Part shown: piece after piece, positions 1-37,349 of the stretch
Numbering within the stretch: position 1 is the stretch's first letter
How the letters are laid out: each line of letters opens with the position of its first letter
From: Candidatus Moranbacteria bacterium GW2011_GWF2_35_54
Lineage (GTDB): Bacteria; Patescibacteriota; Minisyncoccia; Moranbacterales; UBA9337
DNA: 37,349 bases
Reading direction: 5' to 3'
NCBI GenBank assembly: GCA_000990945.1
Contig: LBQR01000006.1
Coordinates: 1 to 37,349 of the forward strand
The notes under the pieces: generated by a model
Told to the model about the DNA's origin: nothing
The model's input: only the letters and a program-made list of their open reading frames with translations
The model's database searches: none
Program-made: the position numbers and the translations under genes

Positions 1-98
1 AAAAACTTAATCAAATCCTCGCTGCGGCTGACTTTCGAGCCCAAATGAAAATCGGAGATAATAAGAGTGTGGGTTTTATTTTTTAGTTCTTTTTGCAT
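1..98 (-). CDS. Metallophosphoesterase, N-terminus only (cut by window edge)
   Basis: An ATG at 98 opens a frame that runs off the left edge (32 complete codons). The visible protein starts MQKELKNKTHTLIISDFHLG. The SDFHLGS stretch is the first metal-binding motif (D-x-H) of calcineurin-like metallophosphoesterases. The following KVSRSEDLIKFL resembles LpxH/UDP-diacylglucosamine-hydrolase-like or other small CPR phosphoesterases, but the substrate cannot be told from 32 residues. It lies 114 bases downstream of the ABC permease on the same strand and may end that transcription unit. No Shine-Dalgarno sequence is visible in front of the ATG. Confidence 0.7.
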   Translation of the reverse strand, partial: MQKELKNKTHTLIISDFHLGSKVSRSEDLIKF

Positions 99-212
99 TT
101 TTCTTTTATAAAATTATTATTGCTTAATGAAGATGAATTTAGGAATATGGGAATTTATGATTTTAAGAATTGCTGAGTTGTAGTTATTTCAATGCTAACG
201 TGCTAACATGAT

Positions 213-1001
213 TTATGATGTATGACTCATATATTTTTTAAATAAAAAAACTAACATAAATATTGCCAGCATGACAAGCACAATCGTTCCGCTAGTAGAA
301 AGATTTAGGTTCATTATAGAAAATAAAGAAAAAAATTCTGCCCAAAGGATTGTCCTAAAAAAATCCTTTTTAAGCTGGAGAGCAGTAATTACCGGGATAA
401 CAATTAAAGCCGAGATTAATAAAACTCCCACAATGGGAATCGCCAGAGATACTGCCAGCGAAGTCAGTACAATTAAAATAATATTTATCTTTTCAGTTTG
501 AATGCCGCTTACTTTAGCGGAGTCCTCATCAAAGGTGGTGTATAAAAGTTCTTTAAAAAAGATAAATAAAACTACTGCCGTAATTACAGCTAAAATTAAA
601 ATTAAATAAACATCCTTAATGCCAACCGTTACGATACTACCGAAAAGATAACTAAATAAATTAGCATTAAACCCCCGAGCCAAACTCAGAATCACTACCG
701 CCAAAGCCAAACTGCCCGAAAGAAAAAGAGCCAAGGCTGATTCTCCATATATTTTTTTAGTATTTCTTAATTTTTCAATTGCCACCGAGGCTACCACGGA
801 GCTTCCCAATGCTGTTACAATCGGATTTAAGCCAAAAAATAAGCCCAAAGCTACTCCCGCCAAAGAAACATGCGCCAGAGTATCGGCAATCAAAGAATAT
901 CTTTTTAGCACGAGAAAAATACCAATTAGCGGAACGACTACTCCGATAATTAAGCCCGCCACTATTCCTCTTAAAATAAAATCGTACTCGAAAATTTCCA
1001 T
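213..1001 (-). CDS. Metal ABC transporter permease (ZnuB/MntB type)
   Basis: This is a polytopic membrane protein of 262 residues in the ABC-3 family, which moves Zn2+ or Mn2+ delivered by a cluster A-I binding protein. The sequence shows the expected order: a first helix followed by LKRYSLIADTLAHVSLAGVA, then the NPIVTALG, ARGFNANLFSYLFGSI and FDEDSAKVSGI stretches, and VGVLLISALIVIPVITALQL near residue 195. It belongs with the ATPase (1204-1998) and binding protein (2150-3079) genes upstream on the same strand. Odd: near the C-terminus the text runs FSIM directly into NLNLSTSGTIVL, whereas family members usually have about 8-9 more residues (a G-x-x-x-S-Y-Y helix) here. This may be an in-frame deletion at about 309-314. 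The metal specificity is not decided by the sequence. Confidence 0.88.
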   Translation of the reverse strand: MEIFEYDFILRGIVAGLIIGVVVPLIGIFLVLKRYSLIADTLAHVSLAGVALGLFFGLNPIVTALGSSVVASVAIEKLRNTKKIYGESALALFLSGSLALAVVILSLARGFNANLFSYLFGSIVTVGIKDVYLILILAVITAVVLFIFFKELLYTTFDEDSAKVSGIQTEKINIILIVLTSLAVSLAIPIVGVLLISALIVIPVITALQLKKDFFRTILWAEFFSLFSIMNLNLSTSGTIVLVMLAIFMLVFLFKKYMSHTS

Positions 1002-1052
1002 AAATTAAAATTGTAAAATTATTATATATAAATCACCGACAACTCCCAGTTG

Positions 1053-1192
1053 TGTCATCTCGACTAAATAAATTTCTGTACTCGGAAATTTATGCATGGA
1101 GAGATCTTGAACCTAACAACTATTTATATACAATGTTAGATTTCTCCACTCCCAAATCTTTGAGTACAAAAATTTGTCCGGTCGAAATGACA
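1053..1192. repeat. 140-bp palindromic REP/MITE-like intergenic element
   Basis: The ends are TGTCATCTCGAC and GTCGAAATGACA, which are inverted copies with one mismatch. The arms continue inward (..TGTACTC against GAGTAC..), and a second nested inverted repeat (GGAGAGATCT..TAACA against TGTTAGATTTCTCC) closes the hairpin. There is no ORF. It fills the gap between the permease and ATPase genes of the metal transporter, so it could form a long mRNA hairpin inside the operon. Elements with related ends occur at 21737-21826. Confidence 0.75.
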
Positions 1193-1203
1193 TACTTTAC
1201 AAA

Positions 1204-1998
1204 TCAGTTATGTTTATGATGGGTTATTATTTTTACATCTTGGCCAAACATATTAGTCGACTGACTTTCTCTAATAAATTCTTCGGGTGTAGTATGACAA
1301 GTGAGGGAGCGGTTAATACAGACAATATGCATCACTTCCTGCGTTAACTTCTCAATATCGTGAGAAACAATTATTAAAGTAATTCCCATTTCTTTATTTA
1401 ATTTTTGCAATAATTCATAAAATTCTTTTTGACTTCTCTCATCAATGCCGGTGGTCGGCTCATCTAAAAATATAATTTCTGGGTCGCTCACCAATGCTCG
1501 CGCGATAAATACTCTTTGCATTTGTCCGCCCGAAAGATCGCCAATTAATCGCTCTTGGTAATCCCACATCCCCACTTTTTCCAGGGCCTCTCGAGTTAAT
1601 ATTTTATCTTCTTCTGTTATTCTTTGACCAAACTTTCGATTTGAATATCTCCCCATTAAAACTACCTCTGCTACGGTCACTGGAAAATTTTTATCAAATT
1701 CATTTATTCTTTGTGAGACATATCCAAGTCTATGCCACTCTTTGAAATTATCTAAATCTTTTCCGAAAATTTTTATTGAACCCTCTTTAAATTTAAGAAG
1801 TCCAATGATAATTTTTATCAGAGTGGTTTTGCCACTCCCATTGGGTCCCACAAAGCCGATATAATCACCCTTGTGAATTTGAAGATTAATATTAGTTAAA
1901 ACATCCTCTTGATTATCATAACCAAAAGAAACATTTTCAATTTCGATAATGTTTTTGGTGTGATCAACACCTGTCGAGTTAATTATTGATTTATGCAT
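1204..1998 (-). CDS. Metal ABC transporter ATP-binding protein (ZnuC/MntA type)
   Basis: This is the nucleotide-binding subunit of the Zn/Mn importer, 264 residues. Walker A is GPNGSGKTT, the signature is LSGGQMQR, Walker B is PEIIFLDEPTTG, and the switch histidine sits in IIVSHDIEKL. MGRYSNRKFG matches the metal-ABC ATPase subfamily. The reading frame is open back to a TTG at 2061, but I chose the ATG at 1998: family homology (IIEIENVSFGYD) starts soon after it, and the 21 upstream residues look like translated AT-rich intergenic repeat. The tail HHKHN is weakly metal-ligand-like. It sits between the binding-protein and permease genes, all on the minus strand. Confidence 0.9.
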   Translation of the reverse strand: MHKSIINSTGVDHTKNIIEIENVSFGYDNQEDVLTNINLQIHKGDYIGFVGPNGSGKTTLIKIIIGLLKFKEGSIKIFGKDLDNFKEWHRLGYVSQRINEFDKNFPVTVAEVVLMGRYSNRKFGQRITEEDKILTREALEKVGMWDYQERLIGDLSGGQMQRVFIARALVSDPEIIFLDEPTTGIDERSQKEFYELLQKLNKEMGITLIIVSHDIEKLTQEVMHIVCINRSLTCHTTPEEFIRESQSTNMFGQDVKIITHHKHN

Positions 1999-2061
1999 AA
2001 ATAAATTAAACCATATATTACAATTTGTTCCCTTGCTGGCAAAATAATTTTCAATTCTCAA

Positions 2062-2149
2062 TTTTCATTCAATAACCAATTTCTTAATTTTCATTGTAAA
2101 TTCTTTAATTGAAAATTTATTGTAAATTGAACATTGTAAATTGAAAATT
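2062..2149. repeat. AT-rich low-complexity spacer (TGTAAATTGAAAATT-type)
   Basis: The sequence consists of imperfect repeats of (A)TTGTAAATTGAAAATT and its complement, with no coding potential. The same type of AAATTGAAAATT-like filler recurs at 11605-11760 and 20430-20475, so it looks like a dispersed intergenic family rather than a specific site. Confidence 0.5.
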
Positions 2150-3079
2150 CTAATCGCATTCCAATGCTATTTTCAAATTCTCTAAATTCTTTTCCATTTC
2201 AGTTAAATAATTTTTTCCTTGCTTTAAATCATTTTCACTCAATCCTTCAATCGGATTTAAAACTAGAGTTTGCGCTCCAACTTCTCGAGCAATGGTTTGC
2301 GATAATTTAGGATTAGTTAAGCTCTCAAAAAATATATATTTGATTTCATTTTCCTTGGCTATTTTTGCTACCTCAGCTAACTGTTGGATAGATGGCTCTT
2401 CCTCTGGGGAAAGTCCGGCAATAGAAATTTGATTTATCCCATAAGTTTGTGTCAAATAGCCAAAAGCGGCATGAGCAGTTACGATATCATTTTTAAGACA
2501 GTTAGCTAAACCCTTCTTGTAATCACTATCTAAATTGATCAATTCCGTCTTTAGAATATCAAAATTAGATTGATAATAATCTTTATTTACTGAATCAACT
2601 TCAACCAAACTGGCGGTTATTTTTTCGGCCATTTTGATTGCCAAAATTGGACTAAGCCAAATATGCGGGTCTTTTTTATCTTGGCTATTTTCCTTCGACT
2701 GTTGATTTATTAATTCATCTCCTAAATTAATTATCTTAGGCGTACTTATACCAATGCCTTTTTTTATATCATCACTCCAGACTTCCAAACCTCCTCCATT
2801 TAAAAATAACAATCTGCTTTTTTTAATCTTAATAATATCTTGAGCAGTTGGCTCATAATCATGAGGTTCGGTGCCAGCTGGAGTTAGATTAGCAACATCA
2901 ATTAAATCTCCTCCTATTTGCGAAGTTAAAAAATAAATCGGATAAAAACTAGTCGTAACGCTAATTTTATTGCTCATAATAGCCGGATTATTTGTTTTTT
3001 TGATAAAAACAAAAACTGTTCCCACTAAAATGAGACCTAGTCCAATTGTAACAATTAATTTAACGCTTTTTTTATCCAT
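2150..3079 (-). CDS. Metal ABC transporter substrate-binding protein (ZnuA type)
   Basis: A cluster A-I (ZinT/ZnuA/TroA) binding protein of 309 residues that captures Zn2+ or Mn2+ outside the membrane. It has one N-terminal hydrophobic segment (residues about 7-26) and no lipobox cysteine, so it is probably held by an uncleaved anchor. The metal histidines are visible in EPHDYEPT, DPHIWLSP and TAHAAFGYL. The family landmarks GLSPEEEPS and FFESLTNPKLSQTIAREVG follow. The usual His-rich loop is missing, which is common in Mn-type and minimal Zn-type members. It is the first gene of the minus-strand importer unit. The 130-nt spacer before it holds a strong palindrome (3113-3148). Confidence 0.9.
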   Translation of the reverse strand: MDKKSVKLIVTIGLGLILVGTVFVFIKKTNNPAIMSNKISVTTSFYPIYFLTSQIGGDLIDVANLTPAGTEPHDYEPTAQDIIKIKKSRLLFLNGGGLEVWSDDIKKGIGISTPKIINLGDELINQQSKENSQDKKDPHIWLSPILAIKMAEKITASLVEVDSVNKDYYQSNFDILKTELINLDSDYKKGLANCLKNDIVTAHAAFGYLTQTYGINQISIAGLSPEEEPSIQQLAEVAKIAKENEIKYIFFESLTNPKLSQTIAREVGAQTLVLNPIEGLSENDLKQGKNYLTEMEKNLENLKIALECD

Positions 3080-3107
3080 ACTTTAATATTACCATTATTT
3101 CCATTAA

Positions 3108-3148
3108 TCAAAAAGAGGCTAAGTCCCCAATTGGGGACTTAGCCTCTT
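3108..3148 (-). terminator. 36-bp perfect palindrome with T tract, probable terminator
   Basis: AAGAGGCTAAGTCCCC (3113-3128) pairs perfectly with GGGGACTTAGCCTCTT (3133-3148) around AATT. On the minus strand it is followed by TTTTT, so it can end transcription from the P-type ATPase gene (stop at 3438) before the binding-protein gene. An alternative is an attenuator in front of the metal importer. Confidence 0.65.
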
Positions 3149-3437
3149 GGGCAACATAGAACACTTCAAATTAATTTAGTATTAGAACAGAGCAATGCCC
3201 TGTTCCTACCATTCATAAGGAATTATTTTTCCACCTCCAGTCGTTTGCACCCACGTGGGGAAAATGACTGGGAATATATTTATAGATTGCCGCGACGGAG
3301 TACCGTCTCGCAATGACAGATATTTTCATTTTGATGTTAAATCATTGGAAATTTACCTGCCTGCCGGCAGGCAGGTTTGTCATTTGACCTGCCCGCAGTG
3401 CAGAGAGCGTTGCAGGCGGAAATTGGATATTGGTCAT
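3149..3437. other. Gene-free spacer with GC-rich repeats
   Basis: There is no credible gene. It holds a half-hairpin of the CPR type (GATTGCCGCGACGGAGTACC.. next to CTCGCAATGAC, about 3287-3317), a 22-bp perfect palindrome at 3355-3376 containing CCTGCCTGCCGGCAGGCAGG, and a 32-bp sequence at 3382-3413 that recurs exactly at 14591-14622. Confidence 0.6.
3355..3413. repeat. Dispersed GC-rich repeat, copy 1 (palindrome plus 32-bp unit)
   Basis: The palindrome core at 3356-3375 is shared with 14638-14657. The 32-bp unit starting ATTTGACCTGCCCGCAGTGC at 3382 is identical to 14591-14622. The G+C content is far above the surroundings. Order of the two modules differs between the copies, so they move or rearrange independently. 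Confidence 0.8.
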
Positions 3438-6155
3438 TTATTTCCCCCTCTTCTTCCTCATACTCTCAAAAAAATAAACAGCTAGACTAGTAATAATAAC
3501 CACCAGCCAATCTTGCCAGACAATCGGACTAAGGTGTAGATATTTTTGGAAAAATGGCAAATACATAAAAGCCAATAAAATTCCCAAAGAAATAAAAATT
3601 GAACCAATAACAAATTTATTTTTGAAAAATCCTAATTCAAAAGGAGTTAGTTTTTCGCTACGAGATTGCAAGAGATTGGCCATTTGAGTCATCGCCAATA
3701 CCGCATAGGCTGCGGTAGTAGATTGAATATATAGCAAGTTATTTTCATCCACAAATTCTCCCCAATTCCAACCGCCACGCATCATTGACCAAACAAAAGC
3801 CCCTACCGCTCCAATAGCCATAATTATTCCCAAATAAAGTATTCTCTTAAATCCTTTCCAACTTACTATCGGCTCGTTAGAATTTTTGAAAGTTTTATTG
3901 ATTCCTTTTTCTGTCGGCTCCAAGCTCAAAGAAAATGATGGAAAAACATCTGTGGCTAAATCAATCGCCAAAATCTGCACAGCCATAATTGGAGAAGGAA
4001 TATGCAAAACTACTCCGAAAATTACGGTTAAAAGCTCACTGGCATTGGAAGTAAAAACATAATGTACGAATTTTTTTAAATTCCCGTAAATAGTCCGCCC
4101 TTCTTTAATCCCCTGCACAATTGAAGAAAAATTATCGTCCAAGAGAATCATATCTGAGGCTTCTTTGGAAACATCAGTACCGATTATTCCCATCGCCACT
4201 CCCACATCCGCTTTCTTGAGAGCTGGCGCATCATTAACTCCGTCGCCGGTCATAGCAATTATTTGCTTATTATTTTTTAAAATTGTCGCAATTCTAAGCT
4301 TCTGTTCAGGTGCGATACGCGCAAAGATAACATCTTTTTGAATAATTTTTTTATAAATTTCATTATCTGACAATTCATTTAAAATTTTGCCACTAATAAC
4401 CTCATAGCTCCCCGCCTCTCCGATTAAATTAATTTTCTTCGCAATAGCGCTGGCAGTAATTTCATAATCTCCCGTAATCATTACGACTTTAATGCCCAGG
4501 CTTCTGCATTCAGAAATAGCTTTTTTGACATCTTGGCGAGGCGGATCAATCATCGCCATCATACCTACCCAGGTCATGCTTTTTTCAGACTCTTCCAAAT
4601 ATTTATTTTTATCGACATCTTCCAAATTTCGATAAGCGAAAGCCAACACTCGCAAAGCTTGAGCAGACATATTATTATACATCTTTTTTATTTCGTCTTT
4701 ATCTTCTTTATCAAAAGGCACAATCTCGTCATTGATTTTAATAAAATCGCACAGCTCAATCATCACATCCGGAGAACCTTTCACTAAAGATAACGTTTCA
4801 GAATTTTTGTAAATCACACTCATCCTCATCCTTTCCGAAGAAAAAGGATTTTCAGTAATTTTTGTTTCACCAATTTCATAATATCTTTCCTTGGGATTAT
4901 ATTTTTCTCCAGCCACAATAATAGCGCCTTCCGTCGGATCTCCCACAATAGTCCTTACTCCGTCTTTGGAAACAATACCCGCATCGTTGCAGAGTGTTCC
5001 GATGCGAAAAAGCAATTCTAAATTTTTTATTTCTGAAGGATTAACTATTTTACTGCCAATTAAGAAATGACCTTCGGAGGAATAACCCGTTCCACTCAAT
5101 TCCACTTCCTGATTATTAATAACCACCTGTGTAACTGTCAATTCATTCTTTGTGATTGTTCCAGTTTTATCCGTACAAATTATCGAAACTGACCCTAAAG
5201 TTTCAACTGCATTTAATTTCTTGGCTAAAACATTATATTTCAATAACCTCTTCATTCCCAAAGATAACGCTACTGAAATAGCTGCCGGCAACCCCTCAGG
5301 CACTACTGAAACAGCTAGCGCCAGAGCAAAGATAAAATTATGATATAAAGATAATCCCAAATAATATCCAACAATCATCACGCTTAAACCCACCAATACT
5401 GCAAAAATAGTTACACTTCGACCAAGTTTGCGCATTTGCTTTTGCATTGGAGTTAAAATTTCTTGCATTTCTCCCGTTAAATGCGCAATTTTTCCCAATT
5501 CCGTATCGATGCCTGTCCCTGTTACAATAAATTTTCCCTCCCCCGTTACCACCGTTTCTCCCATAAAAAACATATTATCAATATCAGCAATGGGAACATT
5601 TTTACCTTCGATTACTTTGGCAGATTTTTTTTCCGGACTGGATTCACCAGTAAAAATAAAACTATTTACTTTTAAATCATAACTTTCCACAATATACCCA
5701 TCAGCCGGCACACGGTCTCCTGCAGCTAGAAAAATCAGATCTCCCGGCACGATAAATCGAGCATCAACTTCCTGCTTTTTACTATCGCGGATAACTTGAG
5801 TTTGATCGGTGGTTAATTTTTTTATGCTATCTAAAATTTTTTCTGCTTTAAACTCTTGCAAAAAACCAATAATCGCATTTACTCCCACAATAATTAAAAT
5901 TATTGTTACATCTCGGTACTGTTGAAAAATAAAAGCTAGACCAGCTGCCACCAGAAGAATCCAAACTAAAGCATCATTAAATTGGCCCAGTATTAACTTT
6001 GCCCAGCGCCAATTTTGCTTTCTTTTTATTTTATTTTTACCATATTCCTTTAACCGCAATTGTGCTTCTGCTTGGGAAAGTCCTACAATTTGGGAAGTTT
6101 GAAATTTTGAAACAATTTCTTCTGGAGAACAGGCATAAACTTCGATTGTGTCCAT
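3438..6155 (-). CDS. P2-type cation-transporting ATPase (Ca2+ or Na+ type)
   Basis: A complete 905-residue P-type pump. The cytoplasmic N-terminal domain (residues about 1-55) leads into the A-domain motif FTGES (about 168), the phosphorylation motif CTDKTGT (about 330), the nucleotide-domain KGSPD, and the hinge MTGDGVNDAPAL. Cation-site segments: M4 has VVPEGLPAA, M5 has SNASELLTV (with the conserved Glu), and M6 has AIDLATDVFPSF. The M6 pair D-x-x-x-D resembles Na+/K+-ATPases more than SERCA, which has N there, so the ion could be Na+ as well as Ca2+. Only 4 bases separate it from the histidine-kinase gene upstream, so the two are co-transcribed. No Shine-Dalgarno sequence is visible. Confidence 0.92.
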   Translation of the reverse strand: MDTIEVYACSPEEIVSKFQTSQIVGLSQAEAQLRLKEYGKNKIKRKQNWRWAKLILGQFNDALVWILLVAAGLAFIFQQYRDVTIILIIVGVNAIIGFLQEFKAEKILDSIKKLTTDQTQVIRDSKKQEVDARFIVPGDLIFLAAGDRVPADGYIVESYDLKVNSFIFTGESSPEKKSAKVIEGKNVPIADIDNMFFMGETVVTGEGKFIVTGTGIDTELGKIAHLTGEMQEILTPMQKQMRKLGRSVTIFAVLVGLSVMIVGYYLGLSLYHNFIFALALAVSVVPEGLPAAISVALSLGMKRLLKYNVLAKKLNAVETLGSVSIICTDKTGTITKNELTVTQVVINNQEVELSGTGYSSEGHFLIGSKIVNPSEIKNLELLFRIGTLCNDAGIVSKDGVRTIVGDPTEGAIIVAGEKYNPKERYYEIGETKITENPFSSERMRMSVIYKNSETLSLVKGSPDVMIELCDFIKINDEIVPFDKEDKDEIKKMYNNMSAQALRVLAFAYRNLEDVDKNKYLEESEKSMTWVGMMAMIDPPRQDVKKAISECRSLGIKVVMITGDYEITASAIAKKINLIGEAGSYEVISGKILNELSDNEIYKKIIQKDVIFARIAPEQKLRIATILKNNKQIIAMTGDGVNDAPALKKADVGVAMGIIGTDVSKEASDMILLDDNFSSIVQGIKEGRTIYGNLKKFVHYVFTSNASELLTVIFGVVLHIPSPIMAVQILAIDLATDVFPSFSLSLEPTEKGINKTFKNSNEPIVSWKGFKRILYLGIIMAIGAVGAFVWSMMRGGWNWGEFVDENNLLYIQSTTAAYAVLAMTQMANLLQSRSEKLTPFELGFFKNKFVIGSIFISLGILLAFMYLPFFQKYLHLSPIVWQDWLVVIITSLAVYFFESMRKKRGK

Positions 6156-6159
6156 AAAA

Positions 6160-7509
6160 TTATTTTTTAGCTATTGGTAGATAAACCGTAAAATGTGAGC
6201 CCACTCCTTCAATGCTTTCAACGGTAATCCGACCTTTCATCCTTTTAACGATTTCCATAGTTATCCAAAGCCCCAATCCGGTGCCGACAATATTTTTAGT
6301 TTTTTCATTTTGCACCCTATGAAATTTATTAAATAAATTAGCCTGATCTTCTGAAGAAATTCCAATCCCGGTATCGGCAATAATAATAGCTAATTCATTA
6401 TTTTTTAAAGCCGTACTGATGGTGACTGATCCGGCAGGAGTATATTTGATAGAATTGCTGATTAAATTTATCAACACTTGTTTCAATCGATCCGCATCCG
6501 CTAAAATGAAAGGATTGTCACCAGTCAAATTATAAGCCAGTTGCAATCCCTTTTGCTCTGCTTGTGGCTTTATTTCTTCAATAGATTCTCTAATTATTTT
6601 AACTGAATCAATTTGAGCAATTTCAATTGGCATTCGATTGCCCTCCAGCCTGGAAGCTTCTAGCATATCGGCCACTAATGCATTAAGCCGATCAATAGAA
6701 AGAGAAATATTTTCTACATAATGTTTCGCGTCTTCGTCGGCCAAAACTTCTTTTTTATCCTTCAAGAAATCTATATAACCTCTTATCGCTCCCAGGGGGG
6801 ACCGCAGTTCATGGCTGGCCATAGAGATAAACATATCTTTCATTTTATCAATCTCCTTTAGCTTTTCAACCATCAGCGCATAGCCGAATAAACGCACCTG
6901 ATTGGAAACAAAAAGTAAAACCACCATTATGGTAATAATTAAAACCCAATATGATTTGCTGATTGTTTTATTAATAAGCGCATCTGTTCCGGATAAAGAC
7001 AATGACATCGAAATAAGTCCGATTCTTTCATCTGACTCGTTTTTTAATACCTTGGTTACTTTCCAGAATCTCTCCTGATCGTTTTCATCTAAAAAAGCAA
7101 TACCTTCAGGGGTCATCCAAGCTAAATTATCTTGGAAACCTGCACCCTGTTCTTTGCCGATTAAACTTTCATCATTAGCCGCCACTATCCTAAAAGTATC
7201 CGCTTTATTCTCTTGAGGCTTGCTAACATACAAAGAAACCACCTCACTGTCTTTAGAAATAACATTTTCAACAATAGTTTGAATTTTTTCATCGTCATTT
7301 AACTGTTCTCTTAAGATATTATTAATAATATCTTCAATTAAAACTGCTTTCTTTTGGGTTATCTTATTGATATCTTCTTCGTAACTCAAATTGATAAGAT
7401 AAGTATTGATAAAAAAAGCCAGCGGAATCAAAAAAACTAAAATCAAAGAATATAAAATACTGGGATTTTCCTTGATAAAATTAATCGTCTTGAAGAAAAA
7501 AATTTTCAT
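6160..7509 (-). CDS. Membrane sensor histidine kinase (no partner regulator nearby)
   Basis: A 449-residue two-component sensor. TM1 is at about 17-37, an extracytoplasmic sensor of about 145 residues follows, and TM2 is at about 187-205. The HisKA domain has the phospho-acceptor His233 in ISMASHELRSPLG. The ATPase domain has the N box NLISNSIKYTP, the G1 box IADTGIGIS and the G2 box GTGLGLWITMEIV. The sensor domain is not recognisable to me beyond a Cache-like size. No response-regulator gene occurs in the window. It is sandwiched between the surface protein (7 bases upstream) and the cation ATPase (4 bases downstream), which suggests that surface binding or ion state feeds the kinase. Confidence 0.9.
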   Translation of the reverse strand: MKIFFFKTINFIKENPSILYSLILVFLIPLAFFINTYLINLSYEEDINKITQKKAVLIEDIINNILREQLNDDEKIQTIVENVISKDSEVVSLYVSKPQENKADTFRIVAANDESLIGKEQGAGFQDNLAWMTPEGIAFLDENDQERFWKVTKVLKNESDERIGLISMSLSLSGTDALINKTISKSYWVLIITIMVVLLFVSNQVRLFGYALMVEKLKEIDKMKDMFISMASHELRSPLGAIRGYIDFLKDKKEVLADEDAKHYVENISLSIDRLNALVADMLEASRLEGNRMPIEIAQIDSVKIIRESIEEIKPQAEQKGLQLAYNLTGDNPFILADADRLKQVLINLISNSIKYTPAGSVTISTALKNNELAIIIADTGIGISSEDQANLFNKFHRVQNEKTKNIVGTGLGLWITMEIVKRMKGRITVESIEGVGSHFTVYLPIAKK

Positions 7510-7516
7510 AAAATTA

Positions 7517-8962
7517 TTAAACCAAATTATTTTCTTCTTTTTTATTTAAGTTGCGTCTTATCAGCCCCAAAATAGCAACTGCTAAGGCCAGGGCACACAA
7601 TCCCAAAGCTACAAATAAAAATAACCTGCTATTTAACCAAGACTTGGTTGGTGAAACTGCTCGCTCCTGGGCAGAGGCTTCAGCGGGCATAACAATATCT
7701 GCCGCTTGAGCGGTTTTTACAAAAGCTATCGGCTCGCTTTTGACTGTTATTTTACCAGTATTGTCCGTTACGGCTACATACACCTGGTGATTCCCATCTT
7801 CAATATCTTTATCCAAAATATAGGACCAATTCCCCTGGGCATCCGTTTTAACCGTTAAAACAATCGGGTCGCTATAAATGTAAATAGTTATGTAAGTATT
7901 AGGCAAGGCTTTTCCTGCTAGCTTAAGTTTTTTACCATCTTTTTTGTCGACCAATTCTACGCTTTCAACTTTGTACTCATCTTTTTTAATTTCCCCTTTT
8001 TCCTTGGGGCTTTCGAAAACCATCCTATCACTCTTTTCTCCAATCGACGGTTTGAGCGGATTAAATCCATTTTTTATTTCATCACCATCTAGAAATCCAT
8101 CTTGATCAGTGTCTGAGCTGGTTGGATTTATACCCAAACGGTATTCCTCATTATTGGTTACTCCGTCCTTATCTGGATCAGCTTCTCCTCCGCAAATACT
8201 TTCGTCCACACAATTAGCTGATTTGAAATATTTCTCTTGCCACTGGCTACTCATTCTATTGGAAACATTCCCGGCTTCTGCCAACCCATCGGTCGCATTT
8301 TGCATCTCTTCATTATTGTTAAGAATAATCACCATTCTTTTTTCCCCATCATAAGCACCGTAAGAATTTTTTATTTTAGCATATATATAGAAAGAACCAT
8401 TGGGCTGACTTTTTGAATCCAATATATATTCCCATGTGCCTGGCTGGATAGATTTAGCCAAACCGAGATATTTTGAAATATCCGATTCGATAGGCGCCAA
8501 ATAAAATTCCACACTGCTGGCTCCGGCAACTGTCCCTTGAATTTTGATTTCACTGCTGATAATCGTTCCGGCGCTTAAATTTAAAAAATTAAAAACAGGA
8601 GTAGCACTCCCTTTTGGCGCAACTTGCGCGCCAGTGCTTCCATTAGCATCAGTTGTTAAATTGCTAGTTGCAGTGTAATCACATGAACGTTCCAATTTTG
8701 GCAAATCGCTCTCAAAACACCCCTCCGGAGTTTTGGCGATTATTGTCCTGACTTGTTTACCGGAAGATTTGCAAGCACTCCAACTGCTTAACCTGTAAGA
8801 ACAAGCTACTTTGGGACTTGCCGCAGAAACAGTGATTGAGTTTTTTATCACTGCCATTGAAAACCCCATAGTCAAAAACCCTAAAAAAATTGCACCCATG
8901 AAATAATGATTATGCAGACGCCTCAGTGTTTTTTTGATTACTTTTTTTGTTTTTTTCATCAT
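7517..8962 (-). CDS. Surface protein with TSP1-like, TSP3-like and Ig-like parts
   Basis: A 481-residue protein with an N-terminal signal or anchor (about 20-47) and a C-terminal TM helix (about 448-470) followed by a basic tail, so most of it is outside the cell. After the anchor comes a Cys-rich TSP1-like motif (YRLSSWSACKSSGKQVRT, then EGC..SC). An Ig-like region is followed by calcium-binding TSP3/EF-like repeats (DPDKDGVTNNEEY, DTDQDGFLDGDE), and a second Ig-like/Big fold is recognisable from TDAQGNWSYIL and DGNHQVYVAVTD. It is the first gene of the operon with the kinase and pump and has an extended -10 promoter about 20 nt upstream. Two Met codons (8962, 8959) are possible starts. The role, likely adhesion or ion-dependent surface sensing, is inferred. 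Confidence 0.8.
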   Translation of the reverse strand: MMKKTKKVIKKTLRRLHNHYFMGAIFLGFLTMGFSMAVIKNSITVSAASPKVACSYRLSSWSACKSSGKQVRTIIAKTPEGCFESDLPKLERSCDYTATSNLTTDANGSTGAQVAPKGSATPVFNFLNLSAGTIISSEIKIQGTVAGASSVEFYLAPIESDISKYLGLAKSIQPGTWEYILDSKSQPNGSFYIYAKIKNSYGAYDGEKRMVIILNNNEEMQNATDGLAEAGNVSNRMSSQWQEKYFKSANCVDESICGGEADPDKDGVTNNEEYRLGINPTSSDTDQDGFLDGDEIKNGFNPLKPSIGEKSDRMVFESPKEKGEIKKDEYKVESVELVDKKDGKKLKLAGKALPNTYITIYIYSDPIVLTVKTDAQGNWSYILDKDIEDGNHQVYVAVTDNTGKITVKSEPIAFVKTAQAADIVMPAEASAQERAVSPTKSWLNSRLFLFVALGLCALALAVAILGLIRRNLNKKEENNLV

Positions 8963-8988
8963 AAGATTTATTTTTAAATTATGTTGAT

Positions 8989-8997
8989 ATTATAGCA
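8989..8997 (-). promoter_or_regulatory. Extended -10 promoter TGCTATAAT for the surface-protein operon
   Basis: TGCTATAAT on the minus strand lies about 27 bases before the ATG at 8962, giving a leader of about 20 nt. The -35 is weak. The same extended -10 word (TGCTATACT) precedes the gene at 13704 and the RNA at 21907-21977. Confidence 0.65.
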
Positions 8998-9028
8998 TAA
9001 ATAGTTATATTTTAGTAAATATTTTCCA

Positions 9029-9613
9029 TTAAACAATCTTCAACTTGGGCCATTTGGAAAGCCATTGTTTCTTTGAAATACGAGCCAAGAAAGCATCTCG
9101 CCCATCGCCAAAATCTGGCGTCATACGAAGTTTAAGAGAAAACAGATCGTCTAATCCATGAGGTGCAATAACTTTTAATGATCCATTTTCGAGCATTGTA
9201 ACTCCAATGGCAGTAGCAGTTTCCGGCCAATGTGCTATTGCATCTTTAGTAGAAACATAGTCTTTATTTTGGTTATTTATTTTCTCCATCCGCGCCTGAT
9301 TAGTAACTGACCAGTCAGTTTCAATTTTTTCTTTAAGAAAATTTTGATATTTAATTTCACTTTCTTCGCTTAAATCAGTCAAGTCAAAATAAGCCACATC
9401 AATATCCGTTATGGGTGTAGCCTGATTAAAATTATGTAATTTATCTAAAACTGGATTCCTCACAAAACCTGCTCCAATCAACCAATCAGGAAGATTAAGT
9501 TCTTTTACCGCTCGCAACACTTCCATTCGCCATTGATCACTCTCTATCAAATCAATAATAAACTTTTCATTTATTTTTTCACGTGTTTCAAATTTTTGTT
9601 CAATTGACTCCAT
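9029..9613 (-). CDS. DUF925-type nucleotidyltransferase-fold protein
   Basis: A 194-residue protein matching the NTP_transf_6 (DUF925) family throughout. The diagnostic words are LIGAGFVRNPVLDKLH, TPITDIDVAYFD (the acidic D-x-D of the nucleotidyltransferase fold), WSVTNQARM, HWPETATAIGV and APHGLDDLFSLKLRMTP near the C-terminus. The substrate of this family is not established, and NMP transfer to an unknown acceptor is inferred from the fold. The ATG at 9613 is followed by normal family spacing. It lies 23 bases downstream of the HTH-phosphoribosyltransferase gene on the same strand and is probably co-transcribed from its promoter, which suggests a linked nucleotide-related role. Confidence 0.85.
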   Translation of the reverse strand: MESIEQKFETREKINEKFIIDLIESDQWRMEVLRAVKELNLPDWLIGAGFVRNPVLDKLHNFNQATPITDIDVAYFDLTDLSEESEIKYQNFLKEKIETDWSVTNQARMEKINNQNKDYVSTKDAIAHWPETATAIGVTMLENGSLKVIAPHGLDDLFSLKLRMTPDFGDGRDAFLARISKKQWLSKWPKLKIV

Positions 9614-9636
9614 ATTTTTTATTTTATAATTAATAG

Positions 9637-10812
9637 CTACGCCTCACTGATAACATCATAAATACCTGCCTTAGCACTACCCGTAATAGTAAAAGCATAT
9701 ACTTTTTTAGCGATTCCTTGAGAAATAATTTTTTTGGCAGTTTCATTAAGTGTCGCACCAGACCCAGTCACATCATCAATGAGTAAAATATTTTTATATT
9801 TATACTCACTATCAACAATAATTGTTTTTTTTGCATTGATTATTCTATCTTCTGGTTTTTTTAAGCTTTTTTGCTGCACTGGTACAAGATTTTTTACTTT
9901 TGAAATAGAAATGCTTTGGCAAGAAATGTTAAGTCTTTTTGCTAGAAAAGTCATCAGCTGTGTTCTACGTACGACAGTAGGCGGAATAAAACCAATACAC
10001 TCAATATCATATTGTGAAATAATATGATCAATACTTGGCTGTATTTTCTCTATGATATACATCATGACTGTCGTATTCGTATGCCCAGATTTTGCAATAC
10101 GTACCATTTGACTCAAGTATGTTTTTCCAAAAACCGGCAAAGCATCAAAATCCCGATGAAACAATTTTTCCACAAAAACATCTTTGCCAAAAACGTGAGT
10201 CAACTTATCTGTAGCGTCAATCAACATTATATTTGATTTATCATCATAATATTTTTTTCGCGTATCCACATACTCCTGAGCTAGCCTCAAAATATCTTTC
10301 CTATTAGATTTATTCTCTGCCCAATAAATAAATCCTTGCAATCCTAATAATAATTGTCCATCTGGAGTCGTGTAAGCGTAATATTTATTGATAATTGATT
10401 CTTGTTCCTTAGAGAAAATATAATTATTTGTTACATGAGCATAAGTATAAATAATTTTTTGTGGTGGTAAGCCTCTCTTATTAACTACGCCTGCATCGAT
10501 AAATTTCTTAACATATTTTTTTGCGGAAGCTACGCTTACATTCCACGCTTGAGCTAACTCCAAAATTGTTATTTGATCAATATTCTGAAAAATAAAATCA
10601 ATAGCTTGCTCATTTACTGCCAGCTTATATTTCACGCTGACACCACTCTTGGAAGTCATATGCAGGATATTTTCATCAACTAGTTTATGCAACAGCTTGC
10701 CTATACTACTACGCGACAGAACGTTTCCTTTTTCTATATCAGAAATAGCAAAAACTCCATTCTGAGTTAACGTTCTTACGATAATATTTTCTTGATTATT
10801 TGGACTTTTCAT
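9637..10812 (-). CDS. Winged-helix/ComF-like phosphoribosyltransferase fusion regulator
   Basis: A 391-residue two-part protein. The N-terminal ~110 residues contain two helix-turn-helix units (ISDIEKGNVLSRSSIGKLLH, and ITILELAQAWNVSVASAKK). A helical middle part follows (about 150-220). The C-terminal type I phosphoribosyltransferase has the PRPP loop NILLIDDVTGSGATL and ComF-like spacing (IGFIPPTVVRR, QQKSLKKPEDRIINAKK), ending TGSAKAGIYDVISE. By architecture it recalls PurR of Bacillus, in which a PRT domain senses PRPP and the HTH binds DNA, but it is not a close relative. I start it at the ATG at 10812, because TATAAT ends 7 bases before it and the transcript would be leaderless. ATG 10821 and TTG 10848 lie inside the promoter. 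Probable autoregulation through ACTATAGAT sites. Confidence 0.8.
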   Translation of the reverse strand: MKSPNNQENIIVRTLTQNGVFAISDIEKGNVLSRSSIGKLLHKLVDENILHMTSKSGVSVKYKLAVNEQAIDFIFQNIDQITILELAQAWNVSVASAKKYVKKFIDAGVVNKRGLPPQKIIYTYAHVTNNYIFSKEQESIINKYYAYTTPDGQLLLGLQGFIYWAENKSNRKDILRLAQEYVDTRKKYYDDKSNIMLIDATDKLTHVFGKDVFVEKLFHRDFDALPVFGKTYLSQMVRIAKSGHTNTTVMMYIIEKIQPSIDHIISQYDIECIGFIPPTVVRRTQLMTFLAKRLNISCQSISISKVKNLVPVQQKSLKKPEDRIINAKKTIIVDSEYKYKNILLIDDVTGSGATLNETAKKIISQGIAKKVYAFTITGSAKAGIYDVISEA

Positions 10813-10819
10813 AGTAATC

Positions 10820-10848
10820 ATTATACTATAGATTAATTTATAAGTCAA
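10820..10848 (-). promoter_or_regulatory. Near-consensus promoter giving a leaderless mRNA
   Basis: TTGACT (10848-10843), a 17-base spacer and TATAAT (10825-10820) on the minus strand. A start point 7-8 bases downstream falls on the ATG at 10812. The operator-like word ACTATAGAT (10825-10833) overlaps the -10 and the spacer, so a bound protein would block polymerase. Confidence 0.8.
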
Positions 10849-10948
10849 TTGCCTATTTATCCTTTATTTAAAGCTAAATCTATAGTGATTGCTTAACTAT
10901 AGATAATATATTCTAAAAATAGCTGTTTTATCCTTTATTTAAAGCTAA
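10825..10948. promoter_or_regulatory. Operator array: ACTATAGAT sites and 22-bp direct repeats
   Basis: ACTATAGAT occurs at 10825-10833 and 10896-10904. Its exact complement ATCTATAGT lies at 10878-10886, making a perfect 9-bp inverted repeat with a 9-bp spacer. A variant ATTATAGAT lies at 10967-10975. Interleaved with these, a 22-bp sequence beginning TTTATCCTTTATTTAAAG is repeated exactly at 10856-10877 and 10927-10948, 71 bp apart, which is close to seven helical turns. The layout fits cooperative or looping autorepression by the adjacent HTH protein. Confidence 0.7.
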
Positions 10949-11008
10949 TTCCACTATGTTCATTTGATTATAGATTTTTTAGTGATTTTTGTATAATTTT
11001 TAATCAAT

Positions 11009-11596
11009 TCAGACTATTTTTTTAAATTCTATAGACAAATTTTTCAAATCTTTAGACAGCGGATTCTGGGGCCATTTTTCCAATATTATTTTCATCACTT
11101 CCAAATAGTTAGCAATAACTCTTTCTTTTGGTCCGCCAAAACGGCTAAAAGCTTCATCGCCACACACGATAAAGTCATCAATTAATTCAGTTACATTGCT
11201 GATAACATCTGCCGATTTTACCAGAAGTGAATTATGCTTAAATTTTTTGATGTTTTCTCTAGCCTTTGATTTCCTCTCTTCCCAATTTAGCGTTTTATTG
11301 TCCTCACTCACGCTCACTACAATTTGGGCCACTTTTTTTCCAAATCTAGTCGTTATCATTTTTTCATCAACTTTTTTTTCCTTAATGCTATCCTCAATGG
11401 TATCATGAAGGATTCCTGCAATTATCACTTCCTCTCTAGCTCCCGCCATAGCCAAAATTATTCCCACAGTGAGCGGATGCGTTACATAAGCGATGTCTTT
11501 ACCTTTGCGTTTTTGCTTCTGATAAACTTCATGAGTCTTAATTGAAAAACGAATGGCATTTTTAACTCTTAAATTATAGATTAGATTTTTTAACAT
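11009..11596 (-). CDS. HD-domain protein, (p)ppGpp hydrolase-like (RelA/SpoT HD only)
   Basis: A 195-residue stand-alone HD phosphohydrolase. The motifs VTHPLTVGIILAMAG and AGILHDTIEDS match the metal-binding HD region of SpoT/MESH1-type (p)ppGpp 3'-pyrophosphohydrolases, and VKSADVISNVTELIDD is the later conserved D-x-x-x-N helix. No synthetase, TGS or ACT domain is present, so it would act as a small alarmone hydrolase. The substrate could also be another nucleotide. I start at ATG 11596, since the extra 14 residues back to TTG 11638 are translated AT-rich repeat. It is on the same strand as, and upstream of, the HTH-phosphoribosyltransferase gene, but a separate promoter and operator region lies between them. 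Confidence 0.8.
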   Translation of the reverse strand: MLKNLIYNLRVKNAIRFSIKTHEVYQKQKRKGKDIAYVTHPLTVGIILAMAGAREEVIIAGILHDTIEDSIKEKKVDEKMITTRFGKKVAQIVVSVSEDNKTLNWEERKSKARENIKKFKHNSLLVKSADVISNVTELIDDFIVCGDEAFSRFGGPKERVIANYLEVMKIILEKWPQNPLSKDLKNLSIEFKKIV

Positions 11597-11604
11597 AGCG
11601 GAGC

Positions 11605-11760
11605 AATTTTGAATTTCTAATTTTGAATTTTGATTCAATTTCGAATTAATTAATGACTAGATATGACTATGATATAAAATATTTTTAAATCTAAGTTTAT
11701 TTCATTGCTTAATTAAAAATTAAGATTTGATTTAAAATTCAAAATTAGAAATTCAAAATT
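11605..11760. repeat. 27-bp perfect inverted repeat around a 102-bp AT-rich loop
   Basis: 11605-11631 and 11734-11760 are exact reverse complements, made of AATTTTGAATTTCTAATTTT-type words. The composition matches the AT-rich filler family seen at 2062-2149 and 20430-20475. It separates the HD gene from the broken PsbP-like gene and has no open frame. Confidence 0.7.
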
Positions 11761-11768
11761 ATTCAGTA

Positions 11769-13570
11769 TCAATTATTCAAAGTTCCACTTTTTACCATCT
11801 TATCTTCATTAAACGAATAAACAATCTCATTTTTTTTGCACTTCTCATTGCTTTGTTCACAACCTTTAGCGTAAACGAAAGTTAATTCATCCTTGCCTTC
11901 GTCATAACTGCACTCTACGTCTGCTATATTACTATTTGTAGAATTAAATAGTTCAAATTTCTTTTTGAAATTAGGCGCAGTAAAAATAATGCCTGACGCG
12001 CTAGTGCTCATACCCGAACTGTTGCAAACAAAGAAACTTTGTTCATCCTTAGAAAATCCGCTAGTCCCGGAATCAAATTCAAAAATTTGCTTTGTATTTT
12101 CAAGGTCATAAATATAATTTTTTGACCACTCCCAGCCACTCATCCTATAAATTAAATATTTGCCTGAGTTGGAAAATTTTATATCGCCAAAAAACTTAAC
12201 TTCCATCAAATTTAAATGATCTTGATTATACGTTGCTATCCCCTCATCTATTATAGTCTCTACCCCATATTGCTCCAAAACAATAAAACTTTTATTATTT
12301 TGTTTTTTGGCATAAGCTGTATAATCTCCAAATTTTACCATTTCAAAAGTTATTTCTTCAGTTGTAATTATTTCTATTTTTCCATCATTTAAAACCCTGG
12401 CTGTAATGCGATGAATGGTTTTCGGCTTATTATGCTCCTGATAATCGACAAAAAATTTAAAAGTATTGTCGTTGATTTTTTTGAAATCTCTGGCCGATGC
12501 TTTGAAAGTTTTAGCATAATCGGATTTAAATTCATTCAGTGGAATATTAGTTCGATTTTGCATCTTATAAGCCTCTTCTAAATTTTGGCTTTCTAGCATC
12601 CAATAATATTTTCGAATAGCGGTAACTTTGCTATCTTCACCATCTGATTGCTCGAAATCTTTTTTCTCCAAAACAATTGGCCCATAGCTTTGAATACTTC
12701 TTACAAATTCAAAAAAATCTTCTTTTTCCTCATTAAATTTTTCTTGGGAAATTATTTCTGAATTATCCGCATTGCTGGGATAATTTTTAGCTTCAAATAT
12801 CTCTTCAAAACTATTTATCTTTTTTTCGGTTTGCCTGATATTTAAATATTTTCTTTTAACCAATATATTGTCGAAAAAATTATTTTGCAACTTTAAATAA
12901 GCTAACGATTCCAGCTCGTAAGAATAAAGATTTTTATTGAAATATTCTTCATGGTTAATTATTCTTGTTTTTACTCCATCTGTACACTCATCCCAAAATT
13001 CCGTCATCTTTCCTTGCTCTTGCCAAAGCTCCGTAAAATTTAAACGATAATCACAGATATTGTTATTAGACTTCAGCTCAGCAATATTATCAATGGGACC
13101 TTTTTCATAAGCAAAAGAATTGGGGTAATATTCTCCTTTATAATTATTATTAAAAATTCTAATTTCAATATTATTATCATCATTCAGCGCAACTTCATTT
13201 TGATTACTTTTAAATTTAATAAATAATGAATTGGCATAAGCATTATTTTCATCCTTAGAATATTCATCCATCGCCCCCTCGCTACCTCTCCCCAATTTTT
13301 AGGATAGCAGAAAGTTAGTCCCAAAACATCGTTTTCATATTTTTGCCAATTTTCTTTGCAATTAATTTTTAACTCATCTTTTGAAATTTTACCTATTTCT
13401 TCCTTTGCTTCTTTGGAATTTTTAAGGCTATCTTCATTTTTAAAAGAGCTTGAGCTGTTGATATTGTTCTTACTGGAAAACAAGTTATTTTTTTTAAAAA
13501 TAATCCAACCAAAAATAAAACCTGCTACCAAGAAAAAACTGATTATTAAAAATATTCTTTTTTGATTCAT
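11769..13570 (-). pseudogene. Membrane-anchored PsbP-like protein, split by a frameshift
   Basis: Two overlapping frames belong together. The first (start 13570) has an N-terminal anchor (residues about 5-25), a Ser/Asn/Lys-rich linker and NDVLGLTFCYPKNWGEV, a motif typical of PsbP/DUF1795-like domains. The second continues with DEYSKDENNAYANSLFIKF and runs to 11769, about 500 residues of hydrophilic extracytoplasmic sequence that I do not recognise. The switch lies in a run of five G (minus strand, 13278-13274). One extra G would restore a single frame reading VARGAMDEYS. It could be a sequencing error, a recent mutation, or a phase-variable homopolymer. A downstream beta-propeller-like DUF is possible (repeated aromatic/Asp turns), but I cannot name it. 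Confidence 0.75.
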
Positions 13571-13664
13571 TTTTGTTTTAATAAGATTGCTACTAATATA
13601 TTAATTGTAACACATAACTAACCCGAAAATAAACCCCCGCGCAGTTTTATTTTATCAAATTTAT

Positions 13665-13673
13665 TGCTATACT
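13665..13673 (+). promoter_or_regulatory. Extended -10 promoter TGCTATACT
   Basis: TGCTATACT lies 31 bases before the ATG at 13704, predicting a leader of about 24 nt. The 13 bases TGCTATACTAAAT are identical to those in the promoter of the 21.9-kb RNA. Confidence 0.65.
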
Positions 13674-13703
13674 AAATTTAAACTAAACATTAATAACAAA
13701 TGC

Positions 13704-14072
13704 ATGGACAACAAACAAAAAGAAGCTAAGGCTACAACACAAAAACTAACCCCTCCAGTCTCTGATCAGGCAACCGTAACTGTTAACAAGAAAACGTCTC
13801 CTTGGGTTTGGGTTATTAGCGGATGCTTGGTGATAATAATTTTAACCATGGGAATGATTGGCTTTCTGGGCTGGTGGGGATACCAAAAAGCGAAAAAAGA
13901 GATTGAAAAACAAAGGCCTGGCATTGAGCAATTTAAGGATAATTTAGAAAAAGCTGGAAAAGAAGCTGAGGAACTTAACAAAAAAGCTCGAGAGATTCAA
14001 AACGCCATACCTAATCCCGACAATTCAATTTACCCAACGCCCACTCCTGAGGAAGAACCTGTTTTAAATTAA
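13704..14072 (+). CDS. Small single-pass membrane protein
   Basis: 122 residues: a hydrophilic N-terminus rich in Lys/Thr/Gln (about 1-33), one TM segment (WVWVISGCLVIIILTMGMI, about 36-56), then a charged helix probably forming a coiled coil (KAKKEIEKQRPG..NLEKAGKEAEELNKKARE) and a Pro-rich acidic tail. No enzyme motif is present. It has its own promoter and terminator, so it is a monocistronic plus-strand gene between minus-strand neighbours. Similar small TM-plus-coil proteins are common in Patescibacteria. The function is unknown. Confidence 0.75.
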   Translation: MDNKQKEAKATTQKLTPPVSDQATVTVNKKTSPWVWVISGCLVIIILTMGMIGFLGWWGYQKAKKEIEKQRPGIEQFKDNLEKAGKEAEELNKKAREIQNAIPNPDNSIYPTPTPEEEPVLN

Positions 14073-14082
14073 ATCAAAAAAT

Positions 14083-14111
14083 AAAAAATCACCAAAAAAT
14101 GGTGATTTTTT
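14083..14111 (+). terminator. Intrinsic terminator after the small membrane protein
   Basis: AAAAAATCACC (14083-14093) pairs with GGTGATTTTTT (14101-14111), with a 7-base A-rich loop and a T tract. It lies 11 bases past the stop codon. Confidence 0.85.
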
Positions 14112-14148
14112 ATAATCAATAGTGCTACAATTGATTTATCAGAAAATA

Positions 14149-14181
14149 ACGCTAGGGGTATGGCTTTGCACACCCTAGCGT
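14149..14181. terminator. Hairpin ACGCTAGGG..CCCTAGCGT, possible bidirectional terminator
   Basis: A perfect 9-bp stem (14149-14157 with 14173-14181). On the minus strand it follows the stop of the Cys-rich gene by 4 bases and is followed by TTATTTTCT. On the plus strand it is followed by TATTTTTTG. Confidence 0.65.
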
Positions 14182-14185
14182 GTTC

Positions 14186-14377
14186 CTATTTTTTGTCTCT
14201 TTCTTTATCATTGCAGTCTATGCACACAGGACCATTGGCTGTTGCAAAATATCCTCGATTACGACAATGATCGCCTTCTTTCCGACAAAATTTCTTTTTG
14301 CACTTAATGCAAACATTCACATTTTTACATTTTTCGCAATCTCCCTGGCCCATTTGCGATAGCCTATTTTCAGACAT
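14186..14377 (-). CDS. 63-residue cysteine-rich (zinc-finger-like) protein
   Basis: Small and basic, with eight cysteines in pairs: CEKCKNVNVCIKCKKKFC, then C..R at DHCRNRG and CIDC near the C-terminus. The spacing suggests two Zn2+ sites in a treble-clef or B-box-like fold. No catalytic motif. GGGGAG about 10 bases before the ATG at 14377 serves as a ribosome binding site, which is unusual for this half of the window. It is monocistronic, bounded by a hairpin just past the stop. The role is unknown; protein or nucleic-acid binding is a guess. Confidence 0.65.
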   Translation of the reverse strand: MSENRLSQMGQGDCEKCKNVNVCIKCKKKFCRKEGDHCRNRGYFATANGPVCIDCNDKERDKK

Positions 14378-14704
14378 AACTCATTTCTCCCCTTTTTAAA
14401 GAACGTCTTCACGCTAGTTTCTCCTACCTATTCTGGTTCTGATTTTTAAATTATACCACAAAAATGAATTTTTAGCAAAAAATTATCCTTCCGATATCCT
14501 TGCCCAAAATAAAGCAGAATTCAATAATTTAAAAAACATTCTAACAAATCCAAATGTTTTTTAAAAATGTTATTTTGATATTCATTTAAAATTTGACCTG
14601 CCCGCAGTGCAGAGAGCGTTGCCCGCTTCGCAGTAGCCCTGCCTGCCGGCAGGCAGGTTTAGCGAGGCGAGCAGGCGGGAACTTTTTATTTGAAATTTGC
14701 GAAG
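14378..14704. other. 327-bp spacer with repeat copy 2, otherwise empty
   Basis: The first 200 bases are AT-rich with no convincing gene. 14591-14657 carries the dispersed GC-rich repeat. It lies downstream of the nucleotide-sugar dehydrogenase (stop at 14705), where the palindrome could act as a terminator-like hairpin without a T tract. Confidence 0.5.
14591..14657. repeat. Dispersed GC-rich repeat, copy 2
   Basis: 14591-14622 is identical to 3382-3413. The 20-bp palindrome CCTGCCTGCCGGCAGGCAGG is at 14638-14657, and here it follows the 32-bp unit instead of preceding it. Confidence 0.8.
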
Positions 14705-15994
14705 TTATCTCCCTATCCCCTTATAAATCACGCCCGCTTTTTTAATTTCATCTTTATTCAAAAAGTTTTTTCCATCAATAATGACCTTTATGCCATTTTT
14801 CTTTAACAATTCTCCACTTAGCACCTCAAACTCTCTGTGATTAGTCACCAATATTACTGCATCTGATTTTTTTAGCAGAGCGCCCAATGTTTTACAAGTT
14901 GATTTGTCTTTTAAATGCGGGTCAAAAGAATGGATATTGGCTTTATGTTTTTTAAGCTCTTTAACAATTCCATAATAAGGAGATTCCCTATCATCATCTA
15001 CATTCGCTTTATAAGCAATTCCTAATATTCCCACATTAGTTCCATTGAGAGGCATCTTAACTTCATTTAATTTGTCCTGCAATAATTCTACGGTATAGGC
15101 CGGCATAGAATTATTTATTTCTCGAGAAGTGCGCAAAAATTTATGATCAAATCCTGCTTTTTTGGCTCGCTCAATCAGATAATAGGGGTCTACTGGAATG
15201 CAGTGTCCCCCTATTCCGCAAGCTGGGTAGTGCGCCATAAAAGCAAACGGCTTAGTGCTGGCACCTTCAATCACATCTTTTACATCAATATCTAGGGCAT
15301 CAAAAGATTTGGCTAGTTCATTTACAAAAGCAATATTGATATCCCGGAAAGAATTTTCCACCACTTTGCAAGCTTCCGCTTCACGGATATGTTTCATCGG
15401 TCTAATTATCCCATCAACAATTGATTCGTAAAAAACTTTCGCTCGCGCCAATCCCTTAGGAGTAAAAGCACCTACTACACGGGGAATGTTGGTTACGTTC
15501 CATTTTGGATCTCCGGGATTGATGCGCTCCGGGCAATGAGCGATAAATACATCTTGGCCAATCTTGTGTCCGTATGATTCGAAAATCGGCTTTACTACTT
15601 CTTCGGAAACTCCCGGATTAACCGTTGATTCCAATACTACCAAGGCGCCTTTTTTTAAATTAGCAGCGGCCATTTTACAGGCTCCTTCTACCGGCCTTAG
15701 ATCTGGAAGATATAAACTATCTACCGGAGTGGGCACACAAATTAAGACAATATCGGCTTTTTTAATTTCTTTCTCATCGCTAGTAGCCTTAAAAGGAAAA
15801 ATAGGTAAATTTTTAGTTAAGAAATCATCTTCAATGGGAGAAATTTTTTTGTTTATCAAATTTACTCGTGCTTGATTTAATTCAATGCCGATAACATCAT
15901 AACCTTTTTCTTTGGATCTAACTGCCAAGGGAAGTCCTACATAACCCAAACCAATTACACAGACTGTTTCTTTTTTCGTTTTTTTTATTGCCAT
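14705..15994 (-). CDS. Nucleotide-sugar dehydrogenase (UDP-GlcNAc/ManNAc or UDP-Glc type)
   Basis: A full-length 429-residue NAD-dependent UDP-sugar 6-dehydrogenase, which oxidises C6 to a uronic acid for surface polysaccharide. The Rossmann motif is VIGLGYVGLPLA. Then come VVLESTVNPG, HCPERINPGDPKWN, the helix ENSFRDINIAFVNELA with the catalytic Lys region, and the active-site cysteine in CGIGGHCIPVDPYY. The C-terminal Rossmann half has VGILGIAYKANVDDDRESP. The PERINPGD and GGHCIPVDPYYL wording favours the WbpA/VipA/WecC group (UDP-HexNAc) over UDP-glucose dehydrogenases. No glycosyltransferase genes are adjacent. No Shine-Dalgarno sequence is visible. Confidence 0.92.
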   Translation of the reverse strand: MAIKKTKKETVCVIGLGYVGLPLAVRSKEKGYDVIGIELNQARVNLINKKISPIEDDFLTKNLPIFPFKATSDEKEIKKADIVLICVPTPVDSLYLPDLRPVEGACKMAAANLKKGALVVLESTVNPGVSEEVVKPIFESYGHKIGQDVFIAHCPERINPGDPKWNVTNIPRVVGAFTPKGLARAKVFYESIVDGIIRPMKHIREAEACKVVENSFRDINIAFVNELAKSFDALDIDVKDVIEGASTKPFAFMAHYPACGIGGHCIPVDPYYLIERAKKAGFDHKFLRTSREINNSMPAYTVELLQDKLNEVKMPLNGTNVGILGIAYKANVDDDRESPYYGIVKELKKHKANIHSFDPHLKDKSTCKTLGALLKKSDAVILVTNHREFEVLSGELLKKNGIKVIIDGKNFLNKDEIKKAGVIYKGIGR

Positions 15995-16161
15995 ATCTCT
16001 ATAATTTTAGACTAGTAATTTACTTATATATATTACAACTTCAGCTACTCTTTAGCAATAGTAGGAGGGTTAAGACTCTAAATTTTTGAATTTTCTTTAT
16101 TTTTAGACATTTTAAGCAAAAATTAGCAATTTCGCCTGAATTTTCCTGAATTTTCTGACCC
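15995..16161. other. AT-rich intergenic spacer between divergent genes
   Basis: Divergent spacer between the dehydrogenase (minus) and the ATP-grasp gene (plus). Nothing beyond AT-rich sequence and the plus-strand promoter that follows could be identified. Confidence 0.4.
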
Positions 16162-16190
16162 TTTACAAAATGGCAAATATGTTATATAAT
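16162..16190 (+). promoter_or_regulatory. Consensus-like promoter TTTACA-17-TATAAT
   Basis: TTTACA at 16162-16167, a 17-base spacer, and TATAAT at 16185-16190. It predicts a start near 16197 and a leader of about 100 nt before ATG 16299, which is the longest leader with a clear promoter in this half of the window. Confidence 0.75.
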
Positions 16191-16298
16191 TAAATGATTA
16201 CCTCATTTTTGGTTGCTAGAGCCTTACCGCTTCTTTGTCCTTAGGCATTTTTGCAGGTTAATAAACGAGAAATCTTTTATTCATTAACTTCTAATTTT

Positions 16299-17165
16299 AT
16301 GCAAAAAAAACCTTTTACAATGCTCAGCCTTCCGACGGTTCAGAATACTTCACAAATTATAAAAAAATTTCCCTTCCCTATTGAACTAACCAAAGGGAAG
16401 TATCGAGATATTGAAATCATTTTTCATAATTCAAATCTTAAAATTATGCACCAGGGTGTCGACATTAAAGATTTCTCTTTTGTCTGGCTGTCTTCGGGTT
16501 GGAACAAAAGAGATATTGCCTATGCCATAAGTCTCTATTTACAATTACATAAAACTCCCCACTCTTACGCAGAAAAAAATTCCTCTAAAGTGACTGACTG
16601 TATGGTCTTTGCCATCAACAATCTTCCTATGCCCAACACATTATTTATCAGTCGAAAAAGTATTGAGAAAAACATTCCTCTTTTAAAAGAAGTCTGTGGA
16701 TTTCCGCTTATTATCAAAGATATTCGAGGTTGTCGAGGAAAACATTCTGCTTATGCCAATAATGAACAAGAACTTTTAGAAAAAATAAAACTTCTCCCAG
16801 AAAGCAAAAATTTTTTATTCCAAGGTTTTATCGCCAATGAATATGATTGGGGGGTAATGATTGCCAACGGCGTGGTCGTAGCGGGAGAAAAAAGTTATCC
16901 CAAAGAAGGAGAATTTCTCAACAACTCCGCCAATGGAGCGAGAGAGCTTTTTGTAGACGTGGCTAAAATTCCCCCAGAGATAAAAGAAATAGCTATAAAA
17001 GCTAACAATCTTCTTGGGCTATCATGGTCCCGCGCTGACATTATTATTGATAAAGTTACCAAAAAACCATACCTACTTGAAGTAAACAGATTTCCGGGAA
17101 TTACCTCTGGTTCCAACGAAGTGACAGGAGCTTACACTTTCCTAGCTTCGCATATTTTAAAATAA
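16299..17165 (+). CDS. ATP-grasp (RimK/LysX-like) ligase
   Basis: 288 residues from the ATG at 16299 (the frame is open back to a TTG at 16251, and ATG 16320 is also possible). The ATP-grasp fold is seen in FPLIIKDIRGCRGKHSAY (nucleotide-binding strand and glycine-rich loop), NFLFQGFIANEYDWGVMIANG, the loop NNSANGA, and the Mg2+-binding end KPYLLEVNRFPGITSGSN. These match the RimK/carbamoyl-phosphate-like group that joins a carboxylate to an amino group. The acceptor, whether peptide, amino acid or protein tail, is unknown. It is monocistronic, with its own promoter and terminator. Confidence 0.82.
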   Translation: MQKKPFTMLSLPTVQNTSQIIKKFPFPIELTKGKYRDIEIIFHNSNLKIMHQGVDIKDFSFVWLSSGWNKRDIAYAISLYLQLHKTPHSYAEKNSSKVTDCMVFAINNLPMPNTLFISRKSIEKNIPLLKEVCGFPLIIKDIRGCRGKHSAYANNEQELLEKIKLLPESKNFLFQGFIANEYDWGVMIANGVVVAGEKSYPKEGEFLNNSANGARELFVDVAKIPPEIKEIAIKANNLLGLSWSRADIIIDKVTKKPYLLEVNRFPGITSGSNEVTGAYTFLASHILK

Positions 17166-17182
17166 AAAAAGACAGTTATGCA

Positions 17183-17213
17183 AAAACGACATACTTTTTG
17201 AGTATGCCGTTTT
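17183..17213. terminator. Hairpin terminator between convergent genes
   Basis: AAAACGACATAC (17183-17194) pairs with GTATGCCGTTTT (17202-17213) with one mismatch. A and T flanks on both sides make it usable by the ATP-grasp gene and by the minus-strand VWA locus. Confidence 0.7.
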
Positions 17214-17239
17214 AAAGATGAATTTATAATTCAATAACC

Positions 17240-18246
17240 TTAGTATGAAGGGACAGATGGGATGCTTACTTTTGGAACAGTCCCTGTTGTAGTATCTACT
17301 TTCACATCTCCCGCATCTACTTTTGCCCCAGAACCATCAGTTTTAACTTTCACATCTCCCGTATCTACTTTTACTCCATCGCCTGAAATATCGACATTAA
17401 GATTTCCAGCATTTACTTTTACGCCCATATTATTTACCACTACGTCAAAATCACTGGCGCTATTTACTGAATAATATTCTCCGCCACCACACTTAGAGAT
17501 ATCTGTTAATTGCTTAGCTACTGCTCCTGTAACATCCAAGCCAATTACATCGACACTAATTCCTTTAGTTTTTAATTGGCAAGCATAAGCCACTGGATCA
17601 CCGCATGTTTCTTTCCCTCAGTTGAATTTAATATAACTTCGGCTTTTTTCAAAGAATCAGTAATAGGAGTCCAGCCATTCGGGTTTAGAGCATTAACTTT
17701 TGATTTAACTAAATTTGCATTAACTGCTCCCATATAATAAATTTCTTCTATTCCGGCACAAGACACAGCTTTCCCCGCTTGAGTATTATTACCTTTGTGT
17801 CCATAAGCCACCACGCTTAGATTAACATTATTTTTCAAACTGTCTACAAATTTTACCATGGCATTTTTGGCAAGTTGGATTCGAGTGCCTCCTGTCGCTT
17901 GGGCAGACATACTACCGGAAGCATCAAAGATCAAAACATTATTCACTTTTTCTTCAACTACCATTTCTTCTTTTTTGGCAACAGAGCCCTCAGTAGATCC
18001 CCCAACTTTAACCTTTACGCCACCATTAACATCTACGCTGGTACCCTCCATATCAACACTTACTCCATCACTGCCTGTTTTCACGCTTACTCCGTTGGCA
18101 TCAACCTCCACTCCATCTGAACCAACTTTCACACTTGGCATATTATTTCTATATGCTACATAGCCTGCGCCGGCCACAGTTAGGCCCAAAATCGCAACTA
18201 TCGCGATAACCACCCCAGTTTGTATAATCCCTTTTTTGTTTTTCAT
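17240..18246 (-). pseudogene. Membrane-anchored VWA-domain protein with beta-repeats, broken
   Basis: The N-terminal frame (start 18246) has an anchor helix (about 7-29), short beta-repeats (VKVGSDGVEVDANGVSVKTG..) and a von Willebrand A domain with the MIDAS start FDASGSMS and threonine in GWTPITDSL. It then shifts frame at about 17612. The other frame reads GKETCGDPVAYACQLKTKG (a VWA continuation) and ends with more GDGVKVDTGDVKV repeats. Intact VWA proteins of this type carry a strand such as VILVSDG between these two parts, so about ten residues including the MIDAS aspartate are missing. Both frames contain GGAAAG at the join, consistent with microhomology deletion. It has the same N-terminus and leader as the gene at 18359-18709. 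Confidence 0.85.
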
Positions 18247-18259
18247 TTTTTTTCTGTGT

Positions 18260-18297
18260 CCTAGTTAAATTACGGAGAGTCCGTATTATCTAACTGG
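18260..18297 (-). promoter_or_regulatory. Conserved leader hairpin, copy A (before the VWA gene)
   Basis: The RNA (minus strand) folds as an outer stem CAGTTAGAT/ATTTAACT(A)G, a 2-base AA bulge, an inner stem UACGG/CCGUA and a five-base loop ACUCU. The 38-base element resembles copy B at 18721-18758, and most differences keep pairing or G-U wobble (G8-U30 here, U13-A27 here against U13-G27 in B). The AGGA Shine-Dalgarno-like word lies at the 3' edge of the outer stem, about 11 bases before the ATG. Confidence 0.7.
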
Positions 18298-18358
18298 AAT
18301 TACCCCTTATATATTTTATTTATTTGGGGTTTAATGTTTATATTTGAATTTTTTAAAT

Positions 18359-18709
18359 TTATTCCGAGATTTCCACATTTACACCTTCTTCACCAGTCTC
18401 TATATCCACACTGTCGGTATCTACATCAACTCCGGCATTTCCAGCTCTCACACTGGTATCTCCACTATTAACATTTACTCCATCACTGCTTGCGCCGACG
18501 TTCGTACTGCCAGCATTAACATTCACTCCACCATTGCCCGCTTTCACATTTACGCCTCCAGCTTTAATATCAACTCCATTGGGCCCAACTTGCACCCTCG
18601 CTGCATTTTTTTTATAGGTCGCATAAGCAACGCCTCCCATAATTAAAATTATAATCACAACCACTATGGCAACTATGCCAACTTGAACGATTCCTTTTTT
18701 ATTTTTCAT
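18359..18709 (-). CDS. Anchored beta-repeat protein, paralogue of the VWA gene's N-terminus
   Basis: 116 residues: MKNKKGIVQVGIVAIVVV.. anchor (about 7-29), then nine or so short repeats of the form G-V-x-V-x-A/T-G (GVDIKAGGVNVKAGNGGVNV, NSGDTSVRAGNAGVDVD). These are likely a small extracytoplasmic beta-solenoid or beta-sandwich. The first 25 residues and the repeats are shared with 17240-18246, but no VWA domain is present here, so it is either a tandem partial duplicate or a shorter partner. It has a good promoter (18808-18836) and the 38-base leader hairpin, with AGGA before the start. The function is unknown. Confidence 0.75.
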   Translation of the reverse strand: MKNKKGIVQVGIVAIVVVIIILIMGGVAYATYKKNAARVQVGPNGVDIKAGGVNVKAGNGGVNVNAGSTNVGASSDGVNVNSGDTSVRAGNAGVDVDTDSVDIETGEEGVNVEISE

Positions 18710-18720
18710 TTTTTCTATGT

Positions 18721-18758
18721 CCTAGTTAGATCACGGTGAGCCCGTATTATTTAACTAG
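18721..18758 (-). promoter_or_regulatory. Conserved leader hairpin, copy B
   Basis: In RNA sense: CUAGUUA..UAACUAG outer stem, UACGG/CCGUG inner stem, loop GCUCA. It lies between the mapped promoter and the ATG at 18709, so it is transcribed. The right arm ends in UAGGACA, so part of the ribosome binding site is paired. Confidence 0.72.
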
Positions 18759-18807
18759 GGTTGTTTTGTTAAATTTATTTTTATTTAATTGACAATTTTA
18801 TGCGTTT

Positions 18808-18836
18808 ATTATATCACAATAATAATCAACTCACAA
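18808..18836 (-). promoter_or_regulatory. Promoter TTGTGA-17-TATAAT
   Basis: On the minus strand: TTGTGA (18836-18831), a 17-base spacer, TATAAT (18813-18808). The predicted start near 18801 gives a leader of about 90 nt containing the copy B hairpin. Confidence 0.7.
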
Positions 18837-18877
18837 AATAGTTTTTCTTTTTATGTCGCAATAAAGGAAAATATACT

Positions 18878-19513
18878 TTAAATTTGTTCACCATCTACAG
18901 AAATTCTACCTTGATTATTTTGATTTCCGCTCCCATCTTCTGCTGAATTATTTCCGCCCATCATCCTCTGATGATCTGCTACTTTTGTTTCAAAATCCGT
19001 TTGCGCTTTCTGGTTCGCATCTTCAAATACAATTTTTCCACCACCAATTTTCATGCCCCCGCCACCGCCAGAAACAACTTGTTCCATCGAATGAGCACCG
19101 CTATTATTTTGCGGAGAAAACATTTTTACTTTTTCCGGAGTGTTGCCAGCACCGAAAGCTGAAGTGGCCGACATCAGGATGCCAAAGGCTGCTATCATCA
19201 AAAGTCCCTTTCCAATTATCCCCGATTTTCTTGCATGCTCTACCAATCCGCTAGTATCCCCATCCTTCAAAGCTTCTTGTGCTTCTACAGGGGCACTTTC
19301 TAAAACTTTTTGATAAAGTTCCAATTCAGCTGTTTCTATTCCTTCAAACATTTCGTCATATTGTTTTTTAAATTCTTCCAGATTTGTCGGAATTTGAAAG
19401 CCTTCCAACAAATTTTTATTTGCCTCCTCGGCGTTAAGTTCCAAATCATCTTCGCTATATAAATCCGGCTTGTTTAAGCCTGCATTTACATCAATGGTTT
19501 CTCCCATTCTCAT
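18878..19513 (-). CDS. Hypothetical protein with a central TM segment
   Basis: 211 residues that I do not recognise. The N-terminal 95 residues are acidic and helical (EEFKKQYDEMFEGIETAELELYQKVL). A hydrophobic segment follows (about 98-121, IIGKGLLMIAAFGILMSATSAF), which ends AFGAG and could be an internal anchor or a late signal-like helix. A glycine-rich stretch (SGGGGGMKIGGGK) and an Asn/Gln/Ser-rich tail come next. Starts at 19513 and 19507 are both possible. It lies upstream of the repeat-protein pair on the same strand, separated from them by the promoter at 18808, so it is a separate unit. Confidence 0.65.
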   Translation of the reverse strand: MRMGETIDVNAGLNKPDLYSEDDLELNAEEANKNLLEGFQIPTNLEEFKKQYDEMFEGIETAELELYQKVLESAPVEAQEALKDGDTSGLVEHARKSGIIGKGLLMIAAFGILMSATSAFGAGNTPEKVKMFSPQNNSGAHSMEQVVSGGGGGMKIGGGKIVFEDANQKAQTDFETKVADHQRMMGGNNSAEDGSGNQNNQGRISVDGEQI

Positions 19514-19598
19514 AAAGATATTTTAAAAAATATTATGCCATTATTATATCATAAAATCAAAAATTGGCGCAATGTTTCATGGAGCAAATAAATATAGG

Positions 19599-19720
19599 CC
19601 CGTCTTTGCGAGGGTACTCCCGTGGCAATCCAGGAATAATATTACTTAATTAAGAATTCTATTTTTCTTGACTAGACTGCCACGCAATTTGAGAGTACTC
19701 AAATTACTCGCAGAGACGGG
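19599..19720. repeat. REP-like hairpin element CCCGTCTTTGCGAG..CTCGCAGAGACGGG
   Basis: Inverted ends CCCGTCTTTGCGAG and CTCGCAGAGACGGG, with inner arms GTGGCAATC.. and ..GACTGCCAC, and GTACTC/GAGTAC between them. There is no coding frame. This is the widespread 'cgtc-ttgcgag' type of intergenic hairpin. It fills the divergent gap before the ferritin-like gene. Confidence 0.8.
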
Positions 19721-19773
19721 TAGAAAAAGACATGAGAGAGGTCAGTGGGGAGTTTTGGGTTTTATTTTCTAAT

Positions 19774-19801
19774 TTGCAGGAAAAATTATCTATGTTATAT
19801 T
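19774..19801 (+). promoter_or_regulatory. Promoter TTGCAG-16-TATATT for the ferritin-like gene
   Basis: TTGCAG at 19774-19779, a 16-base spacer, TATATT at 19796-19801. The predicted leader is about 24 nt. Confidence 0.6.
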
Positions 19802-19831
19802 GTAAGCATATTAATCACTTTTTAAAATCTT

Positions 19832-20281
19832 ATGGACAAGAAACCTTTATTGATATTGTTTGAAGAAAATGAATTGAATATTGCCTCTCTTTATTCTCTT
19901 TTCGCTCAAAAAATTCCGACTAAACATAATTTTTGGTTCAGACTTTCTCAAGAAGAAATTTCTCATGCCGATAGTATCAGAAACCAAAGCGATATCATCG
20001 ATGCTATAACAGAAAATAATTTTTCTCGCGGAGTCGTCAATCACGTTATGGGCTTTGTCCTTAAGGAGATAAAAAAAACGCAACAAGAAAAAGTTACTCA
20101 TCATGAAGCTCTGCTTACAGCCCTGCGGATTGAACGCTCGATGCTCGAAAAAAAATGTTTTGAAATATTTATTCCCATTAACAAAAGAGTCCAAGATATG
20201 CTTTGTAAGCTCAATAGTGAGACCGAACGCCACGTTGAAATATTAACTGAAGAAATGAAAAAAAATAAATTTGTTTTCTGA
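19832..20281 (+). CDS. Ferritin/rubrerythrin-like helical protein
   Basis: 149 residues, all-helical. The first helix pair has FEENELNIASLYSLFA and FWFRLSQEEISHADSI, the E-x-x-H arrangement of ferritin-like di-iron sites. The second pair has ALRIERSMLEKKCFEIF and SETERHVEILTEEM, again E-x-x-H. It is therefore likely a four-helix bundle that binds two iron atoms and acts in peroxide or iron handling. It lacks the rubredoxin domain of a full rubrerythrin. Metal binding is inferred from motif spacing. It is monocistronic, with a promoter upstream and a strong terminator about 100 bases downstream. Confidence 0.75.
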   Translation: MDKKPLLILFEENELNIASLYSLFAQKIPTKHNFWFRLSQEEISHADSIRNQSDIIDAITENNFSRGVVNHVMGFVLKEIKKTQQEKVTHHEALLTALRIERSMLEKKCFEIFIPINKRVQDMLCKLNSETERHVEILTEEMKKNKFVF

Positions 20282-20380
20282 ATTCTCATCCTACCCGCTT
20301 TAAGCGGATTTAAAAAATACAACATTTCAAATACACATCAAATACAATCCCCCACTTAAATTAATTCAATACAAATATTA

Positions 20381-20410
20381 AAAACTCTCCATTTTATTGG
20401 AGAGTTTTTT
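20381..20410. terminator. Bidirectional intrinsic terminator
   Basis: AAAACTCTCC (20381-20390) pairs with GGAGAGTTTT (20399-20408), with T tracts in both directions. It serves the ferritin-like gene (plus) and the alcohol dehydrogenase (minus). Confidence 0.85.
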
Positions 20411-20525
20411 AATTTGAGCTTTAGTCATTTGAAATTGATTTAAAATTCAAAATTTGAAATTTGAAATTAAAAAAACTCTTCGGGATGTTTTTTGAAATCT
20501 TTGCCACTAGAAAATTTATTTATAT

Positions 20526-21686
20526 CTAGTTCAAGGCTGCTTTATAAACATTAATCACATCTTCCAAAGTCGCAGTTTTTGGATTGGTAAACGAACAAGC
20601 ATCTTTCATCGCGTTAGCCGCCATTATTTCAAGATCTTCTTCTTTAACGCCTAGCTCGGCTAGGTTAGCTGGAATATCAATATCTTGAGATAATTTTTTA
20701 ATAGCTGCGATTCCTTTTTTGGCTCCCTCTTCTGTTGATAGTCCTTCAATATTTTCGCCTAAAGCTTTGGCAATATCAGCGAAACGCTCGGGGTTAGCAT
20801 CTAAATTAAATTCACACACGTGGGGCAATAATATCGCGTTACAAACTCCGTGCGGTAAATCATAGAATCCTCCTAATTGATGAGCCATCGCATGCACGTA
20901 ACCCAAGGAGGCATTATTAAACGCCATCCCGGCCAAAAGTTCTGCGTAAGTCATTTGTTCTCTAGCTTCTAAATTATTTCCATCTGTCACAGCCTCCCTT
21001 AGCCATTTGCTAATAAGTTCAATCGCCTTAACGGCAGCGCAATCTGTTACTGGTGTAGCAATAATCGAAACGTATGCTTCCACTGCATGCGTCAGCGCGT
21101 CCATTCCTGTAGCGGCAGTTAAACTTGCGGGCATTGCCACCATTAAAGCTGGATCATTAATTGAAGCAGTCGGCGTAGTGCGCCAATCAACAATCGCCAT
21201 TTTAACTTTACGCGCCGTATCAGTAATAATACAAAATCGAGTTATTTCACTAGCTGTCCCGGCGGTTGTATTTATCGCAATTAGCGGAGTAACTGACTTC
21301 GTAGATTTATCCATCCCTTCATAATCATTAACTCTACCACCATTATCTACTACTAATTTTATCCCCTTGGCACAATCGTGCGGACTTCCTCCTCCTAAAG
21401 ATATAATTAAATCACATTCATTTTTTTTATAAGCATCTACTCCTTCATGCACATTAACATCCGTTGGATTAGCACAAGTATTATCCCAAATCACTGCGGA
21501 AAAACCTGCATCTTCTATATAACCCTTAATTAATTCGGGTGTTCCTACACTGCTTAATCCTTTATCGGTAACGATAAACGCTTTTTTCTTTCCTGTTAAA
21601 GCAATTTGTTCGCCAATTTTTTTGGCACTTCCAAATCCCATCAGGTTAATTGTCGGCATAAAGTAGCCGTTGACTTTTTCCTCCAT
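20526..21686 (-). CDS. Iron-containing alcohol dehydrogenase (group III)
   Basis: 386 residues from ATG 21686. The longer frame to a GTG at 21728 adds residues outside the family. NAD(P) is bound through GGGSPHDCAKG and TAGTASE. The metal ligands are in MDALTHAVEAYVS (D and H), YVHAMAHQLGG (H) and YDLPHGVCNAILLPHV (H), so all four Fe2+/Zn2+ ligands are present. It resembles AdhB/DhaT-like enzymes that reduce aldehydes to alcohols to reoxidise NADH in fermentation, or oxidise alcohols. No aldehyde-producing partner gene is adjacent. Upstream lie a hairpin repeat and the candidate RNA at 21907-21977, and there is no other clear promoter. Confidence 0.93.
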   Translation of the reverse strand: MEEKVNGYFMPTINLMGFGSAKKIGEQIALTGKKKAFIVTDKGLSSVGTPELIKGYIEDAGFSAVIWDNTCANPTDVNVHEGVDAYKKNECDLIISLGGGSPHDCAKGIKLVVDNGGRVNDYEGMDKSTKSVTPLIAINTTAGTASEITRFCIITDTARKVKMAIVDWRTTPTASINDPALMVAMPASLTAATGMDALTHAVEAYVSIIATPVTDCAAVKAIELISKWLREAVTDGNNLEAREQMTYAELLAGMAFNNASLGYVHAMAHQLGGFYDLPHGVCNAILLPHVCEFNLDANPERFADIAKALGENIEGLSTEEGAKKGIAAIKKLSQDIDIPANLAELGVKEEDLEIMAANAMKDACSFTNPKTATLEDVINVYKAALN

Positions 21687-21736
21687 ATTTTTGTTTTTTG
21701 CCCGGTTATACCAAATCAACTTAAACACTGCTAGTA

Positions 21737-21826
21737 TGTCATTCCGAGTGAAGTGAATCCGACCCCAAGGAGGATGAACGAAATCGAGGAATCTAAGCCT
21801 AGATCTTTCGACTTCATTTCTCCGCC
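21737..21826. repeat. Hairpin repeat of the TGTCATTCCGAG type
   Basis: Inverted arms GAAATCGAGGAATCTA (21780-21795) and TAGATCTTTCGACTTC (21800-21815) around a 4-base loop, preceded by TGTCATTCCGAGTGAAG. It is non-coding and relates to the 1053-1192 element by its TGTCAT and TCGA words. Confidence 0.65.
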
Positions 21827-21906
21827 AGCTAACGTTGTAAAATAGATTTAGTTTATTTGGTATTAGATATTACTCCAACCGAAAGCTCTTAAATTAATTA
21901 ACAAAT

Positions 21907-21977
21907 AAAAAAGACCGATGGATCACCCATCTGCCCTGTTGCTGACTCTACTAAGATAAGCGAGCCTTTTTGCAACT
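21907..21977 (-). ncRNA. Candidate 71-nt structured RNA with own promoter and terminator
   Basis: A promoter (21983-22012) predicts a start at about 21977. The RNA folds with stem 1 GUUGC/GCAAC (21976-21972 with 21942-21938) enclosing stem 2 GGCUC/GAGUC (21966-21962 with 21948-21944), which has a 13-nt loop. A linker AGGGCA and a terminator stem GAUGG/CCAUC (21931-21927 with 21921-21917) follow, ending in UUUUUU. No ORF of useful size lies inside it. It could be a free small RNA, or a transcription-attenuating leader of the alcohol dehydrogenase gene that begins 220 bases further on. I do not recognise it as a known RNA class. Confidence 0.6.
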
Positions 21978-21982
21978 CATTT

Positions 21983-22012
21983 AGTATAGCATAAATTTTA
22001 GCACTTGTCCAA
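21983..22012 (-). promoter_or_regulatory. Promoter TTGGAC-18-TATACT with extended -10
   Basis: On the minus strand: TTGGAC (22012-22007), then TGCTATACT with the -10 hexamer at 21988-21983. It begins 8 bases past the mqo stop codon, so it is an independent promoter for the RNA. Confidence 0.7.
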
Positions 22013-22020
22013 TTTGGGAT

Positions 22021-23361
22021 TTATCTCTTTAAACCATCCGCCATTTTTTCTTCATCAAAGGTAAATTCTCCACCAAAAAATTTAGCAAGTTTCTTGACTG
22101 TATTTCGAGCAGTCTGCAAACAAGCGGTGGCACCCGGCGACGGAGTCACATTAAAAATAATATTATCTCCAACAATTTCACCTACTCCCATCATCACCTC
22201 CCCGGTTTCTTTGTTTACCAATTGAGGACGGATTCCACCCAATCTCTTTTCAAATTTTAACTTTTCTTCGCTTATTCCAGGAATTATTTTTTTGATAGTC
22301 TGAGTATAATAATATTTTCCAATAACAGGAATATCGTAAAGCATATTTTGAGCGATAAAACCAAAAATATCTTTGTCTGAAATTATTTTAACGAGTGCTT
22401 TTAATACTTTAAAATCAATTTTAGTTGTCTTTAAAAAATCCCAAAACGTCCCCGCATTTCTTCGCTCTAAAATCGGGATAACTTTAGCTGTCGGACCAAA
22501 GCGAACCTCATTGATATTATGAATATCCGGATCACCGTGCACGGCCGCAAAGGGCAGTTTTTCTTTTTGCATAGTGTAAACTTTTCCGTTTAAAACTTTT
22601 TCTTTGGACACATAAAAATTTCCCGCCACCGGAAGCAAAAAATATTTTTCACCATATCCCAATGATTTTGCAAAAAGCAAACTATGGGCGCCGGTTGCAA
22701 ATATAACCACTTTGGCTTTTATAAATTCTTTACTGGTCTTTAATATATAATAATCACTTTTTTTACTCACCGCCTCCACCGAAGTATTTAAAAAAATATC
22801 AATATTTTTTTCCGGTTCTTGGCGGACATTTTCTATAAATGATTTAGCTAAAGCTTTATAATCGACGATATATCCATCCTCAGACATTATCGCCCGGATA
22901 TCTTCTTGAGGATTTCTCCGCTTGACTACCTTGGGCTCTATTTCTCCAATTTCTTTCTTATCCAATAAACGCAATTTGGGATAATGATTTTTGAAATTTT
23001 TAAAACGATCCTCTAGAATTTTTATTTCTTTATCACCCACCGCCAAAACCATCTTGTGGGATTTGGCGTATATCGGACCATTGGAGTTTTTGGTTTTCAG
23101 CAAATAACTCTCCACCATTTCCGCCGCTTCTTTTACTACCAAAGCTTTTTCTAAAGAATAATTTGTCTCAATATCTCCAAAGTGCAAGGTTTGACTATTG
23201 CTGGTATTATTTGAATTAACTTGAGCGAAATCGAAATATTTTTCAACTAGCGCTATCGATGACAAATTGGTGTATTTTCCCAAAACATATAAAATTGCCG
23301 TCCCGGTTATTCCGCCACCCACAATTATAATGTCATATTTTTTAATTTTTATTTTATTCAT
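22021..23361 (-). CDS. mqo: Malate:quinone oxidoreductase (epsilonproteobacterial-type Mqo)
   Basis: A 446-residue FAD enzyme that oxidises malate to oxaloacetate and passes electrons to quinone at the membrane face. FAD-binding motif: IIIVGGGITGTAILYVLGKYT. The family words NSNNTSNSQTLHFGDIETNY, EDGYIVDYKALA, FAAVHGDPDI, EVRFGPTAKVIP and IIFNVTPSPGATACLQTA are all present and match the shorter Helicobacter/Campylobacter-type Mqo rather than the classical E. coli type. Related L-2-hydroxyacid oxidases are a weaker alternative. The gene stands between a palindrome and the candidate RNA. No other respiratory or TCA gene is in the window, so the electron acceptor is unclear. Confidence 0.85.
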   Translation of the reverse strand: MNKIKIKKYDIIIVGGGITGTAILYVLGKYTNLSSIALVEKYFDFAQVNSNNTSNSQTLHFGDIETNYSLEKALVVKEAAEMVESYLLKTKNSNGPIYAKSHKMVLAVGDKEIKILEDRFKNFKNHYPKLRLLDKKEIGEIEPKVVKRRNPQEDIRAIMSEDGYIVDYKALAKSFIENVRQEPEKNIDIFLNTSVEAVSKKSDYYILKTSKEFIKAKVVIFATGAHSLLFAKSLGYGEKYFLLPVAGNFYVSKEKVLNGKVYTMQKEKLPFAAVHGDPDIHNINEVRFGPTAKVIPILERRNAGTFWDFLKTTKIDFKVLKALVKIISDKDIFGFIAQNMLYDIPVIGKYYYTQTIKKIIPGISEEKLKFEKRLGGIRPQLVNKETGEVMMGVGEIVGDNIIFNVTPSPGATACLQTARNTVKKLAKFFGGEFTFDEEKMADGLKR

Positions 23362-23371
23362 AATGATATAA

Positions 23372-23397
23372 ATCCAGTCGCTCGCGAGCGACTGGAT
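23372..23397. repeat. 26-bp perfect palindrome before mqo
   Basis: ATCCAGTCGCTCG and its exact complement meet without a loop. It lies 11 bases upstream of the mqo ATG, so it would be in the mRNA leader or at its promoter. It could be a REP unit or block ribosome access. A looser inverted pair (CTACACGAATTT with AATTCGTAATTCGTAG) follows at about 23410-23460. Confidence 0.7.
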
Positions 23398-23465
23398 AAA
23401 TCGCTAATCTACACGAATTTTATCTCTAATTTTCCCTAATCAAATTCGTAATTCGTAGAGACTAT

Positions 23466-23883
23466 CTAGAATCTTTCCATATTGCAATATTTCTTTTCCA
23501 GGCTTAATTTTCCAGCGCCATAACGAAAAATAATCAAGAATGCCACCGCGAACATAAGAGCTAATTCGCCTCCATTAAGAAGAGGATTTAATCCCGTAGG
23601 GAAATGCGCCATAAAATAAGCCATCAGCATTTCAATAAATCCTACTATTGCAGCTAAGCGTGTAAAAATTCCGATAAGCACCGCTATTCCGACAGCAACT
23701 TCAATCAAACCGGCAAACCAAGCCAAGCTCATTAGCGAATAATCCGAAAAATTTCTGAATTCCATGCAAGAAAAATAACACAGACACCACGATTCGAAAA
23801 ATAGCATAGGCATAATTTTCCCCGCCCTCATCTTGGCAAACTGGCGAAACTTTTTGAATAAATTGTTTAATTATTTCATTCAT
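23466..23883 (-). pseudogene. DoxX-family membrane protein, frameshifted
   Basis: Two overlapping frames make one DoxX protein. The first (start 23883) gives FRIVVSVLFFLHGIQKFFGLF, the opening helix and the HGxQKxFG motif. The second continues SLAWFAGLIEVAVGIAVLIG, LAAIVGFIEMLMAYFMAHFP and LALMFAVAFLIIFRYGAGKLSL, the remaining three helices. The frame changes between about 23745 and 23765. Intact relatives have roughly 5-10 extra residues between KxFG and the second helix, so a small deletion is more likely than a single-base slip. DoxX proteins are four-helix membrane proteins linked to thiol and redox balance. It lies just downstream of the VOC gene on the same strand. Confidence 0.8.
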
Positions 23884-23915
23884 ATAATTAATCTTTAAAA
23901 AAAATTATATTACTT

Positions 23916-24332
23916 TTACATCTTCATGAAAGGTTCCATCATCCCCACTTTATTGCCCTCAGTATCAAAAAACATTACATACATTCCGTACCCAGGTATT
24001 TCCATAGGCTCACCTGGTATTTTCCCACCAGATTCTCTGACTTTTTTCATTGATTCATTGATATCTTCTACACTAATAACCACTGAGGGATAATGAGTTA
24101 ATTTATCGTCAGTTTTTTTAAAGAAACCTCCGTTTATCATGCCTGGATTTTTTGGAAAACCTTTTTCATCTCCTTCGGAAGTCATGGCCAAAACATATTC
24201 ACCCATCTCAGGCCCCAGCATCTGATGTTTCCAACCAAAAGACCTAGTGTAAAAATCAGCTATTCTATTTTTATCTTCATAAGGCATCTCAAAATGAGCA
24301 ACGGGGTTAATTTTATTTTTATTGTTTTCCAT
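23916..24332 (-). CDS. VOC (glyoxalase/bleomycin-resistance) family protein
   Basis: 138 residues with the paired beta-alpha-beta-beta-beta units of the vicinal-oxygen-chelate fold. INPVAHFEMPYEDKNRIADF (first metal-type His in AHFEMP) is followed by FYTRSFGW, PSVVISVEDINESMKKV, GEPMEIPGYGMYVMFFDTEGN and the C-terminal GMMEP, where the Glu is the usual last metal ligand. The substrate is unknown: such proteins range from lactoylglutathione lyase-like enzymes to drug binders. It is upstream of, and likely co-transcribed with, the broken DoxX gene (32-base gap). Confidence 0.85.
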   Translation of the reverse strand: MENNKNKINPVAHFEMPYEDKNRIADFYTRSFGWKHQMLGPEMGEYVLAMTSEGDEKGFPKNPGMINGGFFKKTDDKLTHYPSVVISVEDINESMKKVRESGGKIPGEPMEIPGYGMYVMFFDTEGNKVGMMEPFMKM

Positions 24333-24449
24333 ACATTTGCGTTTACGCTATTTCATAGTAAAAATACCCTGAAATAGTCTAAACAATATTAAAAATAAAC
24401 ATACTTATAGGCTCTATATTTCCTAATACGCCTTTAAATAAAAAAACTT

Positions 24450-25383
24450 TCAAAAAATAAAATTAAATAGATAACCGATCAAAATCATCCCCGAAGCTGT
24501 TACTCCAAAAAAAGCTGCTAATAATTTCCATTTCATTACTTTTTTCAATATCAAAGCTTCCGGCAAAGAAAGCCCCACAATCGCCATCATGAAAGCCAAA
24601 GCAGTTCCAAGGGGAATCCCCTTATCAATCAGGGATTCGATTATAGGAATTCGCCAAAATTACCGCCACTGGCACGGCCAAAGGATTTTCTTTGGTAATA
24701 TATTTTTCAAAAAATCCCGCTGGCACATAGCCGTGAATCAAAGCCCCCAGCGCCACTCCCGCTAAAACATACGGGATTATTTTTTTAGAGATGCTCCAGG
24801 CTTCTTTTGAAACTATTTTTAATATCTGGGAAAGTGTTTTACTATTTTTTTTCTCCATTCTGATTTCGTCAGAAAACTTGATTTTCCAAATATATTCTTC
24901 TACATATTTTTCCATTTTTAATTTTCCCAAAGCCCAGCCGCCCAACATTCCAAGTAAAATTCCAGCACCCACATAAAGCAAGGTAATTTTCCAGCCAAAC
25001 AGTCCGATAAACATCGCCACTGCAATTTCATTAACCAGCGGAGAAGTAATTAAAAAAGCGAAGGTTACTCCCAGCGGAATGCCCGCCTTTAAAAATCCGA
25101 TAAAGAGCGGAATCGACGAGCAAGAGCAAAAGGGGGTAATCGCTCCAAAAACTGTCGCCATAAAGTAATCCAAGCCAAAAAATTTATGGCTAGCCAAAAA
25201 ATCCCGCAATTTCTCAATCGGTAAATAATACCGCAAAGTGCTCATAAAAAATGTAATCACCAAAAGAAGAAAAATTATTTTTATGCTATCATAAACAAAA
25301 AAATCAACGGCTTCTCCCAAATGACTCTGCGGACTTAAATTTAAAATTGCATAAACTAGCCAATCAATAAAATTTTGTATCAT
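24450..25383 (-). pseudogene. ArsP/DUF318-type permease, broken near the C-terminus
   Basis: The long frame (25383-24625) encodes a PF03773-type permease with FCSCSSIPLFIGFLKAG and FAFLITSPLVNEIAVAMF, then ends prematurely at VAVILANSYNRIPD. The next frame down to a TGA at 24450 holds the missing end: IPIIESLIDKGIPLGTALAF, MMAIVGLSLPEALIL, KKVMKWKLLAAFFGVTA and GYLFNFIF. Relatives read V-I-L-G, then V/I-P-L-Y-S-N-A-A-G, then I-P here, so about 12 residues (the second symmetry copy of the conserved loop) are lost at about 24645-24656, with a frame change. The family includes organoarsenical exporters. It overlaps the CcdA-like gene by 4 bases. Confidence 0.88.
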
Positions 25384-26096
25384 AAATTTATAAGATATTT
25401 AATAAGATATTGGAGATAATAAATTCCCGCCAAAAGAAAAATTGTCGCAACTGCGTAACGCATTACTTTTTCAATTTTACTCATGGCATTATACATCTTG
25501 CTAACTTTCTCTACACTAAAAGCCAACAAAAATGAAAACATAATTACTGGCAAACCGGTTCCCAGCGCAAATATGGGTGGCAACAATAAACTTTCAGTCG
25601 AACTCAGGACCAATGGAATGAGCACTCCAAAAAATAATACTCCGCTATAAGGGCAAAAAGCCAAGGCAAATAGCATTCCCAGCAACAATGCTCTCAGATA
25701 TCCCTGCCTAGCCAGCCACTCTTTTATTTTTTCTATTTTTTTATTATTAGCGCCCAGATTAATTTTAATTATTCCAAACATTGTTAGACTAATCAAAATT
25801 AAAACTATCCCCAAAGCTTTATCTCCCCAACCTTGAAAAATTTTAGCAATCTCAAAAGAAGAAAAACCGAAATAAATAAGAGTCGCCAAAAGCGTATAGC
25901 TAATGGCCCTGCCCAGCATATACATCAAACCGCTAATTAAAGTATGCTTGGCGGTTTTAATATCTTTAGAAATATAAGCAATGGCAGTAATATTAGTCGC
26001 CAATGGACAAGGACTAATGGAAGTCATAATTCCCAAAACAAAAGCTGAAAGTAAGGGCATATTATATTGATCAATTAAGGTGTTAAGAAATTCCAT
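25380..26096 (-). CDS. CcdA/ArsG-like transmembrane thiol-electron transporter
   Basis: 238 residues with six predicted TM helices. The reactive cysteines of the CcdA/DsbD fold are visible in GIMTSISPCPLATNITAIAY and in LFALAFCPYSGVLFFGVLIP, one in each symmetry half. The 'SPCPLATN' wording matches the aromatic/ArsG branch that is found with ArsF-like thioredoxins. It should carry reducing equivalents across the membrane to the outward-facing thioredoxin-like protein encoded just upstream (overlap 14 bases). It overlaps the permease gene by 4 bases, so translation is coupled along the operon. Confidence 0.87.
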   Translation of the reverse strand: MEFLNTLIDQYNMPLLSAFVLGIMTSISPCPLATNITAIAYISKDIKTAKHTLISGLMYMLGRAISYTLLATLIYFGFSSFEIAKIFQGWGDKALGIVLILISLTMFGIIKINLGANNKKIEKIKEWLARQGYLRALLLGMLFALAFCPYSGVLFFGVLIPLVLSSTESLLLPPIFALGTGLPVIMFSFLLAFSVEKVSKMYNAMSKIEKVMRYAVATIFLLAGIYYLQYLIKYLINL

Positions 26097-26886
26097 TTAT
26101 TTTCTCATTAAACAAATCCGTAATATCTTTTTCCCCTGCGTAGCATTTCCCATCCGCCCAGAGAAATGGGACGCCAAATGACTCCTCATCAAGATTGCAA
26201 TACATCGCATCCTCGGCCATCTGATTGGCATCCTCTTCATTTTTATTTATATTTTTTTCTTCAAAACTAATTTTATTTCTAATATCTTTTTCCTGTAGAT
26301 ATTTTTCAACATTTTCACACTCAGGACAATCACTGCCAAAATAAAAAACAATATCTTCTTTTTCCACATTCTCTGTCTCTTGGGCAGAAGCTTCACTGCC
26401 CATTAGCTTCTTTAATTTTTCAGAAAGATATTTCGAGAAAGCCTGCTCATTGGAAACCAGTCTCCAAATTTGCGTATCCTCTTTGATATTGTCAGTGCCA
26501 TCAATAATTGAATTAGTAAAAAGTGAAGTACCAGCAGCTTTAAATTTATTGGCGACTTCTTTATTTTCTGCCAGATCCACATTTATTTCCTTAAACTCAA
26601 TTTTACCCGATTTAAGTTCTTGGGAAAAGTTCTGCTCCAATGTTTTTTTCGCGTACTCTCCCGCCGTGATACAGGAATAACAACGGTTAGTGCTATGGAA
26701 TAAATACAACTGGATTTTCTCAGCCGGCTTTACATCTTCCGCTGGATTTTTTTTGGCACTAATGCTTTGCGTGTTAACACTTGCATTTTTTAAATCTGTT
26801 TTTTTATCTGACCCGAAAATTATAATTAAAACAATTGCAAAAAATAATGCTCCTCCATAAAGTAGATATATTCCTGTTTTTTTCAT
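26083..26886 (-). CDS. ArsF-like thioredoxin-fold protein with a second Cys-x-x-Cys domain
   Basis: 267 residues: an N-terminal anchor (about 5-24) and an ArsF-like domain with LFHSTNRCYSCITAGEYAKK, SGKIEFKEINVDLAENKEV and GTSLFTN. A second thioredoxin/glutaredoxin-like domain has FYFGSDCPECENVEKYL and ends GVPFLWADGKCYAG. The first domain normally occurs alone, so this looks like a fusion of two redox modules, both outside the membrane, fed by the CcdA-like protein. The name comes from a family linked to nitro- and arsenic-compound reduction. A general disulfide or metalloid role is as likely. Confidence 0.82.
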   Translation of the reverse strand: MKKTGIYLLYGGALFFAIVLIIIFGSDKKTDLKNASVNTQSISAKKNPAEDVKPAEKIQLYLFHSTNRCYSCITAGEYAKKTLEQNFSQELKSGKIEFKEINVDLAENKEVANKFKAAGTSLFTNSIIDGTDNIKEDTQIWRLVSNEQAFSKYLSEKLKKLMGSEASAQETENVEKEDIVFYFGSDCPECENVEKYLQEKDIRNKISFEEKNINKNEEDANQMAEDAMYCNLDEESFGVPFLWADGKCYAGEKDITDLFNEKINGIS

Positions 26887-26923
26887 AAAATAATTTTTAT
26901 TTTTTATACATTACTTTTTAGCC

Positions 26924-27208
26924 TTAGCCACAGCAAGAGCAGCACCCGCTAGATTGATTAGCTTTAAATTGATTTTTGTCCATTAAAATTTCTTCAATTT
27001 CTTTATTATCCGGCACTCTGCCATAAACCCTCACTTCCTCATTAACTACCAAAGCTGGCGTACCCATTACGCCATAGCTCATAATTTCACCAATATCAGT
27101 TACTTTTTCCACCACTGCTTCAATTTTCAGCTCAGCCAAAGTTTGTTTAACATTGGCTTCTAATTTTTGACAGTTAGGACAACCTGTTCCTAAAATTTTG
27201 ATTTCCAT
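26924..27208 (-). CDS. Small thioredoxin-like redox-active disulfide protein
   Basis: 94 residues, cytoplasmic, with the early active site KILGTGCPNCQKLEANV and the cis-proline loop GVMGTPALVVNEEVRVYGRVP. It belongs to the MTH895/TM0996-like family that often sits with DUF318 permeases. Odd: a C-terminal Cys cluster (SSGCCSCCG) follows the fold and could bind a thiophilic metal or metalloid. It is second in the operon, 4 bases after the ArsR gene. Confidence 0.88.
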   Translation of the reverse strand: MEIKILGTGCPNCQKLEANVKQTLAELKIEAVVEKVTDIGEIMSYGVMGTPALVVNEEVRVYGRVPDNKEIEEILMDKNQFKANQSSGCCSCCG

Positions 27209-27212
27209 AGTT

Positions 27213-27503
27213 TTATTTAATTACTTGATTAAAAATTTTTTTATACTCTTTGATTATTTTTTTATTCAAACTATATCGGATAAAATTTCCCTCCCTCTTC
27301 TCAGCCAAAAGCCCAACTTTTTTTAATTGCTTGAGATGATGCGAAGCCAATTTATCGGAAATTCCCACAGCTGGATTTGAACCGCACCGAAGCACACATA
27401 GGATTTTAAGCCTATTGGGATCAGCGATGGCACGCAGGAAATTATAAGTTTTATTGATATCTTCTATCTCAGTTGAATTTTTGGCACAACATTTAAATTC
27501 CAT
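27213..27503 (-). CDS. ArsR/SmtB-family repressor, recognition region shortened
   Basis: 96 residues with the winged-helix core FLRAIADPNRLKILCVLRCG, SHHLKQLKKVGLLAEKREG and FIRYSLN. It heads the operon and faces a perfect inverted operator (27513-27538). An N-terminal CC pair (FKCCAKN) could be part of a thiol sensor site. Odd: between RCGSNPA and VGISDKLASHHLK the family normally has another 8-10 residues, often with C-V-C for arsenic or cadmium sensing. Here they are missing in frame (at about 27363-27375), which would shorten helix 3 and remove a usual sensor site. It may be a damaged gene or an unusual variant. Confidence 0.85.
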   Translation of the reverse strand: MEFKCCAKNSTEIEDINKTYNFLRAIADPNRLKILCVLRCGSNPAVGISDKLASHHLKQLKKVGLLAEKREGNFIRYSLNKKIIKEYKKIFNQVIK

Positions 27504-27512
27504 AATAAAAAC

Positions 27513-27538
27513 ACTATTCTAATTTATATTAGAATAGT
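27513..27538. promoter_or_regulatory. Perfect ArsR-type operator
   Basis: ACTATTCTAAT (27513-27523) and ATTAGAATAGT (27528-27538) are exact inverted 11-bp arms with a 4-base spacer. It is centred 23 bases before the repressor ATG. The alginate-lyase promoter starts about 50 bases away on the other side. Confidence 0.85.
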
Positions 27539-27590
27539 ACATCTATTGGAAAAATATGTCAAAAAATAATTTTCAGGTAACGTTATTTTA

Positions 27591-27599
27591 TGTTATAAT
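27591..27599 (+). promoter_or_regulatory. Extended -10 promoter TGTTATAAT
   Basis: A perfect TGnTATAAT, 29 bases before ATG 27628. It lies inside the longer frame that begins at 27556, which argues that translation starts at 27628. Confidence 0.7.
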
Positions 27600-27627
27600 A
27601 AATGTATTAATTCTTTCAAGCATTGAT

Positions 27628-28458
27628 ATGAATAGCAAGAAATATCTTATTTTAATAGGAATTTCATTGCTCTTTATCGGAGTCGCTCTTTTTGTTTTTT
27701 CTTCTGACGGGAAACAATCTCTTGATACTATACCTTCTATACTTAAATCCATACCAACAAATAAACCACCTAGCCAGTCATCTTCACCGTCATTTGATCT
27801 TACTGGCTGGAAACTGACTTTACCGCTTATGTCTTCTGCTAATTCAAAAGATCCATTGGAAATTCGCCAACCGGAATTAGCGTCTTACCAAATTAATCCT
27901 TGGTTTAGGGCAACTTCCGATAAAAAAGGATTCGTTTTTCGCGCGCCAGTCAATGCGCCCACCACGGCCAATTCCACTTATCCTCGTTCAGAACTGCGAG
28001 AGATGACCGCGGATGGAAAAGATGAATTTTTTTGGTCTTCAAAAAAAGGAACCCATACTCTTTTTATCGAAGAAGCTATTACCGCCGTTCCCAAGAATAA
28101 AAAAGACGTAGTGGCGGGGCAAATCCATGGCGATGATGATGACCTCATCGTTATCCGCCTAGAAGATAATAAACTTTTTCTCGCCCGCAGTAAAAAAAAT
28201 TTGGCCACTCTCGACGACAACTATGTCCTTGGAAAAAAATTCACCATTAAATTTGTAGCTCAAAACGGAAAGATACTCACCTATTACAATCAAAATCCGA
28301 AGCCTATTTACACTTTGGAGAAAAAAGTGGATCAAGCTTATTTTAAAGTGGGCGTCTATACCCAATCAAATTGCGAGACTGAAGAATCTCCCAATCTTTG
28401 CTCTGGCGATAATTACGGCGAAGTTGTCATCTATCAGCTTAGAGTAACGCATGAATAG
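27628..28458 (+). CDS. Secreted or anchored PL7-type alginate lyase
   Basis: 276 residues from ATG 27628 (chosen because the promoter lies inside the upstream extension). N-terminal hydrophobic signal or anchor (about 5-23), Pro/Ser-rich linker, then a polysaccharide lyase family 7 jelly roll: LTGWKLTLP, YPRSELREM (the R-S-E-L-R catalytic strand), GQIHG (catalytic Q-x-H) and AYFKVGVYTQS (the Y-F-K-x-G-x-Y-x-Q strand with the catalytic Tyr). It should cleave alginate or a related polyuronate by beta-elimination outside the cell. It is divergent from the ArsR operon and monocistronic. Use on host or environmental polysaccharide is inferred. Confidence 0.9.
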   Translation: MNSKKYLILIGISLLFIGVALFVFSSDGKQSLDTIPSILKSIPTNKPPSQSSSPSFDLTGWKLTLPLMSSANSKDPLEIRQPELASYQINPWFRATSDKKGFVFRAPVNAPTTANSTYPRSELREMTADGKDEFFWSSKKGTHTLFIEEAITAVPKNKKDVVAGQIHGDDDDLIVIRLEDNKLFLARSKKNLATLDDNYVLGKKFTIKFVAQNGKILTYYNQNPKPIYTLEKKVDQAYFKVGVYTQSNCETEESPNLCSGDNYGEVVIYQLRVTHE

Positions 28459-28534
28459 GTTTCAAACTTATTTTTAGAAAAATAAAAAAACACTTATTTA
28501 AATGATAGCGCTAGGAAAATTTTAGAATTATTTT

Positions 28535-28568
28535 AAAAAAATAGAGAGAGCAAAATTTCTGCTCTCTC
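28535..28568 (-). terminator. Intrinsic terminator of the AAA+ operon
   Basis: GAGAGAGC (28544-28551) pairs with GCTCTCTC (28561-28568). On the minus strand it is followed by TATTTTTTT. It lies 30 bases after the last stop of the unit. Confidence 0.85.
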
Positions 28569-28597
28569 CTTATAATATAAGCTTATTGGATAAATTT

Positions 28598-29448
28598 TTA
28601 CGCAGAAGAAACCTTAATTCCTACTCGAGTTAAGATTTCCTCAACAAATGGGATTATTTGACTATCATCAGATAACAATCCATCCTCCCAATCAAACAAA
28701 ATAACATCTTCTGGGGCACACAGTGGTTGGGTGGGAGTACCATAACCCTCCCCACTCCAAAAACCAAACTGCTTGCGAATATCTATCGATTCGCATTCAG
28801 TTACTGCAAAAAATAAACGCCTTAGGACAGCTGGGTGGATAAACATAAACGCCAATGTGTCCAAGTTTATCGGATCTCCGGCATGAAGTACTGGAATAAA
28901 AACCTCATAGTGAGACTCACTTCAACGGTATAACCCAATAGCATCATTGTTTTGATCATGCTAATTAAAGCAATGCCTTTTCTGATTATAGCACTGGAAT
29001 CTATATTGCAAGAAACACTGCGATTCAAAAAGAACCGTAACACTTTGCCATAGCCGGAAGAAATATGTTCTTGCAAAGTTATCATATTCTCAGGAATGCC
29101 TTGCAAAAAACAATCTATGTCTGGCTCATCACCAGCCACATCCATATTACAAGAAAATCTCGAGGTATGAGATAACAACTCTTCAATACTTATTTCTCCC
29201 GATAGTTCAAGAATCATCTTCCTTCCCTCTGGCCAGCCTTGATGAGCAATTTGGATAGCTTCAAGGAGAGAATTTGTACCATGCCATTCTGAGTCATCCT
29301 CTCTGAGACTTGCACATGACATACCATTGAAATCTTGACCATCGCAACCAGATTGAATTTTTTCAGCCATCGCCACAAAATCCAACCAGTCGCGAAAGTG
29401 ACGCAGATAACAGGTGGTGCCATCTTTTTCGCGTGTTTCGCTTATCAT
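28598..29448 (-). pseudogene. DUF7192-like protein, split by a frameshift
   Basis: The first part starts at ATG 29448, which has AAGGAGAAC 6 bases upstream; the longer frame to 29520 overlaps the AAA+ gene. It shows EWHGTNSLLEAIQIAHQGWP and ends after LLGYTVEV in a wrong-frame tail. In the next frame, from about 28920, SHYEVFIPVLHAGDPINLDT runs on into LAFMFIHPAVLRRLFFAVTE, the usual C-terminal part of this family. That frame was otherwise readable only as a small gene with a TTG start. So one protein of about 280 residues has been broken near VEV, probably with a few residues lost. The family is known mainly from phages and plasmids beside CobS-like ATPases, and its function is unknown. It is downstream partner of the AAA+ gene (19-base gap). 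Confidence 0.75.
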
Positions 29449-29467
29449 TAAAGTTCTCCTTGTAATA

Positions 29468-30526
29468 TCAAAATGGAACTTCATCTTCATCAAAATTACC
29501 TGGACTCGGAGGAGGTTCAATAGAATCTTCTACTAAATTTTCCTCTATTTTTTCTCTATCCGTTTTTCGAATACCTTTCCAGACGCACATTTCTCTGAGG
29601 TTTGTCTTGCCTAATCCGATCTGGATAAGACGTTGTCCATAAATAGTAGCTCTGGGGGAAACGATGTGATTAATTCCAATTTCTTGACATACGCTTCGGA
29701 CATTGGTCACAAATTTATACCACTCATCAATATCAATTTTTTCATCGTCATCAATATCAATAAGCATAGCATCATCCCAAGCTCTTCCTATCAAAGCCTG
29801 CTCAAGATTTTCATCAATATCCATACGGACATAGACAAATCGATCAAGAGTAGTTGCATCCAAAGCATTGCGTCCCACATACCGAATATCAGCTCCACGA
29901 CCGATAGTGTTAGCCGCAGCAACAAAAATTGCATCCGGATGGCGTTTAATATTTCCATCAGGAAATGAACATTGATCATTTGCCAAGGAAGTATTTAAAA
30001 CCGAAAGGACAGAAGGATTTCCATTGTCAATTTCGTCAATCAAAAATACGCCCCCATTTTCAAATATCTCACGAAATGCAGTAGAGTGATATTTTCCATT
30101 GGCATCGTTGTATCCAAACAATTCTGACTTGTTGGTTGTTGGACAAACCGAAATGAAACGAAATGGTAATCCTATTGATTTCGCAGCCAGTTCAGTAGCT
30201 GTAGTTTTTCCACTTCCAGTATCGCCATATATCCAAACTGGGATTCGCGCTTTTATTGAGGCCAGAAGTAATGGAAAATTTTTATGCTTAGGTTGTAAAT
30301 CAAGCACAAGTCTTTCCAAAAAAAGATTTTTTTCTTCCTGTCCTTCAGCCAACATATCTTGGACGACGCCTCTTAAAATATTGCGATCTGTGCTCTCTAT
30401 TCTTTGCAGTTTCGTTATCGCAGCCTCCACATCTTGGTTGAATTGATCGATTGTGTGCTTAATTTCCTCCAATGTTTCGCCCTTAAGCAATGCCTCCAGC
30501 GCAGTCATATTCAATATTTTTTCCAT
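29468..30526 (-). CDS. CobS/MoxR-like AAA+ ATPase
   Basis: 352 residues. A helical N-terminal part (about 1-80) is followed by Walker A GDTGSGKTT (101-109), Walker B GGVFLIDEID (158-167), sensor 1 VAAANTIG and the arginine-finger region NALDATTLDRFVYV. These match the CobS/viral porphyrin-chelatase-like group of AAA+ enzymes, which act with a von Willebrand-type or other partner. AAGGAGG stands 7 bases before the ATG, a strong ribosome binding site. First gene of a unit with the DUF7192-like partner, closed by a terminator. The C-terminal PPPSPGNFDEDEVPF tail is acidic. Remodelling of a partner complex is inferred, and the target is unknown. Confidence 0.85.
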   Translation of the reverse strand: MEKILNMTALEALLKGETLEEIKHTIDQFNQDVEAAITKLQRIESTDRNILRGVVQDMLAEGQEEKNLFLERLVLDLQPKHKNFPLLLASIKARIPVWIYGDTGSGKTTATELAAKSIGLPFRFISVCPTTNKSELFGYNDANGKYHSTAFREIFENGGVFLIDEIDNGNPSVLSVLNTSLANDQCSFPDGNIKRHPDAIFVAAANTIGRGADIRYVGRNALDATTLDRFVYVRMDIDENLEQALIGRAWDDAMLIDIDDDEKIDIDEWYKFVTNVRSVCQEIGINHIVSPRATIYGQRLIQIGLGKTNLREMCVWKGIRKTDREKIEENLVEDSIEPPPSPGNFDEDEVPF

Positions 30527-30735
30527 TTCTCGCCTCCTTGGGGGTATGATTTATATCATCCATTTTAGGATAAAAAACATATTAGAATAAAAAATTTTAT
30601 CCACTAAGCATTATTTCACAGCTCAATTTTTAAATAACTACCTGCTAAAAAAGCAGTCCTTTATCATAACAGATATTTATATTTATGCAATATGAAGTTG
30701 TGTCATGAAAAAAATCATATTTAAAAACCAATCAT

Positions 30736-30772
30736 AAAACCTAAATCCATTATCTGCGCGATAGCAATTATA
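30736..30772 (-). promoter_or_regulatory. 37-bp shared element, copy 1 (before the AAA+ unit)
   Basis: 34 of 37 bases match 32218-32254, in the same orientation relative to the downstream gene. The core is TCCATTATCTGCGCGATAGC on the plus strand. On the minus strand the element starts with TATAAT, so it may be a promoter plus initially transcribed region. The ATG lies about 210 bases on. Confidence 0.6.
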
Positions 30773-30864
30773 ATGTATCTGGAGAAATGAAAAGTAAGGA
30801 TAGGAAAACTTCAAAATAATATTTATCTAGGACATTCCTTGAATTTGGAGAGATTTAGAAATAT

Positions 30865-30899
30865 AAAAAAGCAGGAGAGAAAAATTTCAATTCTCCTGC
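30865..30899 (-). terminator. Intrinsic terminator of the BtpA unit
   Basis: GCAGGAGA (30871-30878) pairs with TCTCCTGC (30892-30899). On the minus strand a TTTTTT tract follows. It is 17 bases past the stop at 30916. Confidence 0.88.
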
Positions 30900-30915
30900 C
30901 TTTGCGTTATCTCCA

Positions 30916-31333
30916 TCATACAGCTTCTTTCGCCGTTGTGTCTTCTTGAAGCTGATCTTTTTTGTCGTATCTGGCTTTTTTGTATGCCGGCTTGGCTGGC
31001 ACAGCTTTAATTTCTCCGGATCCGATTCTTTGTTGCAAACTTGCTATGCAAGCTCTTATTATTGCCATCTCCATAGAGACATCATCCGTCAGGTACGCCG
31101 CCCCTATAGTAACATTGGCCAACTTTATTCCAAATAACACTGCTCTTGCCGGCTCCTTTCTGCGTTTTCGGCTCACTTCTTTTGGTTGAAACTCACCAAT
31201 TTTTTCTTGCAATTTTGCTATGCAAGCGATTATAAGTCATATGCGCAGCTTCCATGATAGCATCAGCAGATTCTATTCCGAATGCCTCTGCTCGAGATAA
31301 TTTTTTATCAATATCTGTTTTTTCTTTTTCCAT
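30916..31333 (-). pseudogene. Two-repeat small protein, first repeat deleted and frameshifted
   Basis: ATG 31333 has AAGGAG 8-9 bases upstream and overlaps the end of the BtpA gene's spacer (13-base gap). It reads MEKEKTDIDKKLSRAEAFGI.. to EAAHMT, then the frame changes near 31230 and continues IIACIAKLQEKIGEFQPKE to 30916. The second half holds an intact copy of the same unit: LFGIKLANVTIGAAYLTD, then DVSMEMAIIR, then ACIASLQQRIG. Comparing the two copies, the first lacks about eight residues (24 nt less one base). The tail is Lys/Asp-rich. I do not recognise the family; the repeat looks like a short helical hairpin. Confidence 0.7.
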
Positions 31334-31346
31334 TAACTATTCTCCT

Positions 31347-32045
31347 TTATGATTTCCAGTTATGAATGTAACTGGAAAGTAGTTGAGTTTTTTCTGGATT
31401 AAGTTCAGTGTGACTAAAACTTATTCCCGTCGCCACAAGGAAACAATCATTATACGGAATAAACTTTCTTACATTTTCAACCGTTATACCGCTGGCGATA
31501 GCTATAGGAAAATCACCGATAGCCTCTCGCATGGTTGAAATTTTATCCACATTGGGAGCCGCTCCTGTCCGCGCACCGCTGGTAGTAACTACATCTACAA
31601 CATTCAAAGCTAACTTTGCGACAGTCGCCACATCCGTGACTGCTCTTTGATATTTAAAAGCCACGCCACCAAAATAAAGCCCCTTCCAATTACCAAGCAA
31701 TTCGTTTCTGGCAATAGGCGCCCCTATCATTCCTTCATGCACGCCGGCGTCATCCGTCCACAATCCATCTGCTCCGATATTGATGGTCGTTTTAGCTGAG
31801 TCTTCTCTATAAAGATCAAGGAAATTAATGCCGATCCATAAATTAGGATTTTTTTTCTTTACGACCCGAAAGACTGATATCAATTCACCGGCATGAATAT
31901 TATGGTTGATGAGAAATACTCCATCCGCCCTCGCTTCCACTGCCACAGCGACATTTCGCAAAGTCTGCTCCTTGCTTAAGACATGGATGACGGGAAGAAA
32001 TATTTTACTTCTTCCGAAAACTTTCTCTATTTTATTTTTACTCAT
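31347..32045 (-). CDS. BtpA/SgcQ-family TIM-barrel protein
   Basis: 232 residues. The BtpA-family words are LPVIHVLSKEQTLRNVAVAV, ADGVFLINHN, NLWIGINFLDL, GADGLWTDDAG, VDVVTTSGARTGAAPNVDKI and IAIASGITVENVRKF near the C-terminal phosphate-type loop. It is likely a barrel enzyme that binds a phosphorylated ligand. BtpA itself is known for photosystem I stability and SgcQ from a sugar operon, so the family reaction is not settled. GGGAG lies 8 bases before the ATG. It shares the unit with the two-repeat protein and has the 37-bp element and TTTACGTA palindromes upstream. Confidence 0.8.
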   Translation of the reverse strand: MSKNKIEKVFGRSKIFLPVIHVLSKEQTLRNVAVAVEARADGVFLINHNIHAGELISVFRVVKKKNPNLWIGINFLDLYREDSAKTTINIGADGLWTDDAGVHEGMIGAPIARNELLGNWKGLYFGGVAFKYQRAVTDVATVAKLALNVVDVVTTSGARTGAAPNVDKISTMREAIGDFPIAIASGITVENVRKFIPYNDCFLVATGISFSHTELNPEKTQLLSSYIHNWKS

Positions 32046-32217
32046 GACAAATCTCCCGGTAAAGGTTTAACCTCATGAAAAGCAAAAATTAAGCACATTT
32101 GCTAATTTTCAAATAACACAACCTCTTGAAATAACATTATATTCCAACTATATTCCTAAGGTCTTTATACAATCAAAGCAAATTCCAGCCCAAATGTCAA
32201 TCAATCAGTCTCAATGA

Positions 32218-32254
32218 AAAACCTATGTCCATTATCTGCGCGATAGCATTTATA
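32218..32254 (-). promoter_or_regulatory. 37-bp shared element, copy 2 (before the BtpA unit)
   Basis: It carries the same core as 30736-30772. Here the flanks form a perfect 9-bp inverted repeat, CCTATGTCC (32222-32230) with GGACATAGG (32257-32265), so the core sits in the loop of a hairpin. The ATG lies about 173 bases downstream. Confidence 0.6.
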
Positions 32255-32277
32255 TTGGACATAGGGAAAATTATATA

Positions 32278-32313
32278 ATTTACGTACATATGTACGTAAA
32301 TATTTACGTAAAT
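32278..32313. promoter_or_regulatory. Nested ACGTA palindromes, operator-like
   Basis: A perfect 24-bp palindrome (32278-32301, centre CATATG, arms ATTTACGTA) is followed directly by a 12-bp palindrome ATTTACGTAAAT (32302-32313). Three phased TTTACGTA-type half-sites are typical of a dimeric regulator. A similar ATTACGTAAAT occurs at 34269-34279. Confidence 0.55.
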
Positions 32314-32356
32314 GTTTTATGCTATGAATCTTGGAGGAAGTTTGAACTTTAATGCA

Positions 32357-32400
32357 ATAAAAAAAGAGCCACAAGTCACGATTTTCGTGATTGCGACTCT
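32357..32400 (-). terminator. Long-stem terminator of the small tautomerase-like pair
   Basis: On the minus strand AGAGTCGCAATCACG pairs with CGTGACTTGTGGCTCT (two mismatches), followed by TTTTTTT. It is 22 bases past the stop at 32423. Confidence 0.85.
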
Positions 32401-32422
32401 ACATAGAACTGAATGTCTGAAA

Positions 32423-32785
32423 TTATTCCGGCTTGTGCTCAGTAAAACCGTTACTGGAAAACTCTCTGAGCCAGATGCCGAAATGTATTTTTTCCAGAGC
32501 AGGACAAAGAGCAGTCAGCCAATCGCAAAGTCGATCGGAATGATTCTCATTAAGTTGAGCGGAATGCCTTCCGATATCAATTTTAAGTTCGAGTGGCAAC
32601 AGGTTGTCCGCAAACTCCATTGCTTCGTCAGAGAGCGGTTCCGGAATAATAGCGATCTGCTCGACAGGATATTTTGGAAACAATTGACTGAGGGCTTGCC
32701 GAATGGCTAATTTATTTTCGGCATTTCTTAAAATACTGGCAACCTCTTTCTCTCTCACGGGGAATATTACTCGTATGTACGGCAT
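32423..32785 (-). CDS. Small protein starting Met-Pro, possible tautomerase-fold
   Basis: 120 residues beginning MPYIRVIFPV. The pattern Met-Pro-x-Ile-x-Val, then a helix (ENKLAIRQALSQLFPKYP) and a strand (VEQIAIIPEPL), resembles 4-oxalocrotonate tautomerase/MIF proteins, in which Pro2 becomes the catalytic N-terminal base. Similarity beyond that is weak, so the call is tentative. AAGGAGG lies 7 bases before the ATG. The second half (residues 60-120) has no recognisable motif. It is co-transcribed with the gene at 32804, which also starts Met-Pro, and the unit ends at a strong terminator. Confidence 0.6.
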   Translation of the reverse strand: MPYIRVIFPVREKEVASILRNAENKLAIRQALSQLFPKYPVEQIAIIPEPLSDEAMEFADNLLPLELKIDIGRHSAQLNENHSDRLCDWLTALCPALEKIHFGIWLREFSSNGFTEHKPE

Positions 32786-32803
32786 GGTGTCCTCCTTTTT
32801 GAC

Positions 32804-33133
32804 TTAATGGTTTTGTTTATTGGGTCTTCCTCGCATAGCTAAAACTGGAACGGGAAAAGCCTCATTAAACGGATGGCCGGCTTTTTCGAGTACGGCGACG
32901 ACACTGTCGCACATACGTTCCAGCTCCAGAACTTCCATCTGCATAAATTTTTTTGAATACATGCGAGCCATTACGTGCTCTTCTGGGCCAGTGGTGTCAT
33001 CTGTATCAAAAGTTACGGTAGTACTGTCTTCAGAAAAGCCAAGTGTTTTAAAGAAAACTTTTAGATCTTTCCGAATATAAACTTTCTTTTCTCTTTCGCT
33101 CGACATCAGTCCAGAGACATCTATGATTGGCAT
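32804..33133 (-). CDS. Small protein starting Met-Pro-Ile-Ile, tautomerase-like
   Basis: 109 residues: MPIIDVSGLMSSEREKKVYI, then KDLKVFFKTLGFSEDSTTVTFD. The order (Pro2-strand-helix-LG-strand) is that of a 4-OT-like unit, M-P-x-I-x-V..S-x-E-x-K..L. The C-terminal helix MQMEVLELERMCDSVVAVLE and PVLAMRGRPNKQNH could be the second half of a MIF-like fold. GGAGGAG stands 8 bases before the ATG, and a promoter lies at 33206-33234. It could be a tautomerase or only a structural relative. There is no substrate hint from neighbours other than the paired gene downstream (18-base gap). Confidence 0.65.
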   Translation of the reverse strand: MPIIDVSGLMSSEREKKVYIRKDLKVFFKTLGFSEDSTTVTFDTDDTTGPEEHVMARMYSKKFMQMEVLELERMCDSVVAVLEKAGHPFNEAFPVPVLAMRGRPNKQNH

Positions 33134-33205
33134 CTTTTCTCCTCCTCTAATTGTGATAGGTACTGAATTATTGTTTCTTAAAATCGAAATGTTTTTCGAC
33201 TTTGC

Positions 33206-33234
33206 AGAATAACATTTTTAAAAGATAGCGTCAA
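33206..33234 (-). promoter_or_regulatory. Promoter TTGACG-17-TATTCT for the tautomerase-like unit
   Basis: On the minus strand: TTGACG (33234-33229), a 17-base spacer, TATTCT (33211-33206). The leader would be about 65 nt and include a small hairpin TCGAAA..TTTTCGA (33184-33199). Confidence 0.7.
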
Positions 33235-33378
33235 TGGTATAAATTAAAACAACCCTACTTCAGTAATTACTTGATTTTTTTATATGAATCTATTACCATT
33301 TCTATGCAGGTAAAGACAAGGGGTTGGGCATGGGGCCTAATTCTTTAATCATTACAAATTTCAATCGAGGAGGTATTC

Positions 33379-34104
33379 ATGGATTCAACAGGAAAAATCT
33401 GGGTAGCATTGGACACGGGTAAAATAAAGGCATTAAAAATCGCCAAAACTATCGCTTCAAACCCGGCAATTTTCGGATTTAAGCTCAATCGGCTGATTGA
33501 TCAGGAAGTTTTCCGTAAAGACGGTGAGCCAGCCTTGTTCGATGAACTGGCACAGTATGGCCTTCCGCTCTGGGTTGATCTCAAATTCCATGATGTTCCC
33601 AGAACTGTCATTGGAAGACTTATGCCATACATTGAATCGGGACAGATTCAGTTCCTCACTGTTATGGCCAAAGGTGAAATCGATATGATGACTGATGCTG
33701 TCGAAGCCATGGGGGAAAAGGGTCATATCATTGCAGTTACCGAGCTAACCTCCTCTTCCGAAGAGCAGATTCATCTAGGAAGCGGGCAACCTTCAAAAGC
33801 ATCAGTAATTACCTTGGCCAGAAATGCAGTACTGTCCGGCGTACGTCATTTAGTCAGCTCTTCTCAAGAATTGGGAGTATTAAGCAAGAGACGAGAGTTG
33901 GCGGTGCTCAAGAAGTTTGTTCCAGGGATAACTCCCGATTGGAAAAAGGGAGAAAGTCAACCAGATCAAAAACGCGTTGGCAGTCCCGCATTTGCCCTGA
34001 TCGGAGGCGCAGACAAAATCGTTATTGGCGGAGCCATTGTCAACGACGAAGACCCTCTGGGTGCTGTAGAAAAAACGGCTTCAGAAATCGAAGCTATCAA
34101 CTGA
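33379..34104 (+). CDS. OMP-decarboxylase-family TIM barrel (PyrF-like, divergent)
   Basis: 241 residues. The OMPDC catalytic tetrad motif is seen in WVDLKFHDVPRTV (D-x-K-x-x-D), with the first Lys in GFKLNRLI, then LTVMAKG, VPGITPDW, QPDQKRVGSPAFAL and GGADKIVIGGAIV. In normal PyrF the last motif is V-G-R-P-I, with an Arg that grips the substrate phosphate; here Gly replaces Arg. The long insertion AVTELTSSSEEQIHLGSG is normal for the family. So it may be PyrF or a repurposed relative. No other pyrimidine gene is near. CGAGGAGG 8 bases before the ATG is a strong ribosome binding site, and G+C (about 47%) is above the window average. Confidence 0.82.
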   Translation: MDSTGKIWVALDTGKIKALKIAKTIASNPAIFGFKLNRLIDQEVFRKDGEPALFDELAQYGLPLWVDLKFHDVPRTVIGRLMPYIESGQIQFLTVMAKGEIDMMTDAVEAMGEKGHIIAVTELTSSSEEQIHLGSGQPSKASVITLARNAVLSGVRHLVSSSQELGVLSKRRELAVLKKFVPGITPDWKKGESQPDQKRVGSPAFALIGGADKIVIGGAIVNDEDPLGAVEKTASEIEAIN

Positions 34105-34130
34105 AACCACATTATCTTCAATTGAAACAG

Positions 34131-34168
34131 AAGGCCGAAAGTTCGCACTGCGAACCGTAGGCTTTTTT
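34131..34168 (+). terminator. Intrinsic terminator after the OMPDC-like gene
   Basis: GTTCGC (34141-34146) with GCGAAC (34150-34155) inside AAGGCC..GGCTT, then TTTTTT. It is 27 bases past the stop. Confidence 0.75.
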
Positions 34169-34280
34169 ATTTATTGAATGCTTGCCAAGGACGGTCCTTG
34201 GAAAGTTATCAATAAATTTCTTAAAATAAATTCTTTTAAAAAGTTTATCATAAATTAAAATAATATAAAATTACGTAAAT

Positions 34281-34304
34281 AAAAACAGGTCGAATTTCCT
34301 GTTT
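34281..34304 (-). terminator. Terminator of the RloA/RloB-like pair
   Basis: AAAACAGG (34281-34288) pairs with CCTGTTTT (34297-34304), followed on the minus strand by a T-rich run. It is 39 bases after the RloB-like stop. Confidence 0.7.
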
Positions 34305-34342
34305 TGACTTATTTATCGGATTGCATGGTCTTGCGCAACTAA

Positions 34343-34879
34343 TCAATTTTTGAACAAAACATGCAAAGTAGGAAAATTATCAACAAAATCTTTTTCACTC
34401 ATAAATATTTCCTGTAATTTTTTATCTTTTAGGCGATGAGCTTCACAACCGAAATATTTTTGAAATTTATCCTTGCAATTTTTTCTAAAATCTTCTGTTT
34501 TTAAGTTAGGTCCGATTTTTTTTCCAACCATACCCAAAATCAATCCTTCCACATTTGGATCACATTGTTGCACGTAACATTTTTCTTGTTCCAAGAACTC
34601 TTTTATCTTTTCCGAATCCGCCAAGTCATTATCAAATATAAATAAAAATTGCACACTCAAAAAATCTTTTTTGGGCTTGAGATTTTGAGCCTTGCAACAT
34701 TTAAAATATTTCCTCTTGAATGTATCCAGATTATTAAATCCATAGAGATTGATTGGTTTTTTAAATACCACTGCTTTGCTTGAATATTCAGATTTTAAGA
34801 AACCGAAAAGATTTATTTCCGCTTCTCCCTCGCAAAAAGGGATTATTACAGATTTTTGTTTTATCGTTATTTTCTTCAT
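34343..34879 (-). CDS. RloB-like (Toprim-type nuclease) protein
   Basis: 178 residues. SVIIPFCEGEAEINLFGFL carries the conserved Glu of the RloB/Toprim fold, FLFIFDNDLADSEKI the acidic D-x-D strand, and QQCDPNVEGLILGMVG the later P-x-x-E motif. The C-terminal FQKYFGCEAHRLKDKK is helical and basic. RloB proteins are found with an AAA ATPase in restriction-linked and anti-phage islands, where the pair is thought to act as an ATP-regulated nuclease. It overlaps the ATPase gene by 4 bases (ATGA), so the two are translationally coupled. Nuclease activity is inferred. Confidence 0.75.
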   Translation of the reverse strand: MKKITIKQKSVIIPFCEGEAEINLFGFLKSEYSSKAVVFKKPINLYGFNNLDTFKRKYFKCCKAQNLKPKKDFLSVQFLFIFDNDLADSEKIKEFLEQEKCYVQQCDPNVEGLILGMVGKKIGPNLKTEDFRKNCKDKFQKYFGCEAHRLKDKKLQEIFMSEKDFVDNFPTLHVLFKN

Positions 34880-36081
34880 AATAACTGCTTTAATTTATGA
34901 TCAAAGGCTACAGCATCAGAAATTCCACCTAGCATGCCAAGTCTATATTTCTTTTTTAAGTTGTCTCTTTTTTTCAAATCTTCAATCTCTGATAATTTAT
35001 AAACGGTAGAACTAGAGTCCGTTTTTTCCACAATGTAGGCCTGGTCCAACTCAAGCAAATCGAAAGTCTCATGATTATGTGAAGCAAAAAATAATTGTGC
35101 ATTCTTTGCGTTGAATTCTTCGTTCTTAAAAATGGAAAGTAGTGCAAGTTCTACATCATAAATAACAATACCTCCTTTTTTAAAGGCGCTTAAAATATCA
35201 TATATATAAGCAAATAATTCTCTGGTACCTGCTGACTCTTGCATGATATCGATACTCCCCGAGAAATTTTTATGGCTTACTTTAATAGAGATAGCGTTAT
35301 TATCAGTGTTTACCTCTAGGCCATCAATGGAATCATCGAAACAACTCATCATTCCTTTTGTAGTTTCTAAAAATTCCTCTTTTCTATCTTTTGTATAAGA
35401 ATTCAATGTAAGTGCCCTGTTTAGAATTGCTACTTGTGAAGGTATCATAGCATCTAATCCGTCAATCTTAAGAAAAAAAGAATCTCTGTGATTTACAAAA
35501 TCAACCATAGCTTTCGCTCCAATATTAATCAAATGTGAAACAAAGGTCTGGTATTTTTGAATATTTATATTATCTAAATAATTTTTATATTCTTTATACT
35601 CAGGACCAAAACTTATGCCCAATCCCTTTCTCGTGAAAATTTCTTTTGGCTTTGCCGATTTCAAATTAAGAGTAATGAGATACAGACTCTCCTTTATTAT
35701 ATCGTTTCCATTTTTAATTTCTAAATCATATATATAATAGTTATCACCAAATAAAAAATCTATACCTAATTTTGTAGGCTTATCTTTGAAATTTTTGTGC
35801 ACGTTAGGATGGCATAACATAACTCCACCAGCAAAACTTTGAGGTGAAATACTTTGAGGTGAAGACACTGTATACATCATACGGATAAGACCAACCATTG
35901 AGCCCAATATGTTACTCTTACCACTTGCATTTGCGCCAAAAAATCCATTTATTAGTGATATTTTTTCATTCTTTTTGTATGGGAAATATCCCACTTCTTT
36001 TTTTGCGCCTCCCTTTGTGAAATTCAACTCTATTTCTTCACCCACAGAATAAAAATTACCAACTCTTAATTTTGTTATCAT
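34876..36081 (-). CDS. RloA/AAA_15-type ATPase, Walker B region shortened
   Basis: 401 residues of the SMC/ABC-like AAA_15 ATPases. Walker A is GANASGKSN (49-57), the signature-side region IMQESAGTRELFAYIYDIL is followed by FKKGGIVIYDVELALLSIF, and the His switch is in FFASHNHETFDLLELDQ. In relatives the aspartate of the Walker B strand is followed by Glu and then an L-H-P stretch (Y-D-E..L-H-P). Here D is followed directly by VELALLSIF, and about 8-10 residues including the catalytic Glu seem to be missing in frame (about 35150-35157). Strong promoter (36115-36143), no Shine-Dalgarno sequence. The partner is the RloB-like gene. Confidence 0.8.
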   Translation of the reverse strand: MITKLRVGNFYSVGEEIELNFTKGGAKKEVGYFPYKKNEKISLINGFFGANASGKSNILGSMVGLIRMMYTVSSPQSISPQSFAGGVMLCHPNVHKNFKDKPTKLGIDFLFGDNYYIYDLEIKNGNDIIKESLYLITLNLKSAKPKEIFTRKGLGISFGPEYKEYKNYLDNINIQKYQTFVSHLINIGAKAMVDFVNHRDSFFLKIDGLDAMIPSQVAILNRALTLNSYTKDRKEEFLETTKGMMSCFDDSIDGLEVNTDNNAISIKVSHKNFSGSIDIMQESAGTRELFAYIYDILSAFKKGGIVIYDVELALLSIFKNEEFNAKNAQLFFASHNHETFDLLELDQAYIVEKTDSSSTVYKLSEIEDLKKRDNLKKKYRLGMLGGISDAVAFDHKLKQLL

Positions 36082-36114
36082 ATATTATATTTAACAAATT
36101 ATTGTCATATTAAT

Positions 36115-36143
36115 AGTATAATATACACTAAAATAAATGTCAA
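36115..36143 (-). promoter_or_regulatory. Consensus promoter TTGACA-17-TATACT for the RloA/RloB pair
   Basis: On the minus strand: TTGACA (36143-36138), a 17-base spacer, TATACT (36120-36115). The start near 36108 gives a leader of about 27 nt. It is the best -35/-10 match in the window. Confidence 0.85.
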
Positions 36144-36231
36144 GTTTATTTTTTAACACTTTTATGGCATATTTTGTTAATAACGCTGAAATACCTCTAA
36201 CGAAGTAATTCACCTGCAAAATATAAAAACA

Positions 36232-36843
36232 CTACCCCAAAAGAAAACTATAATGTTTTTTTATAAATTCTTCAGCTTTATTTTGAATTCCTTCTTGCTC
36301 CAATAAAAAAAGATTTTTATTGCCAAACTTTTTAGTTTCTTCTGATATTAAACTTTTTGAAAAAATAATAATTTGTTCACTTCCCATATCCTCCGCTACA
36401 TAAGGCTCTTCAATCATTCCAATTTTTCGATAAAGTTGGACGGCTGCATTATTACTTTCTAAATCAGTATATAATCTAAAATTTTTGTAACCCATTTCCC
36501 TAGCTTTTTCCATTGTCCAAGATAATATCTTTTTTCTATATCCCTTTCCCTGTTTTTCAGGCAGTACTCCATACCATCCACACCAAGCATCTTGAGGATA
36601 TTCAAAATACGAATAAATTCCCGTAATGCCCACCACCTCATCAGTTTCATCTTTGCAAATCCACCCATCCAATACATCTCTAAAACTTTTATTTTCACAA
36701 ATTTCTTTAATCTTGCTTCTATCAACATATGTTATTAAATTCAGAGCTCCATTTTCTGTCGGAAAAATTGTATTTTGAATTTCAATAGCTAATTTTAAAT
36801 TATCCATCGAAACCTTTTCATATTTTAAAATTGAATCATTCAT
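36232..36843 (-). CDS. GNAT-family N-acetyltransferase
   Basis: 203 residues. The acetyl-CoA loop is visible as YGVLPEKQGKGYRKKILSW (Q-x-x-G-x-G/A), followed by the helix EKAREMGYKNFRLYTDLESN and NAAVQLYRKIGMIEE, the GNAT motif B. The N-terminal acceptor-binding half (about 1-80) is unrelated to a recognisable subfamily, and an extra C-terminal helix (about 165-203) follows the fold. The substrate is unknown. It sits about 150 bases upstream of the RloA/RloB pair on the same strand, but that pair has its own strong promoter in the gap. Confidence 0.85.
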   Translation of the reverse strand: MNDSILKYEKVSMDNLKLAIEIQNTIFPTENGALNLITYVDRSKIKEICENKSFRDVLDGWICKDETDEVVGITGIYSYFEYPQDAWCGWYGVLPEKQGKGYRKKILSWTMEKAREMGYKNFRLYTDLESNNAAVQLYRKIGMIEEPYVAEDMGSEQIIIFSKSLISEETKKFGNKNLFLLEQEGIQNKAEEFIKKHYSFLLG

Positions 36844-36935
36844 ATTCTAAAAATATTATCCACCCTAATTAATAAATTGTGGATTAATTTAACTAAAATT
36901 ACCACGGATTAATTATAAAATCAATAAATGAAATC

Positions 36936-36976
36936 AAAAAAGAACCCTGCGTGAAGTCATTAGACTTGCAGGGTTC
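36936..36976 (-). terminator. Intrinsic terminator of the zinc-ribbon gene
   Basis: GAACCCTGC (36942-36950) pairs with GCAGGGTTC (36968-36976), followed on the minus strand by TTTTTT. It is 20 bases past the stop. Confidence 0.88.
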
Positions 36977-36995
36977 CGCCTCCTATAAGAAAAGA

Positions 36996-37349
36996 TTACG
37001 TTGTATCATATTCATGACCGCAATTTTTACATTTGTGGATGTGCACCCGATCCCCGCCATATAGCTCCTGGTGATCGGGGGCCATCTTCCCTCCACATTT
37101 CCAACATTGCGTGAAAGGATGATATATGGGCTTATCCAAGCAACACAAAGTGCAATGAAAGTGCTTGATAACATCATCTCCTCTTCCCCTTTCGTCAACA
37201 CGAGGAGCGTAAGTTTTATCATACCCCATCACGTTTTCGAAAGAATGATCGCAAATTTTTTGCATCTCTGCAATCTCTCTTTGCAGGTCAATTATCAGCC
37301 CCTCGACGACTTTAGCCCTTTCCCAAAGTACTGGCGGTGTATTTTTCTC
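36996..37349 (-). CDS. Zinc-ribbon protein, 5' end outside the window
   Basis: The frame is open to the right edge. 28 codons precede the Met at 37265 and read as a helical stretch (LWERAKVVEGLIIDLQREI), so the true start is beyond the window. Metal motifs: CDHSFENV near the Met, HFHCTLCCLD, CWKCGGKM, and HKCKNCGHEYD. Together these fit two zinc ribbons of the C-x-x-C type. No catalytic domain is visible. A coiled or helical N-terminus with C-terminal ribbons is common in small nucleic-acid- or protein-binding adaptors. It is followed by its own terminator. Confidence 0.7.
   Translation of the reverse strand, partial: EKNTPPVLWERAKVVEGLIIDLQREIAEMQKICDHSFENVMGYDKTYAPRVDERGRGDDVIKHFHCTLCCLDKPIYHPFTQCWKCGGKMAPDHQELYGGDRVHIHKCKNCGHEYDTT

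Follow-up and report, generated by a model that had tools for sequence, protein, structure and literature searches.

Three operators at a period of 71 bp precede the gene of a putative phosphoribosyltransferase (PRT)-domain regulator. This array is likely to be a cooperative autoregulatory region of the downstream gene, with the encoded regulator acting over all three phased operators. Sequence comparison supports autoregulation of the gene well, and the array is real, conserved, and probably functional. The gene lies in the 37,349-nt stretch of DNA analyzed here (the window) and encodes two winged helix-turn-helix (wHTH) domains in addition to the PRT domain.

Operator array upstream of the wHTH-PRT gene

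The sequence-only reading of this DNA had described two direct and one inverted perfect copies of the nonamer ACTATAGAT, a degenerate fourth site, and two exact 22-bp repeats, TTTATCCTTTATTTAAAGCTAA, 71 bp apart. All of these elements were located (Table 1); the fourth site, ATTATAGAT, deviates from the nonamer at a single position. The nonamer is not enriched across the 37,349 nt of the window (nine matches with at most one mismatch, 9.3 expected), and four of the nine matches fall inside 151 bp. Beyond that first reading, the nonamers proved to be half-sites of 27-bp dyads with a 9-nt spacer (wTCyATAGT-N9-ACTATrGAw, read towards the HTH gene on the minus strand). The dyads, termed O1, O2, and O3, and the 22-bp repeats between them follow one common period of exactly 71 bp. 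When scored against the clade consensus, O2 matched 18 of 18 positions (rank 1 among the upstream positions), O1 17 of 18 (rank 2 among all upstream positions), and O3 14 of 18 (rank 3). The third dyad consists of the degenerate fourth site and a decayed partner half and is less degraded in most relatives, where it has this offset as well.

Table 1. Coordinates of the operator array, the promoter elements, and the wHTH-PRT gene in the window
Feature	Position	Strand	Remark
Gene for 391-aa tandem wHTH + ComF-like PRT protein, putative autoregulator	9637–10812	-	Weak profile matches and predicted structure
PRT domain, approx. residues 268–391	9640–10011	-	PRPP-loop motif ILLIDDVTGSGAT
wHTH2, residues 67–125	10438–10614	-	Recognition helix approx. 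residues 94–106 (predicted helix)
wHTH1, residues 1–66	10615–10812	-	Extra N-terminal domain, only in the three-operator clade
Operator O1 (proximal)	10807–10833	-	ATCTATAGT-ATAATGATT-ACTATGAAA; over −10 box and start codon
ATG start codon inside O1	10810–10812	-	7 nt after −10 box; layout shared by 10 of 11 genomes
−10 box TATAAT inside O1	10820–10825	-	Read in the sequence
Perfect nonamer ACTATAGAT	10825–10833	+	
−35 box TTGACT	10843–10848	-	17 bp from −10 box; proximal linker only
22-mer TTTATCCTTTATTTAAAGCTAA, copy 1, O2–O1 linker	10856–10877	-	Exact repeat
Perfect nonamer ACTATAGAT	10878–10886	-	
Operator O2	10878–10904	-	ATCTATAGT-TAAGCAATC-ACTATAGAT; perfect dyad (9+9), located 71 bp upstream of O1
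Perfect nonamer ACTATAGAT	10896–10904	+	
22-mer TTTATCCTTTATTTAAAGCTAA, copy 2, O3–O2 linker	10927–10948	-	Exact repeat, 71 bp from copy 1
Operator O3	10949–10975	-	ATCTATAAT-CAAATGAAC-ATAGTGGAA; 142 bp upstream of O1; decayed in the window genome
One-mismatch nonamer copy ATTATAGAT	10967–10975	+	

The sequence-only reading had also placed one site over the −10 box. The nonamer at 10825 meets this box by one base, and the full O1 dyad spans both the −10 box and the ATG. The position of O1 relative to the ATG is the same in 10 of 11 genomes, and nearly all other genomes of the clade have TATAAT or TACAAT at the place of the −10 box. At the −35 position, the proximal linkers of the relatives contain TTGACA, TTTACA, or TTCACA, and none of these was found in the distal linkers. 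Because the −35 motif is restricted to the proximal linker, O2 and O3 do not merely represent additional promoter copies. No ribosome-binding site is present upstream of the ATG, so the message of the wHTH-PRT gene is probably leaderless. A second, short linker palindrome (GCTTwAAwTAAGC, its center 23.5 bp from the operator center) was not significant in a column permutation (p = 0.2) and was discarded.

Conservation of the spacing and proposed mode of action

The conservation of the sites in relatives, which had been suggested as a check, was analyzed in a clade of 11 genomes comprising the window genome and ten genomes with a full-length relative of the protein (37–65% identity). Although these genomes are spread over several Patescibacteria families and orders and the neighboring genes differ, the dyad array is kept in all available members (11/11). 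An absence of the sites from relatives, which would have spoken against the sequence-only reading, was therefore not observed. O1 and O2 are 71 bp apart in every one of them, and the O2–O3 spacing is 71 bp in nine of the ten genomes with complete sequence and 72 bp in the remaining one (L055). In the eleventh (L057), the contig begins inside O3 and the surviving half-site is consistent with 71 bp. The dyads at 0, −71, and −142 (one at −143) are nearly always the top-scoring upstream positions, and none of the 11 genomes contains a fourth unit. Operator pairs spaced by 71 bp are present in all 11 genomes, almost solely at the wHTH-PRT gene. In a class-wide pattern search allowing up to two mismatches, such pairs were detected in 6 of 384 genomes; the reversed pattern, used as a control, likewise matched in six genomes, once each. 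The linkers have kept their length and are on average approximately 49–57% identical within and between genomes (33% for shuffled sequences); in comparisons between genomes, the identity drops to approximately 50–55%. The two linkers of the window are 68% identical to each other, and those of L049 are just 43% identical while the spacing is still exactly 71 bp.

In the proposed mechanism, the tandem wHTH product, presumably a dimer, would bind the three 27-bp operators, whose centers lie 71 bp apart. Occupancy of O1 would keep RNA polymerase from the −10 box and start site, while O2 and O3 at their fixed spacing would raise this occupancy via cooperative binding, DNA looping, or wrapping. Repression would be expected rather than activation, because O1 takes in the start codon as well as the −10 box. 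The fixed spacing indicates that the geometry matters, and the extra domain wHTH1 may help to set it. LacI, GalR, and lambda CI are multi-operator looping repressors with auxiliary operators. The array resembles these systems in the auxiliary operators upstream of a main, promoter-overlapping operator, but differs from them in the unrelated protein family and in an exact 71-bp period kept across genera of uncultured bacteria.

Since the spacing was held while the linkers diverged, looping between the operators is plausible. However, 71 bp correspond to 6.8 turns at 10.5 bp per turn, which is not a whole number, and looping on the same face of the DNA would need overwinding or a twisted assembly. 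For this reason a wrapped or overwound assembly might, speculatively, fit better than a simple same-face loop. The nonintegral number of B-DNA turns could also be taken to mean that the operators are independent and form no loop, with O2 and O3 only raising the local protein concentration or acting as decoys. We regard this as rather unlikely, because the length hardly varies even though the linker sequences have diverged, which points to a role of the geometry; it is a variant of cooperative autoregulation, differing solely in how the sites cooperate.

The tandem wHTH-PRT protein

In the 391-aa protein, two winged HTH domains precede a linker and a PRT-type domain. Its matches to Pfam and NCBIfam models are weak (MarR/HTH, PF00156, and comF), and the AlphaFold2 model has a pLDDT of 79.6. 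The predicted structure matches PRT enzymes, with ComF of Helicobacter pylori (7p0h) as the best PDB fold match, and 48 of 50 family members carry the PRPP-loop motif. No similarity was found between wHTH1 and wHTH2, which speaks against a recent duplication of the latter, and a viral origin of the gene was dismissed after no relatives were found among viral contigs.

In the structure search, ComFC/ComF gave the closest PRT fold, and it is also the best NCBIfam match, although the score of the model TIGR00201 (comF; 32.6 bits) is far under the family cut-off of 233.55. ComFC has an N-terminal zinc finger with four cysteines (PMC9005727); the window protein lacks such a cysteine cluster and has wHTH domains, which are absent in ComFC. 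In its order of an N-terminal wHTH and a C-terminal PRT domain with a PRPP loop, the protein is similar to Bacillus subtilis PurR, apart from the extra wHTH. PurR responds to PRPP as the inducer and ppGpp as the anti-inducer. Its binding sites at promoters, the paired PurBoxes, are 14-bp inverted repeats that contain a central CGAA and are located 16–17 bp apart, and a wrapping of the DNA by PurR oligomers has been proposed (PMC8789054). In contrast to PurR, the window protein has two wHTH domains, a ComF/PsyrT-like PRT domain, putative autoregulation, and three operators at 71-bp intervals that do not resemble PurBoxes, and no link of the gene to purine genes was seen. The PurR family model is also absent among the Pfam and NCBIfam matches of the protein. 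By analogy with Bacillus PurR, a ligand in the PRT pocket would modulate operator binding, and PRPP and nucleotides competing with it, for example ppGpp, would be the most likely first candidates. No report of a tandem wHTH and PRT architecture in Patescibacteria was found in the literature searched, and we could not match the family to any described family that we found.

The gene neighborhood was not conserved. In the window, the wHTH-PRT gene is flanked by genes encoding a nucleotidyltransferase and an HD-domain protein, but no conserved operon partner or neighbor was found across 54 loci of the family. The HD-domain protein (11009–11638, minus strand), which is encoded directly upstream of the array, resembles the SpoT/RelA hydrolase domain (5.5e-15); it is not a conserved neighbor among the loci of the relatives.

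The toxins of the PsyrTA and ShosTA systems are encoded next to a DprA-like antitoxin, and their PRT domains are weakly similar by profile to that of the window protein, in the PRT part only. The gene might therefore encode a self-repressing PRT-type toxin or defense effector related to PsyrT and ShosT. PADLOC matches of the PRT part (PsyrT 2.4e-12, ShosT 3.1e-07), the ShosT structure 8zvc among the fold matches, and the patchy distribution of the gene with its unconserved neighbors point in this direction. We nevertheless consider it improbable: the 54 neighborhoods contain no conserved partner that could serve as an antitoxin, the protein has wHTH domains and no RecQ-like helicase domain, and the architecture is that of a regulator. 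As a side observation, a protein pair resembling an AbiE-like toxin–antitoxin system recurs near three relatives with a single wHTH (L088, L073, and L074).

Sister clade, ancestry of the array, and further copies

A sister clade of 39 relatives (approximately 320–350 aa) lacks the first wHTH domain. Its members occur throughout Patescibacteria as well as in three Bacteroidota-labeled assemblies and a few further candidate phyla. Their operator is one dyad near the ATG, AGTTnnnAGT-N9-ACTnnnAACT, with the same 9-nt spacer as in the three-operator clade. At least nine of the ten arm positions were matched in 30 of 39 upstream regions compared to 2 of 39 control regions, and no convincing second copy was found in any of the 39 members. 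The array clade has two wHTH domains and the sister clade one wHTH domain and one dyad, so the additional domain coincides with the phased array. The members in Chitinophagales-, Chitinophagaceae-, and Bacteroidetes-labeled assemblies (L084, L091, and L097) fall into a single group with support and share their operator type, which points to a transfer between phyla or a binning error.

The sister-clade operators fall into the triplet classes TTAC, TCCT, ATAC, TCAT, and TGAC/TGAT. Mutual information between the operator triplet and 273 protein columns, ranked by permutation z-scores, placed the top three columns in the wHTH recognition helix (z = 7.6, 6.5, and 6.4), and four of the top five lie there (residues 98, 94, 95, and 99 in the window protein). 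Since the remaining columns of these proteins have this phylogeny in common, they served as the control. Among L059–L097 (first 130 bp upstream of the ATG), the helix motifs pair with the triplets as SRQ with TTAC, RAxRK with TCCT, RAxFK with TCAT, and QAxFK with TGAC/TGAT, a possible specificity code. As the operator triplet covaries most with recognition-helix columns, these results give strong, though indirect, in silico support to a binding of the encoded protein to its own operator via the domain equivalent to wHTH2; they were obtained in the single-wHTH sister clade and are carried to the three-operator clade by homology. The multi-site autoregulation proposed in the sequence-only reading is strongly supported by both lines of evidence, the three operators spaced by 71 bp in all 11 genomes and this covariation, although shared ancestry accounts for part of each.

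To our knowledge, transcription regulation in Patescibacteria is almost unstudied, since most members cannot be cultured. Ligand-sensing autorepressors with auxiliary operators are known as such; what is probably new is the variant with three operators at a fixed 71-bp spacing and a protein family that could not be matched to a described one. A wider picture, which we find possible but not quite favored, is a Patescibacteria-wide family of PRT-sensing autorepressors with relatives in Bacteroidota and a readable operator code, in which the central triplet follows the residues of the recognition helix. One clade would have gained a second wHTH and a fixed 3 × 71-bp array forming a nucleoprotein complex of approximately 170 bp over a leaderless promoter, with the start codon as part of the operator. 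Such a domain gain matched to a phased array is a natural experiment on the step from single- to multi-operator cooperative repression, and sequence alone yields the regulator, its operator, the geometry, a candidate second target, and a possible family-wide specificity code that is open to testing in vitro.

The group with three operators and two wHTH domains is monophyletic (support 100/100). With linkers well above the identity of shuffled sequences, the array units descend from an old triplication whose length was held while the sequence drifted, and recent homogenization could contribute to the linker similarity within a genome, such as the 68% in the window. That slippage duplicated promoter DNA in tandem and left upstream copies without function is very unlikely, for although the units are homologous and the window linkers have an exact 22-mer in common, 11 genomes from different families and orders retain three units, with exact spacing even between the dissimilar linkers of L049, and the distal units retain the dyad but not the −35 box.

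The search for further copies in the genome, also suggested earlier, had a divided outcome. In the clade genomes that were searched, a sequence model of the 98-bp array unit recovered the arrays; in the genome of the window it also detected one extra array (G000:C3:35930–36026, E = 1.1e-13) with one perfect and one half-degraded operator 71 bp apart. Single dyads were not enriched across this genome at loose stringency. This extra array could indicate that a different regulator binds the operators and that the downstream gene is merely a target, which is hardly probable given that the arrays track the wHTH-PRT gene in every genome despite unconserved neighbors and that, in the sister clade, covariation links the operator to the recognition helix of the gene product.

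The extra array is located 185 bp upstream of an operon encoding a GHKL ATPase and a DUF4325 protein. Conserved control of this operon was rejected: its orthologues in other genomes have no array, and the copy is therefore either a lineage-specific target or a relic. The GHKL/DUF4325 promoter itself (L112 5700–6150; G000:C3 approx. 35700–36150) contains a dyad, TTTACCGGGAATCCCGGTAAA, with TTGACA. This promoter-like block recurs approximately 300 bp upstream, and the 71-bp array is located between both copies. Two orthologues, L153 and L154, have similar CCGGGA/TTCCCGG dyads in front of the ATG. The GHKL ATPase and DUF4325 proteins (L102 76–1316, minus strand) match the N-terminal part of the PADLOC DrmA model (1e-16 and 6.4e-06), hinting at a common sensor module.
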